This document shows, piece by piece, positions 1-61,384 of a stretch of DNA of 61,384 nucleotides. Both the position numbers and the translations under genes were made by a program. The stretch lies in the NCBI GenBank assembly GCA_900316205.1, contig ONBX01000016.1:1-61384 (forward strand), read 5' to 3'. Source of the stretch: an uncultured Eubacteriales bacterium (GTDB taxonomy: Bacteria > Bacillota > Clostridia > Oscillospirales > Oscillospiraceae). Position 1 is the first letter of the stretch. Each line of letters starts with the position of its first letter. Under the pieces are notes generated by a model. That model did no database searches. It was not told where the DNA came from and was given only the letters and a program-made list of their open reading frames with translations.

Positions 1-1
1 G

Positions 2-1210
2 CAGGAGGACGGCTTGAACACGGCTTTGCCCTACGGCCTGCGCCGCATCCACGCGCTGAACACTCTCACCACGGAGAGCTGCGCCGTGGCGATCCCGTTT
101 AGGGCGCAGGAGATCCAAGACCCCACCGGCCTGTCCTACGGCATCAACGAGGTCAGCAAGAATCCCATTGTCTGTGACCGCAAGCTGCTTTCCTCTCCCC
201 ATGCTTTTTATCTCGGTATTTCCGGCTCCGGCAAGTCCATGGGTATGAAGTCCACCATTATGAATGTCGCCCTGGGCACCGACGACGATATTATTATCGT
301 GGACGCCGAGCGCGAGTACGGCACCCTGGCCCGAGCCTTCGGCGGCGAGGTCGTGGAGATCAGCCCAAACAGCAATCACCATCTGAATCCGCTGGAAATC
401 CCCGCCGGGTATGAGGATGAAAACCCCGTGGCTCAGAAGTCCGAGCTGATTATGAGTATTCTGGAACAGCAGATGGGAACCGGCTCAATCAGCGGCAGCT
501 ATAAGTCCATCATTGACCGCTGTACAGCAAACATCTACAAGCCCTATCTGCGAGGAAAAGCACCCGCGCCGCTGTTGACCGACTGGCGAAACGAAGTGCT
601 GCGTCAGCCAGAGCCAGAGGCGCGGGAGCTGGCCTTGACCGCCGAGCTGATCACCGAGGGCAGCTTGAATGTATTTGCCCACGCCTCGGACGTGGATATG
701 GGCAACAGGATCATCGTACTTGATCTCTACGAAATGGGCGACTCCCTGCGCAAGACGGCGCTTGTGGTCACGCTGGAGGCCATTCAAAACCGCGTCATGG
801 AAAACCGCAAGCGGGGCAAGTTTACCTGGGTATTCATCGACGAGGTGTATCTGTACTTCAAGTACCACTATTCCGCCGAAGTCTTATACAAGGCTTGGAA
901 GCGGTTTCGCAAGTACGGCGGTATTCTGACGGCGGCGACGCAGAACGTGGAGGAATGTCTGACCTCTGACACAGCCCGCCTCATGTTCGCAAACTCCGAG
1001 TTCCTTATGCTGTTCAATCAGGCGGCCACCGACCGGGCGGAGCTGTCCTCGCTCCTGCATATCTCAGATACGCAGATGGGCTATGTGACGGACGTTGAGC
1101 CGGGGCATGGCCTCATGCGGGTATCCGGCGCGGTGATCCCGTTTGACTGCACGATCCCGCAGGAGACGGAGCTTTACCGGCTGATGAACACCACGCCGGG
1201 GCGTGGCTGA
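2..1210 (+). CDS. VirB4/TraE-type conjugation ATPase, 3' part
   Basis: This ATPase would energise the type IV secretion channel of a conjugative element at the inner face of the membrane. The reading frame is open to the left edge, so the N-terminal half is outside the window; VirB4 proteins are usually about 700-800 residues and about 400 are present. Visible are Walker A GISGSGKS, a Walker B region ending IIIVDAERE, the second acidic motif WVFIDEVYL and the sensor-like TAATQN. The TTG at 14 is only the first start-like codon in the fragment. The next gene overlaps its end by 8 bases, as in Tn1549-like modules. Confidence 0.9.
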   Translation, partial: QEDGLNTALPYGLRRIHALNTLTTESCAVAIPFRAQEIQDPTGLSYGINEVSKNPIVCDRKLLSSPHAFYLGISGSGKSMGMKSTIMNVALGTDDDIIIVDAEREYGTLARAFGGEVVEISPNSNHHLNPLEIPAGYEDENPVAQKSELIMSILEQQMGTGSISGSYKSIIDRCTANIYKPYLRGKAPAPLLTDWRNEVLRQPEPEARELALTAELITEGSLNVFAHASDVDMGNRIIVLDLYEMGDSLRKTALVVTLEAIQNRVMENRKRGKFTWVFIDEVYLYFKYHYSAEVLYKAWKRFRKYGGILTAATQNVEECLTSDTARLMFANSEFLMLFNQAATDRAELSSLLHISDTQMGYVTDVEPGHGLMRVSGAVIPFDCTIPQETELYRLMNTTPGRG

Positions 1211-1937
1211 TATGGAGCGCAGCAAAGCAAAAGAGGCCGGGCGCAGGAAATTCATTCGGGAGAAAGCCAATGCGCTGAAGGACAGGCCGCCCCGGAAAGC
1301 TCCGACGAAAGAGGCCATCAAGCAGGCAGGACGATACCGAGCGATAGAAACGGCGAAAAGGCAGCTTACCGAAGCGCAGCAAGCTATCGCACCCGACCAG
1401 GAGCAGCAGCCCTATACCGCCGTAGACAAGGTGGAAAGCTATGCCGCTAATGTCGTCCACGAGGTTATCCAGCCGCCTGATCATCCGCCACAGCGCCAAC
1501 ACGGGAATGTGTCTCACCGTGAGACACATTCCCGCAACTCTCAGTCAGCAAAAGCCGTCACTCCCAAAGAGCATATGCGGCGGCAGATGGTACAGGAGGT
1601 CAAGAAGCGCAACGCCGAGGCCAGCCGGGAGCAGGCCACAAACTTGTCTCACGGTGAGACAAGTTTTGAGGTCACAGAGCCGTCTCCCGCTATGCCAAAG
1701 GATCAAATGCGGAAAAGCTATCTTCACAGCCAGAAGCGCAAGCAAGAGACGGCTCATAGCTCTAAAAACCCGATCTCCGCCCTGCCAGAAAATGATCTCC
1801 CGACCATTCAGAAAAGGAGCACGGCTGTACGGCAAGAGCAGGTCAAAAACTCCTCGCCGCAAGGAGCAGGGGCGCAGATATGCCCGCGACCAGGCGATCA
1901 AGGAGATCAAGACGAGCTCCGCCAAAGGGGCGGCTAA
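1203..1937 (+). CDS. N-terminal part of a frameshifted conjugation cell-wall hydrolase
   Basis: This is a lysine-, arginine- and glutamine-rich cytoplasmic head of the kind found in front of the membrane segment in Tn1549-type lysozyme/CHAP proteins. The ATG overlaps the end of the VirB4 gene. The frame stops at 1937, but the expected continuation (RRYARDQAIKEIK, then a membrane helix) lies in the next frame from 1873. Deleting one G from the GGGG run at 1869-1872 joins the two frames seamlessly. Two copies of the element's palindrome (1502-1534 and 1640-1666) lie inside the gene and are translated as VSHRETHS and NLSHGETSF. It is probably one broken gene; programmed +1 frameshifting or a sequencing error are alternatives. 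Confidence 0.7.
   Translation: MADMERSKAKEAGRRKFIREKANALKDRPPRKAPTKEAIKQAGRYRAIETAKRQLTEAQQAIAPDQEQQPYTAVDKVESYAANVVHEVIQPPDHPPQRQHGNVSHRETHSRNSQSAKAVTPKEHMRRQMVQEVKKRNAEASREQATNLSHGETSFEVTEPSPAMPKDQMRKSYLHSQKRKQETAHSSKNPISALPENDLPTIQKRSTAVRQEQVKNSSPQGAGAQICPRPGDQGDQDELRQRGG
1502..1534. repeat. Element palindrome, copy 1
   Basis: Perfect 16-bp inverted repeat around one central base, with core TGTCTCAC-C-GTGAGACA. It lies inside the hydrolase coding region and keeps the frame. Confidence 0.9.
1640..1666. repeat. Element palindrome, copy 2
   Basis: Perfect 13-bp arms around a central G, core CTTGTCTCAC-G-GTGAGACAAG. It lies in the same coding region, 105 bases after copy 1. The outer arm bases differ from copy 1 but still pair. 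Confidence 0.9.
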
Positions 1938-3024
1938 GGCTGGGAATGAGTTTATCCAGAAGCTCGGTGCAGCCCTATCAAGAGCAGTCCGGCCAAGCTC
2001 TGACGATCTAATTATGTACGGCGGCTTTGCGCTGATCATGATTGTGCCGCTTATCATGCTGGCCGGAATCGCTGTTGCCCTGTTTGGCAACGGCGAGGGA
2101 CGCAGCACCTATGTTCCTGTCAGTGCGGAGGTAGAGGCGTACACACCGATCATTCAGATCTATGCCAATCAGTACGGTATCCCCGAATACACCGAGCTGA
2201 TAAAGGCCGTAATGATGCAGGAGAGTGGCGGGCAAGGCACCGATCCCATGCAATGCTCGGAAAGCGGATACAACACCCGGTATCCTCATGCGCCAAATTC
2301 GATCACCGATCCCGAATACTCCATCGACGTGGGTGTACATACGTTGGCCGACGTACTGAACATGGCGGGCGTGGAAAGCCCGATTGACCTTGACCATATC
2401 TCTCTTGCCTTACAGGGCTATAACTTCGGCCCCGGCTACATTTCCTGGGCGCTGGCAAACTACGGCGGCTATTCCGAGCTGAACGCAATCGAGTTTTCCG
2501 ATATGATGGCCGCACAATACGGATGGGCTGGCTATGGTGATAAAGCCTATGTTTCTCATGTTCTCCGCTATTATCCTGTTGGACGGCTCTTTATGGGCGA
2601 GGGAAATGCCGCTATGGTAGCCGTGGCACAGTCACAGATCGGCAACGTCGGCGGCGCTCCCTATTGGAGCTGGTGGGGCTTAGATTATCGCGTGGAGTGG
2701 TGCGCAATCTTCGTGAGCTGGTGCGCCGATCAATGCGGTTATCTGGACGCTGGAGTATTACCGAAGATGGAGGGCGTGCGTCCCTATGTGGACTGGTTTA
2801 TAGAGCGCGGTCAATGGCAAGGCCGGGATTATGAGCCGAGCCCCGGCGACATCATCTTTTTCGACTGGGAGAGCGACGGCCTGGCCGATCACGTCGGGAT
2901 TGTAGAGAAGGTAGAGGGCGGACTGATCTACACTGTAGAGGGCAACACCGGCGATATATGCGCGGAACGGCGCTATACGATGGGTTCGGCTCCTGTGTAT
3001 GGCTTTGGCTTGCCACTGTATTAA
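1873..3024 (+). CDS. Membrane-anchored lysozyme-like/CHAP peptidoglycan hydrolase (C-terminal part)
   Basis: The protein would open the peptidoglycan for the mating channel. After the frameshift point come a basic stretch, one membrane helix (about GFALIMIVPLIMLAGIAVAL), a soluble-lysozyme/transglycosylase domain with the catalytic-type Glu in VMMQESGG, and a CHAP domain with Cys in EWCAIFVSWC and His in DHVGIVEK. The domain order matches the hydrolase encoded next to virB4 in Tn1549-like elements. The open frame extends back to 1441, but that part is out-of-frame sequence of the upstream piece. Without a frameshift the first ATG would be just before the membrane helix. Confidence 0.8.
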   Translation, partial: RRYARDQAIKEIKTSSAKGAAKAGNEFIQKLGAALSRAVRPSSDDLIMYGGFALIMIVPLIMLAGIAVALFGNGEGRSTYVPVSAEVEAYTPIIQIYANQYGIPEYTELIKAVMMQESGGQGTDPMQCSESGYNTRYPHAPNSITDPEYSIDVGVHTLADVLNMAGVESPIDLDHISLALQGYNFGPGYISWALANYGGYSELNAIEFSDMMAAQYGWAGYGDKAYVSHVLRYYPVGRLFMGEGNAAMVAVAQSQIGNVGGAPYWSWWGLDYRVEWCAIFVSWCADQCGYLDAGVLPKMEGVRPYVDWFIERGQWQGRDYEPSPGDIIFFDWESDGLADHVGIVEKVEGGLIYTVEGNTGDICAERRYTMGSAPVYGFGLPLY

Positions 3025-3063
3025 TATAGGCCGCGACTCATTTGAGCCGCGGCCTATATTTCC
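3023..3063 (+). terminator. Terminator after the CHAP gene
   Basis: A 13-bp perfect stem (3023-3035 with 3048-3060) overlaps the stop codon region and is followed by a short T-rich tail. Confidence 0.6.
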
Positions 3064-3174
3064 TGATTCATTATTCCATATCTGCAAATACCACGGAACT
3101 ATCGTTACCTTCTGGGAGATATAATGGGTAGTAAACTCCGGTTTTACTGCCGTTGTTATTTCTTCAAATGTCTG

Positions 3175-3221
3175 TTGACATGTTCCACAAGTTGAATTAT
3201 ATTAAGGTTAGATTATTCAAC
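3175..3221 (+). promoter_or_regulatory. padR promoter and likely operator
   Basis: TTGACA at 3175-3180 and TATATT at 3198-3203 are spaced by exactly 17 bases. GTTGAAT (3191-3197) and ATTCAAC (3215-3221) form an inverted repeat around the -10 box, and ACATGTT/AACATGT forms a second one just outside. PadR proteins commonly bind ATGT/ACAT dyads, so autoregulation is likely. Confidence 0.65.
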
Positions 3222-3248
3222 ATGTAGAATATTAAGGAGATGGTTGCG

Positions 3249-3806
3249 GTGCTAAAACACGGAATCCTCGGACTGTTAAATTACGGTGATATGACAGGCT
3301 ATGAAATAATGACGATCTTTCATGAGTCCCTGAGCCATTTTTGGACGGCGCAGACGAGCCAAATCTACAGAGAACTCCAAGTGCTTGAAAAAGAAGGCTG
3401 GATCAAATCCGAGCATGTGGTGCAGAAAAGCAGACCCGATAAAAAGATTCTATCAATTACATTGGCCGGAAAAGAAGAACTCAATAGATGGTTAAAGGAT
3501 AATCAGCCAGTCAATGTGCGGACGCCTTTTCTAATGAAAACGTTTTTTCGTGGTGAATGCAGTATAGAAGAAAACCTTGCTTTTTTTCGTTCTATCGCTG
3601 AGAACCCTTCTGCCTTTCCGAACGGAAGTGATGCAGCATGTGCTGCCGCCGAGCATTATGCGGCAATGATCGGTGATTCAGAGAAGACGATGTTTTGGAA
3701 GTTCACCATCGAATTTGGGCTAATGTACGAGGAAATGGTTAAGCAATGGTGCAAGAAATGCATTAGCGAACTGGAGAAGGTGAAGCGTGAAAATACTGCT
3801 GATTAA
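3249..3806 (+). CDS. PadR-family transcriptional regulator
   Basis: This is a winged-helix repressor that would control its own operon with the two redox genes downstream. The N-terminus MLKHGILGLLNYGDMTGYEI and the following winged-helix segment (residues about 1-85) are typical PadR, followed by a helical Vir-C dimerisation part. I choose GTG 3249 because AAGGAG (3234-3239) is 9 bases upstream; the in-frame ATG at 3240 directly touches that site. The next gene starts inside it (overlap of 20 bases), which points to translational coupling. Confidence 0.85.
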   Translation: MLKHGILGLLNYGDMTGYEIMTIFHESLSHFWTAQTSQIYRELQVLEKEGWIKSEHVVQKSRPDKKILSITLAGKEELNRWLKDNQPVNVRTPFLMKTFFRGECSIEENLAFFRSIAENPSAFPNGSDAACAAAEHYAAMIGDSEKTMFWKFTIEFGLMYEEMVKQWCKKCISELEKVKRENTAD

Positions 3807-5424
3807 CGGAAGCCCGAAAGGGCAAAGGAGTAACTCGCTTCGTTTGGCAACAAGCTTTATAGATGGTGTTCGGTCTGAGCGTGAAGAATCGGGCGAAACA
3901 GTTACTGTTGAAGAACTGCACATTGCCTCTATGAATATATCGTCATGCAAAGGATGCTTTGCATGTTGGCAAAAGACACCCGGCATCTGCTGTATAAAAG
4001 ATGATATGCAGATGGTTTTAGATAGAATCATCTGCTCCAACTTGATTGTTTGGAGCTTTCCCCTATACTATTTCGGCGTCCCGGGGATTCTTAAAAACCT
4101 GATTGACCGTCAACTGCCAATGAAGCTTCCGTTCATGAGTTCTCGTACAGATGGATGTGGCGGCGGAAGTCATCCTTCCAGGTATGAGATAAAAGGAATA
4201 AAGCATGTCCTAATATCGACTTGCGGTTTTTATTCAGCAGAAGGGAATTACGACAGCGTAACGCGGATGTTCGATCATTTTCTGGGTCAGAGAAACTATA
4301 CAGCCATCTTTTGCGGACAGGGCGAGTTGTTCCGCGTGAAAGAGCTGTCCAGCAGAACAGACGAATATCTTTCCTATGTTAGACAAGCTGGATCGGAATA
4401 CGCTGCAGGAAAAATATCTGAGGAGACAAATGTCAAACTGCATACCCTTCTTTATCCGAAAGAGGTCTTTGAGGCCATGGCCGACGCGAGCTGGGGAATT
4501 GCGCGAGACGCCGGACAAATGGAAGACAAAAGCCTAATCTTTACCCGTCAGATGGCAGCACTCTATAACAAAGACAGCTACGATGGAAGAGATCGGGTTC
4601 TTGAGATTTGCTACACTGATCTGGGAAAGACTTATCAGATTTTGCTGGGAAAGGATGGAGCAGAAGTGCGCACGGATGGGAGTCTGGTAGCTTCCACCCG
4701 TATTGACACGCCTTGGGAAGTATGGGTAGCCATTTCTCGAGGAGATATGCGAGGTGATGAAGCACTGGCCAAGCATTTGTACCGAACCAGCGGAGACTTC
4801 TCACTAATGATGAACTGGGGTAAATACTTTGGTAGTGCAGGAAAGCGGCAAAACACACGAAAAAGCACCATCGTCGAAAAAGCAAGTAAGCCCCCGTTGA
4901 TGATCACCATGCTCAGTGCCTGGATTACGCTCTGGGTGGCAGTATCTATCCATACTCATGTCGGCGCGCTGGTAACGCTTTTCGTTTGTGCATGTCTGCC
5001 ACTTATCATGAGGCAGCATGAGCTTTGTATTTACGACAAGATCTCCTTTTTGATTGTGGCGCTGCTGGCGGTTTTAGCTTCTGTCACAGGAAAGGGCCAG
5101 TTAGCAGTGGTCTTGGGTTATTTTCTATTTGGATCACTTTGGCTATTTTCCTGCCTAACAAAAGAACCTCTCTGCGCTGCGTATGTGAAATACAGCTATG
5201 GAGAAAACGCGCTGAACAACCCCATTTTTATGAGGACCAACTATCGTATTGCCGTTGCATGGGGTGTGCTATATATTCTTACAGCCGGTTGGACCCTCCT
5301 TCTCAGCGGACGGGTGCCATACTTGGTTTTGATTCTGCTGAACCAAACTGTACCAATCTTGTTGGGGCTATTCACAGCATGGTTTCAAAAATGGTATCCA
5401 GCAAAGATTGCGTCGGAGAAATGA
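3787..5424 (+). CDS. NADPH-dependent FMN reductase / SCP2-like / membrane fusion protein
   Basis: Residues 1-190 are a flavodoxin-fold NAD(P)H oxidoreductase, with flavin-binding INGSPKGQRSNS at the start and CKGCFACWQKTPGICCIKDD after it. Residues about 215-355 resemble an SCP2 sterol-carrier domain (TRIDTPWEVWVAISRGDM). The C-terminal 180 residues form about five membrane helices. The GTG start lies within the end of padR. With the polyferredoxin-like gene behind it, it could pass electrons at the membrane; the substrate is unknown. The three-domain order is unusual and may bring a soluble reductase to the membrane. Confidence 0.7.
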   Translation: MKILLINGSPKGQRSNSLRLATSFIDGVRSEREESGETVTVEELHIASMNISSCKGCFACWQKTPGICCIKDDMQMVLDRIICSNLIVWSFPLYYFGVPGILKNLIDRQLPMKLPFMSSRTDGCGGGSHPSRYEIKGIKHVLISTCGFYSAEGNYDSVTRMFDHFLGQRNYTAIFCGQGELFRVKELSSRTDEYLSYVRQAGSEYAAGKISEETNVKLHTLLYPKEVFEAMADASWGIARDAGQMEDKSLIFTRQMAALYNKDSYDGRDRVLEICYTDLGKTYQILLGKDGAEVRTDGSLVASTRIDTPWEVWVAISRGDMRGDEALAKHLYRTSGDFSLMMNWGKYFGSAGKRQNTRKSTIVEKASKPPLMITMLSAWITLWVAVSIHTHVGALVTLFVCACLPLIMRQHELCIYDKISFLIVALLAVLASVTGKGQLAVVLGYFLFGSLWLFSCLTKEPLCAAYVKYSYGENALNNPIFMRTNYRIAVAWGVLYILTAGWTLLLSGRVPYLVLILLNQTVPILLGLFTAWFQKWYPAKIASEK

Positions 5425-5452
5425 TCGGCATAGAACAAACGGAGGTGATCAC

Positions 5453-6271
5453 TTGAAAAAGTACAGGGCACCGATTCTGATGCTAATTCTCTTTGAAACC
5501 GTTGCGATAACTTTGTGGCTGACAAAGGGCAAAATATTCTATTTGTTTAACTTCAGCTACATCGGGCTGTCCGTTTCGCTGGGTATCTTTCTGTTTATCC
5601 GAAAATACAAGCATGCACGGCGTATCGTTCAGCTGTTGGTTGGCTTGTATATGCTGGTTTACCTGGGGCTCATCTGTCATGAAAATATGCAGATTGAGGG
5701 ATTCTGGTATTATCTGTTCACCGGTGTTTTTGAAGCCGCAACCATCCACTATGCTGTTGCTAAAATATTTGGCCCTCTGCTGTTTGGCAGAGGATGGTGC
5801 GGCTATGCGTGTTGGACAGCTATGATCCTAGATTTTCTCCCTTACAAAACGCCATTGCACCCAAGAAAGAAAATCGGATGGATCAGATACATCACATTTG
5901 CGGCCTCCTTGATATTCGTGGCTGCGTTATTCCTTGCCAAAGTCGGCAATATCGAACGGATTATGTTTTGGGCGTTCATCATCGGGAATGTGGCATATTA
6001 CGTTATCGGAATAGCACTTGCTTTTGCATTCAAAGACAACCGAGCTTTCTGCAAGTATATATGTCCAATAACGGTATTTTTAAAGCCAATGAGCTATTTT
6101 TCATTGTCCCGCATCCAGTGTGACAAAAGCAAATGTATCTCTTGTGGCAAGTGCAAGCGGGTATGTCCTATGAATGTAGATGTGACTGATAATTCAAGAA
6201 AAAGGATAAATGGTACTGAGTGCATTTTGTGCATGGAGTGTGTAAATACTTGCCCTAAAAATGCTCTTTGA
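5453..6271 (+). CDS. NapH/polyferredoxin-like membrane 4Fe-4S protein
   Basis: An integral membrane electron-transfer protein. About five to six membrane helices are followed by two cytoplasmic 4Fe-4S motifs (CISCGKCKRVCP and CILCMECVNTCP). The membrane part contains CGYACW and a CKYICP signature, as in NapH/CcoG-type polyferredoxins. TTG 5453 is chosen because GGAGGTG (5441-5447) precedes it and the family N-terminus starts there; the frame is open further upstream. It is the third gene of the PadR operon and is the plausible electron partner of the flavoprotein. Confidence 0.8.
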   Translation: MKKYRAPILMLILFETVAITLWLTKGKIFYLFNFSYIGLSVSLGIFLFIRKYKHARRIVQLLVGLYMLVYLGLICHENMQIEGFWYYLFTGVFEAATIHYAVAKIFGPLLFGRGWCGYACWTAMILDFLPYKTPLHPRKKIGWIRYITFAASLIFVAALFLAKVGNIERIMFWAFIIGNVAYYVIGIALAFAFKDNRAFCKYICPITVFLKPMSYFSLSRIQCDKSKCISCGKCKRVCPMNVDVTDNSRKRINGTECILCMECVNTCPKNAL

Positions 6272-6322
6272 CAAGAAAAGCATGCATAAATTGGCATCAT
6301 GCACTCCAGTTGAAAGAAAGGG

Positions 6323-6514
6323 ATGATAGAAATAGACGGGAAAAAAGAAATGCTCTGGCTTCCATGTCCAAAATGCGGAGCCAGAACGAAAATCAAAATC
6401 TACGAGGACACAGTACTTCTGAATTTCCCCTTATACTGTACCAAATGCAAAAAGGAAACCAAACTCGGCGTGATAAAATTCAAGATCGTAGTTAGCGACG
6501 AGCCAGACGCTTAA
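6323..6514 (+). CDS. Small cysteine-rich KTR-type protein
   Basis: A 63-residue zinc-ribbon protein with CPKCG and CTKCKKETKLG, matching the Cys-rich KTR family that is common in Tn1549-like elements. Two CxxC pairs about 30 residues apart should bind one zinc. Function is unknown. A strong terminator follows directly. Confidence 0.75.
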   Translation: MIEIDGKKEMLWLPCPKCGARTKIKIYEDTVLLNFPLYCTKCKKETKLGVIKFKIVVSDEPDA

Positions 6515-6519
6515 AGCGC

Positions 6520-6558
6520 AGAGCCTGCTACTCCGTGAGTGGAGAAGCAGGCTCTTTC
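6520..6558 (+). terminator. Terminator after the KTR gene
   Basis: A 10-bp stem (AGAGCCTGCT with AGCAGGCTCT, 6520-6529 and 6546-6555) is followed by TTTC. Confidence 0.75.
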
Positions 6559-6560
6559 TC

Positions 6561-6589
6561 GAAATATGTCTCACGGTGAGACACATTTC
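6561..6589. repeat. Element palindrome, copy 3
   Basis: 14-bp arms with one mismatch around a central G; intergenic, directly behind a terminator. Confidence 0.85.
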
Positions 6590-6830
6590 CTTCGTTGCTT
6601 TTCCGATGGTCTCATGGTATAATCTGCTTGCGACGCAGTTTAATAAGACTTCATTTGGAGAAGTGCGATTTTGCTTCGGCAAAAACGCTTCTCCTGCTTT
6701 GCATTTCTCCAAAGAAGTCAAAGCTGCGTCGCGGCAAGGGAGTTCAGCGTTTTTCGGACGTGGTGCTTCGGTGCCGCGTCCTTTTTTTGCAAAAAAGAAA
6801 GCCAGAGACAAGCCCTGACTTTCATACACT

Positions 6831-7172
6831 CTATTTCTCTGCCTTTTCGTTCAGCGCGATACATTCATCCACGATGTTCTCTATCGTGCGGAACTGTGCC
6901 GCCGTGAGCTTTCGCATTTTGTCCGACAAGAGAAGCTGATCCTTTTCTGTGACCTCCCCGGTGAGCAGATAGTCCGTGCTTACATTGAGGGCGCGCGCAA
7001 TCTTCATAAGGTTTTCCGGGCGCATGGCTCGTTTGCCGGATTCCGCATAAGAAACAAACTGCGGGGTCAAGTCTGCTTTTTCGGCAAGCGCCTCCTGCGT
7101 ATAGCCGATCTTCTTCCGGCGCTCTGAAATCCTTTGCCCTATTTGCAGTAAGCACAGTTCATCGGAGGTCAT
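6831..7172 (-). CDS. XRE-family HTH regulator
   Basis: A 113-residue DNA-binding protein with an HTH_3 domain at residues 8-65 (IGQRISERRKKIGYTQEALA ... LNVSTDYLL) and a short helical tail. It is divergent from the SLOG gene. The shared 170-bp intergenic region holds a dyad GTTGA-cttaat-TCAAC (7242-7257) over the -35 box of the SLOG promoter, a likely operator. It probably controls element functions, as XRE repressors do in related elements. Confidence 0.85.
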   Translation of the reverse strand: MTSDELCLLQIGQRISERRKKIGYTQEALAEKADLTPQFVSYAESGKRAMRPENLMKIARALNVSTDYLLTGEVTEKDQLLLSDKMRKLTAAQFRTIENIVDECIALNEKAEK

Positions 7173-7241
7173 AGTTTCACCCTTTCTCTTGTCGTCTTGT
7201 TAAATTATATCCACAACAGGCGATAAACTTAATCGCGCTTT

Positions 7242-7272
7242 GTTGACTTAATTCAACAACGGACGATATAAT
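7242..7272 (+). promoter_or_regulatory. Promoter of the SLOG gene with XRE operator candidate
   Basis: TTGACT (7243-7248) and TATAAT (7267-7272) are spaced by 18 bases; the -35 box sits in the dyad GTTGACTTAATTCAAC. Confidence 0.65.
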
Positions 7273-7296
7273 CAAGAGAATCCGAGGTGAAATTCA

Positions 7297-7767
7297 ATTA
7301 AGGATCGTACAGCTTGTTTTACGGGACATAGAGACATACCTCTTTTGTCCCGGCGAAAAATCGCAAAGAGACTTGAAAAGGCCGTGATCGAAGCCATCGA
7401 ACAGGGCTACCGTTATTTCGGCTGCGGCGGCGCGCTCGGCTTTGATACGCTGGCCGCGCAAACGGTTTTGCGATTGCGGGAAACCTATCCGGAGATCCGG
7501 TTGATCCTTGTCCTCCCTTGCCGAAATCAGACACGGGGTTGGAAACAGGACGATGTTGCGGAGTATGACCGGATCATAAAAGCCGCTGATAAGGTCACCT
7601 ATACATCCGAGCAGTATTATAGCGGCTGTATGCACAAGAGAAACCGCCACTTGGTCGATTCTAGCAGCCTGTGCATCTGCTATCTCACCGAGCAATCCGG
7701 CGGCACAGCTTATACAGTAAACTATGCCCGATCCCTGGGCTTGAAGATAGTCAATGTTGCGAAATAA
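7297..7767 (+). CDS. SLOG/DUF1273-family protein, likely ATT start
   Basis: A Rossmann-like SLOG protein (YpsA/DUF1273 type) presumed to bind a nucleotide-like ligand; the role is unknown but it is frequent in Tn1549-like elements. The conserved N-terminal ACFTGHRDIP lies upstream of the first ordinary start (TTG 7345) and is in frame only back to a stop at 7288-7290. The only plausible start is ATT 7297, with GAGGTG at 7284-7289 seven bases upstream, reading IKDRTACFTGHR. Other family marks are GCGGALGFDTLAAQ and the C-terminal SGGTAYTVNYA. Confidence 0.75.
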   Translation: MKDRTACFTGHRDIPLLSRRKIAKRLEKAVIEAIEQGYRYFGCGGALGFDTLAAQTVLRLRETYPEIRLILVLPCRNQTRGWKQDDVAEYDRIIKAADKVTYTSEQYYSGCMHKRNRHLVDSSSLCICYLTEQSGGTAYTVNYARSLGLKIVNVAK

Positions 7768-7912
7768 AACTATTATACTTATTTGCAAAACATGCAATCT
7801 TCCGCCTTGCTGCGAATATTTGTTGTCACGCTTGATAACACACAAAAGATGCTTTATAATGATACGCTGTAAAATAGATGCTGAACATCCCGTCCAATAA
7901 TAGAGGTGAAAA

Positions 7913-8683
7913 ATGAATAAAATCAAATATTTTTTAAAGATCGGAAAAAAGGCACATCTTGAAGAGTTCGTAAATGGAATCCTGTACTGCTCTGATGCAG
8001 AGACCTTTTGGGGAATCGAAGATAAGTTAAAAATTAAAGGTCAAGGCGATATTCTTGAAGCTGGTTCAAGAATATTTGCTCAAAAAATGATGATGCAAGC
8101 TCATGATTCAGGTGATATCACAACAATCAACATGAAAAGCAATGTACTTGTACACATTGAACCAGCAAAACATATTCCAGTATTTTGCTTGTTTTCAGTG
8201 TACGAGGAGGATTGTGAGCTTGTCGAGACTGGACAATACTTCATAAAGCTTTCCCAGGAGAAGCAAAAGACAATAAAAGAGCATTTTCCTAAAGCCGATT
8301 CTATAGCCATTATTAAAGACCCGGAACAGTTCCTTGAAAATGTAGTAAACTCAATAGGGTGTGCCGTTAAGCATGAAGAGGTTCACTACTTTCACATTGA
8401 TAAAGGGTTTGAAATTGAGGGAAGCGAACAAACGGCAATGGATACTCAATATATGCAATATTTGATGAAGGATGTTCCCCCGATTATTGAAAACGGTGCA
8501 AAACGTTATGTTTTTCTGGCAGATTATGCATTTCGAGCTTTATTTTGCAAAGACGTGTTTTTTAAGGATGAGCAAGAATATCGAATTGTACTTCCTGATA
8601 AACGAATTTCAGGAAGCGAGCGCTTTCCGGTCGAAATAAGTGAAAAAATCGAAATTGTTCCTCTTGAAAAATACGTTAATTGA
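7913..8683 (+). CDS. Unknown protein, possibly DUF2971-like
   Basis: A 256-residue soluble protein that I do not recognise with certainty. It starts KYFLKIGKKAHLEEFVNG and ends with DEQEYRIVLP, a pattern reminiscent of DUF2971 proteins (an early stretch describing a small-molecule or stress context and a late E-[WY]-R-I segment). It is well expressed by appearance (GAGGTG 7 bases from the ATG) and more AT-rich than the conjugation genes, suggesting separate acquisition. Confidence 0.45.
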   Translation: MNKIKYFLKIGKKAHLEEFVNGILYCSDAETFWGIEDKLKIKGQGDILEAGSRIFAQKMMMQAHDSGDITTINMKSNVLVHIEPAKHIPVFCLFSVYEEDCELVETGQYFIKLSQEKQKTIKEHFPKADSIAIIKDPEQFLENVVNSIGCAVKHEEVHYFHIDKGFEIEGSEQTAMDTQYMQYLMKDVPPIIENGAKRYVFLADYAFRALFCKDVFFKDEQEYRIVLPDKRISGSERFPVEISEKIEIVPLEKYVN

Positions 8684-8839
8684 AATCCATTTGCCAACCT
8701 AATCAAGCAGCCAAAATGATGATAGAGGTCCTTAATTCCATCTCGCATGGTACTATAACGGAATCACTTTATCAGCGCAACGCTGACAAGTGGATTGTGT
8801 TATTGCAATAGAATTTGTCTGTTGTTTGCGGAGGCACTT

Positions 8840-9241
8840 ATGGTAATAAGAGAGTATTCAGATTACAAAGAAGATGAAATAGCTAGACTATATTCATCGG
8901 TCGGGTGGACTGCCTATACCGACAATTTGACTGCACTCAGGGCAGGCTTTGATAATTCTTTGCTTATACTTGGGGCGTATGAACAAAATGAATTGCTGGG
9001 AATTATCCGTGTTGTCGGAGACGGAGCAACAATTGTTTTCATTCAAGACATTTTGGTTTTTCCCGAACATCAGCGGAAAGGCATTGGATCTGCATTATTG
9101 AGGGTGGTTCTTGACCGATACAGCGATGTTCGACAGATTGAGTTGGCAACAGACAACACACCGAACACTATAGCGTTTTATAAGTCCATGGGATTCAGCG
9201 AATACTCTGAACTCGGCTGCTGTGGCTTTATGCGGTGCTGA
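8840..9241 (+). CDS. GNAT-family N-acetyltransferase
   Basis: A 133-residue acetyltransferase. The acetyl-CoA loop is visible as FPEHQRKGIGSALL, preceded by the beta-4 strand VFIQDILVFP and followed by ATDNTPNTIAFYKSMGF. The frame is open upstream, but ATG 8840 is preceded by GGAGG at 8830-8834. The substrate is unknown; the length and layout suit a small-molecule acetyltransferase. Palindrome copy 4 and a terminator follow. Confidence 0.85.
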   Translation: MVIREYSDYKEDEIARLYSSVGWTAYTDNLTALRAGFDNSLLILGAYEQNELLGIIRVVGDGATIVFIQDILVFPEHQRKGIGSALLRVVLDRYSDVRQIELATDNTPNTIAFYKSMGFSEYSELGCCGFMRC

Positions 9242-9261
9242 ACGTTTCTGGCAATGCATAG

Positions 9262-9290
9262 AAAAGTTGTCTCACGGTGAGACAAGTTTT
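9262..9290. repeat. Element palindrome, copy 4
   Basis: 14-bp arms with one mismatch around a central G; it lies between the acetyltransferase stop and its terminator. Confidence 0.85.
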
Positions 9291-9291
9291 A

Positions 9292-9319
9292 GGGAGGGGT
9301 ACTTGGCCCCTCCCTTTTT
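9292..9319 (+). terminator. Terminator before the methyltransferase cluster
   Basis: GGGAGGGG (9292-9299) pairs with CCCCTCCC (9307-9314) and is followed by TTTTT. Confidence 0.85.
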
Positions 9320-9523
9320 GTCATTTGGTCATAAGAATGAAATAGTTATTTTATTATGCACATTGTCTTCCCATAGCGTTTGAGTTATAATAAAATAAGA
9401 GTGCCATAGAAATTTGTGTCAGATCTTACTTATTAATCTATATGTAACTCCCATAAGGTTTTTTGACTGAACAAGCTGATTTGGCATGACCATTAAAAAG
9501 AGAAAGAAAGGAAGGTATTGAAC

Positions 9524-10510
9524 ATGGCTGCGAACAAAGAAAAAGCGCCTTATTCCGTAGTTTCATATTTCTGCGGATGCGGCGGTTTGGATTTGGGCTT
9601 CCGCGGTGGTTTCAAATATCACGACGAGGACTACCCTGCGCTACCATTCAAAATCCTTGAGGCTTATGATAATGAGCCTCGTTGCATCAAGACTTATAAT
9701 GATTTTTTTGGAGAGGGACATGGTTTTGTAAAGGATCTCTCTACGGTAGAACCAGAAAAGGTATCTAAAGCGGACATTTTGATTGGTGGATTCCCTTGCC
9801 AAGAATTCTCTTCTTGCGGGCCACTTGGTGGCCTTGAATCTGAGCGGGGCAGGCTATATCAAACGCTCATCGCCTACATGAATGTACATAAGCCAATAAT
9901 CGTTGTTGGCGAAAATGTTATAAACCTTGAGCGAATGGAGAATGGCGAAGTCCTAAAAACGATCGAGCGAGACTTGAAAGCTGCTGGCTATGCGGTAAAA
10001 GTATGGAAAATGTTTGCTCCTGATTATGGGGTTCCCCAGCGTCGTACACGGCTAATAATTATGTGTGTCAGAAACGATATCTATGAGCAGAAGGGATTCC
10101 CAGAAGAGCCGAAACCTCTGTTCAAGGGCAAACACAGAAGTATTGAATGGGCTATAGGTGACCTCGTAAACGTAACAGACAATACAATCCCAAACCAAGG
10201 AGACTATTTTGCGGCCTCAAAAGCAAAAAAAGGAAACGGGCAGGGTGATGAAAGCAATCAGAAAGACAAGCCTGCATACACAATACGTGCCAACCCCAAG
10301 TCCAGAGTCCAATTCCACTACTCTTTGGATCGTCGCCTGACCGTACGAGAATGCGCGAGAATACAAACTTTCCCAGATGATTTTGCTTTCAAGTTTTCTA
10401 AGACCGTAAACATCTCACAGATTGGTAACGCTGTACCCCCAGTGATGGCATACCAGGTAGCCAAGAGCGTAGAAGAATATCTTGAAAAGGTTGGAGGTGC
10501 GCAGCAATGA
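9524..10510 (+). CDS. DNA (cytosine-5) methyltransferase
   Basis: This enzyme would methylate cytosine in a specific site and protect DNA from the neighbouring nuclease genes. All key motifs are present: motif I FCGCGGLDLGF, motif IV GGFPCQEFSS with the catalytic Cys, motif VI GENV, motif VIII QRRTRL and motif X QIGNAVPP. At 328 residues it is a compact Dcm/M.HhaI-like enzyme with a small target-recognition region. ATG 9524 is preferred over TTG 9518 because of AAAGGAAGG 8-9 bases upstream. The stop overlaps the start of the ATPase gene (ATGA). Confidence 0.93.
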   Translation: MAANKEKAPYSVVSYFCGCGGLDLGFRGGFKYHDEDYPALPFKILEAYDNEPRCIKTYNDFFGEGHGFVKDLSTVEPEKVSKADILIGGFPCQEFSSCGPLGGLESERGRLYQTLIAYMNVHKPIIVVGENVINLERMENGEVLKTIERDLKAAGYAVKVWKMFAPDYGVPQRRTRLIIMCVRNDIYEQKGFPEEPKPLFKGKHRSIEWAIGDLVNVTDNTIPNQGDYFAASKAKKGNGQGDESNQKDKPAYTIRANPKSRVQFHYSLDRRLTVRECARIQTFPDDFAFKFSKTVNISQIGNAVPPVMAYQVAKSVEEYLEKVGGAQQ

Positions 10511-12870
10511 GTATCAATACATTGGACATTACGCCGACTCCGCGAATCCTGCGGACTTTAGGCGAAATACCTTTCCAGACCTGGCAGTGTATCGCGGAGT
10601 TGGTTGATAACTCCATCGACGCATTTTTGTCCGACATGAGTTTGGAAGACCGTGAGAGGCGCATCTCAGTTTTATGGTCTTCAGATACTGTTGGTGCAGC
10701 GGCAAGAACAATTGAGATTTCTGACAACGCAGCTGGCATGTCTATTGATCAGCTTCAGAACGCTGTACGTGCTGGTTATACCAGCAATGATCCGATAGGA
10801 AATCTTGGCCTGTTTGGCATGGGATTCAATATCGCGACAGCTCGATTAGGTGAGGAGACAACTATTCTCTCCACCCGCAAGGGTGACGCCGATTGGGTAG
10901 GAGTGAAAATTGATTTTCAGAAGCTCATTGACGCAAAAAAGTTTGACGCGCCTATAATCCGAATAGTAAAAAATGATCCTGAAGAATGTGGTACTCGCAT
11001 CACAATCTCAAAATTAAAAGCAGGTATTCTCAGCGAACTTTCCAACAAAGAATCTGAGATCAGGCAGAGATTGGAGCTTATATACACCCCTCTTCTTAGC
11101 AGTCAGGATATTACGATAAGCGTGAGAAGCAAGCAGCTTCGTCCCCGAAATCACTGCGTTTGGGCAGAGTCTCGGTATGTACGGTACAACAAACAGAATA
11201 TTGCCGCGCGGATTAACATTGACCGAAGCCTTGGCTCCGCTCTTTTTGATATGAGCCGCAACTGCTATCTCAGCTATGATGAGGCGGAGGAATACTATAC
11301 CGCCATGCAAGAGGGCAAGGCGTTTCCCCCTCATATCGTAGAACGTGAAAAGCGGCTGACAGGCTGGCTTGGAATTCAGCGTTATGCCGACCCTAATGAT
11401 TTCGGCATCGATTTTATTAGAAACGGCAGGAAAATACTGATCTCGGATAAAACATTCTTTCAATATGAAAATCCTCTGACTTTACAAAAAGAGCTGCAGT
11501 ACCCCGTTGAACTCGGCACCTCAATTGGTGGTCGTATCGTTGGCGAGCTCCATGTGGATTATTTGCTTCCGACCTATCAGAAAAATGACTTTGACCGTGC
11601 TGACGCTTCATGGGCACAAACGAGAGAGGCTATTTGTGGTGTTGGACCGTTTCTACCGAAGTCACGTAAAGCAATGGGCTTCACAGAAGACAATGTTTCT
11701 CCTCTTTGCTTACTCGTAAACGCTTTCCGGCGTGTTGATAAGGGAACAGTATGCCTGTTTGCTCCCAATGACATAGCGAAGAAGTATGCCGCGGAGTTCA
11801 GAAAAGGCGTACGCGATTACATGGATGATACGAAATGGTGGAAAGCAGCGCAAGAAGAGGATCAGAAGAACGGAACACATACTGGCACTACACCGGTCAA
11901 TACTGGCGACGCGCCTTCTGATGATATTGGGGCATATCTTGGTGGTTCGGGATCTGGTGATTCATCGGGCACTGAACCCATAGTCCCTACGCCCTCAACT
12001 CCGGCAGCACCTGTTACTCCGACCACCGCACCTGAAACATCCTCAATGGACGATCTTCTTCTGCGTTCTGTTCCGATCCAGTATCTCTCGGGAAGGAACT
12101 ATCCGTTTGGACGTTCCGGCTCTCTGAATATTCGTGCTTATGAGCTCACGCATGGAGAGATAAAGCAGAATGGCACAAGAAAACCATGCCATTTCAATTC
12201 TGACGGTATTGATTGCGATTTTGTATACGATCCCACACATCCACTGTTGGCGCAGTATCCCATTACTCCACAGATGCTTCTTTTGCTCTATATGGCGGAG
12301 AAGCTTAAGGCTCGTGATCAGCTTCCTGATGTGGTTTCCATCTACTCTTCTTTAGTTGAGGTGTCAATGGATGACGCCAGAATTGATCGTCAAGCTCTGC
12401 AGGAGCGAGCAAGCAGCGCGTTTGAATTGTTGAGAGAAAAGCTCGTTCTATCATTACGCTGCAAAGCGGAGGATGTGGTCAGATGTGTCCATGAGTCTAC
12501 GGGCGAAGTTGAGGAAACAGTAGCAAGCATCATTCAGATTAACCCTGGTCTACTTATCCCGTTTCAGAACGCAACAGCTGCCGGATTTGACGCGATAGAA
12601 TATGTGCCGCCAAAAACCCTTTACCGTTTGGTGGACAGGTTCCCGGAAGAAGTGTTTGACGGGAATGCATTTTCGACTCCGTATCTAAGCATTAACCTCC
12701 AGGATCAAAACGCAACTCAGCGTGCCCGTGAAGATTCCAAGGATAGAATACTATCATTCATTAAGGACGCTCTGAGAGTAATATCCTGGTCAGGCCAGCG
12801 TATTCAGAAAAACGAGCTTACAAGAGCGTCGCTTAGTGTTGACTTCCTGATTAGGGAGCTTGAGCCATGA
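10507..12870 (+). CDS. MORC/MutL-like GHKL ATPase of a restriction-type cluster
   Basis: A 787-residue ATPase with an N-terminal GHKL (Hsp90/MutL-type) fold: N-box ELVDNSIDAF at residues 31-40, DNAAGM around 73-78, and GLFGMGFNIAT around 101-111. A Ser/Pro/Thr-rich linker (about 465-515) separates it from a C-terminal domain of unknown function. GHKL ATPases of this kind next to Dcm, Vsr and helicase genes are known from comparative genomics of restriction systems related to MORC proteins. It probably acts as an ATP-driven clamp or sensor on DNA. It overlaps both neighbours by four bases. Confidence 0.85.
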   Translation: MSINTLDITPTPRILRTLGEIPFQTWQCIAELVDNSIDAFLSDMSLEDRERRISVLWSSDTVGAAARTIEISDNAAGMSIDQLQNAVRAGYTSNDPIGNLGLFGMGFNIATARLGEETTILSTRKGDADWVGVKIDFQKLIDAKKFDAPIIRIVKNDPEECGTRITISKLKAGILSELSNKESEIRQRLELIYTPLLSSQDITISVRSKQLRPRNHCVWAESRYVRYNKQNIAARINIDRSLGSALFDMSRNCYLSYDEAEEYYTAMQEGKAFPPHIVEREKRLTGWLGIQRYADPNDFGIDFIRNGRKILISDKTFFQYENPLTLQKELQYPVELGTSIGGRIVGELHVDYLLPTYQKNDFDRADASWAQTREAICGVGPFLPKSRKAMGFTEDNVSPLCLLVNAFRRVDKGTVCLFAPNDIAKKYAAEFRKGVRDYMDDTKWWKAAQEEDQKNGTHTGTTPVNTGDAPSDDIGAYLGGSGSGDSSGTEPIVPTPSTPAAPVTPTTAPETSSMDDLLLRSVPIQYLSGRNYPFGRSGSLNIRAYELTHGEIKQNGTRKPCHFNSDGIDCDFVYDPTHPLLAQYPITPQMLLLLYMAEKLKARDQLPDVVSIYSSLVEVSMDDARIDRQALQERASSAFELLREKLVLSLRCKAEDVVRCVHESTGEVEETVASIIQINPGLLIPFQNATAAGFDAIEYVPPKTLYRLVDRFPEEVFDGNAFSTPYLSINLQDQNATQRAREDSKDRILSFIKDALRVISWSGQRIQKNELTRASLSVDFLIRELEP

Positions 12871-14525
12871 ATTTTTACACTGAGGACATTTCAAACGGTT
12901 ATAACTGGAAAGGATTAGAACGGACTATTGCTCGTATGATGGGGCACCTCGGATGGCGAGATATTAACGTGATTGGAGGAGCGGGTGACAAGGGCGGTGA
13001 CGTTATCGCGACTCGCTCTGATGGTGGGTCTATAAAATCTTGGGTTGTTCAATCAAAAGCCGTTACTGGTGATCGATATATTGGGCCACAAGCCGTGAAT
13101 GAGGCCATCAACGCTCTCTCATTTTACGACACTAATATTGCGGCTGTAGCCACCAATGGTGAATTCACGCGAACCGCGAGACAACGTCAAGAGCAATTGA
13201 CCGCCAACGGCTATACGGTCAAATTATGGAATGGGGCTTTTCTAAAAAACATTATAGAACAGATGCCCGCTAATCACGCAGGCTATAGAAAGCTTCGCCA
13301 ATATCAGGATGAAATAGTTCAAAAAGTCATTTCTTCATACGAAGCAGGCGGGAAAAGAGCATTCTATATTGTTGCTACCGGTCTTGGTAAAACAGTCATC
13401 GCGGCAACAATTGCAAGAAATCTATGGGATCGCGGGTGCCGGCGTATTCTCGTACTGTGTCATGCCACGGATTTAGCTCTCCAATTGGAACAGGGATTCT
13501 GGCCGCAAATAACAAAGGAAGTTCCCACATCGGTATTTTTTGATGGACTTCCGCCGAGAAATACTGAGGGAATTTCGTTTGGGTTGTATCAAAGCCTGTA
13601 TGGATATCTACCTGGAATTGATCCAGATCAATTTGATGTGGTCATAGTCGACGAAGCGCATCACGCTCTTGCGCACGGATTCAGATCTTGTTTGGAGCAT
13701 TTAAAGCCAAGATTTCTGGTTGGCATGACAGCAACACCGTGGCGTGGGGACGGGCAAAGTCTGTCATCTGTTTTCGGAGACCCTATTGCTAAAGTATCAC
13801 TAGTTGATGGAATGGCTATGGGATATCTGTCAAAGGTTGACTATAGAATACTTTGTGACAATGTGGACTGGGATCACATGCAAGACCTGAGCCATCAGAA
13901 TCTTACAATCCGGGATCTTAACAAGCGCCTTTTCCTTCCCCAAAGGGACGAGGCGGTCATCTCGAAGCTGAAAAAAGCTATGCGCGAAGTTGCGAATCCT
14001 CGCATTGCAATATTCTCACCCTCCATTGAGCATAGTAACCGATTTGCGGAAATGCTATCCGCTGCAGGGATACCCTGTGCGGCGCTTTCAAAGGTTGACA
14101 AGGCAGAGCGTCGGAGACGCCTACTGGCATTTGCCGCAGGCAGCTATCAGGCGGTATGCGCGGTTGATGTAATGAACGAGGGCATTGATATTCCCGATGT
14201 CAACATTTTGGTTTTCTTGAGAGCGACCCACTCTAGGAGAATCTTTGTACAGCAATTGGGTAGAGGACTCCGACTCTCAGAAGGAAAGGAAAAAGTCATA
14301 GTGTTGGACTTCGTCTCAGATATCCGAAGAATGGCTGAGATGATTGATATGAACAATGAAGGGAAAGTTAAGGGTGCGGAACATGAAGTCGTTTACTTGC
14401 GAGAAGGCTTTGTTTCCTTCTCCGACGCGAGAGTTGAAAGTTTTGTGAACATGTGGTTGGAGGACGTCGCTGATCTCAGCGGATCTGATGACGAAGTAAA
14501 ACTGAAGTTCCCGGAGGGACTGTAA
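12867..14525 (+). CDS. Restriction endonuclease-DEAH helicase fusion
   Basis: Residues 1-135 form an Mrr/PD-(D/E)xK-like nuclease: GDKGGDVIA (40-48) and VQSK (61-64) fit the D ... QxK catalytic pattern, with E18 upstream. Residues 140-520 are an SF2 helicase with Walker A ATGLGKT (about 170-176), VDEAHHA near 260, GMTATPWRGDG and the C-terminal QQLGRGLRLS. It would translocate on and cut unmodified DNA. The ATGA overlap with the GHKL gene and one-base gap to the next gene indicate one operon. Confidence 0.85.
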   Translation: MNFYTEDISNGYNWKGLERTIARMMGHLGWRDINVIGGAGDKGGDVIATRSDGGSIKSWVVQSKAVTGDRYIGPQAVNEAINALSFYDTNIAAVATNGEFTRTARQRQEQLTANGYTVKLWNGAFLKNIIEQMPANHAGYRKLRQYQDEIVQKVISSYEAGGKRAFYIVATGLGKTVIAATIARNLWDRGCRRILVLCHATDLALQLEQGFWPQITKEVPTSVFFDGLPPRNTEGISFGLYQSLYGYLPGIDPDQFDVVIVDEAHHALAHGFRSCLEHLKPRFLVGMTATPWRGDGQSLSSVFGDPIAKVSLVDGMAMGYLSKVDYRILCDNVDWDHMQDLSHQNLTIRDLNKRLFLPQRDEAVISKLKKAMREVANPRIAIFSPSIEHSNRFAEMLSAAGIPCAALSKVDKAERRRRLLAFAAGSYQAVCAVDVMNEGIDIPDVNILVFLRATHSRRIFVQQLGRGLRLSEGKEKVIVLDFVSDIRRMAEMIDMNNEGKVKGAEHEVVYLREGFVSFSDARVESFVNMWLEDVADLSGSDDEVKLKFPEGL

Positions 14526-14526
14526 G

Positions 14527-15108
14527 ATGGCTAATACTTTACCAAAAAATATCCAAGCCAAAGTTAAACGCATAGTCTTTAAAAAGGCCGAAGAGTTTGG
14601 CTACATGGAGTGTAGCCGAATTGATAGTGGGCGGTTCTTAGACTCTCTGGTTGATGACCCCGAGGTGGGAAAAGTTATTGCGGAGTATAAGCCGAAAGAG
14701 CGCGTTAGAACATATATAAAGGATGGAATTCTAAACGCATACACGAAGGAAGCTACAAAAAAGACTCTTGCCGCATCTTCACCTGAAAACGTGGTAAAGG
14801 TTGTCTTCAACGAAACGGCATCCACAATCCAGAAAGGAACCGGCAAACAGAGTGGTCTGTTTGTTTTGCGTTCTGAATCGGGGAATATATACGTAGTCAG
14901 TGGTGGAACCGTTCTCAAATGGGAAACAGCCTTACGTAAAGCTCTGGAAATAATCGCTAATGAGCCTAATTTGACTATAGACGGTAAGGCCCCTTCTATT
15001 TGCCTAAAGTTGTCACTGACTGGTCAATCCCTCACGGAAGCAGATAAGACACATATCAGCACTGCGGTTGGGGCAGTTGGTGTTAAATCCGTTTTCTGTG
15101 ACGCATAG
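14527..15108 (+). CDS. Unknown protein of the methyltransferase-Vsr cluster
   Basis: A 193-residue soluble protein between the helicase and Vsr genes that I do not recognise. It has a basic N-terminal third (IQAKVKRIVFKKAEEFGY) and a more beta-rich second half without catalytic motifs I can name. Tight packing (one base after the helicase stop, nine before the Vsr start) makes a role in the same system likely, for example as specificity or inhibitor subunit; that is inference. Confidence 0.6.
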   Translation: MANTLPKNIQAKVKRIVFKKAEEFGYMECSRIDSGRFLDSLVDDPEVGKVIAEYKPKERVRTYIKDGILNAYTKEATKKTLAASSPENVVKVVFNETASTIQKGTGKQSGLFVLRSESGNIYVVSGGTVLKWETALRKALEIIANEPNLTIDGKAPSICLKLSLTGQSLTEADKTHISTAVGAVGVKSVFCDA

Positions 15109-15117
15109 TGATTTCCT

Positions 15118-15573
15118 ATGAGCAATAAAGAAAGAGACATCTGTGTAACACATAAAATAATGTCTTCAATTCCATCGAAAGATACAGAGCCGGAATTGCT
15201 CCTCCGCAAAGCATTATGGAGACAGAATCTTCGTTATCGTGTAAACTACAAAAAACTACCAGGGAAGCCAGACATCGTTTTTACAAGATATCGTGTTGTC
15301 GTGTTTTGCGATGGAGATTTTTGGCATGGCCATAATTGGGCAGTTCGAGGCTTGCGGTCTTTGGAAGAAGAATTAGCTAGTTACTCCGAATTCTGGAAAA
15401 AGAAGATTCTACGTAATATTGAGAGGGATATTGAGGTTACCAATACCCTTAATAATTTGGGTTGGACTGTCGTTAGACTCTGGGAAAGCGATATCCGAAA
15501 AGATGTAAACACTTGTGTCTCCAAGATAAAAGAAACTCTTTTTGATGCCGGGATGGAGAACCGTATGCAATAA
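15118..15573 (+). CDS. vsr: Very short patch repair endonuclease Vsr
   Basis: Vsr nicks DNA 5' of T:G mismatches that arise by deamination of 5-methylcytosine. The family signature is complete: SSIPSKDTEPELLLRKALW, LPGKPDIVF with the catalytic Asp, and VVVFCDGDFWHGHNW. At 151 residues it has the usual length. Its presence with the C5 methyltransferase fits repair of that enzyme's sites, although in this type of cluster Vsr-fold proteins may also act as the restriction nuclease. A terminator closes the operon 90 bases downstream. Confidence 0.93.
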   Translation: MSNKERDICVTHKIMSSIPSKDTEPELLLRKALWRQNLRYRVNYKKLPGKPDIVFTRYRVVVFCDGDFWHGHNWAVRGLRSLEEELASYSEFWKKKILRNIERDIEVTNTLNNLGWTVVRLWESDIRKDVNTCVSKIKETLFDAGMENRMQ

Positions 15574-15661
15574 TCTTCTGAACAGAAGCAAGATAATAAA
15601 GCGCACCGGGAAAACTAACAGCAACTCACACTCGAACAATCAAAATGAAGAACGGCAAAAA

Positions 15662-15687
15662 AGCGCCCTTGATCGGGGCGCTTTTTG
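15662..15687 (+). terminator. Terminator of the methyltransferase-Vsr operon
   Basis: AGCGCCC (15662-15668) pairs with GGGCGCT (15676-15682), flanked by A-rich sequence upstream and TTTTT downstream. Confidence 0.85.
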
Positions 15688-15830
15688 TTTACACTCTATG
15701 CGAAAAATGGGGAAATCGCTTTGATAGAATAACTTTGTAGAATGTTTTGACTACTTTTGCGAATTTCCGTTTTTTCAGAGGCTAGTTTTGTTTTAGGTGT
15801 ATAGAAGCGCAAAGAAAGAGAGGAAAAACC

Positions 15831-16256
15831 ATGACACCCGAACAAGAAAAAGGAATCATGCAAGCCTTTGACGCTTATTGCAAAACCGTGTTGAGGAACA
15901 AGGCAAGAAATCTTCATAAGGAACTGACCAAGCAAAATCATTTTGAAATTCCGATGGAGGATCTTCCCCCGGAAATGGAACAGTCCATGCAATACTGGGA
16001 TAAGTACGATTTTTCCCAGGCTGTCCCTCTTGGGCTTCCAGAGCAAGAAATGCGGATTTCCGATCCAGTGCTTGCTGCCGCGATCTTTCAATTCCTGCCC
16101 CGTTTCCGAGACGTGTTGTACCTCGCATACTTTATGCAATACAGCGACAAGGAGATCAGCGAGCTATTGAAGATACCCGTTTCAACCGTTACCACCCGCC
16201 GTAGAAGCACTGAAGACAAACTTAAAGAAATCCTGGGAGAATACCATGCCGTATAG
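15831..16256 (+). CDS. Sigma-70 region-4-like factor of the conjugative element
   Basis: A 141-residue protein with a C-terminal sigma region 4 helix-turn-helix (FLPRFRDVLYLAYFMQYSDKEISELLKIPVSTVTTRRRS). Proteins of this type precede the recombinase in Tn916/Tn1549-like elements and are thought to control excision or transfer genes. It overlaps the next gene by 11 bases. The start has GAAAGAGAGG close upstream. Confidence 0.8.
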   Translation: MTPEQEKGIMQAFDAYCKTVLRNKARNLHKELTKQNHFEIPMEDLPPEMEQSMQYWDKYDFSQAVPLGLPEQEMRISDPVLAAAIFQFLPRFRDVLYLAYFMQYSDKEISELLKIPVSTVTTRRRSTEDKLKEILGEYHAV

Positions 16257-16500
16257 TCCACTACCGTATAACACCTTGCAGCGAGCACTGTCCTGCGATC
16301 CTGCCGCACTGCTTCAGATCGTTCAGCTTTATAACGCCTACATAAACCGTCTTGCGAAACGGCCTGTTCTCGGATCAGACGGAATGATTTATCTCCGCAC
16401 CGACGAGGACATGAAGCAAGAGCTTGTTTTGGAGCTGCTTACAAAAATTCCGCGATTTCAAATTCCAGATATTCAAGAGGCCAAAGAAAAACAGCCATAG
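16246..16500 (+). CDS. HTH_16-type helix-turn-helix protein
   Basis: An 84-residue protein beginning with SPLPYNTLQRALSCDPAALLQIVQLYNAYINRLA and containing DEDMKQELVLELLTKIP, the pattern of the small HTH proteins paired with the sigma-like factor in Tn916-family elements. It is translationally coupled to that factor. DNA binding and a role in element regulation are inferred from family context. Confidence 0.75.
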   Translation: MPYSPLPYNTLQRALSCDPAALLQIVQLYNAYINRLAKRPVLGSDGMIYLRTDEDMKQELVLELLTKIPRFQIPDIQEAKEKQP

Positions 16501-16590
16501 CAGGAGGGCCATTTACAGCCTTCCTGTACCGGCTCTCCGTTCACAGAAGCATATCATCGCTGGTATGTTTCTGTGAGCCGAGAGGCTCAA

Positions 16591-16617
16591 AAATGTGTCT
16601 CACCATGAGACACATTT
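16591..16617. repeat. Element palindrome, copy 5
   Basis: 13-bp arms with one mismatch next to the centre (CACCATG instead of CACCGTG). Confidence 0.85.
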
Positions 16618-16964
16618 CGACAAGTGAATAGGGCAAGCAGATACGTTCTGCTTGCGGGAAGCCAGGCAGCGGGTGCGCCGGGATCGTCAGTCGGCAAGGA
16701 GGCGAAAAGCCGACGGCAGAGCGAACAACACCACCGCTGTATGCAGCCAATGGCACGGCTGTCGGCCATGATCCGCAAGCGGGCATAATGATACCTACGT
16801 TGATGGCACGTCACAGAGTCAAACGTCCCGCCATAAGCATGGAGGGAGGCACGAAATACATATCCTACGGAGCGGCCTGCCCCGCCGCCGTCTGTTCTTC
16901 GCCTTTGATAATATCGTGATACCCTTGATCCGCACTAAGCAAGAGTGCGGATTTTGTCGTTTAT

Positions 16965-16985
16965 TGTGTCTCACCGTGAGACACA
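16965..16985. repeat. Element palindrome, copy 6
   Basis: Perfect 10-bp arms TGTGTCTCAC/GTGAGACACA around a central C. It is just downstream of a terminator-like stem and 25 bases before the DUF3789-like gene. Confidence 0.85.
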
Positions 16986-17010
16986 TTTTTTCAGAAAGAG
17001 AGGCTTTAAC

Positions 17011-17106
17011 ATGGGCAACTTTCTTCTTGGTATGATGGTCGGCGGCTTTCTCGGTATAGCCGTCATGTGCATTATGCAGATCAGCGGGCATGATTGCGAC
17101 AAATAA
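17011..17106 (+). CDS. DUF3789-like 31-residue membrane peptide
   Basis: The peptide begins MGNFLLGMMVGGFLG and continues as one hydrophobic helix ending in a Cys-containing tail, matching the DUF3789 peptides of Tn1549-like elements. AGAGAGG lies 7-10 bases before the ATG. A single membrane helix with a glycine-zipper pattern (GxxxGGxxG) is visible. Function is unknown. Confidence 0.75.
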   Translation: MGNFLLGMMVGGFLGIAVMCIMQISGHDCDK

Positions 17107-17133
17107 GATTCCCCAGAGAATAGGAGTGATACT

Positions 17134-17373
17134 GTGATAAACAGGCGTCCTCGGACGCTGCCGGAGAGAAAGAGAACAGACAGCACGGAAAACAAAGTGG
17201 ATATAGTCGGCGTGGACAAAAACGCGCATACGATATACGCGCAAGTAAACGGATGCAGGATTACCGCCGTTTGCCGGGAGAAAGCCGATCCAGAGATATA
17301 TGACAGGGTCAAGGGAATACTGCTCAGCACCGTCTTGGAACAGCCGAAAAAGCTGCCCGAAAATTTGACATGA
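17134..17373 (+). CDS. Small recombinase-adjacent protein (TnpW-like position)
   Basis: A 79-residue protein with a basic N-terminus (RRPRTLPERKR) and a C-terminal fold around IYAQVNGCRITAVCREKADPE. Its place directly upstream of the serine recombinase and its size match TnpW-type proteins, but the sequence match is weak. Function is unknown. Confidence 0.6.
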   Translation: MINRRPRTLPERKRTDSTENKVDIVGVDKNAHTIYAQVNGCRITAVCREKADPEIYDRVKGILLSTVLEQPKKLPENLT

Positions 17374-17484
17374 TGTGACAAATATGAGAAAATAAGAATA
17401 GGAAGTATCCTGTATGTACCTTGAAAAGTTCATAAAGCACTTGTGGAAGTGCCAATATCGTTCCCGTGAAAGGATGGTATTGAA

Positions 17485-19155
17485 ATGAGAAATACAAGCA
17501 CTGTCACAAGCTATAATTTCGATAAAGAAACAGGCTGGCGACTGGATTTGCCCCACTATATTGAAGCAGGAACACGGGTACTTTGCCTTTACCGCGTTTC
17601 CTCAGCCAAGCAGCTTTACCATGACGCAAACGACGAGGCGGACATACCCATGCAAAGACTCCGCTGCCGTGAGTTTGCCGAGCAAAACGGCTGGACTATT
17701 GTTTGCGAGCTTCAGGAGGAAGGTATTTCCGGCCACAAGGTCAGAGCTGAAAACCGGGATAAGGTACAGATGATTAAGGACTACGCCTTGAAGCAGAAGT
17801 TTGATATTCTTCTTGTCTTTATGTTTGACCGTATAGGCCGCATCGCAGACGAGACGCCCTTTGTTGTGGAGTGGCTAATCAGTCATGGAATCCGGGTATG
17901 GGCTTCCGAGGAAGGCGAGCAGCGTATTGAGAACCACACCGACAGGCTGATGAATTACATCCGCTTTTGGCAGGCAGACGGTGAGAGCCAAAAGACGGCG
18001 ATCCGCACGGCAAACAGCCTCCACATTCTGACGGAGCAGGGCTATTACACAGGCGGCTCCTGCCCCTATGGATATAAGCTCGTTAAATCCGGGCGTATGA
18101 ACAAGAAGAAGCAAGAGGTTCACGATCTGGCCGTCAACGAGGAAGAAGCTGCCCAAGTCCGCCTTATGTTCCATTTGGCCTATACATACGGCTACGGTGC
18201 TCAATGCATCGCAAACCACCTAAACGTCCACGGCTATAAAAACCGTTCCGGCAGCAACTGGCATCCCTCCACGCTCCAGTCCATTATGAGAAATGTACTC
18301 TATACGGGCGTGTTGAGAAGCGGAGATACCGTTTCTCCCGTTCAAGAGAATTTGCGGATCGTGGACGATAAGACCTTTAACGGCGTACAAGCCATGTTGC
18401 AGACACGGTCACGCAAATACCAGGAGACACGGTCTGCGCCGCTGAACACGCGAGGCAACTCTCTCATGGCCGGAAACATCTTCTGCGGCCATTGCGGGGC
18501 GCGTCTGTGCGTTACGACCAGCGGCAAAGGCAGACGCGGGCCAGACGGAAAAGACATTGTACGCACCCGGTATTGCTGCCAAACGAAAACCCGCAAGCAC
18601 GAAGCGTGCGGCGGGCAAAGCGGCTATACAGTTCATAAGGTGGACGATACGATTGACGCCTTTGTACGGAACATTTTGGGGCGAGTGCGGGCGGTCAACC
18701 GTTCAGAAATCATACAAGCCCAAAACCAGATCGACATAGAGGCCAAGAAACAGCACGTTAAGGAGCTGCGCCGAGACGCTGTAAAAGCCGAGAGCGAGCT
18801 ACAGCGGCTCCAGAGCGAGATTATCAAGTCTCTGACCGGCGAGAGCGCCTTTACCCCCGAAATGTTAAGGCCGGTTATAGACGCGCAGGAACGCAAATAC
18901 GCCGATTTGATGAAGAAGCTCCGCGCCGCCGAGGAAGAAATACACGACAGCGAAAACAATCTCCTCGCCTTAACAGAGAAGTTTGACGATGTATTGCAAT
19001 GGGCGGCTATGTATGACAATGCCGATATTGCAGCCAAGAAAATGATCGTTTCCCGGATCATTGACCGCGTGGATATGTACCGGGATTATGAGATCAGAAT
19101 CACGCTGAATATCAGCATAGAGCAGTTTTTGAACACCATCGAAATGGTCGCATGA
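17485..19155 (+). CDS. Large serine recombinase (TnpX/TndX-type)
   Basis: This enzyme would excise and insert the conjugative element. The resolvase domain occupies residues about 30-165 with the nucleophile Ser in CLYRVSSAKQ and the arginine-rich FMFDRIGRI. A recombinase domain follows (about 185-290), then a zinc ribbon (FCGHCGARL ... CCQTKTRKHEACGG) and a C-terminal coiled coil (about 410-500). At 556 residues it is of normal length. It is the last gene before the tRNA-Ala remnant, so its right attachment site should lie between 19156 and 19220. Confidence 0.92.
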   Translation: MRNTSTVTSYNFDKETGWRLDLPHYIEAGTRVLCLYRVSSAKQLYHDANDEADIPMQRLRCREFAEQNGWTIVCELQEEGISGHKVRAENRDKVQMIKDYALKQKFDILLVFMFDRIGRIADETPFVVEWLISHGIRVWASEEGEQRIENHTDRLMNYIRFWQADGESQKTAIRTANSLHILTEQGYYTGGSCPYGYKLVKSGRMNKKKQEVHDLAVNEEEAAQVRLMFHLAYTYGYGAQCIANHLNVHGYKNRSGSNWHPSTLQSIMRNVLYTGVLRSGDTVSPVQENLRIVDDKTFNGVQAMLQTRSRKYQETRSAPLNTRGNSLMAGNIFCGHCGARLCVTTSGKGRRGPDGKDIVRTRYCCQTKTRKHEACGGQSGYTVHKVDDTIDAFVRNILGRVRAVNRSEIIQAQNQIDIEAKKQHVKELRRDAVKAESELQRLQSEIIKSLTGESAFTPEMLRPVIDAQERKYADLMKKLRAAEEEIHDSENNLLALTEKFDDVLQWAAMYDNADIAAKKMIVSRIIDRVDMYRDYEIRITLNISIEQFLNTIEMVA

Positions 19156-19215
19156 GAGTTTCTTTCTTTATCGTTTCCATTCGACATGAATGGGGGCATA
19201 CTAATTATGGCTTGC

Positions 19216-19272
<57 letters not shown>

Positions 19273-19431
19273 GGACTTTTTCGTTTTAAAAGTTCCCGAT
19301 TCTGACCCCGGAACAATTCAGGTTTGCGGAAGTTTTTTCTGACCAGAATTCTGACCAGAATTGCATTTTACACCTTGGGAAGCATACCGCTGGCGGTACG
19401 ATTTGACCCACTTTTCCCTTGTTTCACGGCC

Positions 19432-20625
19432 TCAGCCGCCCACATTGTAGGAGGAAAAGGCAATGGGCAGCGCAATAATTTTTCCGCTCTCCGGCGGCTC
19501 GGGCGGCTCCGATTCCGGATTTTTTCCGCCGAAGGCCTTGGCAAAGCGGTCGATGGCGTCCTGCCGGATGGGCTGCTGCACGTGGAGATAGTGCTGGGTC
19601 ATGTCGATATCCGCGTGTCCCACCATGCTCTTGATGGTGTCCAGGTCCACGCCCAGAGCCTGCATCTGGCTCACATAGGTGTGGCGGCAGCTGTGGGGCG
19701 AAAGGACCCTGACGTTCTCCAGGCTCTGAAGCGCCTTGGTGTAGTTGTGCCGGAAGGTGGACGGGTTCACGGGCGTCCCGGGCACTTTCCCATCCCAGAT
19801 ATAGGTACCTGCTCCGTCCCGCAGAAGTCTGGCGCAGTAGCGCACGTTCTCCGGCACCGGCACATCCCGGTAGCTGTCCTCAGACTTGGGAGTCCCGATC
19901 TTTGCCTTCCCCTTGTCCATGTTGATGGCCTGGCGGATCTGGATCAGCGAGCCGTCCTCCGCAATGTACTTCGGCTCCAGGGCCAGCAGCTCCTGGGTCC
20001 GCATCCCCGTTCCCAGCATCAGTCTTATACACCAGCCGATCCTGTTCTCCGGCAGCTCATCAAACATTTTCTGGACTTCTTCCGCCGTGAAGGAGTCCTT
20101 TCCTTTTTTGTGGGGCAGCCTCCGCAGCTTCTCGGCAAAACGAACGGGGTTCTTCCGGATCAGGTCGTTTCCCTCTGCCTTGTTCATGATCTGAAACATC
20201 AACGCCTTGCATTTGGCCAGGTAGGAATCCGAGCGCCCATCGTTTCTCAGCTTTCGCATGAACGCCTCGATGTCGTAGGGCTTGATGCTGTTCAGGTGCC
20301 GCCGCCCGAAGTATCCCGTGAGGACGCGCATGATGTACCTGTAGTTCTCCTGGGTGGTGGGTGAGATGTTGTCTTTGTGTCCCTCAAACCAGAAATCCGC
20401 CCATTCGCTGAAGGGCGTCTCTCCGCCTGCCGTGTCGATCCCGGCCTCTTTGTCTGCCAGATATCTTTTTAATTTTTCCTTTACCTGCTTTTGTGACTTT
20501 CCGTAGAAGCTCCTGAGCACGCGCCTGCCGTCGTTGTCATACCCATCCATGAGCGTGCATTCCCAACGACCGTCGGCACGAAGGCGAAGGGTCCCCTCGC
20601 CGTTTGATCTTCTCCCCTTGGACAA
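19432..20625 (-). CDS. Tyrosine integrase of the second element
   Basis: A site-specific recombinase of the Tn916/phage type. An N-terminal AP2-like DNA-binding domain (GRWECTLMDGYDNDGRR) is followed by a SAM-like core-binding domain and the catalytic domain with GTGMRTQELLAL (Arg), SPHSCRHTYVS (His-x-x-Arg) and the nucleophile Tyr in DMTQHYLHV. The frame is open to 20763, but TTG 20625 has GAGGAGG five bases upstream and begins the conserved SKGRRSNGEG. Its 3' end faces the tRNA-Ala remnant 160 bases away, as expected for integration at a tRNA 3' end. Confidence 0.92.
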   Translation of the reverse strand: MSKGRRSNGEGTLRLRADGRWECTLMDGYDNDGRRVLRSFYGKSQKQVKEKLKRYLADKEAGIDTAGGETPFSEWADFWFEGHKDNISPTTQENYRYIMRVLTGYFGRRHLNSIKPYDIEAFMRKLRNDGRSDSYLAKCKALMFQIMNKAEGNDLIRKNPVRFAEKLRRLPHKKGKDSFTAEEVQKMFDELPENRIGWCIRLMLGTGMRTQELLALEPKYIAEDGSLIQIRQAINMDKGKAKIGTPKSEDSYRDVPVPENVRYCARLLRDGAGTYIWDGKVPGTPVNPSTFRHNYTKALQSLENVRVLSPHSCRHTYVSQMQALGVDLDTIKSMVGHADIDMTQHYLHVQQPIRQDAIDRFAKAFGGKNPESEPPEPPESGKIIALPIAFSSYNVGG

Positions 20626-20842
20626 TTGATCCTCCTCTCTTGTACGCCGGTAAAGCATTTCGTTGTGCGCTTCCAGTATACCGCCGGCGTGCAGATAATT
20701 GAAGAGTCTATCTTTCACAGAATTTCGTGCCGAAATGAGTCTAAGATTCACAATTCTGTGCACGAATCAAGGCGCTATCTGCCGGAAACCCGTGTTAAGT
20801 CCCGTTTTTTTCAACGTTTTTTCCGGCAGTGTCTCTTCCCTC

Positions 20843-21112
20843 TCAGGCTCCCATATGTACGTCGATCCAATTCAGGAAGCGATCCCGGTGCACCACCATC
20901 CGATACCCGCATTTGATCGTGGGAAAACCCTTGGTGTGCATCAGCTTATAGGCTGCCGTTCGGGAAATGCTCAGAATTGATGCTATCTCCTCTGCTGTCA
21001 AGGTCATGGGCAACTGGGAAAACTCAGTATACAATTGTTCTTTCGCGCGCCCCGCGCCTCCCTGCGGCTTGCTATCCGAGAGTCTTTCCTCTTTGACGCT
21101 TTTTCTGTTCAT
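20843..21112 (-). CDS. Excisionase-like HTH_17 protein
   Basis: An 89-residue protein with a MerR/excisionase-type HTH (LTAEEIASILSISRTAAYKLM) and a wing ending VHRDRFLNWI. Such proteins direct the neighbouring integrase to excision. The second of two nearby ATGs (21112) is preferred because AAGGAG lies seven bases before it. Confidence 0.85.
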   Translation of the reverse strand: MNRKSVKEERLSDSKPQGGAGRAKEQLYTEFSQLPMTLTAEEIASILSISRTAAYKLMHTKGFPTIKCGYRMVVHRDRFLNWIDVHMGA

Positions 21113-21330
21113 TATCATTCTCCTTTTCTTTTATCAGTGATCTCATTAACCAGCGTGACCCCGGACTAGTCCACTGGTTCAGCATTGATGCGGACGGATT
21201 GTTGCACTTTCCCCTGCTTCTTTTGGGAATTGCTGTTAAACTTCTATCTGGACTCCCCGATAAGCGGGTGCTATGCACCTTAGGCCGATCGCTGGCGATT
21301 TCAGCGTGTGTGCCGAGCCATGGGAGTTCT

Positions 21331-21525
21331 TTATTTTTCCTCATCTTGACTTTGTATATAAATATCGGCCTGCATAATGGATTCGATACTAAGCTGAATG
21401 AGTTGCGGTATAACCGGACGCAGCAGATCGTGGCCGCCCAATAAATTCAGTCTAGTCTCTTCCTGTACCATCAAAACCCTCTCGACGAAGTTTAGCATCG
21501 CAACAGCTCTATCGAGTTCCTTCAT
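21331..21525 (-). CDS. Small unknown protein of the integrase region
   Basis: A 64-residue acidic, helical protein. Its ATG overlaps the stop of the cysteine-rich gene upstream (ATGA), so the pair is co-translated. I do not recognise a family. Confidence 0.55.
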   Translation of the reverse strand: MKELDRAVAMLNFVERVLMVQEETRLNLLGGHDLLRPVIPQLIQLSIESIMQADIYIQSQDEEK

Positions 21526-21782
21526 GCGCGCCGCACCTCCTTCCTCTTGTAGGGCACCGTGGAGATGACCCAGTAATCATAGCCTGTCCGGGTATTGCAA
21601 AAGGTGCAGGTCTCCTTCACCACCTGGCAGGGATCCTGCCGCAGAAGATAGTAGTCGGGCGAATTGCCGAAATAGGATGCGCACTGAGAGCAGAGGCAGA
21701 GCTCCATCGGCTTTCTGGATCGGCGTACCTGTCTCGGCACGGTATTGCTGTGCTGGACCTTGCTGTGTTCATATGTATTCAT
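21522..21782 (-). CDS. Small zinc-ribbon-like protein
   Basis: An 86-residue protein with LCLCSQCASYF and a second pair TCTFCNTRTGYDYW, suggesting a zinc ribbon. Such Cys4 proteins are common beside integrases of clostridial elements. The start (21782) has AAGGGG eight bases upstream; the frame is open further. Function is unknown. Confidence 0.65.
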   Translation of the reverse strand: MNTYEHSKVQHSNTVPRQVRRSRKPMELCLCSQCASYFGNSPDYYLLRQDPCQVVKETCTFCNTRTGYDYWVISTVPYKRKEVRRA

Positions 21783-22893
21783 ATCTTGTCCCCTTTCCTG
21801 TGCCTCAGCACAAAAGGATATGGCCGGGCTCCTGATGGACCCCGGCCACATAGTTTTTGCGCTGAAGGTTTCCCTTCAGCAGGGAGTTTCCAACCCTATT
21901 TGCCCCATGCTCCCCAGGTTGGCGGGTACATCTCAGCCCACACGTGGATCGTGTGTCACAGGTCATTGCCTCCCCGCGGGCCTCGCCGGGTCGCCCCCAT
22001 TGCGTGATCCGGCAGAGCCGGGCTGTGGCTGGGCGAGAGTATCATTGTTGCATTCAGACTTCTCCGCGATCGGCCCGCTCCACACGGGCCGTTCCCTGCG
22101 CTGTTGATCGCTCGCTCCGAAGAGGTCATGGCGCCAGCCGGCGTCGCTCCATCTGAATGGAAAGTAACTGAGATGCGCTATTCACTTGTCAAAGGGCACG
22201 AGGCAGGATTTACGTTCCCCTCACTACTCTATTGGGCAATTTTTTTCGATTTGTATGAGGTCCGAGGAAAGTTTTTTCATATTATTATCGTTCCCACAAA
22301 ATCGCAAAAATAATGCCCGGACGGGTATAGCAGACCAGGCCTAAGCCCCGTTTGCACCCGTTCGGGTAAAGAAACTGATTGTCGGTTGCACGATCCGGAA
22401 ACACCCGGAAACAAACAGAGAAACGCCGACCGGGATTGATTCCTGATCGGCGTTCTTGTGTCCATGAAAGGATACGCCCCTCCGATTGACCGGATCGGAG
22501 GGGCATTCTTGAGAGAGGTGTGCGGCAGCCTTGCACCGGGATTGAGGGGGTCCCGTCTGCCGCACTTGCATCTGATCTGCCCAAAGCATAGCAAAAAACG
22601 GTCCTCGCCGAAAGCCCCCTGGGGGGATCGCCTTTTTGACATTCTCATATCCCCCACTGGGGTTTCTTTAACAGCTCGCACAAAGATTTCCTTCGATTTT
22701 CAAGCATATTTCCCGTTTTTCCATCTCCTTCGCGCCTTTTTGCCCTGCTTTTCTCCATCATTTCAGCAATCTGCTCAAAATGACCCGGGTGGGGGGATAT
22801 GTCCGGAACGGAATTCATATCCCCCCACCCGGGTTGCGGCGGTTCCGGGGCAAGAATAGAATACTGGTATTCTGGAAAGCGGGAACTCGGAAC
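21783..22893. other. 1.1-kb hairpin-rich non-coding region
   Basis: I find no convincing gene. Perfect hairpins stand at 22422-22454 (AACGCCGA/TCGGCGTT), 22476-22504 (11-bp stem GCCCCTCCGAT), 22520-22565 (9-bp stem GTGCGGCAG) and 22783-22834 (19-bp stem). The last lies in front of the CsoR-like gene. The 21.8-22.3 kb part shows nothing I can name. Confidence 0.6.
22783..22834. promoter_or_regulatory. 19-bp inverted repeat with G6/C6 tracts, likely CsoR-family operator
   Basis: The two arms (22783-22801 and 22816-22834) pair perfectly around a 14-base loop. Each contains a G6/C6 run bordered by ATAT, the type of sequence bound by CsoR/RcnR/FrmR tetramers. A related ATATCCCCC tract is at 22647-22655 and a GGGGGGAT at 22621. 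Confidence 0.5.
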
Positions 22894-23178
22894 ATGAAAA
22901 AAACAGATTTGCAAAGCAAATATGATTCCCGCTATGTGGTCAACCGCCTTTCACGGGCTATCGGCCATGTGAAGCTGGTCAAGACCATGGCGGAATCCGG
23001 CGCAGACTGCACGGATCTGCTCTCCCAGCTGGCTGTTGCCCGCGGGCAGGTGGACAGTATTCATGCCCATTTGCTGGCCCAGTACGCTGTGCAGTTTGCC
23101 GAGGACTACCAAAGGAGCGGTGAGCCGGAAGAGTTGGAACAGTTTCGTCAAGTGATGCTGCGGTCCGCTAAAAAATGA
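22894..23178 (+). CDS. CsoR/RcnR-family metal-sensing repressor
   Basis: A 94-residue all-helical repressor. The core RLSRAIGHVKLVKTMAESGADCTDLLSQLAVARGQVDSIHAHLL follows the DUF156/CsoR pattern, with His in the first helix, Cys in GADC and His in SIHAHLL as candidate metal ligands. That set resembles nickel/cobalt or formaldehyde sensors more than copper sensors. It heads the transporter genes and likely represses them; the G-tract dyad upstream is the probable operator. ATG 22894 is chosen by family length. Confidence 0.75.
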   Translation: MKKTDLQSKYDSRYVVNRLSRAIGHVKLVKTMAESGADCTDLLSQLAVARGQVDSIHAHLLAQYAVQFAEDYQRSGEPEELEQFRQVMLRSAKK

Positions 23179-23225
23179 TTCTGCGCCGCGGCGCTGTTGC
23201 CGCGGCTTTTTCACGGGAGGCAATC

Positions 23226-24059
23226 ATGTACAGCTTGGATGAATGTGCCCGGCTTTGGGAAGAGGCAGGCAGGCACGGGGACGCTGCAGAGCGCATCGCT
23301 CGGGCGCAGCGCTGGCTCCCCTACTATGCCTATCTGGCTGCTGCCCTCCCGGAGGAGCCCTACACGCTTCCCGAAGAGGACGGCAGCTTCCCCTCCCTTC
23401 TGATCCGGGATGGCCTGGTCCGCCGGGAGGACGCACTTCTGGATATTGGAGCAGGCATGGGCGGAGACACGCTCCGCTTTGCCTCCTACTGCCGCAGGGT
23501 CACCGCGCTGGAGCTGAGTGGAGACAGCCTCCAGGTCCTTTGCCGCCGGGCAAAGGATCTGCGTCTTGAAAACATCGAGACGGTCCAGAAGTCCTGGGAG
23601 GAATACGCGCCATCAGAGCGCTTTGACGTCTGCTACAGTGCCATGTGTCCCGCCATCTGTAAAGTTGAGGAGCTTCGGCGCATGGAGAGCCTCTCCACGC
23701 GGCTCTGCTGCCTGGTGACCGTGACCCGCGGTTCTTACGACAAGCACCGCAAGGCCATGATGACGGAGCTTGGCGTTAAGCCCCAGGGCGGAATGGTCAC
23801 CGAGGCCATTCACTATTATAACGTTCTGTACCTGATGGGTCGTCAGCCCGAGGTTCGCTGCCACACGGTCCACCGGGAGTATCCGATCTCCCGGGAACGG
23901 GTCCTGGCGCAATACCCCATCTACTTCAAGCTTTTCGGGATAGAGCAGGAACGATCTATCCCGTTCCTGGAGGACTACCTGGACCGCAATGCTCCGGAGG
24001 GTCTGCTGCATGAGGAAAGTCACGTAAACTTTGCGATGCTCACATGGACGAAAAACTGA
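23226..24059 (+). CDS. Class I SAM-dependent methyltransferase of the transporter operon
   Basis: A 277-residue methyltransferase with SAM motif I LLDIGAGMGGDTLRFA and motif II VTALELSGD, followed by FDVCYSAMCPAIC, whose two Cys could bind metal. ATG 23226 follows GGGAGG with normal spacing. Its stop overlaps the first ABC ATPase start by 16 bases, so it is part of the import operon. It might modify a metal chelator or a protein; no substrate can be read from sequence. Confidence 0.75.
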   Translation: MYSLDECARLWEEAGRHGDAAERIARAQRWLPYYAYLAAALPEEPYTLPEEDGSFPSLLIRDGLVRREDALLDIGAGMGGDTLRFASYCRRVTALELSGDSLQVLCRRAKDLRLENIETVQKSWEEYAPSERFDVCYSAMCPAICKVEELRRMESLSTRLCCLVTVTRGSYDKHRKAMMTELGVKPQGGMVTEAIHYYNVLYLMGRQPEVRCHTVHREYPISRERVLAQYPIYFKLFGIEQERSIPFLEDYLDRNAPEGLLHEESHVNFAMLTWTKN

Positions 24060-24961
24060 TTCTGGACTATGACAGCGGGCGGATCACCGCCCGGCTGGAC
24101 CGGGGTGAAAAGCCCCTGGTGCAAAATGTACGTATCCGGCTCCCGGCCGCCCGGCGTCTGGCTTTGATTGGAGAGACCGGCTCCGGGAAAACCATGACAG
24201 CCCTCTCCATTCTGCGCCTTTTGCCGGAAAATGTGTATATGTCGGGCGGAGCTCTCCGCTTTTGCGGAGAGGAGCTGCCTGCGGGAAGGGGCATCCGCCG
24301 CCTTCTCGGCGCCGAGATCGTCTACATTCCGCAAAACGGGCTGGAGTTTCTCAACCCCTCCCGAAGCGTTCGGAAGCATTTGTATGACAGCCTGCAGAAG
24401 CTGGGCGTCCCCCGGCGGGAGCGCGGCAGTCGGGCGCTGGAGGCTCTGCGGGCGGTGGGCTTCCCCCAGCCGGAGGAGATCCTGCCGAAATATCCCTTCC
24501 AGCTCTCCGGCGGTATGGCCCAGCGGGTGACCATCGCCCTGGCGGCCTGCTCAAGAGCAAAGCTTCTCATTGCGGACGAGCCCACCAACGGCCTGGACGG
24601 AGAGGCGACAAAGCGGTTTTTCCAGCTGCTGGATCAGGTCTTCCCGGAGGCGGGAAAGATCATCATCACCCACGACATTGCCGTTGCCTCCCTATGCGAC
24701 CGGATCCAGGTGCTCTGCGGCGGCAAAAACGTGGAGAGCGGCCCTGCCGCCCAGGTGCTGGGCGCGCCGCGCCATCCCTACACCCGGGCCCTGCTGGCCG
24801 CCCTGGTGGAAAACGGGATGCAGCCGTCCCCTCCCCTGCGGGCAGCTCAAGGTCCCTGCCCCTTCTATCGGCGCTGCGAAAAGGCCGGCGATGCCTGTCT
24901 GGCCCCGCCGCCCCGGCAGATTGAGGGGGAGACAGAATGGTGGTGTGTGCGTCGTGATTGA
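24044..24961 (+). CDS. ABC importer ATPase 1 (NikD/DppD-like)
   Basis: The first ATP-binding subunit of a nickel/peptide-type importer. Walker A GETGSGKT, Q-loop IPQNGLEFLNP, signature LSGGMAQRV, Walker B LLIADEPTNGLDG and the switch THD are all present. The C-terminal oligopeptide/dipeptide extension with paired Cys (PCPFYRRCEKAGDACL) is typical for DppD/OppD/NikD. Confidence 0.9.
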   Translation: MDEKLILDYDSGRITARLDRGEKPLVQNVRIRLPAARRLALIGETGSGKTMTALSILRLLPENVYMSGGALRFCGEELPAGRGIRRLLGAEIVYIPQNGLEFLNPSRSVRKHLYDSLQKLGVPRRERGSRALEALRAVGFPQPEEILPKYPFQLSGGMAQRVTIALAACSRAKLLIADEPTNGLDGEATKRFFQLLDQVFPEAGKIIITHDIAVASLCDRIQVLCGGKNVESGPAAQVLGAPRHPYTRALLAALVENGMQPSPPLRAAQGPCPFYRRCEKAGDACLAPPPRQIEGETEWWCVRRD

Positions 24962-25631
24962 AGGACGGGACCTGAAAAAAACCTTCGGCAGCAAGCTCAT
25001 TTTCGAGCATGCCGGTTTTACCATCCCCGACGGGCAGATCGTAGGCGTGTACGGCCCCAGCGGCATCGGCAAATCCACCCTGGCCAAGCTCCTCTGCGGC
25101 GTGATGAAGCCGGACGCGGGCCAGATCCTGCTGGACGGAGAGCTGCTGGTCTCCCCCTCCCGGCCCTATGACCGCAGACGTGGCCTTGCCATCCAGATGG
25201 TCTATCAGCAGCCCTATTCCTCTCTGGACCCCAGCCAGAAGCTGCTGGACGGCTTCCTGGAGCTGATCCGCTATCACGGCTTTGCCATAACCGGAGCGGA
25301 GGAACACGCTCTTATCAAGACGCTGCTGGAGGAGGTGGGACTGGACGCCGGCATTCTGGCCCATCTGCCCCGGCAGATCTCCGGAGGCGAGGCCCAGCGC
25401 ATCGCCATTGCCCACTGTCTGCTCTTCCGGCCCAAGCTGCTCATTCTGGATGAGGCCACCTCCATGCTGGACGTCTCCACCCAGGCCAATGTTATCGCCC
25501 TGGTCAGGAAGGTGATGGCAAAAAGCAAGGGGTCCGTGCTGCTCATCAGCCATGACAAAGCCCTTGTGGACACTCTTTGTGATCAAATATATTTATTTGA
25601 TAATCAAACACTAAAGGAGAAAGAACGATGA
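24945..25631 (+). CDS. ABC importer ATPase 2 (NikE/DppF-like)
   Basis: The second ATPase subunit, lacking the long C-terminal extension. Walker A GPSGIGKS, Q-loop YQQPYSSLDPS, signature ISGGEAQRI, Walker B LLILDEATSMLD and switch SHD are visible. The frame is open back to 24570, but that is out-of-frame coding sequence of ATPase 1. GTG 24945 has GAGGGGGAG 13 bases upstream and GTG 24954 is the alternative. Its stop overlaps the next ATG (ATGA). Confidence 0.88.
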   Translation: MCVVIEGRDLKKTFGSKLIFEHAGFTIPDGQIVGVYGPSGIGKSTLAKLLCGVMKPDAGQILLDGELLVSPSRPYDRRRGLAIQMVYQQPYSSLDPSQKLLDGFLELIRYHGFAITGAEEHALIKTLLEEVGLDAGILAHLPRQISGGEAQRIAIAHCLLFRPKLLILDEATSMLDVSTQANVIALVRKVMAKSKGSVLLISHDKALVDTLCDQIYLFDNQTLKEKER

Positions 25632-27361
25632 AAAAGATCCTCGCACTGCTTCTCGCACTGTGTGTGCTGTTTGCGCTCTGTGCCTGCGGTCAGGCCGTGG
25701 AAGCCCCCGCAAGCGCGCCGGCGGAACAGGTCGAAGCCCCCGCCGCGCAGCCGGAAGAGGCTCCCGCCGCGGAGGCGTCCGCAGAAGAAGCCCCTGCAGC
25801 GGAAGAAGCTCCCGCTCCGGAGAGCAACACCATCGCGCAGATTACCATCGGCACCACTGCCGCCATTGAGACTGCCACCAACGGCGAATATGCCTATGAC
25901 ATGCTCTCCAGCGGCACCACCCAGATGCCCCTGGTCTACCAGAGCACCGACGGCAACTTCCACCCCCTGCTGGCAAGCTTTGCCACCGAAGACTCCATCA
26001 CATGGACCTACACCATCCAGGAGGGTATGAAGTGGGATGACGGCGAAGATGTGACCGCCGAGGATATCCTCTTTACCCTGCAGTATGAGGACGCCAAGGG
26101 CGGCGCCAACCTGATCGACCAGACCGACAGTGAAGGCAAGACCACCACTGCCAAGTACGCGGGCTATGAGCTCTCCGAGGACGGTCGCAGCATTTCCCTG
26201 ACCCTGGCCTCCGCCAACGTGCGGGAGCTCGGCAACATGACCTCCTTCCGCGTCTGCCCCAAGCATCTCTGGGAGGGCAAGGAGGAGCTCACCGAGGAAG
26301 AGCTGCGCGTGGGCTGCGGTCCCTACATGTTCGAGTCCTTCAACAAGGATGCCGGCACCATCAGCTTCGTTCCCAACCCCTACTTCCCCCAGCAGCCTCA
26401 TGTGGATCGCCTGGTCTACCAGCTCTTTGACAACGACGACACCATGTTCCTGGCGCTCCAGAACGGCGACATCGACATGACCTGGGTCTACTCCACCGGC
26501 GTCCCCGGCACCTACCAGGAAGTCCTGGCTGAGACCGACGCCGTGCAGCTTCTGAGCATCAACGCCACCAACGCGCCCGCCGTGCTGGCCTTCAACAACT
26601 CGAACGGCCCCTTCGCCGATGAGAACCTCCGCAAGGCCGTTGTGAACGCCCTGGATTACGAGCAGTTCCGCGACTATGTGGGCAGCGCCGCGGCGGACAT
26701 CCCCAACGCCGGCTTCGTTCCCAGCTCCACCCTGGGCTTCAAGGAAACCGATCCCCTGACCACCGATCTGGCCAAGGCTGAGGACTTCATGAAGGCCGCC
26801 GGCTACACCAGGAACGCCGATGGCAAGTTTGCCGACGCCGACGGGAAGATCTTCTCCTTCACCCTGACCTACCGCTCCGACCGCAACAACCAGGTCAGCT
26901 GTGCCGAGCTCATCAAGAACCAGCTGGAGGCCTTCGGCATTGAGGTGGTTCTGGACGCTCTGGACAGCGATTCCTACAACGCCAAGACCAGCAACAAGTT
27001 CTCCGAGAACAACATCACCATGGAAGCCGCCCTCTACGGCTACACTGCCGCCGGTATGGGCATGGGCAACGGTCTTGCCACCATCTATGTGGACGGCCGT
27101 CACGCAGTGCAGGGCGGCGCCCAGGTCTATGATGAAGAGTTCCAGACCATCCTCTCCGCAATGGCCGCTGCCGTGACCCTGGATGAGTACATCGAGGCCG
27201 CCGGCCAGATGCAGGACTTCTATGCCGAGCACAACCCCATCGTCGCCCTCTATTGGGACAGCATGACCTTCGGTATCTCCTCCCGCTTTGAAAACATCGT
27301 CATCGACGGCGCCTTCGGCCTGAACAACGTGAACAACTGGCTGAGCATCACCGAAAAGTAA
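25628..27361 (+). CDS. Solute-binding lipoprotein, SBP_bac_5 family (NikA/DppA-like)
   Basis: The extracellular ligand-binding subunit of the importer. A lipoprotein signal ends in the lipobox LCAC (Cys20). Residues about 24-65 are an Ala/Glu/Pro-rich tether. The body shows family 5 marks (NGEYAYDMLSSG, WTYTIQEGMKWDDGEDVTAEDILFTL in two parts, FNNSNGPFADENLRKAV). The CsoR-like repressor suggests a metal or metal chelate; peptide uptake is the alternative. Confidence 0.9.
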   Translation: MKKILALLLALCVLFALCACGQAVEAPASAPAEQVEAPAAQPEEAPAAEASAEEAPAAEEAPAPESNTIAQITIGTTAAIETATNGEYAYDMLSSGTTQMPLVYQSTDGNFHPLLASFATEDSITWTYTIQEGMKWDDGEDVTAEDILFTLQYEDAKGGANLIDQTDSEGKTTTAKYAGYELSEDGRSISLTLASANVRELGNMTSFRVCPKHLWEGKEELTEEELRVGCGPYMFESFNKDAGTISFVPNPYFPQQPHVDRLVYQLFDNDDTMFLALQNGDIDMTWVYSTGVPGTYQEVLAETDAVQLLSINATNAPAVLAFNNSNGPFADENLRKAVVNALDYEQFRDYVGSAAADIPNAGFVPSSTLGFKETDPLTTDLAKAEDFMKAAGYTRNADGKFADADGKIFSFTLTYRSDRNNQVSCAELIKNQLEAFGIEVVLDALDSDSYNAKTSNKFSENNITMEAALYGYTAAGMGMGNGLATIYVDGRHAVQGGAQVYDEEFQTILSAMAAAVTLDEYIEAAGQMQDFYAEHNPIVALYWDSMTFGISSRFENIVIDGAFGLNNVNNWLSITEK

Positions 27362-27407
27362 AAAGAAGCACGCTTTGTAAAAATGCACTGAAATGAGGGA
27401 GCACACC

Positions 27408-28388
27408 ATGAAAAAGTACCGCAACAGTATTGTCACGGCACTGGTGTGCTTCCTCATTGTGCTTGTGCTGAATTTCATCCTGCCCCGGCTGCTCCCGGGA
27501 GACCCCATCGCCTATCTCTCCGGCTTTGCCGAGGAGGACATGACCGCCGCCCAGTACGAGCGCTATGCCTCCGCCCTGCACCTGAACGAGAGCCTGCCGA
27601 AGCAGTTCTGGTATTATCTCTGTTCCCTCGTGAACGGCACGCTTGGGTATTCCTTCAAGAAGGAGGCGGTGGTCTCCGCCCTGATCATGGAGCGCATCGG
27701 CTCCACCCTGCAGATCACCTTGCCGGCGGTAGTCCTCTCCACGGGCATCGGTCTCGTCTGGGGCCTTCACTGCGGCTACCGGAAAAACTCCCTGAGGGAC
27801 CGGCTCTCCACCTCTGCGCTGATCGTGCTGAACACGGTACCCAGCTTTCTCATCGCCCTGGTGCTGATCATCCTGCTCTGCTTTCAGCACCGGATCTTTC
27901 CCTATACCGGCCTCAGCTCTGCCGTCATGGCGCCGGGTGTTCACGGCTTCCTGGCCGACCGGCTGCTTCACCTGTTTCTCCCGGTGCTGACCCTGACCCT
28001 GGGAGCCGTCCCCTCCCGCTATCTGCTGATGCGTAACACCGTGCGCAAGGCGGCGGAGGAAAAATATGTGCTCTATGCCCGGCAGCGGGGTCTTTCCGAC
28101 CGGAAGATCCAATATAGCTACATTCTGAAGAACATCGCCCAGCCCTTCATCACCATGGTGGGCATGAGCGTGAGTCTCTGCGTGGGCGGATCCCTCGTCA
28201 TCGAGAACATCTTTTCCGTGAATGGCATGGGAAAGCTCCTGACCGACGCTGTCTACACCCTGGACTATCCGCTGATGCAGGGGATCCTGTTTGTCACCAC
28301 CGGGATCATGGTAATCTCCATCGTGGCAAGCGATCTGCTCTGCATCCTGATCGACCCGAAGGTCAGATGGGGGGAAGAGCTTGCGTAA
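27408..28388 (+). CDS. ABC importer permease 1 (NikB/DppB-like)
   Basis: A 326-residue permease with six predicted membrane helices and the cytoplasmic EAA-type loop around AEEKYVLYARQRGLSDRKI. The N-terminus carries the usual LPGDPIAYL after helix 1. ATG 27408 follows GAGGGAG. It overlaps the next gene by eight bases. Confidence 0.9.
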   Translation: MKKYRNSIVTALVCFLIVLVLNFILPRLLPGDPIAYLSGFAEEDMTAAQYERYASALHLNESLPKQFWYYLCSLVNGTLGYSFKKEAVVSALIMERIGSTLQITLPAVVLSTGIGLVWGLHCGYRKNSLRDRLSTSALIVLNTVPSFLIALVLIILLCFQHRIFPYTGLSSAVMAPGVHGFLADRLLHLFLPVLTLTLGAVPSRYLLMRNTVRKAAEEKYVLYARQRGLSDRKIQYSYILKNIAQPFITMVGMSVSLCVGGSLVIENIFSVNGMGKLLTDAVYTLDYPLMQGILFVTTGIMVISIVASDLLCILIDPKVRWGEELA

Positions 28389-29190
28389 ACAAAGAGTATT
28401 GCCGCTTTTGCTCGGCCTTCTGCTGCTCCTGCTGTTTCTGGCGGCGGCGCTGCAACCTGATTGGTTCACCTCCTACGGCCTCAAGGACATGGCCCGGCCC
28501 TGGCTCAAGCCCTCCGCGGAGCATGTGCTGGGCACCAACTCCCTGGGCTATGACATTTACACCGAGATCGTATACGGCACCCGGGACACCCTGTTCATCG
28601 GGGTGATGAGCAGTGTACTCACGCTGCTCCTGGGAGCCGCCATCGGCGCCCTCTCCACCCGAAAAGGGCTCCTCGGCGGTCTCTTCAACGGTCTCATCAA
28701 CGTCTTCGTGCTGCTGCCCCGGCTCATCACGCTCATTGTACTCTCCGCCTTTCTGGGGACCTCCCGATGGCATCTGATTTTCCTCATCGCCGCCTTCAGC
28801 TGGGTGGGCACGGCGCGAAACGTCCGGGCCCAGGTCATCCACCTGAACAGCCAGCCCTTTGTGGAAAACTGCATCATCCAGGGCTATTCCCGCTTTCATA
28901 TCGTCCTACGCCACATTCTGCCAAACCTCTATGAGGTGCTGATCTCCCGCTTTCTGCTGGGTATCAACAGCTGCATCATGATGGAGTCCACCCTGAGCTT
29001 TCTGGGCTTTGGCGATCTCTATCACCCCACCTGGGGCACCATGATCAACTTTGCCTACAAGCGCGGCGCCTTCATGCGCCAGGCCTACCCCTATCTGCTG
29101 ATGCCGGGCGTGTGCATCATGGGGCTTAGCCTGTCCTTTTACTTCATCAGCCTGTATTTCGAAGCCAGGCGGGAAGCCATTCAGAATTGA
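28381..29190 (+). CDS. ABC importer permease 2 (NikC/DppC-like)
   Basis: A 269-residue permease beginning with TTG after GGGGGGAAGAG. One N-terminal helix is followed by HVLGTNSLGYDIYTEIVYGTR, the usual DppC/NikC sequence (GTDxxGRD in others), and five further helices with an EAA loop around QGYSRFHIVLRHILPNL. It completes the transporter. Confidence 0.9.
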   Translation: MRKQRVLPLLLGLLLLLLFLAAALQPDWFTSYGLKDMARPWLKPSAEHVLGTNSLGYDIYTEIVYGTRDTLFIGVMSSVLTLLLGAAIGALSTRKGLLGGLFNGLINVFVLLPRLITLIVLSAFLGTSRWHLIFLIAAFSWVGTARNVRAQVIHLNSQPFVENCIIQGYSRFHIVLRHILPNLYEVLISRFLLGINSCIMMESTLSFLGFGDLYHPTWGTMINFAYKRGAFMRQAYPYLLMPGVCIMGLSLSFYFISLYFEARREAIQN

Positions 29191-29199
29191 GGAACTGCT

Positions 29200-29970
29200 A
29201 TGGGACAATACTTTGCCGATCTTCACGCGGGGCCGGAGAGTCAGCTCGGCTCCGCTCCCTGCTCCATCCCCGACTCTCCCGAGGCTGCAGCTCTGCGCGG
29301 CGCCGAAACCGTGGAGGAGCTTTTTGCCCTGGCCAAGGCCCTGAACTTCCAGCTGCGTTATCGGGACGCGCTGCGGGTTTACGACCGCATTCTGACTCTC
29401 GAACCGGAGAACGCCCTTGCCTATCGGCAGCGTGCACCCCGTTTTCTCAACACCCTGCAGCCAGAGAAGGCCATTGCGGACCTTCTCAAATGCCGGGAGC
29501 TGGGCGGCGATGAGGCGGACCTCTCCTACCGGCTGGGCATCGCCCGCTATCTCAGCGGCGACTATGCCGCCGCCATGGCGGAGGAGGATCGCTGCTTTCC
29601 CCTGGTGGATGAGGAGATGGGCATCGCCGCCATGTTCTGGCACAGCATGAGCGCTCTGCGCTGCGGAAGCGATCCCAAGCTGCTGCGGCACTACCGTCCC
29701 GGCATGGCTGTTGGCCACCATACCGCCTATGAACACGTGATGGCTCTGCTCTCGGGAAACCTTCCCTGGTCTGAAATGGAAATGCTCCTGCAGCGGGAGG
29801 AGAGCGATCTGGAATACGCCATTCTGGCCTATGGAAGCGTCCTGTGGCTCCGCTCCTCCGGCGAGGAAGACGCCGCTGAATCGCTTCTGCACAGTATTCT
29901 TCCCCGTGATAGCTTCTGGATCAGCTACGCCTACATCGCCGCCTGGAACGACTGGCATCGCGGAAACTGA
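29200..29970 (+). CDS. TPR-like protein at the end of the transporter operon
   Basis: A 256-residue helical protein with tetratricopeptide-type repeats (RYRDALRVYDRILTLEPENALAY; SYRLGIARYLSGDYAAAMAEE). It starts nine bases after the permease stop, so it belongs to the operon. A role in transporter assembly or in assisting the methyltransferase is possible but not shown. Confidence 0.7.
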   Translation: MGQYFADLHAGPESQLGSAPCSIPDSPEAAALRGAETVEELFALAKALNFQLRYRDALRVYDRILTLEPENALAYRQRAPRFLNTLQPEKAIADLLKCRELGGDEADLSYRLGIARYLSGDYAAAMAEEDRCFPLVDEEMGIAAMFWHSMSALRCGSDPKLLRHYRPGMAVGHHTAYEHVMALLSGNLPWSEMEMLLQREESDLEYAILAYGSVLWLRSSGEEDAAESLLHSILPRDSFWISYAYIAAWNDWHRGN

Positions 29971-30160
29971 CAATTTCCACGCAAGCATAGCCCACCTGAC
30001 CGTAACAGCCCCCAAAGCTTGTCATTACAGTCCAAGCAGACTTCATCTGGCAACTGATTGTTATATCATGCCAATGATGGCGCAGCCGACCGGCTGTGCC
30101 CCTTTTTCATTTAACTGCGAATGAACTCGCTGTTTATGCGTTTCTCTGCTCAAGGCTCGG

Positions 30161-30189
30161 TTGCACTTGACCACGCTTTTCGCTATAAT
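30161..30189 (+). promoter_or_regulatory. Promoter of the AraC-type gene
   Basis: TTGCAC (30161-30166) and TATAAT (30184-30189) are spaced by 17 bases, about 90 bases before the start. The 30.0-30.26 kb stretch holds nothing else I can name. Confidence 0.6.
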
Positions 30190-30276
30190 ACTTTTGTTCA
30201 AAACTGCAACGTCACGGACAAGACAGAAGGGTGTTCCTGTGCTATGATCGGTGTCGAATGGAGGTGCTTGACCGAT

Positions 30277-31479
30277 TTGAATGTGAGAGAAAGATATGAC
30301 CGGACGATCCGCGCCATTGAGGAGCATGCCTCAGATCCCGACCTGGATCCGCAGAAGCTTGCGGAACTGGTTGCCCGGGACAGTGGCTTTGCCGTGCGGG
30401 ACATGATCGCCGTCTTCAAGTACCTGACCGGAACGACCCTTCGAGGATACATCAGCGAGCGTAAGCTCATGGCCTCCTGCGGCTATCTCCTCGCCCAGGG
30501 CCGCCGGGACATTGAGACCGCCCTGGCCATCGCGGGATACCAGGATCAGCCCGGCTACACCAAGGCCTTCAAGGCCCGCTTCGGCCTGACGCCCGGCGAA
30601 GCAAGACGGCGCGGCGACCGCTCTCTACTGGAGGGCCCCCTGACCTGGGATGCGCTCTCCCGCAGAGGCAGGGCTCCCTCCGAAGAGCCCGAGCCCGCCG
30701 CGGCAGATGCGGAGGAGATCCGCTTCGGGATCCCCAAGTCCCAGTTGGACCGGGCGGCGCGCGCCATGGAGCTGGAGGCCTTTTACGAGCTGAGCCGCCC
30801 CATGAGCGAATATGCCTTTTCCCTCTCTCAGCGCAGCGGCCGCAGCCTGGAGGACTGCTTCCGATATCTGGACTCTCTTCGGGATTACATTCTCCCCTTC
30901 CCCGAGCAGGAGGATCCCGACGACGAGGCGCTCACCACCCAGCCCAAGCTGCTCAAGGAGTATGCGGACGATCCCTTTGTGCAGGAGATGTTTTTCCGCC
31001 TGGGGATCCGGCTGGAGACCATCCAGTATTTCCACGCCTACCACGATGCAAGCCACGAGGAGCTGCTGGACTGCGGCCCGGAGATGCTTGCCGCCTATTC
31101 TGAGACCTGGCAGCTCTCCTTCCACGACTACGTCACGCTGTGGCGGGTCTACCGGCGCAAGACAGGCGGCCTTTTCGATCCGGAGGAATGGGAAACGCTG
31201 GTCTGGAAGCTGCTGCGCTGGCTGCCGGGCGGACAGGAGGATCCCGACGCGGCTCTCACCGAGGAGGAAGCCAGGGACCTGCTGGCCTCACTGGACCCCA
31301 GGATCCAGGAGCTGAACGCCTATTATGACGAGGTAGACCGGCGCATGCGGGAATCCTACACCCGCTGGCACGGCGGACGGCTGGACCGGGAACTGGCCCC
31401 TGATGACGACCCGCTGCCGGGCAACCCGCTGGAAGAAATCCCCGAGGATCTCCTGGACGATCCTTTTGACGAAATCTGA
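30277..31479 (+). CDS. AraC-family regulator with a long unknown C-terminal domain
   Basis: Residues about 1-105 are an AraC-type double HTH (ALAIAGYQDQPGYTKAFKARFGLTPGEARR is the second HTH, listed here in two parts by position 85-115). The remaining about 290 residues are acidic, helical and not recognised. Having the DNA-binding part first is the reverse of most AraC proteins. TTG 30277 lies 11 bases after GGAGGT; TTG 30268 and GTG 30283 are alternatives. A terminator follows. Confidence 0.75.
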   Translation: MNVRERYDRTIRAIEEHASDPDLDPQKLAELVARDSGFAVRDMIAVFKYLTGTTLRGYISERKLMASCGYLLAQGRRDIETALAIAGYQDQPGYTKAFKARFGLTPGEARRRGDRSLLEGPLTWDALSRRGRAPSEEPEPAAADAEEIRFGIPKSQLDRAARAMELEAFYELSRPMSEYAFSLSQRSGRSLEDCFRYLDSLRDYILPFPEQEDPDDEALTTQPKLLKEYADDPFVQEMFFRLGIRLETIQYFHAYHDASHEELLDCGPEMLAAYSETWQLSFHDYVTLWRVYRRKTGGLFDPEEWETLVWKLLRWLPGGQEDPDAALTEEEARDLLASLDPRIQELNAYYDEVDRRMRESYTRWHGGRLDRELAPDDDPLPGNPLEEIPEDLLDDPFDEI

Positions 31480-31511
31480 AACGAGACGGTTTTTTCCGCC
31501 TCGTTTCTTTT
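31478..31511 (+). terminator. Terminator after the AraC-type gene
   Basis: GAAACGAGACGG pairs 11 of 12 with CCGCCTCGTTTC around T6, followed by TTTT. Confidence 0.75.
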
Positions 31512-31594
31512 GTCCGTTTTTGCGCTGCCGCGGACAAGACAGCCTGCCCTCCCTGTGTTAAGATGCTGCCACATTCAAACAGGGAGGGAACGAT

Positions 31595-31978
31595 ATGATT
31601 CTTACGGTTTGGAATCTCGCGAAAGTCATTATTGAGTCGTTTCATGAAAACAATCCGGAACTGATCTTTGACGAAACGCTCTTTCAGCAGATCCTGGAGG
31701 ATTGTAAAAAACTGGATCCCCTGGTGGAAGAAGGCCGTATCTTTGGCTGCGGCGTCGACCCCATGGGGGATAGCGGAAACGTTGAGGTGAAAGTGTACTT
31801 CGCCAAGGGAGCGGAGTACAGCGAGGAGAACCGGGTCCTGGCTGAGATCCTCCCCCACGCGGTCCGCATTGGAGTCTGTACCGATGAGGACGCTCAGTGG
31901 GAGGATGAGGAAGGCGTAGGGGTCTGTCTGGGACTCCGCTGGGACTATCCCCCGGCCTTCCGATTCCCCGAAGAATGA
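31595..31978 (+). CDS. Unknown 127-residue acidic protein
   Basis: A single-gene unit between two terminators. GGGAGGG precedes the ATG. The protein is acidic with a beta-rich middle (GNVEVKVYFAKGAEY) and no motif I recognise. Confidence 0.6.
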   Translation: MILTVWNLAKVIIESFHENNPELIFDETLFQQILEDCKKLDPLVEEGRIFGCGVDPMGDSGNVEVKVYFAKGAEYSEENRVLAEILPHAVRIGVCTDEDAQWEDEEGVGVCLGLRWDYPPAFRFPEE

Positions 31979-31982
31979 GCAA

Positions 31983-32018
31983 AGCGCCGACCGGGCAAGC
32001 TCCCGGTCGGTGCTCTTT
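31983..32018 (+). terminator. Terminator after the 31.6-kb gene
   Basis: A 13-bp stem (31983-31995 with 32002-32014) has one G-T pair and is followed by CTTTC. Confidence 0.75.
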
Positions 32019-32088
32019 CTATCTTGCAGTTCGAAGCCAGATATTGTAAACTAAGCTCAACCAATCTTTCCTTTGACCGGAGGCCGGG

Positions 32089-33441
32089 ATGCTGCAGCTA
32101 TCGGAACGTCTCCAACAGAATATCGCCTTTGTCCTGGGCAGCAGCCTGGAGCTGGAGGAGCAGGCGGCTTCCTCCGCCCTGTCCCAGCCGGGGAAGCTCA
32201 CCATGCTCTGCTACGCCGCCTCAGAGCTTGCCCTGACGGCTCTCATCAGCTCGGATGAGGTCGAGTCCCTGTTTCTCCCCCGGGAGGAGCAGCTTCTGCA
32301 GCGGGAGGTCGCTTCCGCGCTGCGGCAGATTGCTTTGCATGCGCTGGATATCCAGGCCTGGGAGTTGCCCGACGCCATCCGCGCAGAGCTTGCCGCCATC
32401 CGCAAGTACTGTGAAACGCTTGCCAACTGCGTGGTGCTTCCGCCGGAGCCTGAGGCGCCCGCCCCAGCTCCCCTTGTCCCCGCAGAGCACCAAGCACCCG
32501 CGCAGACAGAAGCACAGGGTCTTATGCTCTTCACGCCTACCACCGAAGAGGACGAGGTGACGCGGCTGCGCACCCAGATCCGCGCGCTGCGGGAGCTCCT
32601 GGCCGACCTGGTGCAGGAACGGGACGAACTGGTGCACGTCATCTGCCAGGAGCTGGAGGCCCGCTATTACCGGGAGCTCGGCAGTCTGGAGGCCGAGGTC
32701 TTCCGGGCAGACGGCCTGGTAAACTACTTTCGCCGCCGGGCTGAATATCTGCGCGCCGCCCGGAACCGGGACGAGAAGCCGGACCTCGAAAAAGTGGAGC
32801 AGAAGCTCCGCAAGGATCTGGAGGAATACCAAAAGGTCTACGAGGAATTCACCCGCCGCGCGAAGGAGGCGGAGGCCCAGCGTCCCAAAAGGGCCGGCAA
32901 AAGCACTTCCCTTGCGGAAACAAATACAGGCGAAAAAGCGTCTGATCCTCAGGGGCAGGAGAACGTGGAAGATGAGATCCCCAGCGAGGAGACAGAGGCA
33001 GAAGATAAGATCCTCAGTGAGGAGGATCGGCTCAAGCGTCTCTACCGCCGGATCGTGAAAGCCATGCACCCGGATCTGCATCCGGAGCAGGACGAGGCCA
33101 CCCGTACCCTGTTCAAGCGGGCGATTCAGGCCTATAAGGACGGGGATCTGAAGACGCTGCAGGAAATCGACGGGATGTGCGCCGACACAGAAGCTGAGCC
33201 CGGTCAGGATCCGCTGCAGGCGCTGCGGGAGGAAAAGCAGCGGCTTCTCGACCTGGTCTTCAGTCTGCGATATGAGATCCGGCACATCAAGACCCGCTTC
33301 CCCTACACCAAGAAGAAGCTGCTAGACGATCCCGAGCTCCTGGCCGCTGAGAAGAAGCGGCTGGAGCAGGCGCTGTTCCAGCTTCGTCAGCAGGCGGAAC
33401 GCTACCGCCGGGAGGTCGCTGACCTGGAGGGCAAGACATGA
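32089..33441 (+). CDS. Coiled-coil protein with a J-domain-like module
   Basis: A 450-residue protein. Residues about 150-270 and 375-450 are strongly predicted coiled coils. Around residues 305-360, RLYRRIVKAMHPDLHPEQDEATRTLFKR contains an HPD tripeptide in the setting of a J domain (helix II, HPD, helix III), which would recruit DnaK. Start ATG 32089 follows CGGAGG. It is coupled by ATGA overlap to the HIRAN gene. Confidence 0.7.
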   Translation: MLQLSERLQQNIAFVLGSSLELEEQAASSALSQPGKLTMLCYAASELALTALISSDEVESLFLPREEQLLQREVASALRQIALHALDIQAWELPDAIRAELAAIRKYCETLANCVVLPPEPEAPAPAPLVPAEHQAPAQTEAQGLMLFTPTTEEDEVTRLRTQIRALRELLADLVQERDELVHVICQELEARYYRELGSLEAEVFRADGLVNYFRRRAEYLRAARNRDEKPDLEKVEQKLRKDLEEYQKVYEEFTRRAKEAEAQRPKRAGKSTSLAETNTGEKASDPQGQENVEDEIPSEETEAEDKILSEEDRLKRLYRRIVKAMHPDLHPEQDEATRTLFKRAIQAYKDGDLKTLQEIDGMCADTEAEPGQDPLQALREEKQRLLDLVFSLRYEIRHIKTRFPYTKKKLLDDPELLAAEKKRLEQALFQLRQQAERYRREVADLEGKT

Positions 33442-33875
33442 ACGAGCTCATTTTGAAGCAGGCCGAGGAAGAACTGGTTGCCGCCCTGCACGCAGACGGC
33501 GCCGAGCTGACCCTTCCCCTGCCCTTTGAACGGGACATCTTTCTGCTGGGGACCGATGTCGTGGGTACCAACTATGTGAAAAACATCGCCGCGCTCTACG
33601 AAACCCTCCAGGAGGGCGAACGGGTCCGCCTGGTGCGGGAGCCGGAGAATCCCTATGATGAATACGCCATCCGCATCGACGCGCTCCCCGAGGAGGGGGA
33701 GATCTCCCAGGAAGCGTTGGCCCCTGGGAGCAAGCTTGGCTACATCCCCCGGGACCGAAACAAGATTTTTGCGCGGCTCATGGACGCGGGCAAGGATCTT
33801 TACGGCACCGTTCGCCACAAGGAGATCGTCGGCGGGTATTATCGGATCGTGATCAAGGTCTTCCTGCGCGACTGA
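33438..33875 (+). CDS. HIRAN-domain protein
   Basis: A 145-residue protein whose core (DVVGTNYVKN ... VRLVREPENPYDEYAIRI ... KLGYIPRDRNKIFARLMDAGK) is a HIRAN domain, a fold that binds single-stranded or 3' ends of DNA in HLTF-like proteins. It stands alone rather than fused to a helicase and is coupled to a J-domain protein. A role in DNA damage handling is inferred. Confidence 0.75.
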   Translation: MNELILKQAEEELVAALHADGAELTLPLPFERDIFLLGTDVVGTNYVKNIAALYETLQEGERVRLVREPENPYDEYAIRIDALPEEGEISQEALAPGSKLGYIPRDRNKIFARLMDAGKDLYGTVRHKEIVGGYYRIVIKVFLRD

Positions 33876-33901
33876 GCGATTGTACAAGTCCATATAAACA
33901 G

Positions 33902-33938
33902 AGCAGCCAACGGGAAATCACTCTTCCGTTGGCTGCTT
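33902..33938 (+). terminator. Bidirectional terminator between the HIRAN and sigma-like genes
   Basis: AGCAGCCAACGG pairs with CCGTTGGCTGCT (33902-33913, 33926-33937), with T-rich sequence on the plus side and A-rich sequence on the other side. Confidence 0.8.
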
Positions 33939-33954
33939 GTTTATTCGACTTCTC

Positions 33955-34518
33955 TCACCCGAGCAGTGCTTTCAATCTTTTCAAAGCAGCATTCTTTCGG
34001 GATTGCACCGTAGGAAACGGCAGCCCACACAGAGCTGCGTATCCCCGCAGGGTCATGGGCTCGTCCTGCAGGAACAGCGCATGGATCAAACTCTGTGCTT
34101 CCGCGTCTAGCGTTTGCAGAGCATCCCATACCGCTGTTTTCTCTGCAGCGAGGAGTATCTGCTCCTCTGGGCCGGGATCGTCTGAGGTAAGAGTGTCCTC
34201 CAGCGTGATCGGATCCGCCTCCGTCCCACTGCAGAGCTCCTCCAGCGAAAGGATTTGAAGAGATGCCCGCTCCCGCTCCTCACGCAGGTAACGTTCCCGC
34301 CTCTTGGCCCTCTCCGCCATCGGCATCAGCGCGGCGTCCACCTCAAACCAACACTCCTGTGCATCCTCACAGTCGCTGCCACGCACGAAGCAGCGGCGCC
34401 TGTTTTCTTCCTCGCGGAAGAAGGTCAGGATCTCCTTCCCCCGGATTTCCCGGTACATGACCTTCCCGTCACAGGACGGGATCGTTCCCTCTATATCTCT
34501 GATATAAAATGTTTTCAT
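33955..34518 (-). CDS. Sigma-70 region-4-like regulator
   Basis: A 187-residue protein. The last 60 residues (ALQTLDAEAQSLIHALFLQDEPMTLRGYAALCGLPFPTVQSRKNAALKRLKALL, read as two blocks) form a sigma region 4 helix-turn-helix. The N-terminal part is unusual for a sigma factor and starts YIRDIEGTIPSCDGKVMYREI. Many clostridial mobile elements carry such sigma-like proteins. ATG 34518 is preceded by AAAAGGAGAT. Confidence 0.75.
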   Translation of the reverse strand: MKTFYIRDIEGTIPSCDGKVMYREIRGKEILTFFREEENRRRCFVRGSDCEDAQECWFEVDAALMPMAERAKRRERYLREERERASLQILSLEELCSGTEADPITLEDTLTSDDPGPEEQILLAAEKTAVWDALQTLDAEAQSLIHALFLQDEPMTLRGYAALCGLPFPTVQSRKNAALKRLKALLG

Positions 34519-34819
34519 ATTCTGATCTCCTTTTCGTTTTGTTTTTTTTGGAAAGCAAAACTTGGGAGATCAGGGGTATTTCGCCAGATAACAGGCCCAC
34601 TTGCAGCGCATGCTGTCCCCTTCCCGCCTGTGCGGGCGAAGGGGAGGCTCTGTCTGCAGAGCTGTTTTCAGGCCGAAAAGAGCGCAACAAACCAAGGCAT
34701 TTTCCAAGGCCAGATCTCAGAACTCTTCTCTGCATGATCCTTATGGAAATACCCTTCGCCCATTGCGCACCAGGCTCGATATATCGTTTTTGTCCCCGTC
34801 AGGTGCATCCCGCCGGGAG
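34519..34819. other. Intergenic stretch without a recognised gene
   Basis: Some GC-rich short inverted segments (CCCCTTCCCGCCTGTGCGGG) are present but I see no gene or named site. Confidence 0.4.
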
Positions 34820-34882
34820 AAAAGAAAAAGCCGGACACCGGAACTAAGGGATACTTTGATCCCTTAGCCCCGATGTCCGGCT
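34820..34882 (-). terminator. Terminator of the zinc-ribbon/ImmA transcript
   Basis: On the minus strand a long two-part stem (34829-34837 with 34874-34882, plus an inner CTAAGGGAT/ATCCCTTAG stem) is followed by TTTTTCTTTT. Confidence 0.8.
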
Positions 34883-34944
34883 ATTTGGTGACTCGTTTGG
34901 CCGTTATGGCCGCGGTCCCGCTGCTCGGTACTTCGGTTTTGGAT

Positions 34945-35193
34945 TTAGAAGTTGATGGTCATCTTGGGTACATATGAGGAACCCAGACGAGCACGCCGAA
35001 AGGCCAAATTGAATCGCACGACGTTCTTGCACTGAGGGCATTTGGTTTCCACCACGCCCGACCCGGTCGTAATCTTATCGAACAGGCGCTTTCCGCAGTA
35101 CGGGCATCGTTTCACTACCCGCATCTCATTGGGCATTTTTCTTTCCATTCTCACAGCATTCCTTTCTTCCGTTATGGTGTTTCTTTCATCCAT
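34945..35193 (-). CDS. Small zinc-ribbon protein (Com-like)
   Basis: An 82-residue protein with RCPYCGKRLFDK and ETKCPQCKNVV, a zinc ribbon similar to the Mu Com and KTR types, and a conserved-looking basic tail. ATG 35193 has AGGAG seven bases upstream and overlaps the end of the ImmA-like gene. It may act on RNA or DNA of the element; this is inference. Confidence 0.7.
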   Translation of the reverse strand: MDERNTITEERNAVRMERKMPNEMRVVKRCPYCGKRLFDKITTGSGVVETKCPQCKNVVRFNLAFRRARLGSSYVPKMTINF

Positions 35194-35896
35194 CAAAATC
35201 ATCTCCTGCAAGTACATCTACTCCATACGGGCGATAGAGCTCAGCCTCCTCGATGAGGCCCATCCCCATCATCCGGATACAAAGTGCCTGTTTGGAAACG
35301 CCCAGCAGCTCACTCATCCCGCAAAAGCGCCCATAGGCCTCGCTGTCGGGGCAGAGCCACTTGATTCTCCCTCTCTGCCCCACTCGGATCATGGCCTGTT
35401 CAACCAACTCCCGGGGCATCAAAATGGAGGAAGTCAGTCTGTCGACCTGCCACTCCTCCCGGGACCAGGTCTCGCCTGTGCTCCTATACCGGAGAACCCG
35501 CCTGGCGTTTGCTCCCGCGGCATAATCTCTCGGATACAGCATTCTGAGAACATGGTGGCAGCCCTCGTGCATGATGGTGAAGTTCCGTCTGCCGGTCTGG
35601 TTCTCAGGCAGCAGATTCTTCTCGATGAGCACCGTCTTTCCGTCAAAGGAGAAGAATTCTTCCTCCTTATCGAAGATCTCAATCTCCAGTTCCTCGTAGC
35701 TTGTCATCCCCAGGGTCTCTCCGTCCCAGGAGATATGTCGAAACGCAACGGACAGGCCCAGCAGCTTCGTCAGAAGCAACTGTGGGTCGACAGAATGGAC
35801 CACCCTTGCCGCCTGCACCTCCGGAAGCTTCCGGTACGCGCGAACCACCCGACCCGCAATCGTATCCAATTGAGCATAGGAAAGATACCTGGACAC
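35186..35896 (-). CDS. ImmA/IrrE-type metallopeptidase
   Basis: A 236-residue zinc peptidase with the HExxH-type motif MHEGCHH and downstream Glu in the WQVDRLTSSILMP segment. Such proteases cleave the HTH repressors of mobile elements (ImmA with ImmR of ICEBs1). It is divergently transcribed from an S24/HTH repressor 230 bases away. The last 60 residues look like a small HTH (ELLGVSKQALCIRMMGMGLI). Confidence 0.85.
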   Translation of the reverse strand: MSRYLSYAQLDTIAGRVVRAYRKLPEVQAARVVHSVDPQLLLTKLLGLSVAFRHISWDGETLGMTSYEELEIEIFDKEEEFFSFDGKTVLIEKNLLPENQTGRRNFTIMHEGCHHVLRMLYPRDYAAGANARRVLRYRSTGETWSREEWQVDRLTSSILMPRELVEQAMIRVGQRGRIKWLCPDSEAYGRFCGMSELLGVSKQALCIRMMGMGLIEEAELYRPYGVDVLAGDDFDG

Positions 35897-36000
35897 TTAT
35901 CTCATCTCCCTCCATCCCGTACGTGATCGTTTGTTCTTCCGACCTGTGTACATCCGAATCGTCCCGATCTTCATGCGGTCACTGTTTGTCGGCGTTTGTA

Positions 36001-36029
36001 ATTATATTGTAACTTGCGGTTGTTGTCAA
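36001..36029 (-). promoter_or_regulatory. Promoter of the ImmA-like operon
   Basis: On the minus strand TTGACA (36029-36024) and TATAAT (36006-36001) are separated by 17 bases. CGTTTGTT/A occurs at 35928, 35993 and 36035 and may be the repressor binding site. Confidence 0.7.
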
Positions 36030-36063
36030 GTAAACGTTTGTTAACCTCAGGTTTCTTTTTCTC

Positions 36064-36092
36064 TTGACAGCATTCTTCCTATCTTCTATAAT
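36064..36092 (+). promoter_or_regulatory. Promoter of the S24 repressor gene
   Basis: TTGACA (36064-36069) and TATAAT (36087-36092) have 17-base spacing and lie about 30 bases before the start codon. Confidence 0.8.
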
Positions 36093-36122
36093 GTGATCAA
36101 CTGCAAACAGGAGGGAACTGAC

Positions 36123-36938
36123 ATGCCCAGAAGAAATAAAGCTCCTATCATTCATTTGAATCGGCCACTATATAATGCTCCTTCCGAGTATGCCAACAAT
36201 GTGATCGGTGAACGCATCGCCGATCTGCGCAAGCAGCGAAAAATGAGCCAGGCTTCACTTTGTGATGAGCTGTCTCTACATGGCATTGACATCAGCCGCA
36301 CTGCTCTTTGGAAGTGGGAAAAGGGCAGTGCCACACCGAGTGCATACCATCTGATTGCCCTGGCCAAGATTTTCGGAATCGATTCCATCTCTCTGTTCAC
36401 CTCCTCTCCCCTTGCGCCGGAGTTGGACCCGGTCGGACTGAGAAAGCTGGAGGACTACAAAGAGGACCTGATCGCCTCTGGCCGTTACTCCCCCGCTCCC
36501 AAGCACATAGAAGATGAGCTGGTTGAGATGCCGGTGAGTTACCTGTCCGCCTCCGCCGGTCCCGGCGCCTTTCTGGATGAAGGCAACTTTGAGATGGTGC
36601 AGGTTCCCAAAAGCATGGTCCCCGCCGGGGCCGATTTCGGCGTCCATGTAAACGGCGACAGCATGGAGCCGGTCTTTACCCAGGATCAGCTCGTCTGGGT
36701 GCAGCGGACTGATACCCTTCGGATCGGTGAAGTGGGCATCTTCATTTACGACGGTCAAGGCTATATCAAGGCCTACAGCGAACAGGAGCCGGAGGAATCC
36801 CTCCGCGAGGTGTTCACCGACAGCAATCACTGCCTCCACAATCAGCCGGTCCTGAACTCCTATAACAAGGCAAAATATGAGCCCATTGTGGTCTCTCCCT
36901 ATCGCTTTTTTGAGATCGCCGGCCGCGTGCTTCGTTGA
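36123..36938 (+). CDS. LexA/CI-like repressor with HTH and S24 peptidase domains
   Basis: Residues about 25-90 are an XRE HTH (GERIADLRKQRKMSQASLCDEL). Residues 140-271 are an S24 domain with Ser in VNGDSMEP, Lys in GYIKAYS and an Ala-Gly pair in SASAGPGAF that could be self-cleaved. It likely keeps the element silent and is released by damage or by the divergent ImmA-like protease. GGAGGG lies seven bases before the ATG. Confidence 0.88.
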   Translation: MPRRNKAPIIHLNRPLYNAPSEYANNVIGERIADLRKQRKMSQASLCDELSLHGIDISRTALWKWEKGSATPSAYHLIALAKIFGIDSISLFTSSPLAPELDPVGLRKLEDYKEDLIASGRYSPAPKHIEDELVEMPVSYLSASAGPGAFLDEGNFEMVQVPKSMVPAGADFGVHVNGDSMEPVFTQDQLVWVQRTDTLRIGEVGIFIYDGQGYIKAYSEQEPEESLREVFTDSNHCLHNQPVLNSYNKAKYEPIVVSPYRFFEIAGRVLR

Positions 36939-37019
36939 AAGTCCTGTTTATGGTACAGCGCCTCTGCTAAGCTGAAAGCACATATCCCCTAGATTGCAAA
37001 AGTGAAGGTCACTTTTTAC
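36939..37019. other. Spacer between repressor and intron remnant
   Basis: Contains AGTGAAGGTCACTTTTTACT, a short hairpin with a T-run that may end the repressor transcript. Confidence 0.4.
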
Positions 37020-37338
37020 TCCTTTCAGAGCGTATCTTGCAGATCTCCCCGGGTAAGAGCGACAACCTTCCTCTCATGACCACCACATCTACTGTATGGG
37101 GTTCGGGTAGCATTGGACTTTCCCTTGTTGCGCAGGGTCGTCCGCCCCAAGCCAGCCTTGTATGTGGTTTCTGTCCGTTGGTCTGAGAGTTTGCCCTGCG
37201 GCGGACCTTTCAACCTCCGCAATCCGGCTTCCTTCTGATTCCCTCTCGCGATGGACACCCTTGCCTTTGGCTAACGGTTCCTGCTGCCGAGTCCGTAGTG
37301 GACTTTCACCACCAAGTTGTCGCCCATGCCGGGCGCAC
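37020..37338 (-). mobile_element. Truncated group II intron (5' ribozyme part, no reverse transcriptase)
   Basis: Read on the minus strand, the sequence begins GTGCGCCCGGCATGGGCGAC at 37338, the usual 5' start of bacterial group II introns. It continues with GGTGAAAGTCCACTACGG, TTAGCCAAAGGCAAGGGTG and GACAGAAACCACATACAAGGC, conserved domain I segments. It ends near 37020 with no reverse-transcriptase frame and no domain V/VI that I can see, so it is a dead 5' fragment. Its left border lies a few bases after a terminator, the target choice of group IIC introns. Confidence 0.75.
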
Positions 37339-37342
37339 GCAG

Positions 37343-37374
37343 AAAAAACCGCGGCGAAGATTGTCTTCGCCGCG
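37343..37374 (-). terminator. Terminator of the adhE operon
   Basis: On the minus strand CGCGGCGAAG pairs with CTTCGCCGCG (37374-37365 and 37359-37350), followed by GTTTTTT. Confidence 0.85.
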
Positions 37375-37417
37375 TATTTTCCAGCAGGGGAAGCCGATAC
37401 ACTCGGCCCCATGGAGA

Positions 37418-38170
37418 TCAGTATTCCACCACGTTTGCCCAGCGGAGGAGGAAGTCCCGTTCCTCCAGCTTGCCCTTGATGGACTGGGACGCGGCAACGA
37501 TGGGCATCCACTTCTGGACATAGTCCTTTTCGATGTTGCTGCCCTCGCAGAAAAGGTCAAGGTAGCGCTCGGCATTTTCCGCCTCGCCGCGCAGATGGAA
37601 GGTCAGAAAGCTGCGCGCCGCGTCGGCGGAGGCGTTGCCCTGCGTGGCGTGGGCCCAGTCGATGACATACAGCTCGCCCGACGGGGTAAGGATGATGTTG
37701 GAGGGGCAGAGGTCACCGTGGCAGAGCTTGTCATGGGTAGGCAGGCCCTCCAGACGGATCAGCAGCTCATAGCGGGTCACAGGGTCCAGATCGGCCATGA
37801 GGATTTTGCGGTTCATCTTGTCTTTGAGCCGGGAGAGCAGCGGACTCTTCTTCGTGTGGATCAGAAGCTGGGTGTTTACCATCATTTCGAGATACTTCTC
37901 GGTGTTATCCGGGTCGTCCCGCATCAGGTGGGAGAGGGTCTCCCCCTCGATAAACTCGGAGACGATGGCCCACTTGCCGTCCACCGTGGTGACCTCCAGG
38001 ATCTTCGGCACGTTCAGACCGCAGTCCTCCACACGCGCCTGGTTGAGCGCCTCGTTGAGGATGTCGGCCTTGGCGAAGCTGCTGTTGAAAACCTTAACGC
38101 ACTTATCCCCGTCGCGGTAGATGGTTTTGTTCTTGCGTTCGGCAATGATATTGTCCAAATTCATGCTCAT
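37418..38170 (-). CDS. Aminoglycoside-phosphotransferase/choline-kinase fold protein
   Basis: A 250-residue kinase-fold protein. KLCHGDLCPSNIIL carries the catalytic Asp and Asn and LYVIDWAHA the metal-binding Asp. The substrate is unknown; choline- or sugar-type small molecules are as likely as aminoglycosides. It overlaps the end of adhE by four bases and shares its terminator, so both are one operon, an unusual partner for adhE. Confidence 0.8.
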   Translation of the reverse strand: MSMNLDNIIAERKNKTIYRDGDKCVKVFNSSFAKADILNEALNQARVEDCGLNVPKILEVTTVDGKWAIVSEFIEGETLSHLMRDDPDNTEKYLEMMVNTQLLIHTKKSPLLSRLKDKMNRKILMADLDPVTRYELLIRLEGLPTHDKLCHGDLCPSNIILTPSGELYVIDWAHATQGNASADAARSFLTFHLRGEAENAERYLDLFCEGSNIEKDYVQKWMPIVAASQSIKGKLEERDFLLRWANVVEY

Positions 38171-40815
38171 TCTCTCCCTTCAAGCTGTTTGACGTCGGGT
38201 TTGGCGGTCTCTTCAAACTGCCTGCCGTAGTAGGCGTCCAGATACATCTGCTTGATCTCGCGCATAAGCGGATAGCGGGGGTTTGCGCCGGTGCACTGAT
38301 CGTCGAAGGCCTGCTCCACCATCTCGTCCAGCGTGGTGAGGAAGGCCTCCTCATCCGGCACGTAATCGCGGATGGTGGGTTTAATACCGATGGACGCTTT
38401 CAGCTCGTCGATCTTCCGGATCAGGGCCTCCAGCTTCTCGCTGTCCGTGCTTCCGCCGCAGCCCAGAGCATCCGCCACCATGGCGTAGCGCTCCAGAGTG
38501 TGCGGGTGATCGTACTGGGGGAAGGTGCCCATTTTGGTGGGAGCCTCCGCGGCGTTGAAGCGCAGCACCTCATCCATCATGAGAGCGTTGGCGAGGCCGT
38601 GTGCCACGTGGTGGAAGGCGCCCAGCTTGTGGGCCATGGAGTGCATCACGCCGAGAAAAGCGTTGGCGAAGGCCATGCCCGCCATGGTGGCGGCATTGGC
38701 GACTTTCTCACGGGCCTGCACGTTGCTGCCGTCTTCATAGGCCTTGGGCAGCCAGGTGAACAGATTCTTGAGGGCCTGCAGAGCAAGGCCGTCGGTGTAG
38801 TCGGTAGCCATGACGGAGGCGATGGCCTCCAGCGCGTGAGACACCGCGTCGATGCCGGAGGAGGCGGTCAGACCCTTGGGGGCAGTCATGTGGTAATCCA
38901 CATCCACGATCGCCATGTTGGGCATGAGCTCATAGTCCGCCAGCGGGTACTTGATGCCGGTGGTCTCATCGGTGATCACGGCAAAGGGAGTCGCCTCGCT
39001 TCCGGTTCCGGCGGAGGTGGGGATGCAGATGAAGTAGGCCTTTTCGCCCATCTTCGGGAACTTGTAGATGCGCTTGCGGATATCGGAGAAGCGCATCGCC
39101 ATGTCGGCAAAGTCGACCTCGGGATGCTCATAGAGGACCCACATGATCTTGGCCGCATCCATGGGCGAGCCGCCGCCCAGGGCGATGATCACGTCGGGCT
39201 TGAAGGTCGCCATGCGCTTGGCGCCCTCTCTGGCGCAGGCGAGGGTCGGGTCGTTGGGCACGTCAAAGAAGCAGCTATGTTCGATGCCCAATTCCTCCAG
39301 CTTCCTGAAGATCGGCTCGGCCGCCCCGGTCTTGTGCAGGTGCGGGCCGGTCACGACGAAGGCGCGCTTTTTGCCCATCTCGCCCAGCTCCTTGAGGGCA
39401 ACGGGCAGGCAGCCCTTCTTGATGTAGATCTTTTCCGGCGCACGGAACCAGAGCATGTTTTCCCTTCTTTCCACCACGGTTTTGATATTCAGCAGATGCT
39501 TGACGCCCACGTTCTCCGATACCGAGTTGCCGCCCCAGGAGCCGCAGCCCAGCGTCAGCGACGGAGCGAGGGCAAAGTTATAGAGATCGCCGATGCCGCC
39601 GTGGGAGGAGGGCGTATTGACTACGATGCGGCAGGTCTTCATCCGGGCCTGGAAGGTTTCGAGCTTGTCCTGCTGCGTGGCGGTATTGAGATAGATGGAG
39701 GCGGTGTGGCCCAGGCCGCCGCCCTCCACGAGAGCCTCCGCCTTGTCCACCGCGTCGGCAAAATCTTTGGCCCGATACATGGCGAGGACGGGGGAAAGCT
39801 TTTCGTGGGCAAACTCCTCGGACTTGTCGGTGGATTCCACCTCGCCGATGAGGATCTTGGTGCCCTCGGGGACCTGGACCCCAGCGAGAGCCGCGATCCT
39901 GGCAGCGGACTGGCCCACGATGCCTGCGTTCACCGCGCCGTTGATGATGACGGTTTTGCGCACCTTGTCCAGCGCTTCCCCGTAGAGGAAGAAGCAGCCG
40001 CGCCTTGCAAATTCCCTGCGCACTTCGTCGTAAATGCTCTCATGCACGATGACCGACTGCTCGGAGGCGCAGATCATGCCGTTATCAAAGGTCTTGGAGT
40101 GGATGACGGAGTTCACCGCCAGCAGGATATCCGCCGAGTCGTCGATGATCGCGGGGACGTTGCCCGCTCCGACGCCGAGAGCCGGGGTGCCGGAGGAATA
40201 GGCGGCGTTGACCATGCTGGGCCCGCCGGTGGCCAGGATGATGTCCGACTCCTTCATGAGAAGACGGGTCATCTCACGGGACGGGGCGCTGATCCAGCCG
40301 ATGATGTCCTCAGGAGCACCAGCCGCGACCGCAGCTTCCAGCACGACCTTGGCGGCCTCTACGGTGCTGCTCTTGGCGCGGTGGTGGGGGCTGATGATGA
40401 TGCCGTTGCGGGTTTTCAGCGCCAGCAGCGTTTTGAAAATAGCGGTGGAAGTGGGGTTCGTCGTGGGGATGATGGCGCATACGAGGCCCAGGGGCTCGGC
40501 GATCTTCTTCACACCGTAGGCCTTGTCCTCCTCGATGACACCGCAGGTTTTGGTGTTGCGATAGGCATTATACACATACTCAGAGGCAAAGTGGTTTTTG
40601 ATGACCTTATCCTCCACGATGCCCATTCCGGTCTCGGCGACCGCGGCCTTCGCCAGCGGGATCCTGGCCTTGTTCGCGGCAGTCGCTGCGGCAAGGAAAA
40701 TCCTGTCCACCTGCTCCTGTGTATAGGAGGCGTAGACAGCCTGCGCGGCCTTGACCCGTGCAATCTCCTTCTCAAGCGCTTCCAGGGTGTCAACATTGGG
40801 ATATTCTCTGTTCAT
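38167..40815 (-). CDS. adhE: Bifunctional acetaldehyde-CoA/alcohol dehydrogenase AdhE
   Basis: Reduces acetyl-CoA to ethanol through acetaldehyde with two NADH, regenerating NAD in fermentation; the family forms spirosomes in the cytoplasm. Residues 1-440 are the aldehyde dehydrogenase half with catalytic Cys in FDNGMICASEQ. Residues 460-870 are the iron alcohol dehydrogenase half with GGGSPMDAAK and iron ligands in HSMAHKLGAFHHVAHG. ATG 40815 has AGGAG nine bases upstream; ATG 40821 and TTG 40824 are too close. The length (882 residues) is standard. Confidence 0.96.
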   Translation of the reverse strand: MNREYPNVDTLEALEKEIARVKAAQAVYASYTQEQVDRIFLAAATAANKARIPLAKAAVAETGMGIVEDKVIKNHFASEYVYNAYRNTKTCGVIEEDKAYGVKKIAEPLGLVCAIIPTTNPTSTAIFKTLLALKTRNGIIISPHHRAKSSTVEAAKVVLEAAVAAGAPEDIIGWISAPSREMTRLLMKESDIILATGGPSMVNAAYSSGTPALGVGAGNVPAIIDDSADILLAVNSVIHSKTFDNGMICASEQSVIVHESIYDEVRREFARRGCFFLYGEALDKVRKTVIINGAVNAGIVGQSAARIAALAGVQVPEGTKILIGEVESTDKSEEFAHEKLSPVLAMYRAKDFADAVDKAEALVEGGGLGHTASIYLNTATQQDKLETFQARMKTCRIVVNTPSSHGGIGDLYNFALAPSLTLGCGSWGGNSVSENVGVKHLLNIKTVVERRENMLWFRAPEKIYIKKGCLPVALKELGEMGKKRAFVVTGPHLHKTGAAEPIFRKLEELGIEHSCFFDVPNDPTLACAREGAKRMATFKPDVIIALGGGSPMDAAKIMWVLYEHPEVDFADMAMRFSDIRKRIYKFPKMGEKAYFICIPTSAGTGSEATPFAVITDETTGIKYPLADYELMPNMAIVDVDYHMTAPKGLTASSGIDAVSHALEAIASVMATDYTDGLALQALKNLFTWLPKAYEDGSNVQAREKVANAATMAGMAFANAFLGVMHSMAHKLGAFHHVAHGLANALMMDEVLRFNAAEAPTKMGTFPQYDHPHTLERYAMVADALGCGGSTDSEKLEALIRKIDELKASIGIKPTIRDYVPDEEAFLTTLDEMVEQAFDDQCTGANPRYPLMREIKQMYLDAYYGRQFEETAKPDVKQLEGRE

Positions 40816-40841
40816 AATCATCAACTCCTTTTCGGGTTCGT

Positions 40842-40862
40842 CAAAATATTAACATATTTTTG
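40842..40862. promoter_or_regulatory. AT-rich dyad upstream of adhE, possible Rex-type site
   Basis: CAAAATAT-TAAC-ATATTTTTG is a near-perfect dyad about 25 bases before the start codon. Rex commonly controls adhE in Clostridia and binds TTGTTAA-type dyads; this match is loose. Confidence 0.35.
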
Positions 40863-41069
40863 TGCTTACATCAATTGTCATTGTGTCCGAAAATATCGGG
40901 CTGCATCACGCTGAAAACGGCAGGAAACCGTCGTTTTCACGATAGCGCGCTTTTCTATTTTCGGGACGACGAAGACGCCTTTGTGGAGAGCCTGCTGAAA
41001 CGCTGTTTTTTCCCGGTCCTCCGAAAGCTTGAACAGAAAGCGAAGCACCTGACGGGTACGCCCGGTCGG

Positions 41070-41130
41070 CGTTCATTGTGATCTCGCCCTATCGCTTTTG
41101 AGAGTTAACGGGCAGCGCGTGGAGACTTTT
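41070..41130 (+). pseudogene. Relic resembling the 3' end of an S24 repressor gene
   Basis: TTCATTGTGATCTCGCCCTA and the bases after it translate as FIVISPYRF, a stop, then ELTGSA. The intact repressor at 36.9 kb ends PIVVSPYRFFEIAGRVLR. The similarity is short, and the sequence upstream (40.86-41.07 kb) holds only an unconvincing 73-codon frame. Confidence 0.4.
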
Positions 41131-41286
41131 CTTCAACATTTACTTTTTCATTTAACGATGCTCCCAGAAAATACCAAGTCCGTTATTTGGGACACCTTTT
41201 ATGAGATAATACTTTTTGCCAAAGAAGAAGATTGCAAAAGGTCAGGTATTCAGGGTTTAGGTGCAATTTGGAAGGAGGTTCTCACC

Positions 41287-41571
41287 ATGAACACGATGGA
41301 TAAGCTGAACGACATTCTGGTCGACCGCGGTCTGACCTTGGCTGCACTGTGCCAGATGACCGGGCTCACACGAGCAGCATTTTCAAATGCAAAGAGGCGG
41401 GACAATCAGCTTCGGATCGATACCATTCAAATCGTATGTGATGCACTTCACATGCCGCTCTATGAGTTTTTCATGAGTGATGAGGATTGGGCAGAGCTTG
41501 ACCGGCTCTGGACGAATGCAAAACGGGTAGGGCAGCATTGGAACACTGCCGCCTCTGAAAGAAGGGTCTGA
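41287..41571 (+). CDS. Small XRE-like HTH protein
   Basis: A 94-residue regulator. MDKLNDILVDRGLTLAALCQ and TGLTRAAFSNAKRRDNQLRI form a Cro-type HTH, and LHMPLYEFF is the usual closing helix. AAGGAGG is seven bases from the ATG. It starts a small set of genes in front of the mobilization region. Confidence 0.8.
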   Translation: MNTMDKLNDILVDRGLTLAALCQMTGLTRAAFSNAKRRDNQLRIDTIQIVCDALHMPLYEFFMSDEDWAELDRLWTNAKRVGQHWNTAASERRV

Positions 41572-41572
41572 T

Positions 41573-41719
41573 ATGAGTTTCGGTGTTGCTGTTGTACTCC
41601 TGATTTTCGCTCTTCTGATTGCCGCAAAAAGGGCTCCCTCCCCTGCTCCGCAGGAGGACGATCCTCTCTCCTGGATCGACGAGCTGGAGATCGTCGACGC
41701 CATTGATGAGGATGACTGA
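41573..41719 (+). CDS. 48-residue single-helix membrane protein
   Basis: It begins MSFGVAVVLLIFALLIAAKR, one membrane helix, followed by a Pro/acidic cytoplasmic tail ending in EDD. It starts directly after the HTH gene and ends one base before the next start, so it is probably real and co-transcribed. Function is unknown. Confidence 0.55.
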   Translation: MSFGVAVVLLIFALLIAAKRAPSPAPQEDDPLSWIDELEIVDAIDEDD

Positions 41720-41720
41720 C

Positions 41721-42032
41721 ATGGAAAGCACGACACGTTCTCTTCAACTGGGGTACACCCGGGAGTGCTTTCTTGTAAGCGGAGAAGATCTCGGCCATAA
41801 GGATTCTGAATTTATTGCGTTTCTTCGGAATGAAGGCTTTCAGTGTAAATACGGCTTCTGGGATTGCCCATGGGTTTGGGTCAACATTGACAGTAAGGTA
41901 TATGGCCGAGGAAGGCCTGGTGTGGCTTATGCAGGCGTCATCGGCGGTCACGCCATCACCATCATGGAGTTCATGACGATCTACAACGTATTCAAGAAAT
42001 ACCGGGGCTACGAGGTGCTGCAGTTTCCCTGA
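41721..42032 (+). CDS. Unknown 103-residue protein
   Basis: Starts one base after the preceding stop. The sequence contains GYTRECFLVSGEDLGH and is rich in aromatic residues (GFWDCPWVWVNI). It may be a small soluble element protein; no family is recognised. Confidence 0.55.
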   Translation: MESTTRSLQLGYTRECFLVSGEDLGHKDSEFIAFLRNEGFQCKYGFWDCPWVWVNIDSKVYGRGRPGVAYAGVIGGHAITIMEFMTIYNVFKKYRGYEVLQFP

Positions 42033-42113
42033 GTTAGGGGGCAACTTTCTCAGAGCAAGATTCTGATGTTTAAAGGAAAACCCATTTTCATGGCTTTCCT
42101 TTCCATCCTCTTG

Positions 42114-42178
42114 TTGGGGATTCCGCTCCCCAATCCCTCGTTCGAACCCGGTTCCCATCGGTCTCATTTTCATGAGAC
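42114..42178 (+). other. Candidate oriT of the mobilizable element
   Basis: Two perfect inverted repeats, TTGGGGA/TCCCCAA (42114-42133) and GTCTCAT/ATGAGAC (42161-42178), lie directly in front of mobC and the relaxase gene, the usual place of oriT in MOBP elements. The nic site cannot be read. Confidence 0.45.
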
Positions 42179-42213
42179 AGTTTTTCCCGCTTGCGCGTGA
42201 AAAGGAGCTTGCT

Positions 42214-42591
42214 ATGGCACGACCGAAAAAACTTGATACCCCGACCAAAGAACACTTCGTTGGCTTCTGGATCTCGGAGGAACTCTATCAGATCGTATTG
42301 ACCGAAGCGAAGAAGGCAGGTCTCTCTCAGTCCGCTTACTGGCGCAGCCTCGCCGCGAATCAGGAAATCCGGCAGCAGCCGGTCCTGATCCATAACGTTG
42401 ACGCCATCATCACCGAGCTTCGGCAGATCAACAAGCTGGGCAGCAACCTGAATCAGATCGCCCGATACTTCAACGAGAACGGTCTTATGACTAATTCTCT
42501 CGCGAAGGAGCTGCAGGAGACGCTCCATACGCTGCAGGATTCCTGCGGCCGTCTGGACCGGGCAGTGGAAAAAGAATATGGCAACAGTTAA
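42214..42591 (+). CDS. MobC-like relaxosome protein
   Basis: A 125-residue accessory protein that binds oriT and helps the relaxase. A ribbon-helix-helix-like N-terminus (FVGFWISEELYQIVLTEAKK) is followed by the MobC signature QINKLGSNLNQIARYFNENG. ATG 42214 has AAAGGAG upstream. It overlaps the relaxase gene by 14 bases. Confidence 0.88.
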   Translation: MARPKKLDTPTKEHFVGFWISEELYQIVLTEAKKAGLSQSAYWRSLAANQEIRQQPVLIHNVDAIITELRQINKLGSNLNQIARYFNENGLMTNSLAKELQETLHTLQDSCGRLDRAVEKEYGNS

Positions 42592-44152
42592 ACACATCAA
42601 GGTCAAAAACAACTGGTATTCCGATGCCGTGCGCTATCTGAAATACCGGCATGACGAGTATACGAACAAGCCCATCCTGGACGAAAACGGCGAGCTGATT
42701 CTGCGGGACTTTTTCCTCATGGACGGCGTCCTCTGCAGCCCGGAATCCTTCGGCATGGAGTGCATGCAGACAAACGCCGCTTTCGGAAAGAACACCTCCC
42801 CTGACGAGATCAAGGCGCACCACTATATTGTGAGCTTTGATCCCCGGGACCGGGAGGAAAACAACCTCAGCTGCGAGAAGGCGCAGGCCCTGGGGCTGGA
42901 GCTGACGCAGCGCGCTCTTCCAGGGCACCAGGCCATCGTCTGCACCCACCCGGACGGTCACAACGGTGCGGGAAATATCCACGTACACATCGTGATCAAC
43001 AGCGTCAGAAAAGAGGCGGCGCTTGATCCTCTCTCCGCGGAAAAGCAGAACCTTCTTCCGGCGGGTTACAAGCACAATGCCTCCGACAAATTCATGGTCT
43101 TTTTCAAGCAGCAGGTCATGGATCTCTGCCAGCGGGAGGGCCTCTATCAGGTGGATCTGCTGAACCCCGCCAAGGTCTGCATCACAGACAAAGAGTACTG
43201 GGCGCAGCGCCGCGGGAAGCACGATTTGGACGAAACTGCAGCCGCCCAGGTGCAGCCCGACGAATCCACATTTGAGACGTTTCTTGGCACTCTGCGCAGG
43301 CAGATCTCATCCACCTTGGATGACAGCAAAAGCCAGGAGGAATTCCGGGAAAAGCTCTTGGAAAACTACGGCATCACGCTTCTGGAAAGCCGCGGGCGTT
43401 TCAGCTATCTGCTTCCGGACCGGGAGCGTCCCATCCGCGCCAGACGGCTGGGAACGGACTTCGATAAAGGCTTTCTCCTTAGCTATTTCCGCAGCCTGGA
43501 CCGCGAAGCCAGGAGCGCCGAAAGTGCCGCTTCGAAGCCCGCTGACCGTGCCAAAAAGGCCGATCCTTCCATCCGGCTGATCGTAGATCTGCAGACGCTG
43601 GTGAAGGCCTGCGAGAATCCCAATTACGCCCGAAAGGTCAAGATCAGCAACCTGAAGGAGATGTCCAAAACCCTTGCCTTCCTCCAGGAAAACAAGCTTG
43701 GCACCGAGGAGGATCTGCTGGCACTTCTCACCGACACCAGGGCCGATCTCCACGAAAAGCACGCCGCGCTGAAAGCCACCGAAAAGATGCTGGACGATAC
43801 CAATCTTCTGATCCGAAATGTGGGCCAGTACCTCGCCAACAAGAGCACCTATTCTGCCTATCTGAAGGCCGGGAACAAGCAGGATTTTCGGGAGGCTCAC
43901 AGCAGCAGTCTGGCTCTGTACGAGGCCGCAAGGAAGCAGCTCCGCGAGCTCACCGGAGAGAAAACTGTCCCCTCGCTGAAGGAGCTGAAGGCGCAGAAGG
44001 CTGCTCTTCTTCAGCAGAAAAACGAGCAGTATGCGGCCTACTCCTTCGCCCGCTCAAAGCTGCGGGAGCTGCAAACCGTGGCCGCCAATGTGGAGACTAT
44101 GCTCGGCGTCAAGCTCTCGCCCGAGCACTCCCCTGCCGATCGAACAAAATAA
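42578..44152 (+). CDS. MOBP-type relaxase
   Basis: Nicks oriT and pilots the strand during transfer. The catalytic domain (residues 1-200) contains HHYIVSFDPRD and the three-His metal site in HPDGHNGAGNIHVHIVINS. The rest is a long helical, partly coiled tail (about 320-510). At 524 residues it is a normal length for relaxases of clostridial mobilizable elements. No coupling protein or secretion genes follow, so it must use a helper element. Confidence 0.9.
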   Translation: MATVKHIKVKNNWYSDAVRYLKYRHDEYTNKPILDENGELILRDFFLMDGVLCSPESFGMECMQTNAAFGKNTSPDEIKAHHYIVSFDPRDREENNLSCEKAQALGLELTQRALPGHQAIVCTHPDGHNGAGNIHVHIVINSVRKEAALDPLSAEKQNLLPAGYKHNASDKFMVFFKQQVMDLCQREGLYQVDLLNPAKVCITDKEYWAQRRGKHDLDETAAAQVQPDESTFETFLGTLRRQISSTLDDSKSQEEFREKLLENYGITLLESRGRFSYLLPDRERPIRARRLGTDFDKGFLLSYFRSLDREARSAESAASKPADRAKKADPSIRLIVDLQTLVKACENPNYARKVKISNLKEMSKTLAFLQENKLGTEEDLLALLTDTRADLHEKHAALKATEKMLDDTNLLIRNVGQYLANKSTYSAYLKAGNKQDFREAHSSSLALYEAARKQLRELTGEKTVPSLKELKAQKAALLQQKNEQYAAYSFARSKLRELQTVAANVETMLGVKLSPEHSPADRTK

Positions 44153-44190
44153 AAAAAACCGCGGAAGAGCGCGGCAAGGAGGATATGATC

Positions 44191-44370
44191 ATGGATGTAA
44201 CGATTGAAAATCCCTTCTGGGATTCGCTCAATTACAAGCAGAAGAATCACCAGCTTTTCCTCACCCAGAAGCACACGCTGGACCTGTTCGTAGAGCGCGG
44301 CGCCATCTCCAAGGCGCAGTACAGCAAAAGCCTCCGCGACCTGGCGGAGAAGATGGGCGAGAGCTGCTGA
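44191..44370 (+). CDS. Small SHOCT-like protein
   Basis: A 59-residue protein ending LFVERGAISKAQYSKSLRDLAEKMG, which resembles the short C-terminal helical SHOCT-type module. ATG 44191 is eight bases after AAGGAGG; ATG 44185 is too close. It lies between relaxase and a regulator in an apparent operon. Confidence 0.65.
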   Translation: MDVTIENPFWDSLNYKQKNHQLFLTQKHTLDLFVERGAISKAQYSKSLRDLAEKMGESC

Positions 44371-44391
44371 GATTAAAAAGAGGTGACGACC

Positions 44392-45003
44392 ATGTCCTGG
44401 TTTTCAAAGCTGTTTGGGCAGGGGGATCCCGCCCCAAGCGCGGAAGCGTTCGTAGAAAAAGCGCAGGCCTATATCGAATCCAGGCAGCCCTCGGCGAAGG
44501 AGCCGTCCTCTGATGGCCAGCCAAACATCGTTGACGCGTCAAAGATTCAGTTCAGCATGCGCGACAATTATTCCCGCGACAACATCCATTCCGCGGTAAA
44601 AAGTGCCGTGCGCAGTGAAACCACGAACTGGGACCTTCTCAGCAGGGACTTGGGTTCCTACCTGAATGTAGGCTTTGTGGAGGAAGTGGAAGATATTATC
44701 CGGACGCGTGGTCTGAAAGACTCTTCTGTTTACAAAGCCGCACAGATCGATCGGCGTCTTTTCTCCAAGATCATGTCCGACCGAACCTACAAGCCATCCA
44801 AGGACACCTGTATCGCCATTGCTCTTGCGCTGGAATTACCCTTGCAGAAAGCGGCGGATCTTCTGTCCCGGGCAGGCTATATTCTGTCCCGAAGCAGCAA
44901 GCGGGACGTCATTCTGGAGTTTTGCTTCAGCGAGAAGCTGTATGACATTGGCATGGTGAACGACCTTCTGTACCGCTTGGGTGAGAAGACGCTGGGCCGA
45001 TAA
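44392..45003 (+). CDS. HTH-like protein related to the tail of macro-domain proteins
   Basis: A 203-residue protein. The last 130 residues (SVYKAAQIDRRLFSKIMSD, YKPSKDTCIAIALALEL, ADLLSRAGYILSRSSKRDVI) match the C-terminal module that often follows macro domains in Firmicutes, but no macro domain is present. It probably binds nucleic acid or protein. The first 60 residues are low in structure. It ends just where the 22-nt element begins. Confidence 0.6.
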   Translation: MSWFSKLFGQGDPAPSAEAFVEKAQAYIESRQPSAKEPSSDGQPNIVDASKIQFSMRDNYSRDNIHSAVKSAVRSETTNWDLLSRDLGSYLNVGFVEEVEDIIRTRGLKDSSVYKAAQIDRRLFSKIMSDRTYKPSKDTCIAIALALELPLQKAADLLSRAGYILSRSSKRDVILEFCFSEKLYDIGMVNDLLYRLGEKTLGR

Positions 45004-45048
45004 ATGTCGCTGTAAAGGAGACCTAATCTTTTTCCTTTTTGATATAAT
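45002..45048 (+). promoter_or_regulatory. 22-nt shared element plus -10 box, RNA-repair operon
   Basis: A 22-nt sequence (45002-45023, core TGTCGCTGTAAAGGAG) is identical to 51493-51514. TATAAT follows at 45043-45048 after 19 bases. There is no -35 consensus at the expected place, which the element overlaps, so activator-dependent transcription is likely; the WYL proteins of the operon are candidates. Confidence 0.7.
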
Positions 45049-45099
45049 ATGGAACGTTCATGGGAGTACATCATATTGTTTCGATAATGGGAACGTAGA

Positions 45100-45303
45100 A
45101 TGGATCGAGTAACAGAAGATACAAGATTTTTGATTCAGGGACTGGCCACGCTGCATTTATCAGAGGAAGATATTGCCGTAATCTTGGCAATATTGGGAAA
45201 CCCAGAGAACGATGGCAAAATGATAGACTGGCTCTGTACGCTGGACAAGGAGCCAACGCTGGAACGCCTACTGAGGGTAGCCGAGTTCATCCGAAAACAC
45301 TGA
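45100..45303 (+). CDS. Small unknown protein, first gene of the RNA-repair operon
   Basis: A 67-residue helical protein starting MDRVTEDTRFLIQGLATLHL. It lies 50 bases behind the -10 box at 45043. No family is recognised. Confidence 0.5.
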   Translation: MDRVTEDTRFLIQGLATLHLSEEDIAVILAILGNPENDGKMIDWLCTLDKEPTLERLLRVAEFIRKH

Positions 45304-45374
45304 ACGGCACATATACCGATCTGTTTCCAAGTCAAAAGTGTGTGAATCCTGTGCGAGGAGTTGAAAAAGCAGTC

Positions 45375-46247
45375 ATGACCCCTGTATATTTGAAGTCCTT
45401 TTCCTTCCCCGGGGAGTTGCGTGAAGCCGACTATATCCGCTGCTTGAAAAGAACCTGCTACAGCGGCGTTTACCCCTTCAAGATCTTTCCGCTCAAAGGA
45501 CTTGATGATCTGGAATTCAGTCCGATCACCATCTTCTGCGGAGGAAACGGATCCGGAAAATCCACGATCCTGAACCTGATTGCCGAAAAGCTGGCCTTAC
45601 TTCGTCACTCCGCCTTCAGCGGCGGCGCGTTCTTCACGCCCTTCGTCGAACTGTGTTCGGTCGAATGCGAAGAGCTCTCCCCCAGCAGTCAAATCCTGAG
45701 CAGCGATGACGTGTTCGATTATATGCTGAACATCCGATACCTGAACGACGGCATCGATGTACGCCGTGAGGAATTGTTCGAGGAGTACCTCAGCCGCAAG
45801 TATTCTTCCCATCAGCTTAAATCTCTCAAGGAGTATGACGACTGGAAGGAGAGCTATGACGCCAAATCCAAGTCGCAGTCTCAGTATGTGCGGGAGCGTC
45901 TGATGCGGAACGTGGACATGCGCTCCAACGGAGAAAGCGCGATGCGCTATTTTGTCGAGCACATTACGGAAAACGCACTTTACCTGCTGGACGAGCCGGA
46001 GAATAGCCTGTCCGTCCCTTTGCAGATGGATCTGGCAAAGTTCATTTCAGATTCGACACGATACTTCGGCTGTCAGTTTGTCATTGCAACCCACTCCCCT
46101 ATCATGCTCTCCTTACCCGGTGCGAAGATCTATGATCTCAACGAAGCTCCGGTTCAGGAGACCGCCTGGACGGAAGTGGAGAACGTAAAAGCTCTTTTCC
46201 GTTTTTTTGAAGATCACAGAAACGAGTTTACTGCAAAAGGAGGCTAA
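45375..46247 (+). CDS. AAA ATPase (ABC/AAA_21-like)
   Basis: A 290-residue ATPase of the RecF/SMC-like group. Walker A is CGGNGSGKST, Walker B LYLLDEPENSLS, and the switch His is in VIATHSPIML; the regulatory insertion between them contains a basic helical segment. Such small ATPases often act as energy or sensor modules in defence and repair operons. ATG 45375 fits the family N-terminus; GTG 45342 is possible. Confidence 0.75.
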   Translation: MTPVYLKSFSFPGELREADYIRCLKRTCYSGVYPFKIFPLKGLDDLEFSPITIFCGGNGSGKSTILNLIAEKLALLRHSAFSGGAFFTPFVELCSVECEELSPSSQILSSDDVFDYMLNIRYLNDGIDVRREELFEEYLSRKYSSHQLKSLKEYDDWKESYDAKSKSQSQYVRERLMRNVDMRSNGESAMRYFVEHITENALYLLDEPENSLSVPLQMDLAKFISDSTRYFGCQFVIATHSPIMLSLPGAKIYDLNEAPVQETAWTEVENVKALFRFFEDHRNEFTAKGG

Positions 46248-46250
46248 TCC

Positions 46251-46901
46251 ATGAGAACCATACGCGTGACCGGCAAAGGTCAACTGAAGCTCAGGCCCGA
46301 CACCACCAGGATCACCATGACGCTGGAGGGCGTCTATCCGGATTACGGCGAGACCCTGCGCCATTCCTCCGAGGATACGGAGGCGCTGAAGGACGTGCTC
46401 TCCGGCTTCGGCTTTGCCCGCACCGATCTGAAGACACTCAACTTCAGCGTAGACACGGAGTATGAAAGCTATCGGGAACGGGACGTTTACAAGCAGCGCT
46501 TTATCGGCTACCGCTTCCAGCACATGCTGAAGGTGGAATTTTCCTCGGATAACGAACGCCTGGGCCGCATTCTCTACGCCATCGCCAACTGCGCAGTCAG
46601 CCCGGAGTTCCGGCTCAGCTACACGGTCAGCGACCCGGAGGCGGCCAAGAACGAGCTGCTGGGGAAGGCGGTGCAGGACGCGAAGGAGAAGGCCACGGTA
46701 CTCACCCGGGCCGCAGGCGTCACCCTGCAGTGCATCGAGAGCATCGACTACTCCTGGGGCGAGATCGACATCGAATACCGTCCCATGGAGAGGATGGCAA
46801 AGGCCGCCCAGCCTCTCATGGCGAAAAGCTACGCTCTGGACATCGAGCCCGATGACATCGAGATCAGCGACACCGTCACCGTCATCTGGGAGATCGAATA
46901 A
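46251..46901 (+). CDS. SIMPL-domain protein (DUF541)
   Basis: A 216-residue protein beginning IRVTGKGQLKLRPDTTRITM, the SIMPL start pattern, with KATVLTRAAGVTL and the closing DIEISDTVTVIWEI. Unlike most members it has no signal peptide and should be cytoplasmic. AAAGGAGG precedes the ATG. The SIMPL function is poorly known. Confidence 0.8.
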   Translation: MRTIRVTGKGQLKLRPDTTRITMTLEGVYPDYGETLRHSSEDTEALKDVLSGFGFARTDLKTLNFSVDTEYESYRERDVYKQRFIGYRFQHMLKVEFSSDNERLGRILYAIANCAVSPEFRLSYTVSDPEAAKNELLGKAVQDAKEKATVLTRAAGVTLQCIESIDYSWGEIDIEYRPMERMAKAAQPLMAKSYALDIEPDDIEISDTVTVIWEIE

Positions 46902-46923
46902 CTCCCTTCGGGGATAAAGAAAG

Positions 46924-47376
46924 ATGAAAACTGCTTATATCATGATTGGGATCCAGGGCAGCGGAAAGAGCGAATTCTGCCGCCGCTATCTCCCGGGGAT
47001 CGAACGGGTCAACCTGGATACCCTCAAAACGAGAAACAACGAGGCAAGAAGGATTGCCGACTGCCACGCCCGCGGCGTTGACTATGTAGTAGACAACACC
47101 AATCCCACCCGGGAGGACCGGGCCAGGTATATTCCCGCAGCAAAGGCGCAAGGCTACCGGGTCATCGGTTATTTCATGCAGTCCCGTCTGCAGGACTGCA
47201 TTGCAAGGAACAACAGGCGCGAAGGAAAAGAAGTCGTCCCGCCCAAGGCCATTGCCATGACCTCGAACAGGCTGGAAATGCCAAGCATGGCCGAGGGCTT
47301 TGACGCGCTGTTCTTTGTGGCAAACGACGGGAAGAATATGGCAATCAGCGAATGGAGGGAGAACGATGAACTTTGA
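46924..47376 (+). CDS. T4-PNK-like P-loop kinase
   Basis: A 150-residue kinase with Walker A GIQGSGKS, the Asp of VNLDTLKTRNNE, and YVVDNTNPTREDR, which together mark the 5'-hydroxyl polynucleotide kinase family. It would phosphorylate 5'-OH ends of broken RNA. There is no phosphatase domain. It overlaps the Thg1-like gene by 11 bases, and a 5' phosphate or activated 5' end is what a Thg1-like enzyme works on. Confidence 0.8.
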   Translation: MKTAYIMIGIQGSGKSEFCRRYLPGIERVNLDTLKTRNNEARRIADCHARGVDYVVDNTNPTREDRARYIPAAKAQGYRVIGYFMQSRLQDCIARNNRREGKEVVPPKAIAMTSNRLEMPSMAEGFDALFFVANDGKNMAISEWRENDEL

Positions 47377-48121
47377 CGATCTTGACGCGAAGATGCGCGT
47401 CTATGAGCAGTCGCTGGATCAGGTGCTGCTGCCTGAGCTCTATCTGGTCGCCCGCCTGGACGGCAACCGCTTTACCAGACTGACCAAGGAGGTCTGCAAC
47501 TTCGAGGTGCCCTTTGACCTTCGCTTCCGGGATATGATGGTGGAGACTGTCAAGGCCCTGATGAACTACGGCTTCCGGGTGATCTACGGCTTCACCCAGA
47601 GCGACGAGATCTCCCTTCTCTTCCACCCGGACGAGGACACCTTCGGCCGCAAGGTTCGGAAGTACAATTCCCTGCTCGCCGGCGTAGCCAGCGCTGCCTT
47701 TTCCATGCAGCTGGGGCAGCAGGCGATCTTCGACTGCCGCATGGTGCCGCTTCCCACGGTCGAACGTGTCCAGGACTATTTCCTCTGGCGCCAGGAGGAT
47801 GCGCACCGCAATTCTCTCAACGCCCACTGCTACTGGATGCTCCGCAAGCAGGGCAAAAGCGTGGCGGAGGCCACAAAGCTGCTGGAGGGGCAGTCGGTCG
47901 CCTTCAAGAATGAGCTGCTCTTCCAGAACGGAATCAACTTCGATAAGCTCCCCAGTTGGCAGAAGCGGGGCATCGGCGTATACTGGGATACGGTTGAGAA
48001 GCAGGGCTTCAACCCCATCACCGGCAGGGCGGAAACAGCCATTCGCCGGGCTTTGAAGGTCGATCAGGAGCTGCCGCTGCGGGAGGAATACGCGAAGTTT
48101 TTAACTTCTTTTCTCCTTTGA
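47366..48121 (+). CDS. Thg1-like 3'-5' RNA polymerase
   Basis: The tRNA-His guanylyltransferase family adds nucleotides to 5' ends of tRNA; bacterial Thg1-like proteins repair 5'-truncated tRNAs. Metal-binding motifs are VARLDGNRFTRLTKE and YGFTQSDEISLLF, and the family C-terminal NPITGRAETAIRR can be seen. At 251 residues it is full length. GGAGGG precedes ATG 47366. The window carries tRNA-like RNAs and tRNA genes but no tRNA-His, which favours repair or editing over G-1 addition. Confidence 0.92.
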   Translation: MNFDDLDAKMRVYEQSLDQVLLPELYLVARLDGNRFTRLTKEVCNFEVPFDLRFRDMMVETVKALMNYGFRVIYGFTQSDEISLLFHPDEDTFGRKVRKYNSLLAGVASAAFSMQLGQQAIFDCRMVPLPTVERVQDYFLWRQEDAHRNSLNAHCYWMLRKQGKSVAEATKLLEGQSVAFKNELLFQNGINFDKLPSWQKRGIGVYWDTVEKQGFNPITGRAETAIRRALKVDQELPLREEYAKFLTSFLL

Positions 48122-48160
48122 TCCCATAAATCGAGACCGAACTCCAAAGGAGGTGAGGAC

Positions 48161-49396
48161 ATGGCCTACAGCGAGCTGATCAAGAGCTTCGAGAAGATCC
48201 GCGACTACATGCGGGACTTCTACGTCTACGGCTTCAAGAGCCGGGAGGATTTCAACAAAAAGAGCGCCCGCAGCTATGACGACGAGCGGCGGCGCATCGA
48301 AAGCTGGCTGGGGGGCTACATGGCCTTCCGCCGCAGCGCCGAGGGCAAGAACGTCTTCATCTCCGTGGACAACCGCAGCGTCCCCTTCAATCCCCTGCAC
48401 AACGCCTGGAAAGCCAAAAGCTTCACCGACAAGGACATCGTCCTGCACTTCTGCATCCTGGATCTGCTGGCGGACGGCGCGGCCCGCAGCGCGGGCGAGA
48501 TTACCGAGGGCGTGGCGGCGCTTCTTTCCCACACGGACACGCCCTTCGAGCTCGACGAGTCCACCGTACGCAAAAAGCTGAAGGAATACGCGGAGATGGG
48601 GCTCCTGCAGAGTGAAAAGCAGGGCCGGCTCCTTGTCTTCCGCCTGGCCGAGGACCGGGTGGAGCTCTCCTCCTGGGCGGATGCGATCTCCTTCTTCTCG
48701 GAGGAGGCGCCCCTTGGCATCATCGGCTCCTATCTGCTGGACCGGCAGGCGGAGGCCCCGGAGCGCTTTCGCTACAAGCACCACTATCTGCTCCACACCC
48801 TGGACAGCCAGATCCTTTTTGACGCCCTCTGCGCCATGAAGGAGAAGCGCTGCATCGATCTTGTGACCTTCAGCCTCCGCAAGGACGCCGAGCGGGAGCA
48901 CCGGGTCTATCCCCTGCGCTTTTACATCAGCACCCAGACCGGCCGGGAATACCTGCTGGCCTATCACTACAAGTTCCGCAAGCCCATGTTCTTCCGGCTG
49001 GACACCATCCGCTCCGTCAGCCCCGGGTCGGTGGAGCCCCGGCACGAGAAATACGCGGGCTATGCCGCCAAATTCGACGAGAATCTCTGGGGCGTCTCCA
49101 CCGGTGGGGACTACAGTCTGGACCATGTGGAGATCACCCTGCACGTGGGATATGGCGAGGACTTTATTCTGGACCGGCTGGAGCGGGAGAAGCGTCACGG
49201 CCGCATTGAGGCCATCGACTCCCACACCTATAAATTTGTGGCCGACGTGTACGACGCCGGGGAGATGCTGACCTGGGCCCGCAGCTTCATTGGCCGTGTG
49301 GTCCGCTTTGAGAGCAACAACAGCTTTGCCGTCCGGCGCTTTTATGACGATATCCGGCGCATGGAGGCGCTCTACGAAGGAGGTGAGGCCACATGA
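48161..49396 (+). CDS. WYL-domain regulator 1
   Basis: A 411-residue protein. The N-terminal 190 residues contain winged-helix regions (ITEGVAALLSHTDTPF, ESTVRKKLKEYAEMGLL). The middle is a WYL domain with YPLRFYISTQTGREYLLAYH and FFRLDTIRSV. WYL regulators sense nucleic-acid ligands and control CRISPR, BREX, CBASS and damage genes. AAAGGAGGTGAGGAC precedes the ATG. A four-base overlap joins it to the second WYL gene. Confidence 0.85.
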   Translation: MAYSELIKSFEKIRDYMRDFYVYGFKSREDFNKKSARSYDDERRRIESWLGGYMAFRRSAEGKNVFISVDNRSVPFNPLHNAWKAKSFTDKDIVLHFCILDLLADGAARSAGEITEGVAALLSHTDTPFELDESTVRKKLKEYAEMGLLQSEKQGRLLVFRLAEDRVELSSWADAISFFSEEAPLGIIGSYLLDRQAEAPERFRYKHHYLLHTLDSQILFDALCAMKEKRCIDLVTFSLRKDAEREHRVYPLRFYISTQTGREYLLAYHYKFRKPMFFRLDTIRSVSPGSVEPRHEKYAGYAAKFDENLWGVSTGGDYSLDHVEITLHVGYGEDFILDRLEREKRHGRIEAIDSHTYKFVADVYDAGEMLTWARSFIGRVVRFESNNSFAVRRFYDDIRRMEALYEGGEAT

Positions 49397-50373
49397 TTTT
49401 CTCGGAAGTCTACGGCTCCTACTTCAAGGCCGTCTCCGCCATCCTGGCCAAGGCCGTGGCCGGGAACCTCACCCAGCAGGAGCTGACGCGCACGGTGCTG
49501 GAGACCGCCTTTGGCGAGAGCCTCATCACCATCCCCGCCAAGCTCACCGACGGCAGCTGGCCCCTGCTGACAAAGGACTTTGCAACGCCCTTGCAGCACA
49601 CGCCCCGCGCCCCGCTGACCACGCTTGAAAAGCAGTGGCTGAAGGCCCTGCTCCAGGATCCCCGGGTGCGCCTCTTCTCCCCCTCGGAGGAGGGGCTGGA
49701 GGATGTGGAGCCCCTCTTCACCCCGGAGCAGTTCGTCTACTTCGACCGCTACACCGACGGGGACGATTTCACCGATCCGAAGTACATCAAGCATTTTCAG
49801 TTGATCCTCCGCGCCATGCGGGAAGGGCGCAGGCTCGAGGTGCACTTCCACGGACACCGGGGATTCCGGAACAGCTACCTCTGCATCCCCTACCGGCTGG
49901 AGTACTCCTCCAAGGACGACAAGTTCCGGCTGCAAACCGCCTTTCGCGGCAAGCCCCTGACCGTCAATCTCTCCCGCATCGATTCGATCTATCTGTGGTC
50001 GCGCTGGCGAGAGAGCGAAAACCGGCCGCCCGCCGAGCGGGAGCAGACCCTGGTGCTGGATCTCTTCGACACCCGCAACGCTCTGGAGCGGGCCATGCTG
50101 CACTTCTCCGACCTGGAGAAGGAGACGGAGCGCCTGGACGAGCGGCACTACCGCATCCGCCTCCGCTACCGCGAGGGAGATGAGACTGAAATCCTGATCC
50201 GCGTTCTCTCCTTCGGTCCGGTGCTGAAGGTGCTGGAGCCCCGGTACATGGTGGAGCAGATCCGTGAGCGCCTGGCAAAGCAGCGTGCGCTGATCAACGA
50301 AGAAGCCGAAAAAGAACTGCCCGCTATCCTCCGATCCATTGAGGAAGCGAGAAACGGGGATGCAGAAGCATGA
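49393..50373 (+). CDS. WYL-domain regulator 2
   Basis: A 326-residue WYL protein; the domain includes LEVHFHGHRGFRNSYLCIPY and VNLSRIDSIYLW. It lacks an obvious N-terminal winged helix of the usual type, so it may form a heterodimer with the first WYL protein, as PafB and PafC do. It is followed by an overlapping start (ATGA). Confidence 0.82.
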   Translation: MIFSEVYGSYFKAVSAILAKAVAGNLTQQELTRTVLETAFGESLITIPAKLTDGSWPLLTKDFATPLQHTPRAPLTTLEKQWLKALLQDPRVRLFSPSEEGLEDVEPLFTPEQFVYFDRYTDGDDFTDPKYIKHFQLILRAMREGRRLEVHFHGHRGFRNSYLCIPYRLEYSSKDDKFRLQTAFRGKPLTVNLSRIDSIYLWSRWRESENRPPAEREQTLVLDLFDTRNALERAMLHFSDLEKETERLDERHYRIRLRYREGDETEILIRVLSFGPVLKVLEPRYMVEQIRERLAKQRALINEEAEKELPAILRSIEEARNGDAEA

Positions 50374-50805
50374 AGCAAGGATTCACGATCCAATACCGAC
50401 TTTATTGGTGCGGTCCATGTGAACGGTACGGAGATACCAGGACAGAAACTGTCATCCATGCGGATGGGCGGATCCTGGCCCGCCGCTATGACCACCGCGG
50501 GAAAAACGGCCACTATCGTGTGATTGAGCGCGTCAGGCTCCTGCTCTGTTGAAAATGCTGCCCATTTATACTGGGAACTCTCCGAGCTGATCCGGCATCG
50601 GGAACAGATCTCTCCCTCGTGCGATATTTGGGAAGAAGTGATTCTGGAGACGCCGGGTGTCACGATCAAGGCTGACGAAGGCGTCTCGGACGGCAGGCAC
50701 TCCTGCGGCGAAGTCATCGACTCGTTTTTGGTGTCGATTTCTCTTCACTGGGAACCGGTAACTCACGCACCTGTCATGATTCACGCCGGCGAAGAACGCT
50801 CCTGA
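50370..50805 (+). pseudogene. Frameshifted gene behind the WYL pair
   Basis: A first frame (50370-50552, starting MKQGFTIQYRLYWCGPCERY) stops early. A second frame, shifted by one base, continues from about 50530 to 50805 (SVENAAHLYWELSELIRHRE ... EEVILETPGV). Together they would give one protein of about 140 residues, so one indel near 50535-50550 is likely. No family is recognised. Confidence 0.5.
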
Positions 50806-50850
50806 TCGTACAAGCCAGATACAGCAGAATCGATTGAACGGAGGAAACAT

Positions 50851-51354
50851 ATGAGCGGATTTGACTATGAAAACGCAAGGCTGGACATTCTGGACAGCGG
50901 CGGCGATCCGGATTATTTGAGCCATACCGATCCGGAGAAACGGGACGCCTATTTGCGGAAGATGGGCCTCAGGCCGGAGGACTACGGCGGAGGCTCCCGC
51001 GACCCGAAGAGCAGGCAGAGCACAGGCTCCGGCGGCGATTCCGGCTGCTTTCTGACCTCCGCCTGCGTTAAAGCCCGAGGGCTCCCCGACGACTGCGAAG
51101 AACTGACCGTTCTGCGCCAATACCGGGACGGCTTTCTCCGCCATCGGCCGGGCGGCGCGGAAGAGATCCGGCAGTATTACGCCATAGCCCCGCGTATTGT
51201 GGAGACCGTCAACGCCAAGGGAAACGCCTTGGAGATCTGGAATCGTGTGTATGAGGAGATGGTACTCCCCTGCGTCCGCATGATCCAGAACGGCGCGATG
51301 GAAGACGCCTTTAGGCTGTACAAGGATTATACGTTAAATCTTGCGGAGATCTGA
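50851..51354 (+). CDS. CFI-box protein
   Basis: A 167-residue soluble protein. After a Gly/Ser linker, CFLTSACVKARGLPDDCEEL and LRQYRDGFL form the CFI-box type Cys-Cys motif seen in many uncharacterised bacterial proteins. ACGGAGG lies six to seven bases before the ATG. A strong terminator follows, ending the RNA-repair operon. Confidence 0.7.
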   Translation: MSGFDYENARLDILDSGGDPDYLSHTDPEKRDAYLRKMGLRPEDYGGGSRDPKSRQSTGSGGDSGCFLTSACVKARGLPDDCEELTVLRQYRDGFLRHRPGGAEEIRQYYAIAPRIVETVNAKGNALEIWNRVYEEMVLPCVRMIQNGAMEDAFRLYKDYTLNLAEI

Positions 51355-51398
51355 TTTTTCGCTCTGACTGGGCGCCACCCTTCACAGCAGAAATAAAA

Positions 51399-51442
51399 GA
51401 TGCGGACTTTTCTCGAAAGAGAAGAGTTCGCATCTTTTTTTC
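51399..51442 (+). terminator. Terminator of the RNA-repair operon
   Basis: A 16-bp stem with GNRA-like GAAA loop (51399-51414 with 51419-51434) is followed by eight T. Its second half and downstream 40 bases recur in diverged form at 52404-52470. Confidence 0.9.
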
Positions 51443-51492
51443 CAGGAAAACCACATCTGTTAATGGTAAGTTTATCCTGTAAAACGGTGGAA

Positions 51493-51540
51493 AAATGTCG
51501 CTGTAAAGGAGACCATTTTCCCTTTTCACGCTGATACAAT
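51493..51540 (+). promoter_or_regulatory. 22-nt shared element plus -10 box, LRR/RNA-array locus
   Basis: The 22-nt element at 51493-51514 is identical to the copy at 45002. TACAAT follows at 51535-51540 after 20 bases, nearly the same spacing, and again no -35 consensus is seen. Confidence 0.7.
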
Positions 51541-51638
51541 AGACACAGGATGAGGGACATAAAGGTCTTTCTTTATCAAGCGGATACCACTATGACGACG
51601 GGCGTGGCAGTCCCGGCGCTTCCGGGAGGAGGACGATC

Positions 51639-52361
51639 ATGATTACATTTCATCACAGAGAATTTGAACTTGCCGTACGGGAGAGCATAAAGATCTTCGA
51701 TCGTCCGATTGAAGAATCGGATCTGCTGCAAGTAGAAAGCCTGCACTGCTCAGACTTCGATTTTCTCCATGAGGATCTGGAGACGTTGAAAAAGTGCAGC
51801 GCTCTGAAAAGCATGTCAATTGACATAGGTATGATCTCTCTGAACTTCCTATCCGCTTTGCCGAAGCTAAAAGACTTATATCTGGTCTATTGGGGAGGGC
51901 CAGTTGATTTTCGTGCCTTCTCCTGTTTGCAAAACCTTGAGACACTGATCGTGTCAGGCGGGGATTATTCCAGCATCCCTTTTGTCGAGACTGACGCGCT
52001 CGCATCCATGAAGAAACTTACCTCCCTGACTTTCCATGAATTTGGAACCGTCGACCTCAGCTTTCTTGAAAGCATGCCCTGGCTGGAAGAGTTTTTCTGC
52101 GGCTGGCCCAATAAAGTGACGAACATCTCCTCTATTGGCAAGCTTATAAACCTTCAGGAATTGACCTTGATGGATATGTATCTGGACGACCTTGACTTTC
52201 TGGACACACTGCCCGATACGGTAACGCTTGACTTCGTCGTTGAGGTCAAAACAGCCGGGTATAAGCCGGAGAAGCTGCGAAGGTTTATCAACTCGGAAAT
52301 CAGCAGAGAAGGTGAAAGAGGACAGTACATGGAAATCGAAGTAGCGCCAAAACGGGAGTAA
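51639..52361 (+). CDS. Leucine-rich-repeat protein
   Basis: A 240-residue cytoplasmic protein with five to six internalin-like LRR units (LNFLSALPKLKDLYLVYW, FSCLQNLETLIVSGG, LASMKKLTSLTFHEFG, IGKLINLQELTLMDMY). No signal peptide is present, so protein-protein contact in the cytoplasm is likely. GGGAGGAGG precedes the ATG. It is the first gene after the 22-nt element and lies upstream of the RNA array on the same strand. Confidence 0.8.
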   Translation: MITFHHREFELAVRESIKIFDRPIEESDLLQVESLHCSDFDFLHEDLETLKKCSALKSMSIDIGMISLNFLSALPKLKDLYLVYWGGPVDFRAFSCLQNLETLIVSGGDYSSIPFVETDALASMKKLTSLTFHEFGTVDLSFLESMPWLEEFFCGWPNKVTNISSIGKLINLQELTLMDMYLDDLDFLDTLPDTVTLDFVVEVKTAGYKPEKLRRFINSEISREGERGQYMEIEVAPKRE

Positions 52362-52662
52362 CATCACGATTTCCTATTCGGAACCGCGTAAACAGCAAAA
52401 CCCCTCGAAAAAGAAGAGTTCGCAACTTTTTTTCCAAGAAAAAACTTCCTCGCAATGGTAGTTTATTCCTGCAGGGCGGATTTGAACTGCGCTATCGATC
52501 ATCTCGTCGGTAAAGCAGTCGGCTCTCCCTGCTCCCGAAGTCGGGGAGGCTTGCATGGCTCCCGGGCGATTGCAGCCCTGCCGCCCATGCGCGTCCTCCC
52601 ATGCTGAAGAAAGCCGCTCCCACCGTGGTGTTGTAGCCGTAGGTCCGGAGCTGCACAGCGAA
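52362..52662. other. Non-coding leader of the RNA array
   Basis: No gene recognised. It holds a diverged copy of the 51.4-kb terminator region (52404-52470), an orphan ACAGCAA at 52392-52398 and an ACAGCGA at 52655-52661, but no paired AAG/CTT arms. Confidence 0.5.
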
Positions 52663-52720
52663 AAGCACGCACAGCAAAGATATCAATCGTAATCATAACG
52701 ATCTGCTTTTCCGTGCTTTG
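52663..52720 (+). ncRNA. RNA array module A (58 nt)
   Basis: AAGCACG (52663-52669) pairs with CGTGCTT (52712-52718); ACAGCAA starts at 52671. The interior holds CGT-AATCATA-ACG, a small hairpin. It is the shortest module but one and is joined to module B by GAGAA. Confidence 0.7.
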
Positions 52721-52723
52721 AGA

Positions 52724-52776
52724 AAGATACCAACAGCGATCTTCCTTGTCATGTATTCTGACCGGACGGTATCTTG
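52724..52776 (+). ncRNA. RNA array module B (53 nt)
   Basis: AAGATACC (52724-52731) pairs perfectly with GGTATCTT (52768-52775) and G follows. The box is ACAGCGA at 52733. The only AT-rich stem of the set, still fully paired. Confidence 0.75.
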
Positions 52777-52805
52777 TTCATCAGAAGAAAACGCCGCCTT
52801 GGCCC

Positions 52806-52854
52806 GCCGCATCCTCCGATGCGGCTCCGGCGCTCCGATGGCGGAGCGCCTTTT
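52806..52854 (+). terminator. Two GC-rich hairpins between modules B and C
   Basis: GCCGCAT/ATGCGGC (52806-52825) and GGCGCTCC/GGAGCGCC (52829-52850) followed by TTTT. The second is terminator-like and could separate or attenuate array transcripts. Confidence 0.6.
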
Positions 52855-52877
52855 GCCCTGGCAGCGTTTTCGATAGA

Positions 52878-53043
52878 AAGACACAGACAGCAAGCCTTTC
52901 AGATCCATTAGCTCAACTGTAGAGCACCACCTTACGGGGTGGAGGCCGCGGGAGCATCTGCGCTGGGCGAGTTTGGGCCGGGTCAAACCGGAACATCCGC
53001 TCTTGTGGATACAAGCCCGCATGAATCATGAAACTGTGTCTTG
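52878..53043 (+). ncRNA. RNA array module C (166 nt) with tRNA 5'-half-like segment
   Basis: AAGACACAG (52878-52886) pairs over nine bases with CTGTGTCTT (53034-53042). ACAGCAA starts at 52887. The interior begins GATCCATTAGCTCAACTGTA and GAGCACCACC-TTACGG-GGTGG, which reads as acceptor strand, D arm and anticodon-like arm of a tRNA (Val-like, loop shortened to six), without a normal T arm behind it. Confidence 0.75.
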
Positions 53044-53230
53044 TTTTGGGAAACGCTCCTGTGGGCAAGGCAAGAGAACCGAAGGGACCATTCCCCACGC
53101 CTCAGGCCACTCCCCTTGCCAGTTCTTGAGCTTTCCCGTGCGCTTTTCCTGTGTGGGAGTCCGTGCAGGCCCTGTCGAGACCAGGTGATCTCCGCGGACC
53201 AATGGCAGCAAAAGTGCACAGCAACCGAAA

Positions 53231-53328
53231 AAGGCACCAACAGCAAATGTCTTTTCTGAATAGTTGAGGTTCAACAGCCGGCTCATAACCGGTCTCGCGG
53301 GTCCGAGTCCCGCTTCCATGGTGCCTTG
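53231..53328 (+). ncRNA. RNA array module D (98 nt) with tRNA 3'-half-like segment
   Basis: AAGGCACCA (53231-53239) pairs over nine bases with TGGTGCCTT (53319-53327). ACAGCAA starts at 53240. The interior has GCCGG-CTCATAA-CCGGT, an anticodon arm with CAT, and GCGGG-TCCGAGT-CCCGC followed by TTCCA, a T arm and acceptor end. A proper D arm is missing. An unpaired AAGTGC-ACAGCAA stands just upstream (53212-53224). Confidence 0.8.
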
Positions 53329-53355
53329 TCACAAGCCATACAAAAAAGTGAAAAT

Positions 53356-53463
53356 AAGACGCGATCAGCAAATCGCCTCTGAGCCGGAAGCCTGCTGGCA
53401 TGCGACACTCCTTCCGGCCGGATGATGGGCGGATCTTTCCGCTTGGCACCATCACGCGTCTTG
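53356..53463 (+). ncRNA. RNA array module E (108 nt)
   Basis: AAGACGCG (53356-53363) pairs with CGCGTCTT (53455-53462). The box is TCAGCAA at 53365. Inside are GCCGGAAG/CTTCCGGC and TGATGG/CCATCA stems; no tRNA-like order is evident. Confidence 0.75.
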
Positions 53464-53556
53464 GGTACGGGCCGGGTCGATGTCACGAGGCTAGGCGGCG
53501 CATGCCCTGAACCTTAATCGCGGCTCAGGCCCGTGCCGATTTATCATCACAAAGCA

Positions 53557-53668
53557 AAGACACGTACAGCAATCCACTTGAGGTGCCCGTTAGCTCAGTG
53601 CAGAGCGCCTGATTTGTAATTGAGGAGGAGCGGGTTGGACTCCCGCACGGGTTGGGAAAGGTGTCTTG
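53557..53668 (+). ncRNA. RNA array module F (112 nt) with complete tRNA-Thr-like domain
   Basis: AAGACAC (53557-53563) pairs with GTGTCTT (53661-53667); ACAGCAA starts at 53566. The interior is a nearly whole tRNA: acceptor GCCCGT/ACGGGT, D arm GCTC-AGTGCA-GAGC, anticodon arm CCTGA-TTTGTAA-TTGAGG with anticodon TGT, and T arm GCGGG-TTGGACT-CCCGC. The D loop is short, the anticodon stem has mispairing, the T loop deviates from TTC, and no CCA is encoded. Confidence 0.8.
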
Positions 53669-53671
53669 AGA

Positions 53672-53772
53672 AAGGCGCAGACAGCAAGCATCTGTCCACT
53701 GAATAGGCTAAGGTGAAACGCAGGCGAATAGCCCGGAATTCACCTGAACCTTATCAAAGACCACGCGCCTTG
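53672..53772 (+). ncRNA. RNA array module G (101 nt)
   Basis: AAGGCGC (53672-53678) pairs with GCGCCTT (53765-53771); ACAGCAA starts at 53681. Inside is AGGTGAA/TTCACCT. The junction TTGAGAAAG with module F is the same as between A and B. Confidence 0.75.
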
Positions 53773-53784
53773 GGTAGTTTTATA

Positions 53785-53884
53785 AAGGCACAAACAGCAA
53801 TCTATCATGTTTCATACTGCAGAAAGATGGATCGGTCAAAAAACAGCAATTCCCAAAAAGTGAACCTGTCATTGACGTGCCTTG
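53785..53884 (+). ncRNA. RNA array module H (100 nt)
   Basis: AAGGCAC (53785-53791) pairs with GTGCCTT (53877-53883); ACAGCAA starts at 53794 and a second copy is at 53843. It ends 34 bases before the start codon of the TROVE-like gene, so array and gene are probably one transcript. Confidence 0.75.
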
Positions 53885-53918
53885 ATATTTTATTTTACTT
53901 GTAAAGGAGGTCTTTCCC

Positions 53919-55409
53919 GTGTTGGAAGTCCTGAAGAAAACCGCAAACGAAACCTATACCGAAAACGGCGCCCTGACCCATCGCAGCACCGGGAAGGACT
54001 GCCTGGATCTCTTCGCCGCCATCGGCGCCCTGCGCAGGGAGAGCGACCTGGAAATCGAAAGGCGCTTCATGAAGGCCTATACGGAGGACCGGGACCTGGC
54101 CATGAAGATCCTGTTCTTCGCCCGGGACGTCCGGGGCGGCCTGGGCGAGCGGCGCGTCTTTCGCGTCATCCTCCGCTGGCTCGCCTTCAATGAGACCGGC
54201 TCCGTGCTGAGAAATCTCCCCTACATCGCGGAGTACGGCCGCTGGGACGATGTGCTGGTGCTGCTGAACACCCCCTGCCGCAAGGCAGCCCTGGCCCTGC
54301 TGAAGCAGCAGTTTGAGGCGGACCTGGCCGCGCTGGAGCAGAGCGGAGACATTTCCCTGCTGGGCAAGTGGCTCCCCTCGGTGAACGCCTCCAACCCGGA
54401 GACGGTGGCGCTGGCGAAGCAGCTCGCCAGGGCCTTCGGCCTCACGGACCGGGACTACCGCAAGGCGCTGGTGCGTCTGCGCGCCCGAATCCGGATCCTG
54501 GAGAACAACCTGCGGGAGAAGGATTACACCTTCGACTACGCCAAGCAGCCCTCCAAGGCCATGTTCAAGTACCGCAAGGCCTTCCTGCGCAACGATGGGG
54601 AGCGCTACGGCGCTTTCATGGCGAAGGTGCAGCGGGGCGAGGCGAAGCTGCACACCGGCACCCTCCTGCCCTATGAGATCGTGGAGTCCTGCCTGTATTC
54701 CGGTGGTTGGTGGCGCGAGCATTCCTTCATGCGTCCCCTGAGCGAGGAGGAGAAGCTCTCCCTCAACGCCACCTGGGCGGCGCTGGAGGACTTCGCCACC
54801 GGCGAGAACGCCCTGGCCGTGGTGGACACCTCCGGCTCCATGTACTGCCAGAACTCTCCCCTCCCCGCCGCCGTGGCGCTTTCCCTGGGCCTGTATTTTG
54901 CCGAGCGGGCCAAGGGTCCCTACCGCAACCATTTCATCGAGTTCTCCGCCCACCCGGAGCTGATCGAGATCAAGGGCGAGACCTTTGCCGATCGGCTGCG
55001 GTACATCGCCTCCTTCAACGAGGTTGCCAACACCAACCTGGAGGCGGTATTCGACCTGATCCTCCAGGCGGCTGTGGAGAACCGTGTGCCCCAGAGCGGG
55101 CTGCCCGCCAAGCTCTACATCATCTCCGACATGGAGTTTGACGCCTGCGTCAGAGACGCGAAGCTCACGAACTTCGAGAACGCGAAGCAGAACTATGCCC
55201 GCCGCGGCTACAAGCTGCCCCAGATCGTGTTCTGGAACGTGGCCAGCCGCCATGCTCAGCAGCCCGTCACGGTCAACGACCGGGGCGTGGCGCTGGTCTC
55301 CGGCTGCAGCCCCCGCATCTTCTCCATGGCGATGGAGGGCGAGCTGAACCCCTATGCCTACATGCTGAGCGTGGTCAACACGGAGCGCTACGCCCCCATC
55401 GCGGCGTAA
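53919..55409 (+). CDS. TROVE/Ro60-like von Willebrand protein (DUF2828-like)
   Basis: A 496-residue protein with a helical, HEAT-like N-terminal two thirds (RDLAMKILFFARDVRGGLGE; NLPYIAEYGRWDDVLVLL) and a C-terminal von Willebrand A domain with the MIDAS motif VVDTSGSM. This build matches Ro60/TROVE and DUF2828 proteins, ring-shaped binders of Y RNAs and misfolded RNA. GTG 53919 follows AAAGGAGG at eight bases. It stands directly behind the RNA array, which makes those RNAs its likely ligands. Confidence 0.82.
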   Translation: MLEVLKKTANETYTENGALTHRSTGKDCLDLFAAIGALRRESDLEIERRFMKAYTEDRDLAMKILFFARDVRGGLGERRVFRVILRWLAFNETGSVLRNLPYIAEYGRWDDVLVLLNTPCRKAALALLKQQFEADLAALEQSGDISLLGKWLPSVNASNPETVALAKQLARAFGLTDRDYRKALVRLRARIRILENNLREKDYTFDYAKQPSKAMFKYRKAFLRNDGERYGAFMAKVQRGEAKLHTGTLLPYEIVESCLYSGGWWREHSFMRPLSEEEKLSLNATWAALEDFATGENALAVVDTSGSMYCQNSPLPAAVALSLGLYFAERAKGPYRNHFIEFSAHPELIEIKGETFADRLRYIASFNEVANTNLEAVFDLILQAAVENRVPQSGLPAKLYIISDMEFDACVRDAKLTNFENAKQNYARRGYKLPQIVFWNVASRHAQQPVTVNDRGVALVSGCSPRIFSMAMEGELNPYAYMLSVVNTERYAPIAA

Positions 55410-55814
55410 CCTTCCTCAATCCGTAAAGGAGGTTTGTCTTTGCGCGCCACATAACAGTATGGGCAATCTGGGCACGCCCATTCTGGTGGAAGAGCCCGTT
55501 AATGACAGCCTTTGTCGGGGAGGCAGAACTCTATTCTTTCTCCTCCCCGCGTTTATCATGGCAATTCTCGGTTTGGTTTACAGAGGGCAGAGCGAAAAAG
55601 GTCCCCGTAAACGGGTCGCCGGGCTTTGAAGCCGATGTACGTCGACGCTCTGCGTGCACCGGCGACGCGCTGAACGGCCCCTCGGATTTACGAGGCCGCA
55701 GGGTGAAGCGCGCTGCGATTTCTCCGATGGACAGAGCATGAGCGGAGCAGAGTGGCCTCTCTGTCGGAGTAGGAGGATCGAAGCCGCCGCGGCAGCAAGC
55801 TCCCTGCCCCGCGA
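55410..55814. other. Non-coding region with paired modules behind the TROVE-like gene
   Basis: No protein gene recognised. GCAGAGCG/CGCTCTGC closes a 67-nt module at 55587-55653. CTCCG-ACAGAG and CTCTGT-CGGAG close another at 55722-55769. An AAAGGAGG at 55426-55433 is followed only by a four-codon frame. Confidence 0.5.
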
Positions 55815-55988
55815 CGGGAGAAGAAGCCGCCCTTCTGGGTGGCGACGTCCCTGGACTTCAGTCTACACGGCCACGGTTCCGTCCGGCGGCTTCTTCTTTT
55901 TACACAGCGAACGGCTTCCCGCGCACGGGAAGCTGTCGAGCAAAGCGAGACTGATGAGGTCTCCCCCCACCACGCTGTATTACTGCCA
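55815..55988 (+). repeat. Structured repeat block, copy 1
   Basis: 174 bases that recur at 58477-58651 with roughly 90 percent identity by eye. A 13-bp stem AGAAGAAGCCGCC (55819-55831) with GGCGGCTTCTTCT (55885-55897) closes a 53-base loop and is followed by TTTT and then ACAGCGA, a variant of the array box. A GCTTCCCG/CGGGAAGC hairpin follows. Confidence 0.75.
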
Positions 55989-56127
55989 TTGTAGATTCTG
56001 CGCGGCGCATCCTCTCAACGGAACAGTATTCCGGTATCATTCACGGTGTAAACTATGCAAGCCGATGAATCAAGTGCGGAATGTGTATGGAAGGAGCAGC
56101 GTCGGTAAGGCTGCCGGCAGATACAGG

Positions 56128-56197
56128 CCTCCCGCCGGGCTACGTTTCGGACGTACGCCCCGCGGAACGAAAGGACAGTGGGAAATCCGACGGGAGG
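56128..56197 (+). ncRNA. Hairpin-closed segment before tRNA-Ile
   Basis: CCTCCCGCCGG pairs with CCGACGGGAGG with one mismatch. The 5' context GGCAGATACAGG recurs before the second segment at 58708. Confidence 0.5.
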
Positions 56198-56203
56198 TTC
56201 TAT

Positions 56204-56279
56204 GCGCTTTTAGCTCAGTCGGTAGAGCAACGGATCGATAATCCGTAGGTCGCAGGTTCAAATCCTGCAGAGCGCACCA
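56204..56279 (+). tRNA. tRNA-Ile(GAT) with C at position 33
   Basis: All arms pair: acceptor GCGCTTT/AGAGCGC (one G-T), D arm GCTC/GAGC, anticodon arm ACGGA-TCGATAA-TCCGT, T arm GCAGG-TTCAAAT-CCTGC, then A and CCA. The anticodon is GAT. The base before it is C where almost all tRNAs have U33. Confidence 0.85.
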
Positions 56280-56590
56280 CCCGCTGCGAAGCGCCAAAGC
56301 CGCTTTGCGCGCCGCACGTTCCTGTATATCCACACAACTCGGCTCTCGCCGAGGGGGATGTAGAAAGAACATGTTCGCACGATCCCATCCGTTTGTAGAC
56401 TGGATTATTCCTGCGGAGGCAGCCTCCTGTGTTTGCCGGAAGCGGGATCAGGGACAAACGGATGGCCGCCGCGGCTCTTCGCAGCGGGGACCTCGCCGCT
56501 CCCCCCTGCTGACGGCACAGATTATGCCGCCGTTCCGGAGCGGCTGGGGCTTTCAATGGATGAATGGATGTCCTGCGTGGAGGTGAAAGA
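56280..56590. other. Spacer after tRNA-Ile
   Basis: Short hairpins only (for example CTCGG/CCGAG near 56339-56355); no gene seen. Confidence 0.4.
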
Positions 56591-57973
56591 ATGTCTTTCG
56601 AAGATTATCTCAAGTCTGATATGCGCAAGGCCGTTGATAAACTCGAAAAGATTATATCCAAAAGCGTGATCGATTGGGACCTTTTTGATCACACCTTGAC
56701 TGGCTTGCCTGACATCAACACCAGGCATGAGGAGGACACCATTCTTTCTGAACTATATCATTATTGTCCGGATGGAACTGTCCTCATTGAGATAACAAAG
56801 CGCTTCCTGGCGAACGGATATGATGTCCGTGCGAACGACGGCCTGAATGGAAGCCAATGCTTGCATAATCTGTGCTGGGCAACTTTCGATAGGTATATTC
56901 TTGATGCAGCAAAACTTTTGCTGGAAGCAGGTGCACGAACAGATCTCCCACTTGATATGGATGAAAGAAATATTGAGGAGGACGAAGGCGTAAAAGAGAG
57001 CATCTCTTGGCGCCTTAGCGGAGATTGGGTTGAGGGCAACTATACTGTTGCGAATATCTTCGAGGCATATTGGACGATTATTGAGGCTTTCGAAGCTGGG
57101 AAAGATTATCATTCAATCAGTAGTTTCGAAGATTGCATTGGGGAGTCTTTTATCCGGGCTGGTTATATTCCATCCAACGAAGAGAAAGCGATGATAACGT
57201 CAAATCAGTTAACCTTCTTTGATGGTCAAATCGTGTTGTGGTTTGGAAAGAAACCCCTCGTCATTTCAAAATACATTGACTTCGTTGTTAATCCTCTTGT
57301 TGTTGGCGAAAACAAAGGTGCTTTGGACTGTGCCGATACGTTTTTTAAGCCTTTACTGAACGCAAAACTCACCCGGTTCTATTTTATCGATCAGTGTACG
57401 GCACAACTTCTTTTTGATAACGGGATGTGCCTGCTCTTGTCCAGTACAGATTACCGCGACAAGGAGAATCGTCGGGGATTTTTTGAGATTCGGAATCATG
57501 CAGAAGATGTCAACATCTTGAATAAACAGATCCGCAAAGTTGTGCTGACACCGGGAAAAACTTATTCCGATAGCTGCAGAGAGTTTGGCGAAAACTCCAT
57601 TGCTCTCCTTTGTGATAACGAAGCTTTTCTCCTCCATGGTTACCCAGAGGGGTACAGCCGTTCTCATGAGATTCGCATCGTGGAGTGTTCGCAGCAGTTT
57701 ATTTCTGCGTATAAGAGAAGTGTGGTATTGCCCGATTTGGTCACAGAGAAAACTTTTTCTCACAACAGAAAACTGGCAGGTATCAGAATGAGCTGCGGAT
57801 CTAAGTATTTCTACATTTTCGTTGATTCGTATCAAGAGTTAAAGATGAAGCTTTGTGAGGAGCCAATCACATCTTATAAAGGTTTACCTTATGATAGGAA
57901 AAGCGAAAAACTGGAGTTTCATGTCGACCCGCCTGACAAATACGGAGCTATGGGGAAATACGAATGCATATAA
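56591..57973 (+). CDS. Unknown 460-residue protein with ankyrin-like N-terminus
   Basis: The first 120 residues resemble two degenerate ankyrin repeats (LIEITKRFLANGYDVRANDG, ILDAAKLLLEAGARTDLP). The rest has no known domain. It is far more AT-rich than the TROVE-like gene, so its origin differs. GGAGGTG precedes ATG 56591. The next gene overlaps by ten bases, suggesting a functional pair, possibly toxin and immunity; that is inference. Confidence 0.6.
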   Translation: MSFEDYLKSDMRKAVDKLEKIISKSVIDWDLFDHTLTGLPDINTRHEEDTILSELYHYCPDGTVLIEITKRFLANGYDVRANDGLNGSQCLHNLCWATFDRYILDAAKLLLEAGARTDLPLDMDERNIEEDEGVKESISWRLSGDWVEGNYTVANIFEAYWTIIEAFEAGKDYHSISSFEDCIGESFIRAGYIPSNEEKAMITSNQLTFFDGQIVLWFGKKPLVISKYIDFVVNPLVVGENKGALDCADTFFKPLLNAKLTRFYFIDQCTAQLLFDNGMCLLLSSTDYRDKENRRGFFEIRNHAEDVNILNKQIRKVVLTPGKTYSDSCREFGENSIALLCDNEAFLLHGYPEGYSRSHEIRIVECSQQFISAYKRSVVLPDLVTEKTFSHNRKLAGIRMSCGSKYFYIFVDSYQELKMKLCEEPITSYKGLPYDRKSEKLEFHVDPPDKYGAMGKYECI

Positions 57974-58332
57974 GAAATCTCCTTCGATCCTATATCGGGA
58001 AAAGCGTCGTTCTCACATCGGAAGACCTTTCCATAATCTGCAGAGAATGGAAAGCATATAGCACAGCCGGTGATCCACTCAGCGGTGATGGAATGATAGA
58101 GTTTGAAGAGCATTCGGCTAATGATGACAGATACCGGGAATCATATTGGGTAAGCGTGTCCAATTTGTGTTTTGAAATCAATAATGGCATGCTCACATTT
58201 GCCGAGCCGGGAATCGAGCTGTATCCGGATCCGGGTAAATGGGAGCTTGACCCAGAGCACGCTTGGAGTGAAGCAGATTTAGCATCGGCAAAGGAGTTTT
58301 TGAACAAGCTTACAGCGATTTCCTCATCGTGA
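57964..58332 (+). CDS. Unknown small acidic protein, partner of the ankyrin-like gene
   Basis: A 122-residue acidic protein (IEFEEHSANDDRYRESYW; ending with LASAKEFLNKL). Its ATG lies inside the end of the preceding gene. Small acidic partners of this kind can be immunity proteins. No family is recognised. Confidence 0.55.
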   Translation: MHIRNLLRSYIGKSVVLTSEDLSIICREWKAYSTAGDPLSGDGMIEFEEHSANDDRYRESYWVSVSNLCFEINNGMLTFAEPGIELYPDPGKWELDPEHAWSEADLASAKEFLNKLTAISSS

Positions 58333-58476
58333 CACGAAGGCTTCCTGGAAGAGGCTAGCAAAAAACGACGATTGCTCTCATTTTGTAAAACAGCAATCAT
58401 TAGCTTTCTCCTCAATTTGATCTCATCACTTTTGGTGGGCCATAATACCGGAAGCGGAGCCCCTTTTCTTCCCGCG

Positions 58477-58651
58477 CGGGAGAAGAAGCCGCCCTTCTGG
58501 GTGGCGACGTCCCTGGACTTCTGTCTACACGGCCACGGTTCCGTCCGGCGGCTTCTTCTTTCCTCACAGCGAACAGCTACCCGCGCACGGGGAAGCTGTC
58601 GAGCAACGCGAGACGGATGAGGTCTCCCCCAACCACGCTGTATGTCTGCCA
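58477..58651 (+). repeat. Structured repeat block, copy 2
   Basis: Same layout as copy 1: stem at 58481-58493 with 58547-58559, then ACAGCGA and a CCCG/CGGG hairpin, ending with the shared ACCACGCTGTAT region. Confidence 0.75.
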
Positions 58652-58707
58652 ATCACGGACAAGGCCGGGCACGTAGATGCCTGTGTGTCCCCGTCGGCAG
58701 ATACAGG

Positions 58708-58820
58708 ACTCCCGGCGGGGGCAAACCTGGTTTTGCTGGATTTGTAGGATTCCTGCTCCATTGTGCTGATGGGGATACGGGCCTAGTTGCATGGCGGGAT
58801 CTTCCGCCGGGAGTTTTCTT
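58708..58820 (+). ncRNA. Hairpin-closed segment with terminator-like end
   Basis: ACTCCCGGCGG (58708-58718) pairs perfectly with CCGCCGGGAGT (58804-58814), and TTTCTTT follows. The 5' context GGCAGATACAGG matches that at 56115. It resembles the array modules in closing an 85-base loop by a distant stem. Confidence 0.55.
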
Positions 58821-58865
58821 TGTTAGCAGTAAGATTGTGATTTGCCTGTTCGGCAAGGTGATGAA

Positions 58866-59963
58866 TTGAAACTATTCGATAAGTTTGATGCTGTCAGATT
58901 TCCGGAAGAAAACCTGATTTTCATTACGCGTAACGAGTATATCTACTATATTTATGATCCTGAGGAAAATTTTTGGAGAAAACACAGACGGGCTGGAAAT
59001 GATAGCATTACGGTATCCCATTACCAGGATGTTTCCAGAGATGAACTCATTGCCGCCACTGGTGGATTATTCCCAACAAAAGAAGCCGATTTTATGCGGT
59101 TATGCCCACCGTCACAGCTTAGCATATGGGATATGCAGGTTCTCTTGGGTGAGGACTATCCGTCTTATATGACTGATCATAGGATCCGTCATGCTGCACA
59201 TAGGCTGCTGCTGCAATCCAGGATTCGCTATAAGTCGTATTTGAGACTGAGGGCTTTATTCGATGAGGCTATTGCAGGGGAACTGGACAATCAACAAGCC
59301 CTGGCGGAGATCAAGAGGCTGAGCTTTGACGTGATTGGCCGAGATATTTTCAAGCTGGAGATTGGGATCGTTGACGGACATGACAGCTCCTCCTATTTTT
59401 GGATCATGCCGGTAAGAGTCGTTGACGTTTCCAATACTGACAGCATGGATTGTGTTGCTGAAATGAAGAGCAACGAAATATCCATTGAGGAAAATGACAT
59501 TGCCCAGTATCTCACTCCTTTTCTCTATAAGCACTTCGATGATGAACTAGACGCCAATAAGCAGCGAATCGAAGAACGCTGGATAGATGAGGATGGTGTA
59601 GAGCATTCCACTCCTATTCGTGGTTTTGGGTGGAATTTGACCTACAACTTCTTCACCTTTGAATCCATTCAGAGCATTCTGGACGACATTCATGATACTG
59701 TGGATGCTCTGTTAACAGGCAGAGAAAATGAATACACTGCCAAACTGAGAGAAAAAAGAGGCTGGGCCACCTATCAGATGCTGTATGCGAGAGATCTCAG
59801 CGAAGAACAAATCAAAGAGTACAATGACAACAGGCCAACGAAAGACGATACTGAGATCAGCCTGATCGTGGACTTTTACCAGCGATTCCTGTATAGGATG
59901 GAGTACATGCTGAAAGTCGGGAAAGAGAAGGGATATAATCTGATCTCTTTTATGGGACCGTGA
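58866..59963 (+). CDS. Unknown 365-residue protein
   Basis: A soluble, acidic, AT-rich gene product. TTG 58866 follows AAGGTG at six bases and is the only start with a ribosome site. Features seen are an aromatic N-terminal part (NEYIYYIYDPEENFW) and a charged helical C-terminus. No family is recognised. Confidence 0.6.
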   Translation: MKLFDKFDAVRFPEENLIFITRNEYIYYIYDPEENFWRKHRRAGNDSITVSHYQDVSRDELIAATGGLFPTKEADFMRLCPPSQLSIWDMQVLLGEDYPSYMTDHRIRHAAHRLLLQSRIRYKSYLRLRALFDEAIAGELDNQQALAEIKRLSFDVIGRDIFKLEIGIVDGHDSSSYFWIMPVRVVDVSNTDSMDCVAEMKSNEISIEENDIAQYLTPFLYKHFDDELDANKQRIEERWIDEDGVEHSTPIRGFGWNLTYNFFTFESIQSILDDIHDTVDALLTGRENEYTAKLREKRGWATYQMLYARDLSEEQIKEYNDNRPTKDDTEISLIVDFYQRFLYRMEYMLKVGKEKGYNLISFMGP

Positions 59964-60009
59964 GAAAGGGTCAGAAATGCACATCATCACTATCGCTGTC
60001 ACTAACCGG

Positions 60010-60064
60010 CAGATAGACTGCCTGTAGGGATTCATCCTGACGGTCCCTGCAGGCGGCCGATCTG
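60010..60064 (+). promoter_or_regulatory. Nested hairpin in the leader of the Cys-rich gene
   Basis: CAGAT/ATCTG encloses GCCTGTAGGGA/TCCCTGCAGGC. It ends just before the ribosome site of the next gene, so it could hide or expose it. Confidence 0.5.
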
Positions 60065-60080
60065 TCAGGGAGTGATACAT

Positions 60081-60368
60081 ATGAAGAGAGACCGCGGATA
60101 TTACTGCAGTCAAAGGAAACGAACCATCCAGCGAAAGCGCAATCTGCTCTACGGCATTGGCGGACATGATTATTGTTTTGCGTGGACTCGCGGCGCAAAC
60201 GGGCGACTGGCCAAAGGCAAGATTCACTGCTCATGCCCCATGTGTCGGCGCAAAAGCTATGACGATCCCACGGTGAGGGATAAACGATCGATGGAAAAAG
60301 CAGTAGAGATGCTGCGCGAAAACTTGGGAGAGGATAATCCTTCGGATCATCTTCAGCAAATGACCTGA
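60081..60368 (+). CDS. Small basic Cys-containing protein, possibly RNA- or ribosome-binding
   Basis: A 95-residue protein, very basic at the start (KRDRGYYCSQRKRTIQRKR), with LAKGKIHCSCPMCRRKSYDD, a conserved-looking CxCxxC segment. ATG 60081 is nine bases after GGAG. Basic proteins with this motif occur widely without known function. RNA binding is inferred from charge and context. Confidence 0.6.
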   Translation: MKRDRGYYCSQRKRTIQRKRNLLYGIGGHDYCFAWTRGANGRLAKGKIHCSCPMCRRKSYDDPTVRDKRSMEKAVEMLRENLGEDNPSDHLQQMT

Positions 60369-60643
60369 AACCTATCAGCCTCAGAAACGTCAACGATTTA
60401 TACTACGGGTTTCTTTACTTCAGGCCAAACAAATGCTATTATAATGCCAGAAAACAGGGCAAAGCCCGGAAAGGAAAAAGAAATGATCCTCAGACAATTC
60501 ACCGTTTTGTTCAAATCTGAATATAGGGATCTTTCACTGTGCAGCTTTATTCGCAAGATGCACGGTCCTTTGGCATGCCCATATAAGACGGAGAACAGAA
60601 CTGTGAAACGAAAGCCGTAACAGGCTTATCAGGTACTTTCACG
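60369..60643. other. Intergenic stretch
   Basis: A TATAAT at about 60436 may be a -10 box. I see no gene. Confidence 0.35.
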
Positions 60644-60678
60644 GGCCGCTTGTCTTGTATGAGGCAGGCGGCCTTTTT
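60644..60678 (+). terminator. Terminator before the last HTH gene
   Basis: GGCCGC (60644-60649) pairs with GCGGCC (60668-60673), followed by TTTTT. Confidence 0.6.
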
Positions 60679-60735
60679 GTATGTGCAAACCATTTGTGTC
60701 ACAGGCCATATGGCCGGAACAGGAGAGTAAATGAA

Positions 60736-60990
60736 ATGGATCGGATACCGGTCATCGATATGACCGCAACCGGGATCAACATCGCCCGTATGCGGATAGC
60801 TGCGGGTTTGACGGTCAAGGACGTGCAGGATATTTTCGGCTTCTCCACGCCCCAGGCCATTTACAAGTGGCAGCGCGGTGCGGCCTTGCCGACCGTGGAC
60901 AACCTGGTTGTCCTTGCCTCGATTTTCGGCGTTAAGATCGATGACATTCTTATTTTTCAGAACTGCGGAGTGAGCCAGATCTCCGCATAA
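60736..60990 (+). CDS. XRE-family HTH protein
   Basis: An 84-residue regulator with an HTH_3 domain (GINIARMRIAAGLTVKDVQD; FSTPQAIYKWQRGAALPT; GVKIDDIL). ATG 60736 is nine bases after AGGAGA; the frame is open further upstream. It stands directly before the tRNA cluster. Confidence 0.8.
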   Translation: MDRIPVIDMTATGINIARMRIAAGLTVKDVQDIFGFSTPQAIYKWQRGAALPTVDNLVVLASIFGVKIDDILIFQNCGVSQISA

Positions 60991-61021
60991 CATAAATCAG
61001 CTCTGGTAACAGAGCTGACAT

Positions 61022-61098
61022 GGTCCCTTCGACTAACTGGTCAGGTCACCGCCCTTTCAAGGCGGTAATGCCGGGTTCAAATCCCGCAGGGATCACCA
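61022..61098 (+). tRNA. tRNA-Glu(TTC)
   Basis: Acceptor GGTCCCT/AGGGATC, D arm GACT/GGTC, anticodon arm CCGCC-CTTTCAA-GGCGG and encoded CCA are present. The outermost T-stem pair is C-C, a small defect. Confidence 0.85.
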
Positions 61099-61101
61099 TA
61101 C

Positions 61102-61178
61102 ACGCTCTTAGCTCAGTTGGACAGAGCACCAGACTACGAATCTGGGCGGCGTGGGTTCAAATCCCGCAGAGCGTTCCA
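61102..61178 (+). tRNA. tRNA-Arg(ACG)
   Basis: Acceptor ACGCTCT/AGAGCGT, D arm GCTC/GAGC, anticodon arm CCAGA-CTACGAA-TCTGG, T arm GTGGG/CCCGC and CCA. The discriminator base is T, unusual for tRNA-Arg. Confidence 0.85.
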
Positions 61179-61180
61179 TA

Positions 61181-61255
61181 TGCCGGATTGGTGTAACGGC
61201 AGAACACCTGTCTTTGACTCAGGAAGTCGTGGTTCAAATCCATGGTTCGGTGCCA
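61181..61255 (+). tRNA. tRNA-Gln(TTG), acceptor stem irregular
   Basis: Anticodon arm CCTGT-CTTTGAC-TCAGG with anticodon TTG and T arm CGTGG-TTCAAAT-CCATG are good. The acceptor TGCCGGA pairs with the 3' strand only by shifting one base with several G-T pairs, and a normal discriminator is missing. Confidence 0.75.
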
Positions 61256-61384
61256 TAAAAGTAGCCGCTTTTGTCTACCAGGACAAGTTGAATTGCAAAG
61301 ATAAGTTCCAGTCGGCGGTGCAGCCAGGTGGGAATTAAGATTGCAAAGCCTTTCATAGAATTAAAATATGCAAACACGGGTTCA
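61256..61384. other. Sequence after the tRNA cluster
   Basis: No gene seen. The last bases (ACGGGTTCA) look like the start of a T arm, so another tRNA-like element may be cut by the window edge. Confidence 0.3.

What the first reader, a model, noticed from the sequence alone, without database searches (positions are those of the whole stretch)
52663..53884. Array of eight RNA modules with covarying closing stems and a fixed ACAGCAA box
Eight consecutive segments (A-H) share one geometry: an AAG-starting arm, ACAGCAA or a one-base variant beginning nine bases after the arm start (eight in A), an interior of 53-166 nt total length, and a CTT(G)-ending arm that pairs perfectly with the first. 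The arms differ between modules (AAGCACG, AAGATACC, AAGACAC, AAGGCACC, AAGACGCG, AAGGCGC, AAGGCAC), yet every change is matched on the other side. Such compensatory change points to selected RNA structure rather than DNA repeats. The junction TTGAGAAAG occurs between A/B and F/G. I know of no described RNA family with this layout.
Basis: seen in the sequence. Interest (0 to 1): 0.95.

Follow-up and report, generated by a model that had tools for sequence, protein, structure and literature searches.

The report
Array of tRNA-mimicking Y-like RNAs
A bacterium related to the Oscillospiraceae carries eight small stem-closed RNA modules in a row, at least two of them with a tRNA-like domain, just before a gene whose protein is predicted to fold like the RNA-holding ring Ro60; they are likely a new variant of bacterial Y RNA, in what is likely an RNA-repair operon.

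Summary
All eight modules exist (52662-53884, + strand); seven closing pairs form in each and the changes compensate. The same frame (AARRYRC-NN-ACAGCAA ... GYRYYTTG) precedes the DUF2828 gene in 97 of 97 bacterial loci with at least 700 nt upstream, and the box is strongly enriched before the homologous gene in 72 viral contigs (107 same-strand, 1 opposite). The DUF2828 protein 34 nt downstream is predicted (pLDDT 89) to have the Ro60/Rsr fold. So these are most likely Y-RNA-like partners of a Ro60-fold protein. RtcB lies within 1 kb of DUF2828 in 14 of 22 family genomes, a WYL regulator within 6.5 kb in 18 of 22; the window genome lacks RtcB but has Thg1 and a P-loop kinase upstream. New against known Y RNAs: a different frame, not seen before the gene in 7 TROVE loci of the class; arrays of up to eight; and tRNA mimics mostly in normal order (39, against 9 permuted), often with an anticodon-like loop. 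Expression, Ro binding and function are untested. Chen 2014, the key earlier survey, could not be read, so some members may already be listed there. Verdict: new variant of a known kind.

The parts
52662..52720 (+). Module A, Y-RNA-like; AAAGCACG arm, ACAGCAA box, short interior
52724..52776 (+). Module B; AAGATACC arm, ACAGCGA box, short interior; 3 nt after A
52878..53043 (+). Module C; AAGACACAG arm; interior begins like a tRNA (D arm, anticodon-like arm, by eye), aberrant T side
   Evidence: score 48 to a host tRNA-Gly against a shuffle maximum of 40
53231..53328 (+). Module D; AAGGCACCA arm; normal-order tRNA-like interior 53258-53316 with a CTCATAA anticodon-like loop
   Evidence: Rfam tRNA 30.8 bits (gathering score 29) when the stretch was searched alone; not in the whole-window list
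53356..53463 (+). Module E; AAGACGCG arm, TCAGCAA box; no tRNA landmark found
53557..53668 (+). Module F; AAGACAC arm; encloses a complete normal-order tRNA-like domain 53584-53654 (called tRNA-Thr TGT)
53672..53772 (+). Module G; AAGGCGC arm; no tRNA landmark found; 3 nt after F
53785..53884 (+). Module H; AAGGCAC arm; ends 34 nt before the DUF2828 start codon; no tRNA landmark found
53919..55409 (+). DUF2828/DUF7788 protein, predicted Ro60 fold; presumed RNA partner
46924..47376 (+). AAA_33 P-loop kinase-like protein, candidate RNA end-repair enzyme (loose neighbour)
47300..48121 (+). Thg1-like protein, candidate RNA repair enzyme (loose neighbour); PF04446 in 3 of 400 family genomes, 2 of the 3 within a few kb of a DUF2828 array
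48161..49396 (+). WYL-domain regulator
49393..50373 (+). Second WYL/WCX regulator

Best explanation
The eight modules are stem-closed RNA elements with compensatory arms placed directly before a gene whose protein is predicted to fold like Ro60, and they are likely a tandem set of Y-RNA-like noncoding RNAs that this protein would bind. Proposed mechanism: the array is transcribed towards DUF2828 and probably cut in the short linkers into separate RNAs (inferred). The shared frame, AARRYRC-NN-ACAGCAA with GYRYYTTG, would be the handle for the DUF2828 ring (inferred from linkage; binding untested). The interiors vary and would be the effector part: some are tRNA mimics joined through their acceptor side so that an anticodon-like arm points outward. 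These would hold tRNA-recognising enzymes (modification, end repair, ligation, exonuclease) on the Ro ring and gate which damaged RNAs reach it. RtcB in relatives, Thg1 plus a kinase upstream in the window, and WYL regulators suggest an inducible RNA-repair operon (inferred).
Against: No expression or binding data for these RNAs. Pfam TROVE is not hit, and sequence search of PDB gives no Ro60, so the Ro60 link rests on the predicted fold; Foldseek TM-scores there are moderate (0.35-0.58). 198 of 287 modules show no tRNA landmark; in the window D and F do, C partly, the other five not. Module F lacks features of a working tRNA elbow (T loop TTGGACT, no GG in the D loop). 33 of 72 viral loci have no upstream module by my loose finder, whose shuffle rate is 12%. 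The window genome has no RtcB match, and Thg1 and kinase end 4.5-5.3 kb before the array, so the repair link there is loose. Of 22 family genomes, one (G071) has neither RtcB nor WYL near by.
Confidence: 0.8

Rival explanations
1. tRNA decoy library: the anticodon-bearing modules are baits or sensors for anticodon nucleases of phages, toxins or the host, and the Ro ring with repair enzymes salvages or signals from cleaved baits.
For: 29 of 287 modules have D arm, a 7-nt anticodon-like loop and T arm in tRNA order, with many different loops (no shuffle control for the loop test); RtcB and WYL neighbours; phages carry the same system, in several among tRNA genes. PMC7790460 raises competitive inhibition of an anticodon nuclease as one option for YrlA (passages).
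Against: Most modules are not tRNA-like; 10 of the 39 normal-order ones show no 7-nt loop. In Salmonella, YrlA fragments were not detected when tRNAs were cut.
Confidence: 0.2
2. Cis-acting leader of the DUF2828 mRNA: the hairpins bind DUF2828 or a sensor and regulate its expression or stabilise the message.
For: In the bacterial loci the modules were found on the coding strand before the gene; from the last arm base to the tblastn start of the gene the 40 smallest of 92 array distances are 21-36 nt, the window's being 36 by that measure.
Against: Up to eight modules with tRNA-like interiors exceed what a leader needs; in several phages modules lie downstream of the gene (SEP9, Felix O1, LeBron).
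Confidence: 0.1
3. Decayed tRNA genes or tRNA-targeting mobile repeats that happen to be bracketed by short inverted repeats.
For: tRNA-like pieces of varying completeness.
Against: Arms covary and the box is fixed while interiors change; strong linkage to DUF2828.
Confidence: 0.03

Closest known systems
Bacterial Y RNAs YrlA/YrlB with Rsr (Ro60/TROVE), rsr-yrlBA-rtcBA operon
   Same: Stem formed by the RNA's two ends, tRNA-like interior in some, neighbour with Ro60 fold, RtcB near by in 14 of 22 relatives.
   Different: Other stem/box sequence; no consensus-armed module before the gene in 7 TROVE loci of the class, whose RNAs read T arm before D arm by eye; here 39 modules read D before T and 9 T before D; up to eight modules.
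Y RNAs and 'Ro-like RNA binding protein' of mycobacteriophages (LeBron gp53)
   Same: gp53 matches the same PHROG, phrog_850, as the window protein; just downstream LeBron has three ACAGCAA/GCAGCAA stems by eye (one by script), one with a permuted tRNA. PMC12282133 cites Chen 2014 for Y RNAs in mycobacteriophages.
   Different: Different arm sequences, few modules, permuted tRNA, phage genome.
Highly transcribed noncoding regions upstream of CKA15_055 in Listeria phage CKA15 (PMC12282133)
   Same: The authors suggest Y RNAs beside an Rsr-like protein; the related phage LP-125 has three ACAGCAA stems just before its DUF2828 gene (three by eye, two by script).
   Different: The one region given with coordinates (26,236-26,727) seems by my estimate to lie further upstream than these stems; overlap of the other two is unknown.

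Membership tests
Bacterial Y RNA (Yrl) class | Encoded next to a Ro60-type protein gene | tested here: met
   (Ro60 type by predicted fold)
Bacterial Y RNA (Yrl) class | 5' and 3' ends form a conserved stem | tested here: met
Bacterial Y RNA (Yrl) class | Stem is bound by the Ro protein | not testable with these tools
   needs pull-down or binding assay
Bacterial Y RNA (Yrl) class | At least one RNA per locus has a tRNA-like domain (recalled from the abstract of Chen 2014) | tested here: inconclusive
   met in the window, D and F; over relatives a T arm was found in 62 of 92 arrays, not in the other 30
YrlA proper | tRNA mimic with D, T and acceptor arms, anticodon side replaced by the Ro stem (permuted order) | tested here: not met
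   window D and F read D-anticodon-T; permuted order in 9 of 287 modules. The permuted reading of YrlA rests by eye and recall
YrlA proper | Shares the stem sequence of TROVE-linked Y RNAs | tested here: not met
   7 TROVE loci show GGGCAGTGCAG-like and TTTTCTCCC-like strands by eye, not this frame
Rfam families other than tRNA | Covariance model match over the modules | tested here: not met
   only tRNA reached the gathering score in the array
Ro60/Rsr protein | Ro60 fold: helical-repeat ring plus vWA domain | tested here: met
   predicted model only:
Ro60/Rsr protein | MIDAS DxSxS motif in the vWA domain | tested here: met
   D303, S305, S307 invariant in 63 sequences; motif name recalled
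Ro60/Rsr protein | Pfam TROVE match | tested here: not met
   DUF2828 and DUF7788 only
Functional tRNA gene (module F) | Canonical T loop and D-loop GG for the elbow | tested here: not met
   T loop TTGGACT, D loop without GG

The most novel reading that the evidence does not exclude
DUF2828 defines a second Ro60 branch, shared by bacteria and phages, with its own Y-RNA code: one fixed ring-binding frame onto which a locus threads a panel of different tRNA mimics, many showing an anticodon arm, so that the Ro ring acts as a tRNA-repair and tRNA-nuclease-sensing hub rather than only a degradation tether.
Probability: 0.3. Interest if true: 0.88.

Novelty: new variant of a known kind. Interest (0 to 1): 0.72.

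Why it matters
It would give DUF2828, a name that only four papers of the searched library hold (all plant papers by title), a likely role as a Ro60-fold protein with its own RNAs, and turn a gene often annotated 'hypothetical' in 682 phage records into a testable RNP. Arrays whose handle stays fixed while the tRNA-like cargo changes offer a natural experiment on why Y RNAs mimic tRNAs.

Tried and rejected
Single-sequence folding failed (pLDDT 42.7); the alignment-based model was used. Rfam with a loose threshold gave tRNA plus four matches far below their gathering scores. Four minus-strand ORFs over the array have no Pfam match at E <= 1, so a protein gene is not indicated. DNA similarity of the array to phages gave 25 records; the ten listed are all tRNA genes. 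PADLOC: DUF2828, Thg1 and the kinase match nothing; the WYL proteins match WYL models (one also Csa3), and the ATPase at 45342 matches 75 defence ATPase models, best PtuA. A covariance model was not built because the interiors vary so much; pattern and permutation tests replaced it. A consensus scan gave 4 promoter-like sites (shuffles 1.0, sd 0.9) and 2 terminator-like sites (shuffles 2.3); I draw nothing from it. My first covariation count was biased because the finder demanded pairing; removes that. Arms within an array are slightly less often identical than after shuffling (48 of 439 pairs; mean 63, minimum 46): weak, not used. In the TROVE loci the stem finder also gave 6 matches in 4 of 7 loci over both strands; none is a consensus-armed module before the gene. 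Literature: (open-access library, capped lists) listed no paper that joins the name DUF2828 to Y RNAs; PMC12282133 suggests it for a phage homologue without that name. Chen 2014, Sim and Wolin 2018, Sim 2020, Boccitto and Wolin 2019 and a DOI tried from memory for Burroughs and Aravind 2016 were not held, so I know them only from citations and recall. Of the papers cited I saw passages only.

Full report
Observation. The region 52662-53884 holds eight modules on the + strand. Each has a 5' arm AA(G/A)(G/A)(C/T)(A/G)C, two bases that pair only in part, the box ACAGCAA (ACAGCGA in B, TCAGCAA in E), a variable interior, and a 3' arm ending CTTG or TTTG. In 1000 dinucleotide shuffles of the region the same search gave mean 0.003 and maximum 1. 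Module A was described as one base shorter, but its arm begins at 52662 with an A-U where the others have G-C, so the geometry is uniform. On the eight, 5 of 8 pairs have changes on both sides, 95.3% of cells pair, and no shuffle of 500 reaches the covariation score.

Relatives. Of 102 bacterial loci (the window and some genomes counted twice through the two collections), 97 have at least 700 nt upstream, and all 97 hold one or more modules before the gene; of the 5 with less, 3 do and 2 do not. By the same finder 3% of shuffled loci and 5 of 97 reverse strands do. With duplicates and modules holding N removed, 287 modules in 92 arrays remained. To test pairing without selecting for it, I took every 5' element by one regex and the next 3' element by another that ignores the 5' arm: 272 of 275 had a partner, 167 unique pairs (7 of the window's 8; B fails the box regex). 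All of pairs 3-7 are Watson-Crick in 93.4%, against a permutation mean of 13.7% and maximum of 23.4%. Pair 8, not fixed by the regexes, is Watson-Crick in 65% against 25%; pair 9 is not beyond the permutation maximum.

Specificity. A genome-wide pattern (arm classes, box and a 20-80 nt gap) hit 18 of 23 DUF2828-positive and 2 of 377 DUF2828-negative genomes of the family (Fisher 8.6e-25); the pattern read backwards hit 2 of 400. Four of the five positive genomes it missed have modules by the looser script (G050, G071, G277, G372); the fifth, G212, is the weak 19.4-bit hit. Of the two negative genomes, read by eye, G245 has no closing stem in either match, and G082 has a stem with one mismatch. 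One further match in a positive genome (G029, contig C17) is off the locus and unpaired, and the module of G333 lies on another contig than its gene, which starts at a contig end.

Phages. In 72 viral contigs with enough upstream sequence (some near-duplicates), ACAGCAA occurs 107 times on the gene's strand and once on the other in 114 kb; a loose stem finder hits 39 of 72 (12% of shuffles, 3 on the reverse strand). Of nine regions taken from named phage records, all nine have a match of that finder near the gene, six of them upstream; FADO, SEP9, Enterococcus H1, Felix O1, LeBron and LP-125 show recognisable stems. 682 phage records have the protein.

Interiors. Module F encloses a complete tRNA-like domain (ARAGORN tRNA-Thr TGT, Rfam 40.2 bits), closest to tRNA-Thr(TGT) among the 31 unique host tRNAs compared (from 30 of 43 tRNA loci plus the window's end; score 55 against a maximum of 34 in 50 shuffles), but with an altered T loop and no D-loop GG. 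Module D is tRNA-like with a CAU-type loop, though its score to any one host tRNA (39) does not exceed its shuffle maximum (40). Module C starts like a tRNA (48 against 40). A, B, E, G and H do not exceed shuffles. Across 287 modules 80 have a T arm: 39 in normal order D then T (29 with a 7-nt anticodon-like loop), 9 in permuted order T then D, 32 T only (these landmark tests have no shuffle control). In a second count 198 of 287 have no landmark and ARAGORN. So tRNA mimicry is frequent per array (62 of 92 with a T arm) but not general per module.

Comparison with TROVE. PF05731 occurs in 7 of 391 class genomes. The stem finder gives 6 matches in 4 of the 7 regions over both strands, but none is a consensus-armed module before the gene. 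The regions show their own tandem RNAs with GGGCAGTGCAG-like and TTTTCTCCC-like strands and T-arm-first tRNA pieces (read by eye; L295 is the least clear). This agrees with the published YrlA description of D, T and acceptor arms (PMC8394870, passages). The DUF2828 arrays thus differ in handle and mostly in order; LeBron and Felix O1 (by eye) and four bacterial arrays (L150, L188, L197, L202) have the permuted form on the DUF2828 handle, which ties the two kinds together.

Operon. RtcB lies within 1 kb of DUF2828 in 14 of 22 genomes, a WYL protein within 6.5 kb in 18 of 22, and only G071 has neither (contig ends limit some). The window genome has no RtcB match but two WYL-type proteins, and Thg1 and an AAA_33 kinase further upstream; Thg1 occurs in 3 of 400 genomes, 2 of them (G000, G084) near a DUF2828 array. 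This parallels rsr-yrlBA-rtcBA of Salmonella, which responds to damaged tRNA (PMC7790460, passages).

Array order. 89 of 195 neighbouring modules are 0-12 nt apart (9 overlap, finder artefacts), which suggests processing from one transcript (inferred). The 5'-most module has A at position 3 more often (25 of 77 against 28 of 195, p 0.001).

Verdict. Likely Y-RNA-like RNAs of a divergent Ro60 branch, in arrays with a new handle and mostly normal-order tRNA mimics. Binding, processing and function are inferred. Earlier work may already list some phage members.

Noticed in passing
46924-48121: AAA_33 kinase-like gene and Thg1-like gene side by side, upstream of WYL regulators; Thg1 is rare in the family (3 of 400 genomes).
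   Followed up: partly
52777-52877, 53044-53230, 53464-53556: Spacers between modules fold stably (-55.9, -74.0, -41.5 kcal/mol, no shuffle control) without a proper frame; 53205-53224 holds two boxes (GCAGCAA, ACAGCAA) without a module found. Possibly decayed or extra RNAs.
   Followed up: partly
51384-51440 and 52392-52436: Two similar hairpins with T runs sharing AGAAGAGTTCGCA, each preceded by ACAGCA; possible terminators of the same origin.
   Followed up: no
L214:5010-5990 (Listeria phage LP-125): Two long unannotated stretches behind TTGACA/TATA-like promoters near tRNA genes; by distance, my estimate, the second corresponds to the 26,236-26,727 highly transcribed region of phage CKA15, so that would be a different, longer noncoding RNA.
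   Followed up: partly
L293-L299: Canonical TROVE loci of the class also carry tandem Y RNAs, and in several a coding end that I read by eye as WYL/WCX-like lies upstream: a parallel operon plan, not tested.
   Followed up: partly
PMC12282133, protein CKA15_055: The Rsr-like protein of a Listeria phage was found in purified particles with 20 peptides; a Ro-like protein possibly packaged in virions.
   Followed up: no
37058-37255 and 21956-22048: Rfam group II intron D1-D4-3 and pemK RNA on the minus strand; a relaxase gene at 42578-44152 suggests a mobile element near by.
   Followed up: no
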